From Chloroflexota bacterium (GTDB lineage: Bacteria; Chloroflexota; Limnocylindria; Limnocylindrales; CSP1-4), in the NCBI GenBank assembly GCA_021815005.1, contig JAKAHL010000162.1, positions 1-5,291 on the forward strand: a stretch of DNA of 5,291 nt. Direction: 5' to 3'. This document shows positions 1 to 5,291 of the stretch, in pieces; positions within the stretch are counted from its first letter, which is position 1, and every line of letters starts with the position of its first letter. Below the pieces are notes generated by a model that saw only the letters and a program-made list of their open reading frames with translations, was not told where the DNA came from and ran no database searches. The position numbers and the translations under genes are program-made.

Positions 1-1
1 C

Positions 2-241
2 GAGCGCGAGGGACGCGTGGTCTCCGCCACGCTGGTCACCGAGCCCGAGGGCGGCCCGATGGTGGCGATCGCGATGACGCACCCGACGTGGCAGCGGAAG
101 GGCCTCGCCCGGGCGAGCGTCGCCCGGGCCATGGCGCGCCTGGCGGCGCGGGGCGAGACGCGTGTGGACGCGCTCGCCACCGACGACAACGAGCGGGCGC
201 TCGCCCTGTTCCGGAGCCTGGGGTTCGCGGAGCGCGCCTGA
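2..241 (+). CDS. GNAT-family N-acetyltransferase, C-terminal fragment (5' end outside window)
   Basis: The reading frame is open from the left edge and ends at TGA 239-241, giving 79 residues of the C-terminal half of a GNAT domain. A beta strand (VAIAMTHPTW) runs into QRKGLA (fragment residues 31-36), which matches the acetyl-CoA pyrophosphate-binding motif Q/R-x-x-G-x-G/A. A helix rich in Ala and Arg follows. The end, DDNERALALFRSLGF, is the usual GNAT closing motif, in which the Asn (residue 63) and the 'lGF' turn lie near the active site. The family moves an acetyl group from acetyl-CoA to an amine. The substrate cannot be told from this part. GTG at 17 is an internal Val codon, not a likely start, because coding similarity continues upstream of it. 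The gene converges on msrA, 106 bp away. I am confident of the family but not of the specific role. Confidence 0.85.
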   Translation, partial: EREGRVVSATLVTEPEGGPMVAIAMTHPTWQRKGLARASVARAMARLAARGETRVDALATDDNERALALFRSLGFAERA

Positions 242-258
242 CCCGCCGGCCTCTCGCG

Positions 259-316
259 CCGGGACTGCGGCCAGCGCGGGCCGGGACTGCGGCCAGCGCG
301 GGCCGGGACTGCGGCC
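259..316. repeat. 22-bp tandem direct repeat, about 2.6 copies, able to form alternative hairpins
   Basis: Two identical 22-bp units (259-280 and 281-302) are followed by the first 14 bp of a third (303-316). Each unit starts with CCGGGACTGCGGCC. The copies contain overlapping inverted repeats. GGCCG-GGACTG-CGGCC lies at 279-294 and 301-316. CGGCC-AGCGCG-GGCCG lies at 268-283 and 290-305. Each has a 5-bp stem and a 6-nt loop, and the two types exclude each other. The block lies between the convergent GNAT and msrA genes. It could slow or end transcription from both sides, but there is no U-tract, so terminator function is only inferred. Confidence 0.8.
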
Positions 317-347
317 CCGGCCACGGACGGCGCGAGCTTGGTGGCCC

Positions 348-1010
348 CTACCGGTCGGCTGCCGGGACCCCGACGCCGATCGGGCACGCGATGCCAGTGG
401 CGGTGTGGCAGTCGTACCCGTCCGGGTTCTTCGCCAGGTAGCCCTGGTGGTAGTCCTCGGCGAAGTAGAAGGTCGTCGCCTCGACGATCTCGGTGGTGAT
501 CGCCCCGAACCCGGCCCGCGCCAGCTCGCGGCCGTACACCTCGCGCGAGCGCAGCGCCGCGGCCAGCTGCTCCGGGCCGCGCGCGAAGACCGCCGACCGG
601 TACTGCGTGCCCACGTCGTTCCCCTGGCGGTAGCCCTGGGTCGGGTCGTGGGCCTCCCAGAACTCGCGCAGCACCCGCTCGTACGAGATGGCCTCCGGGT
701 CGAACACCACGCGCACGGTCTCGGCGTGGCCGGTCCGGCCCGTGCAGACCTCCTGGTAGGTCGGGTTCGGGGTCGCGCCCCCCTCGTAGCCGACGGCGGT
801 GACCCACACGCCCGGCAGGCCCCAGAACCGCTTCTCGGCGCCCCAGAAGCAACCCATGGCCACCTCGGCGACCTCCAGGCCGACAGGGTACGGACCGGCC
901 AGGGGACGGCCCAGCAGGGCGTGCTCGCCGGGGGCAGCCACCGGCTCGCTTCGGCCCGGCAGGACCTCTGACAGGCGGGGCATGGACGGCTTGGGGAACG
1001 CGAAGCGCAT
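348..1010 (-). CDS. msrA: Peptide methionine (S)-S-oxide reductase MsrA
   Basis: This 220-residue cytoplasmic enzyme reduces the S-epimer of methionine sulfoxide, free or in proteins, using thioredoxin. The signature GCFWG is at residues 53-57, with catalytic Cys54. The family motifs YEGG (75-78), PTYQEVCTGRTGHAE (83-97, with the substrate-site Glu97) and QGNDVGTQYRS (129-139) follow in the expected order. DYHQGYLAKNP (186-196) precedes Cys201 and Cys209. These sit eight residues apart, like the two recycling cysteines of E. coli MsrA, so a relay from Cys54 to a C-terminal disulfide and then thioredoxin is likely. The ATG at 1010-1008 has a GGAGG Shine-Dalgarno 9 nt upstream, which supports this start. 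There is no signal peptide. The N-terminal 45 residues (FPKPSMPRLSEVLPGR and on) are an extension common in long MsrA proteins. The gene is divergent from the arsR-dsbA-ccdA operon. The stop is TAG at 350-348. Confidence 0.96.
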   Translation of the reverse strand: MRFAFPKPSMPRLSEVLPGRSEPVAAPGEHALLGRPLAGPYPVGLEVAEVAMGCFWGAEKRFWGLPGVWVTAVGYEGGATPNPTYQEVCTGRTGHAETVRVVFDPEAISYERVLREFWEAHDPTQGYRQGNDVGTQYRSAVFARGPEQLAAALRSREVYGRELARAGFGAITTEIVEATTFYFAEDYHQGYLAKNPDGYDCHTATGIACPIGVGVPAADR

Positions 1011-1019
1011 GGATGGGGA

Positions 1020-1024
1020 CCTCC
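1020..1024 (-). promoter_or_regulatory. Shine-Dalgarno of msrA
   Basis: GGAGG on the minus strand ends 9 nt before the msrA ATG and decides that start over internal Met codons such as Met10. Just upstream, minus-strand TAGACT (1040-1035) could be a -10 element (TANNNT), but I see no matching -35, so the msrA promoter is not settled. Confidence 0.6.
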
Positions 1025-1044
1025 GTGTCCCGAGAGTCTACGGC

Positions 1045-1136
1045 GCCCACGGCGACCGGGCCGCGCGCGAGGGTTTCGCCGGCCACGGCGACGGCCGCGC
1101 GATCACCCCGCCGGCGGGCCACGCCGACGGCCGCGC
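1045..1136. repeat. Three imperfect direct repeats with 36-bp spacing in the msrA-arsR control region
   Basis: A core of about 20 bp occurs three times, starting at 1045, 1081 and 1117. The second copy is GGCCACGGCGACGGCCGCGC, and the third differs from it at one base. The first reads GCCCACGGCGAC, then two extra bases, then GGCCGCGC. The start-to-start spacing is exactly 36 bp both times, because the insertion in the first copy is offset in its spacer. A perfect 12-bp palindrome, CCCGCCGGCGGG (1107-1118), lies between copies two and three. The repeats sit in the non-coding gap between two divergent genes. They could be regulator sites or leftover GC-rich repeat expansion. Confidence 0.65.
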
Positions 1137-1141
1137 ACACC

Positions 1142-1160
1142 GGTCCGACCCTGGTCCGAC
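1142..1160. promoter_or_regulatory. Paired GGTCCGAC boxes one helical turn apart, upstream of the arsR promoter
   Basis: GGTCCGAC occurs at 1142-1149 and again at 1153-1160, an 11-bp step that places both on the same face of DNA. Each contains the odd palindrome GTC-C-GAC. The second box ends 6 bp before the candidate -35. This position would suit an activator or an upstream operator half. The protein that would bind is unknown. Confidence 0.4.
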
Positions 1161-1166
1161 AGGCCC

Positions 1167-1196
1167 TTGACCCATCAGCCGCTGCTGACATATCCT
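1167..1196 (+). promoter_or_regulatory. Candidate sigma-70-type promoter of the arsR-dsbA-ccdA operon
   Basis: TTGACC (1167-1172) matches the -35 consensus at five of six positions. After an 18-bp spacer, TATCCT (1191-1196) fits the -10 pattern TANNNT. Transcription would start near 1203, giving a leader of about 30 nt before the TTG start at 1232. This is the only AT-richer stretch in the gap, which adds support. The promoter lies inside an upstream open frame in phase with arsR, which argues that the longer frame is not translated from this transcript. Confidence 0.6.
1175..1188. promoter_or_regulatory. Candidate ArsR operator: inverted repeat within the promoter spacer
   Basis: TCAGC-CGCT-GCTGA is a perfect inverted repeat with 5-bp arms and a 4-bp centre. 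It lies entirely between the -35 and -10 elements. A dimeric winged-helix repressor bound here would block RNA polymerase, the usual mode for ArsR/SmtB regulators that control their own operon. The arms are short and the site does not copy a known ArsR box, so the assignment rests on position and symmetry. Confidence 0.5.
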
Positions 1197-1231
1197 GCGG
1201 CCGCTGGTCCCCGTCATCGAGGCGCCCCGAC

Positions 1232-1555
1232 TTGTCTGCCGTGCCCCCGCCGCGCCCCCGACGCGATCTCGTCCCACCGGACGTGTCCCGCGCGGTGGAC
1301 GTCGCCCGGCTGATCGGCGACCGCTCGCGGGCCACCATCCTCGCGATGCTCGCTGACGGACCCCACTGCGTGTGCGAGTTCGCCACGGCCCTGGGCGCCC
1401 GCGAGAACAACGTCTCCAACCACCTCGCCCGCCTGCGCCAGGCCGGCCTCGTCCGGTCCACCCGCCACGAGGCGAACGGCCGGCTGCAGTACTACGAGCG
1501 GGACGAGGCGGCGGTGGAGGCCGCCCGCACCGCGCTGTCCACCCTCCTTCGCTGA
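1232..1555 (+). CDS. ArsR/SmtB-family winged-helix repressor with a CVC thiol motif
   Basis: This small DNA-binding regulator is 107 residues long from the TTG at 1232, or 104 from the GTG at 1241. The domain runs from DVARLIGDRSRATILAML through the helix-turn-helix ENNVSNHLARLRQAGLV to the wing RSTRHEANGRLQYYE. GPHCVCEFATAL aligns with the arsenite site GELCVCDLCTAL of E. coli ArsR. The first two cysteines (46 and 48 in the TTG numbering) are kept and the third is Ala. The known role of this motif is to bind As(III)/Sb(III) and release DNA. Here the ligand is inferred, and thiol oxidation or another thiophilic metal is possible. TTG 1232 is preferred because CGAGG (1218-1222) ends 9 nt before it. 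The frame stays open back to 1013, but that stretch contains the promoter. It is the first gene of the operon, 19 nt before the dsbA-like gene, and probably represses it. Confidence 0.85.
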   Translation: MSAVPPPRPRRDLVPPDVSRAVDVARLIGDRSRATILAMLADGPHCVCEFATALGARENNVSNHLARLRQAGLVRSTRHEANGRLQYYERDEAAVEAARTALSTLLR

Positions 1556-1574
1556 CAACCCGGAGTACCGACCC

Positions 1575-2384
1575 ATGGCCAACCGACGTCCCGCCGACCC
1601 CGCGCACGGTGCCGGCAAGGGGTCGACCCGATCCGAGCGGCGCGCCGCCGGCCACCAGGGCACGCGCCCCAGCCGCCCGGCCCCCAAGGCCCCCGAGTCC
1701 GCGCTCGCCCGCACCGTCCGTCGCTGGGCGCTGCCGGCCGTGCTCGCGGTCGCCGTCGTGGTGGCGGCGGGCGTCATCGTGGCCGGCATGATGGCGCCGC
1801 CCGCGCCGGTCGCCAACGTCGTCCGTCCTGCCCAGGGCCCCGCCACCGCAGCCGTCACCGTGGCCGAGTACTCGGACTACCAGTGCGACTACTGCGGCCG
1901 CTGGGCGCGCCAGGTGGAGGCCAGCTTCAACTCCACGTTCGTCGCCACCGGCAAGGTCCGCTTCGAGTGGCACGACGACGCCTGGGAGGGCCAAGAGTCC
2001 GTCGATGCCGCCAACGCCGCCCGCTGCGCCGGCGACCAGGGCAAGTTCTGGGAGATGCACGACCTGCTCTACAACTCCCAGAACGCCACGCCCAACACGG
2101 GGGCGTTCACCAAGGACAAGCTCAAGTCGATGGGGGCCACGCTGGGCCTCAACACGGTCACCTTCAACGCCTGCGTCGATGCCGGCACCTACAACGCGGC
2201 GGTCCAGGCCGACACCGCCGCCGCCCAGAGCGCGGGCATCTCCGGCACGCCCGCCTTCAGCGTCAACGGCGCGCCCCTCGAGGGGTACCAGACGCTGGCG
2301 CAGATGACCGCCGCTATCGACACGGCCGCCGGTACCGCCCCCGCGGCGTCCTCCCCGGCCGCGTCGTCCTCCACCGCCCCGTGA
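1575..2384 (+). CDS. Membrane-anchored DsbA-like thiol-disulfide oxidoreductase (Thioredoxin_4 type)
   Basis: A 269-residue extracytoplasmic thioredoxin-fold protein. Residues 1-51 are polar and strongly basic. One transmembrane helix follows (about 52-73), so the N terminus should stay in the cytoplasm and the rest face outside. VTVAEYSDYQCDYCGRW carries the CxxC active site Cys104-Asp-Tyr-Cys107. AARCAGDQGKFWEMHDLLY (148-166) and the later FNACVDAG (198-204) are typical of the Thioredoxin_4 (BdbD-like) branch. Cys151 and Cys200 may form a second disulfide. GISGTPAF (221-228) holds the cis-Pro226 loop that faces the active site. A low-complexity Ala/Ser/Pro tail (about 252-269) ends the protein. 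The ATG at 1575 has GGAG 9 nt upstream. The next gene is a CcdA and not DsbB or VKOR, which suggests it is kept reduced and works as a reductase or isomerase. That direction is inferred. Natural substrates are unknown. Confidence 0.92.
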   Translation: MANRRPADPAHGAGKGSTRSERRAAGHQGTRPSRPAPKAPESALARTVRRWALPAVLAVAVVVAAGVIVAGMMAPPAPVANVVRPAQGPATAAVTVAEYSDYQCDYCGRWARQVEASFNSTFVATGKVRFEWHDDAWEGQESVDAANAARCAGDQGKFWEMHDLLYNSQNATPNTGAFTKDKLKSMGATLGLNTVTFNACVDAGTYNAAVQADTAAAQSAGISGTPAFSVNGAPLEGYQTLAQMTAAIDTAAGTAPAASSPAASSSTAP

Positions 2385-2421
2385 CCCGCTGCCGGACGCC
2401 CCGACCGAGCCAGGCCGCCTG

Positions 2422-3264
2422 ATGGTCGAGCTGCTCGTCGCCTTCGTTGGCGGCGTCCTGTCGCTGCTCTCCCCGTGCTCCGCACTCCTGCTCCCGGCGT
2501 TCTTCGCCTACGCGTTCCCCTCCCCTGCCCGCCTAGCGGCCAGAACGGCCATCTTCTACGCGGGGATGCTGACGCTGCTCGTCCCGCTCGGCGTGGGCGC
2601 CGGCGCCATCGGCGGCGTCCTGATGGCGCAGCGCGGCACGCTGATGGCGCTCGCGGGGGTGGTGCTGGTGGCCATCGGCGTCCTGCAGTTCGCGAAGGGC
2701 GGCTTCGAGCTGGCGGGCACCGGCGGCGGCACCGGGCTCAAGCCCATGACCGCGGAGCGCGCGGCCAGCACCTACGCCCTGGGCCTCGGCTTCGGGCTCG
2801 GCGGGTTCTGCGCCGGGCCGATCCTCGGCGGTGTCCTCACGATCGCCGCGTCCTCCGGCGGCGCCCTCTCCGGCGCGGCGCTGCTGGCCGCGTACGCGGC
2901 CGGGATGGCCGCCCCGCTGTTCGTCGTGGCCCTCGCCTGGGAGCGGCTCGGGGCGTCGGGCCGGGGCCGGCTCCGCGGGCGCGACGTCCGGATCCTCGGC
3001 ATCGAGCGCCACGTCACGATCGTGGTGTCGAGCGTGATGTTCATCGTGCTCGGTCTCGTGTTCATCGTGCTCGAGGGCGCCAACCCGGCTGCCGGCCTCT
3101 ACAACGCGCTGGGCCTGGCCGACCTCTCGGTCACGCTGCAGAGCGCGCTGCTCAGCGCGACGGCCGGCCTCTCGCCGGCAGCCCCGGCCACCGTCGCCCT
3201 GGCCGTGGTGGCCGCGGCTGTGATCCTCGTCATCCGCCGCCGGAGGGCGCGCGCGCAGGGCTGA
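2422..3264 (+). CDS. ccdA: CcdA/DsbD-type transmembrane thiol electron carrier
   Basis: A 280-residue polytopic membrane protein that moves reducing equivalents from cytoplasmic thioredoxin to thiol proteins outside the membrane. Helices are seen at about 3-27, 40-64, 70-90, 116-142, 149-172 and 198-218. An extra helix at 253-271, followed by RRRRAR, makes it longer than a minimal six-helix CcdA. The two redox cysteines are present. Cys19 is in LLSPCSALLLPAFFAYAF and Cys130 is in GGFCAGPILGGVL, matching the conserved SPC...LP and C-x-GPILG motifs of helices 1 and 4. The Pro three residues after the first Cys in DsbD (CVLP) is absent, and the usual TPC before helix 4 is GFC, so this is a variant CcdA subgroup. 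ATG 2422 is 37 nt after the dsbA-like stop with only a weak Shine-Dalgarno. The likely partner is the DsbA-like protein encoded just upstream. A cytochrome c maturation role is possible, but no cytochrome gene is in view. Confidence 0.92.
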   Translation: MVELLVAFVGGVLSLLSPCSALLLPAFFAYAFPSPARLAARTAIFYAGMLTLLVPLGVGAGAIGGVLMAQRGTLMALAGVVLVAIGVLQFAKGGFELAGTGGGTGLKPMTAERAASTYALGLGFGLGGFCAGPILGGVLTIAASSGGALSGAALLAAYAAGMAAPLFVVALAWERLGASGRGRLRGRDVRILGIERHVTIVVSSVMFIVLGLVFIVLEGANPAAGLYNALGLADLSVTLQSALLSATAGLSPAAPATVALAVVAAAVILVIRRRRARAQG

Positions 3265-3287
3265 GCCTACGGCCTACGCCCGCGCGT
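3251..3287. terminator. GC-rich hairpin spanning the ccdA/ispG convergent junction
   Basis: Bases 3251-3261 pair with 3278-3287 to form a 10-bp stem with one bulged A at 3257 and a terminal G-T pair. The 16-nt loop TGAGCCTACGGCCTAC holds the stop codons of both genes. Within the loop, GCC-TAC-GGC (3265-3273), the whole 9-bp intergenic sequence, can form a small inner stem. The hairpin would form in transcripts from either strand. It lacks a U-tract, so it may be a bidirectional pause or 3'-end stabiliser and not a classic intrinsic terminator. Confidence 0.5.
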
Positions 3288-4509
3288 ACCGCCGGTCCAC
3301 GTAGTCCTCGAGCAGGTCGATGAACTCGGCGACGATGCGGTCGCCGCGGAGCGTCCGGTCCAGCTTGCCGTCCACGAACACCGGCGCCACCGGCGCCTCG
3401 AACGTGCCCGGCAGCGAGATCCCGATGTCGGCGTGCTTGGACTCGCCGGGCCCGTTGACCACGCAGCCCATGACCGCCACCCGCATGTCCTCCACGCCGG
3501 GGTGCGTCTCGCGCCACTCCGGCATCCGGGCCTTGAGGTGCTCGGTGATCTCCTTGGCCATCTCCTGGAAGAACGTCGAGGTGGTCCGGCCGCAGCCCGG
3601 GCACGCGGACACCTGGGGCAGGAACGACCGCAGGCCCATCGACTGGAGCACCTGCTGGGCCACCTCCACCTCCAGCTCGCGCCCGGCCCCGGGCTCGGGC
3701 GTGAGCGAGACGCGGATCGTGTCGCCGACGCCCTCGTTGAGGAGCACCGCGAGCCCCGCCGTGGACGCCACGATGCCCTTCATGCCCATGCCCGCCTCGG
3801 TCAGGCCGAGGTGCAGCGGGTAGTCCGAGCGGGGCGCGAGGCGGCGGTACGTGTCCACGAGGTCGCGGACGCCCGACACCTTGGCCGACAGGATGATCCG
3901 GTCGTGGCGCATGCCCGCCGACTCCGCCAGCTCCGCCGACCGCATCGCCGACTCGACCATCGCGTCGATCATCACGTCGCGGGTGTCGCGCGGCGCCGCC
4001 CCACGGGCGTTCGCCTCCATCATCGCGGTCAGCAGGTCCTGGTCCAGGGAGCCCCAGTTGACCCCGATCCGGACCGGCTTGTCGTGCTCGACCGCGACCC
4101 GGACGATGGTCGTGAAGTTCTCGTCGTGGTGCTTGCCGCCCACGTTGCCCGGGTTGATGCGGTACTTCGCCAGCAGGCGCGCCGTCTCCGGGTACTGCAC
4201 CAGCAGCCGGTGACCGTTGTAGTGGAAGTCGCCGATGACCGGCACGTCCACGCCCAGGCCATCCCGGAGCTTGCGCAGCATCTCCGGCACGGCGGCCGCC
4301 GCCTGCTCGGTGTTCACCGTGACGCGGACGAGCTGCGAGCCGGCGTGGGCCAGCCGCGCGACCTGGATCGCCGTGGCGTCGGGATCCGCCGTGTCGGTGT
4401 TGGTCATCGACTGGACCACGATCGGGTGCGCGGACCCGACGATCACGCCCCCGACGTCCACTGACACGGTCGGGCGCCGCACCGGGCGCAGGGCTTCGGC
4501 CGAGCCCAT
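3274..4509 (-). CDS. ispG: 4-hydroxy-3-methylbut-2-enyl diphosphate synthase IspG (GcpE)
   Basis: This cytoplasmic 4Fe-4S enzyme performs the penultimate step of the MEP pathway. It reduces and opens the ring of 2-C-methyl-D-erythritol 2,4-cyclodiphosphate to HMBPP, with electrons from ferredoxin or flavodoxin. The N-terminal TIM barrel contains [14 protein letters not shown] (29-42), YRINPGNVG (116-124), [12 protein letters not shown] (145-156) and [11 protein letters not shown] (230-240). The C-terminal domain has SACPGCGRT (301-309) and [11 protein letters not shown] (346-356), giving cluster ligands Cys303, Cys306, Cys349 and Glu356. At 411 residues it exceeds E. coli IspG (372). Cys306 and Cys349 are 43 residues apart, against 32 in E. 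coli, because of an inserted segment around 328-341. The ATG at 4509-4507 starts one base after the rseP stop, with GGAGG 5 nt upstream. The stop TAG (3276-3274) is 9 bp from the convergent ccdA stop. Confidence 0.97.
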
Positions 4510-4510
4510 G

Positions 4511-5290
4511 TCAGCCTCCCCCGCCGATGCCGCGGGCGATGTCGAAGAACGTGACCCAGATGAGGAAGCCGAACAGCGCGAGGAACCCGATGGCGTAGGT
4601 CGCCTGCTCGGCGCGCTGGCTGATCCGGCGGCCGACGCGGGGGATGGCCTTGAGCACGATCACCAGCATCCGGCCCCCGTCGAGCGGCGGGAACGGCAGG
4701 ACGTTGACCAGGGCGAGGTTGGCGGACAGGATCCCCGCGACGTAGAGGGTCATGATCGGGCCCTCGCTGCGGAACGTCTGGCCCAGCTCGCCGGCGATGC
4801 CCACAGGACCGGACACCGGCGGGGCGGACGTCGGGTGGTTCACGATGGCGCTGCCCAGCTGGCCGAGGGCGTCGACGATCGCGGTGAACCAGTAGGTGGT
4901 CTCCTGCCAGCCGATCGAGAGCGACTCGCCGATCGGGCGCCGACTGGACTCCGCGAGCACCACCGGCTGGAAGCCAGCGTCCGCCGCCCGAATGCCGAGC
5001 GCGCCCTTGCCCGCCGCCACGTCCGCCTTGGAGCGAAGCGTCACGGTGTAGGTCGCCGGCGTGCCGTCCGCACGGATCACGCCCAGCTGGATCGTCTGGC
5101 CCGCGTGGTCGTACAGCTGGGTCACGATGGAGCCGGGGCCGTAGCGGGCGTCGTAGAAGTCGTACATCCGGCCGTCGATCGAGACGATCGTGTCGGTCGC
5201 CGCCACCCCGGCCGCCGCCGCCGGCGAGCCCGGCTCCACCGACGCGAACCGGATGCCGATGTCCGGCGCGCCGACCAGCGCGATGAGATC
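4511..5290 (-). CDS. rseP: Site-2 intramembrane metalloprotease (RseP/Rip1 type), C-terminal part (5' end outside window)
   Basis: The frame is open from the right edge and encodes 259 C-terminal residues of a membrane zinc protease of the M50 family, which cuts transmembrane anchors such as anti-sigma factors. It opens with a PDZ domain: [19 protein letters not shown], then DTIVSIDG, up to about residue 90. [12 protein letters not shown] and [12 protein letters not shown] follow. The LDGG motif (encoded at 4684-4673) supplies the third zinc ligand, Asp. A hydrophobic segment precedes this motif, and a final helix, [18 protein letters not shown], lies close to the end. The HExxH zinc-binding helix must lie beyond the window. 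GTG at 5239 is an internal Val codon within the PDZ domain. The protein ends in GIGGGG, and those Gly codons supply the ispG Shine-Dalgarno. The gene is immediately upstream of ispG in one transcript. In many bacteria dxr lies before rseP, so dxr may be next off-window. Confidence 0.93.
4515..4522 (-). promoter_or_regulatory. ispG Shine-Dalgarno embedded in the rseP Gly codons
   Basis: Minus-strand GGGGGAGG lies within the last codons of rseP (GGC GGG GGA GGC TGA) and ends 5 nt before the ispG ATG. With a single base (4510) between stop and start, a ribosome ending on rseP can restart on ispG, so the two are probably translationally coupled. Confidence 0.75.
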
Positions 5291-5291
5291 G

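Follow-up and report, generated by a model that had tools for sequence, protein, structure and literature searches.

Within the window, the 5,291-nt stretch of Chloroflexota DNA analysed here, arsR, dsb and ccdA form a head-to-tail block behind a single sigma-70-like promoter, with intergenic gaps of 19 and 37 nt. Reading from sequence, we propose with middling confidence that this cassette encodes a metalloid-inducible, outward-reducing thiol relay to an anchored DsbA-like protein. The sequences themselves show the order and spacing of the genes, where the promoter lies, the conserved cysteines, purifying selection, the kinship of the ArsR with ArsRs of ars-type loci, the half-site they share and how widely dsb and ccdA occur together. 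More tentatively, one Chloroflexota lineage may have captured an arsenic-operon repressor and wired it to an ancient CcdA-DsbA module, a selenoprotein in places, gaining a defence that repairs poisoned extramembrane thiols instead of pumping or modifying arsenic.

In our model, a dimer of ArsR would occupy an inverted repeat lying between the two promoter hexamers and keep the operon that encodes it repressed until As(III), Sb(III) or a different soft agent with affinity for thiols binds C46 and C48 and frees the dimer from DNA. Through C19 and C130, CcdA would draw electrons from thioredoxin in the cytoplasm and pass them on to CDYC in the DsbA-like protein, which would in turn reduce or rearrange incorrect disulfides, or release metalloid-blocked thiols, in exported proteins. 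The cell would thus be likely to turn on surface thiol repair when arsenic-like poisons arrive. If this is true, metalloid resistance extends beyond efflux and arsenate reduction to the repair of surface thiols, and the cassette offers a naturally inducible way into a CcdA-DsbA pair. Since dsb-ccdA also occurs in many Actinomycetota loci, some with a likely selenocysteine, a biochemical answer for this cassette would bear on many genomes.

The three genes are named by Pfam and NCBIfam as the preliminary description had them, a CVC-type ArsR, a single-pass DsbA-like protein and CcdA, co-directional and with the same gaps, and its single upstream promoter is likewise the one site of its kind that our scan returned (Table 1). 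Its view that this is not an ordinary ars operon also holds: neither profile set names arsB/acr3, arsC or arsA in the window, and we set a plain ars operon aside for want of any ars enzyme or pump there. The same profiles name no sox gene and no cytochrome gene in the window; the remaining genes are GNAT, MsrA, IspG and RseP, with msrA and ispG flanking the cassette. The divergent adjacency of msrA is a point that the preliminary description lacked. Purifying selection acts on arsR, dsb and ccdA, with dN/dS of 0.09-0.31 (five pairings per gene).

Table 1. Features of the cassette and its borders, in window coordinates.
Feature	Position	Strand	Evidence
msrA, divergent neighbour of the cassette	348..1010	-	PMSF 6.4e-58
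Sigma-70-like promoter, TTGACC-18-TATCCT	1167..1196	+	Sole promoter-like site within 950-3400; mean over shuffles 0.0
Candidate ArsR operator, TCAGC-CGCT-GCTGA, in promoter spacer	1175..1188	.	Sequence reading and alignment
arsR, ArsR/SmtB repressor, C46-V-C48 (codons 1367-1375)	1232..1555, start TTG 1232 or GTG 1241	+	HTH_5 8.2e-13; NF033788; subfamily otherwise beside ars genes
Shine-Dalgarno-like CGGAG before dsb	1561..1565	+	Read from sequence; CGGAG also at dsb in L006-L009
dsb, single-pass DsbA-like Thioredoxin_4, active site C104-D-Y-C107 (codons 1884-1895), GTPAF loop	1575..2384	+	Thioredoxin_4 2.1e-29; structure model
ccdA, DsbD_TM membrane electron carrier, C19 (codon 2476-2478), C130 (codon 2809-2811)	2422..3264	+	DsbD_TM; 5vkv match
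ispG, convergent neighbour, right border of the cassette	3274..4509	-	GcpE 7.8e-113

The ArsR of the window scores 48.5 bits against HTH_5 (cut-off 22) and 65.3 against the metalloregulator ArsR model NF033788 (cut-off 55). Searching 126 genomes of the order for this ArsR gave 59 loci at E up to 3e-28, all of which were retrieved. Five adjoin dsb, ccdA and msrA; 50 of the 54 others lie no more than 2.5 kb from a gene for ArsP, an ACR3-like protein, an ArsM-like protein or ArsA, three have Thioredoxin_3 only, a neighbour that is not arsenic-specific, and one (L100) has none of these. The labels ArsP_1, Thioredoxin_3 and ArsA are Pfam names, while the SBF-family protein is one that we take to be ACR3 and the methyltransferase-domain protein is presumably ArsM. 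The five cassette ArsRs form one clade (100/100), whose placement within the subfamily has moderate support only (92/82, 83/76). By sequence kinship, then, the cassette ArsR is a member of a subfamily whose other loci mostly adjoin arsenic genes.

Both cysteines of the CxC motif are present in all five cassette ArsRs and in 54 of 54 other members of the subfamily. C46 and C48 are the only cysteines of the window ArsR; a third is absent from it and from three of the other four cassette ArsRs, that of G010 having one at position 103. Two cysteines can be enough in the ArsR of E. coli, and nine ars-side ArsRs from this genus likewise have two alone. A cysteine at position 95, found in 35 of the 54 paralogs and in none of the five cassette ArsRs, counts against our reading, as the ligand of the cassette proteins could have shifted from that of the paralogs.

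Our candidate operator is the inverted repeat in the promoter spacer, which the preliminary description did not mention. It is a degenerate form of TATCTCAG-N6-CTGAGATA, as present in G007 and G010, and its right half, CTGACATA at 1185-1192, differs from CTGAGATA by one mismatch. The stretches scanned around arsR at the other four cassette loci (L006-L009) hold one promoter-like site each, at the matching position. The half-site of the cassette promoters, CTGAGAT, occurs upstream of 23 of the 52 ArsR paralogs used (two of the 54 had upstream stretches that were too short), as against a mean of 1.3 and a maximum of 5 in 300 shuffles; this 7-mer was chosen after both sets had been viewed by eye, so the shuffle test is not fully blind. 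When all 7-mers in the paralog upstream stretches were counted, CTGAGAT and its one-base shift came out as the top two (23 and 25 of 52). Several points weigh against our explanation here: 29 of the 52 paralogs lack the exact 7-mer, those with two half-sites space them more widely than the cassettes do, and exact CTGAGAT is absent from the cassettes of G000 and G008, the window itself having one half-site with one mismatch. Across the 12 genus genomes, ATCTCAG-N4-24-CTGAGAT is found in four places; two are cassettes (G007 and G010), and the others are a coding site and an apparently intergenic one. The coding site is in G011; the other (G007:C48) lies near a Rieske-like gene, named by eye.

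The dsb product matches Thioredoxin_4 at 103.3 bits (cut-off 23.2) and has both CDYC and the GTPAF (TP) loop, with C104 and C107 kept in 11 of 11 aligned sequences. Its structure model places one N-terminal helix (43-72) before a thioredoxin fold, and we predict that the protein is held by this anchor on the outward face of the membrane. The top sequence and fold matches are TsdA, also deposited as DsbA (4pwo), and BdbD of B. subtilis, with ScsC structures ranking lower; the nearest solved structure is TsdA of Corynebacterium diphtheriae, at 29% identity. The sole NCBIfam match, to NF041057 (Rcas_1661 family thioredoxin-like (seleno)lipoprotein), reaches 130.5 bits, under the curated cut-off of 190, which leaves the protein outside that family; the family name covers selenocysteine forms, whereas the window protein has cysteine. 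The ccdA product stands barely above the DsbD_TM cut-off (28.4 versus 27.1 bits), its profile matches the solved CcdA 5vkv at 1.5e-20, and C19 and C130 are invariant in 14 of 14 aligned sequences. Its structure model is weak (mean pLDDT 66) and served solely for a match to 5vkv (E 9.9e-4). When plasmids were searched with CcdA, nothing matched at 1e-15.

The full arsR-dsb-ccdA block is present in five of 12 draft genomes of the genus. Conservation of this order, the check that the preliminary description named, holds in part: it is kept in those five genomes, but among the genome-scan matches listed the ArsR link was seen within this genus alone, and dsb-ccdA is the old unit. Among the genome-scan matches listed, 79 of the 80 kept loci hold the dsb-ccdA pair, in two phyla, Chloroflexota and Actinomycetota, and ArsR linkage is seen in three of the 80, all of this genus; in the order, Dsb adjoins CcdA in all 15 strong loci. 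Judged by these neighbourhoods, dsb-ccdA is an old module and ArsR a local addition. Adjacency of dsb and ccdA is by itself no proof of electron flow. At 14 of those 80 listed loci an in-frame TGA stands at the first active-site cysteine codon, giving UxxC; the TGA is likely to encode selenocysteine, and we take the UxxC forms as fitting a reductase. In seven of the 12 drafts the window CcdA finds no strong match, which counts against our explanation. An additional DsbD_TM protein is encoded in all 12 and a VKOR in ten; with these elsewhere, the dsb-ccdA pair looks specialised and free for another job.

The IspG tree unites the five cassette genomes with G014 and G015 (100/99), leaving three inner groups unresolved. 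In G014 and G015 the cassette site is empty and msrA lies directly downstream of ispG, which may reflect gain of the cassette by the five or its loss by these two. No msrA was found near ispG in 17 loci of other genera, in stretches of up to about 1.5 kb per side. CTACGGC occurs at both cassette borders (1038 and 3267), but we dropped the idea of a flanking duplication, as the same two 60-base stretches share a second 7-mer.

The DsbA-like protein may instead be a TsdA-like oxidase or general oxidoreductase, with ccdA serving other clients and the operon boosting oxidative folding under stress, which we consider unlikely. TsdA and BdbD do lead its sequence and fold matches, and TsdA (PDB 7unn, 4pwo) is also a membrane-tethered thioredoxin-fold oxidoreductase that, at raised expression, can stand in for MdbA in oxidative folding in vivo and so rescue its loss (PMC9974433). 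That capability argues against a purely reducing role; the same source refers to isomerase/reductase activity reported earlier in vitro. The text of that paper describes a HAD-family gene downstream of tsdA and does not mention CcdA; the active site of TsdA is CPFC where the window has CDYC. The near-constant pairing of dsb with ccdA across two phyla speaks against the oxidase, as does the VKOR encoded elsewhere in most of the genus, with a Dsb-type frame beside it in two of six VKOR loci examined, one of them confirmed as Thioredoxin_4. We consider it highly improbable that dsb-ccdA serves as a module for cytochrome c maturation, with Dsb in place of ResA/CcmG and an incidental ArsR. The CcdA of Deinococcus is described as encoded with cytochrome c maturation genes (PMC8945050); every genome of the genus, however, has its other DsbD_TM protein, most drafts do without a strong match to the window type, and the window has no named cytochrome gene.

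Other alternatives concern the signal. An ArsR that senses sulfane sulfur or oxidants like SoxR, SqrR or BigR, over a relay serving sulfur chemistry, is quite unlikely in our judgement. In sulfur-oxidation clusters, SoxR, an ArsR-family repressor of sox genes, accompanies a CcdA orthologue, SoxV, and periplasmic thioredoxin or Dsb-type proteins (SoxW, SoxS), and SoxV reduces SoxW (PMC10451225). G073, moreover, has an ArsR that lacks CxC, encoded just before a rhodanese/lactamase-fold gene some 1 kb upstream of dsb-ccdA. However, SoxR senses sulfane sulfur through C50 and C116, 66 residues apart in that account, and the window ArsR lacks any such distant pair, scores 25.2 bits against the BigR model (cut-off 155) and comes from a subfamily that adjoins ars genes, with no sox gene named in the window; on the cysteine pattern and the BigR score we rejected a persulfide sensor of the SoxR type. 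A Cd/Pb/Zn sensor of CadC or CmtR type has a slim chance. The best PDB sequence match of the ArsR is a cadmium efflux accessory protein (3f72, 7e-07), known as CadC, and the CmtR Cd/Pb model NF047906 gives 42.7 bits; its cut-off is 150, on which CmtR identity was dropped, the window ArsR has no further cysteine, and its relatives neighbour ars genes in a scan whose scope did not extend to metal P-type ATPases.

We favour a metalloid-inducible reducing relay as the likely reading, and published precedents are ars operons that include CcdA, the ScsB/ScsC system, and SoxR alongside SoxV/SoxW. Among the papers listed on CcdA, DsbA/Dsb relatives and ArsR, judged mostly by title, none concerned an arsR-dsb-ccdA cassette. 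The published ars operons with CcdA and thioredoxin-fold proteins, eight instances from seven organisms, are alike in content; arsC is present in seven of the eight and their authors propose a role in arsenate reduction, whereas the window has no ars enzyme or pump and its thioredoxin-fold partner is predicted to lie outside the membrane. ScsC/ScsB (suppressor of copper sensitivity), as outlined in PMC5524982, similarly joins a DsbA-fold extracytoplasmic protein to a predicted membrane partner, with a link to metal stress. The partner of ScsC is ScsB, and that of the window Dsb, judged by domain content, is a CcdA-type carrier, a DsbD_TM gene without an additional named domain. The CYT module of Arthrobacter plasmids likewise clusters a regulator with CcdA and DsbA-family genes, but there the regulator belongs to COG3682, CcdA genes number two and a DsrE/DsrF gene is included (PMC6305408).

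All 15 strong CcdA matches (E below 1e-39) among the 126 genomes of the order, 77 of which gave any match, have a DsbA-like gene immediately upstream of ccdA. In the five that belong to the window's genus, the pair is accompanied by arsR and a divergent msrA, with intergenic gaps of 16-21 nt and 22-40 nt within the cassette and dN/dS of 0.09-0.31 over all three of its genes. For the window itself, gene calls (made with a simple ORF caller) and a promoter scan bear out the three genes, gaps and promoter of the preliminary description. The source genome is 72% complete (2.05 Mb, 317 contigs), and the window is the whole of its contig C139 (5291 bases).

Features of the window and of loci fetched from other genomes (L numbers)
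Sequence	Feature	Position	Strand
Window	GNAT end	2-241	+
Window	tandem repeat	258-316	
Window	msrA	348-1010	-
Window	arsR	1232-1555	+
Window	DsbA-like gene	1575-2384	+
Window	ccdA	2422-3264	+
Window	ispG	3274-4509	-
Window	rseP end	4511-5290	-
L047 (G073)	ArsR-domain gene and dsb-ccdA	1077-5475	
L049 (G009)	DsbD_TM cluster	4450-11100	
L090	arsR, ArsP_1 and Thioredoxin_3 genes	2416-4037	

A strong CcdA match was not found in the remaining seven drafts of the genus. In G014 and G015, msrA lies 27 nt behind ispG on the same strand, so the cassette site is empty in these two relatives. Elsewhere the absences are soft because the genomes are drafts: ispG was found with no cassette adjoining in G006, G012 and G013, the contig of G016 terminates inside or at ispG, and a search for ispG in G011 gave none. 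In the window the cassette separates msrA from ispG; msrA is divergent from arsR at a distance of 221 nt and could share a regulated region with it. The tandem repeat between the GNAT end and msrA has a 22-nt unit in 2.7 perfect copies.

Beyond the order, a scan of named genomes with a CcdA alignment of 14 of the 15 strong sequences (a second alignment used 11 of 15) returned at least 592 stretches and at least 498 relatives. Among the best 80 loci, which were retained, 79 have dsb upstream of ccdA on the same strand; the one exception, L127, begins at a contig end. Three of these 80, all from the window's genus, have an ArsR with CVC ahead of the pair; the arsR(CVC)-dsb-ccdA order is kept in five genus genomes and has no counterpart outside the genus among the best 80 loci. 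The ten neighbour genes checked across loci include two other regulators: in L132 a divergent gene with an ArsR domain but lacking CxC, and in L146 a gene of the Crp type; neighbours were named by Pfam on representatives and otherwise by similarity to those. In L047 (G073), dsb-ccdA is preceded at a distance of about 1 kb by an ArsR-domain gene without CxC and then a lactamase-fold/rhodanese protein, an arrangement that suggests sulfur-linked control there.

An in-frame TGA followed by xxC (UxxC) replaces the first Cys of the Dsb CxxC in 14 of the best 80 loci (L120, L122, L123, L125, L126, L129, L133, L134, L136, L137, L138, L140, L148 and L162). Eleven of the 14 come from records titled Rubrobacteraceae or Rubrobacter; L124, a fifteenth locus, is truncated. 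A tRNA-Sec search covering 13 of the 14 (12 genomes) gave matches above the Rfam cut-off in 8 of 12 UxxC genomes, 3 of 4 Cys-type genomes and 5 of 14 controls, with uncounted matches under the cut-off in all 14 controls. The TGA is likely to encode Sec in these partners, though this is not established locus by locus. DsbA-like selenoproteins are listed in PMC1794560 and PMC13188914. NCBIfam has a thioredoxin-like (seleno)lipoprotein family (NF041057), for which the window's protein scores below cut-off.

What might this pair do? Both membrane Cys of CcdA are kept in all 14 aligned sequences, and the DsbA-like protein, with one helix predicted as its anchor, has CDYC in a thioredoxin fold; it is close to B. 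subtilis BdbD and to TsdA of Corynebacterium diphtheriae, its nearest solved relative. Another DsbD_TM protein is encoded in all 12 genus genomes and VKOR in 10, VKOR being not found in G016 or the incomplete G000 (the window's genome). Conserved Cys, fold and these separate proteins lead us to read dsb-ccdA as, quite probably, a dedicated outward-reducing relay. The chief evidence against this is that TsdA takes part in oxidative folding; the same paper also cites in vitro isomerase/reductase activity, and names an HAD-family gene downstream of tsdA with CcdA unmentioned (PMC9974433).

We lean, somewhat less firmly, towards a metalloid-type repressor with an As/Sb-like ligand. The ArsR query gave 59 loci in the order at E up to 3e-28, the next matches being 2e-13 and weaker; all were retrieved, and 54 are not beside Dsb. 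Fifty of these have ArsP, ACR3-like, ArsM-like or ArsA genes within 2.5 kb, three have Thioredoxin_3 only and one has none of these (tally: ArsP 41, Thioredoxin_3 43, ACR3-like 15, ArsA 2, ArsM-like 2). The label ACR3 is our own for an SBF-family protein, and ArsM likewise for one with a methyltransferase domain. The genes for ArsR, for a permease of the ArsP_1 family and for a small protein with Thioredoxin_3 lie next to one another in L090 and relatives. The five cassette ArsRs form a single clade (support 100/100) among the others, its exact position having moderate support. Both CVC cysteines are retained in 59 of 59, whereas Cys at position 95 occurs in 35 of the 54 relatives and none of the five. 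For relay and As/Sb-like sensing together, our estimate is about even odds, allowing for the two readings not being independent.

The cassette promoter spacer carries TATCTCAG-N6-CTGAGATA in G007 and G010; in G009 this pattern is slightly altered, and in G000 and G008 it is degenerate. The half-site CTGAGAT, a 7-mer chosen after both sequence sets were viewed, lies upstream of 23 of 52 paralogs (two of the 54 had upstreams too short), against an average of 1.3 and a maximum of 5 in 300 shuffles. It and its one-base shift are the two commonest 7-mers there; paralogs having two half-sites space them more widely than the cassettes do. The spaced pattern occurs at four places in the 12 genus genomes, two of them cassettes. 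Pattern and counts make autorepression by the cassette ArsR likely; they do not indicate the ligand.

SoxR with SoxV and SoxW is a precedent for ArsR plus CcdA (PMC10451225), as are ScsC proteins for a DsbA fold in metal stress (PMC5524982). Literature searches on arsR/DsbA/CcdA combinations found no paper about such a cassette. The apparent novelty lies in a CxC repressor of the ars type joined, in a single cassette, to just a DsbA-like/CcdA pair predicted to be extracytoplasmic, at a position that is empty in two relatives. A second cluster, in L049, comprises a DsbD_TM gene, two AhpC/Redoxin-type proteins, a penicillinase-repressor-type regulator, an M56 peptidase and a further CcdA-like gene recognized by similarity, without a Pfam hit. 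Similar frames occur in L050 (G010) and L051 (G073), Pfam having been run for L049 only. This cluster resembles the CYT module of Arthrobacter plasmids.
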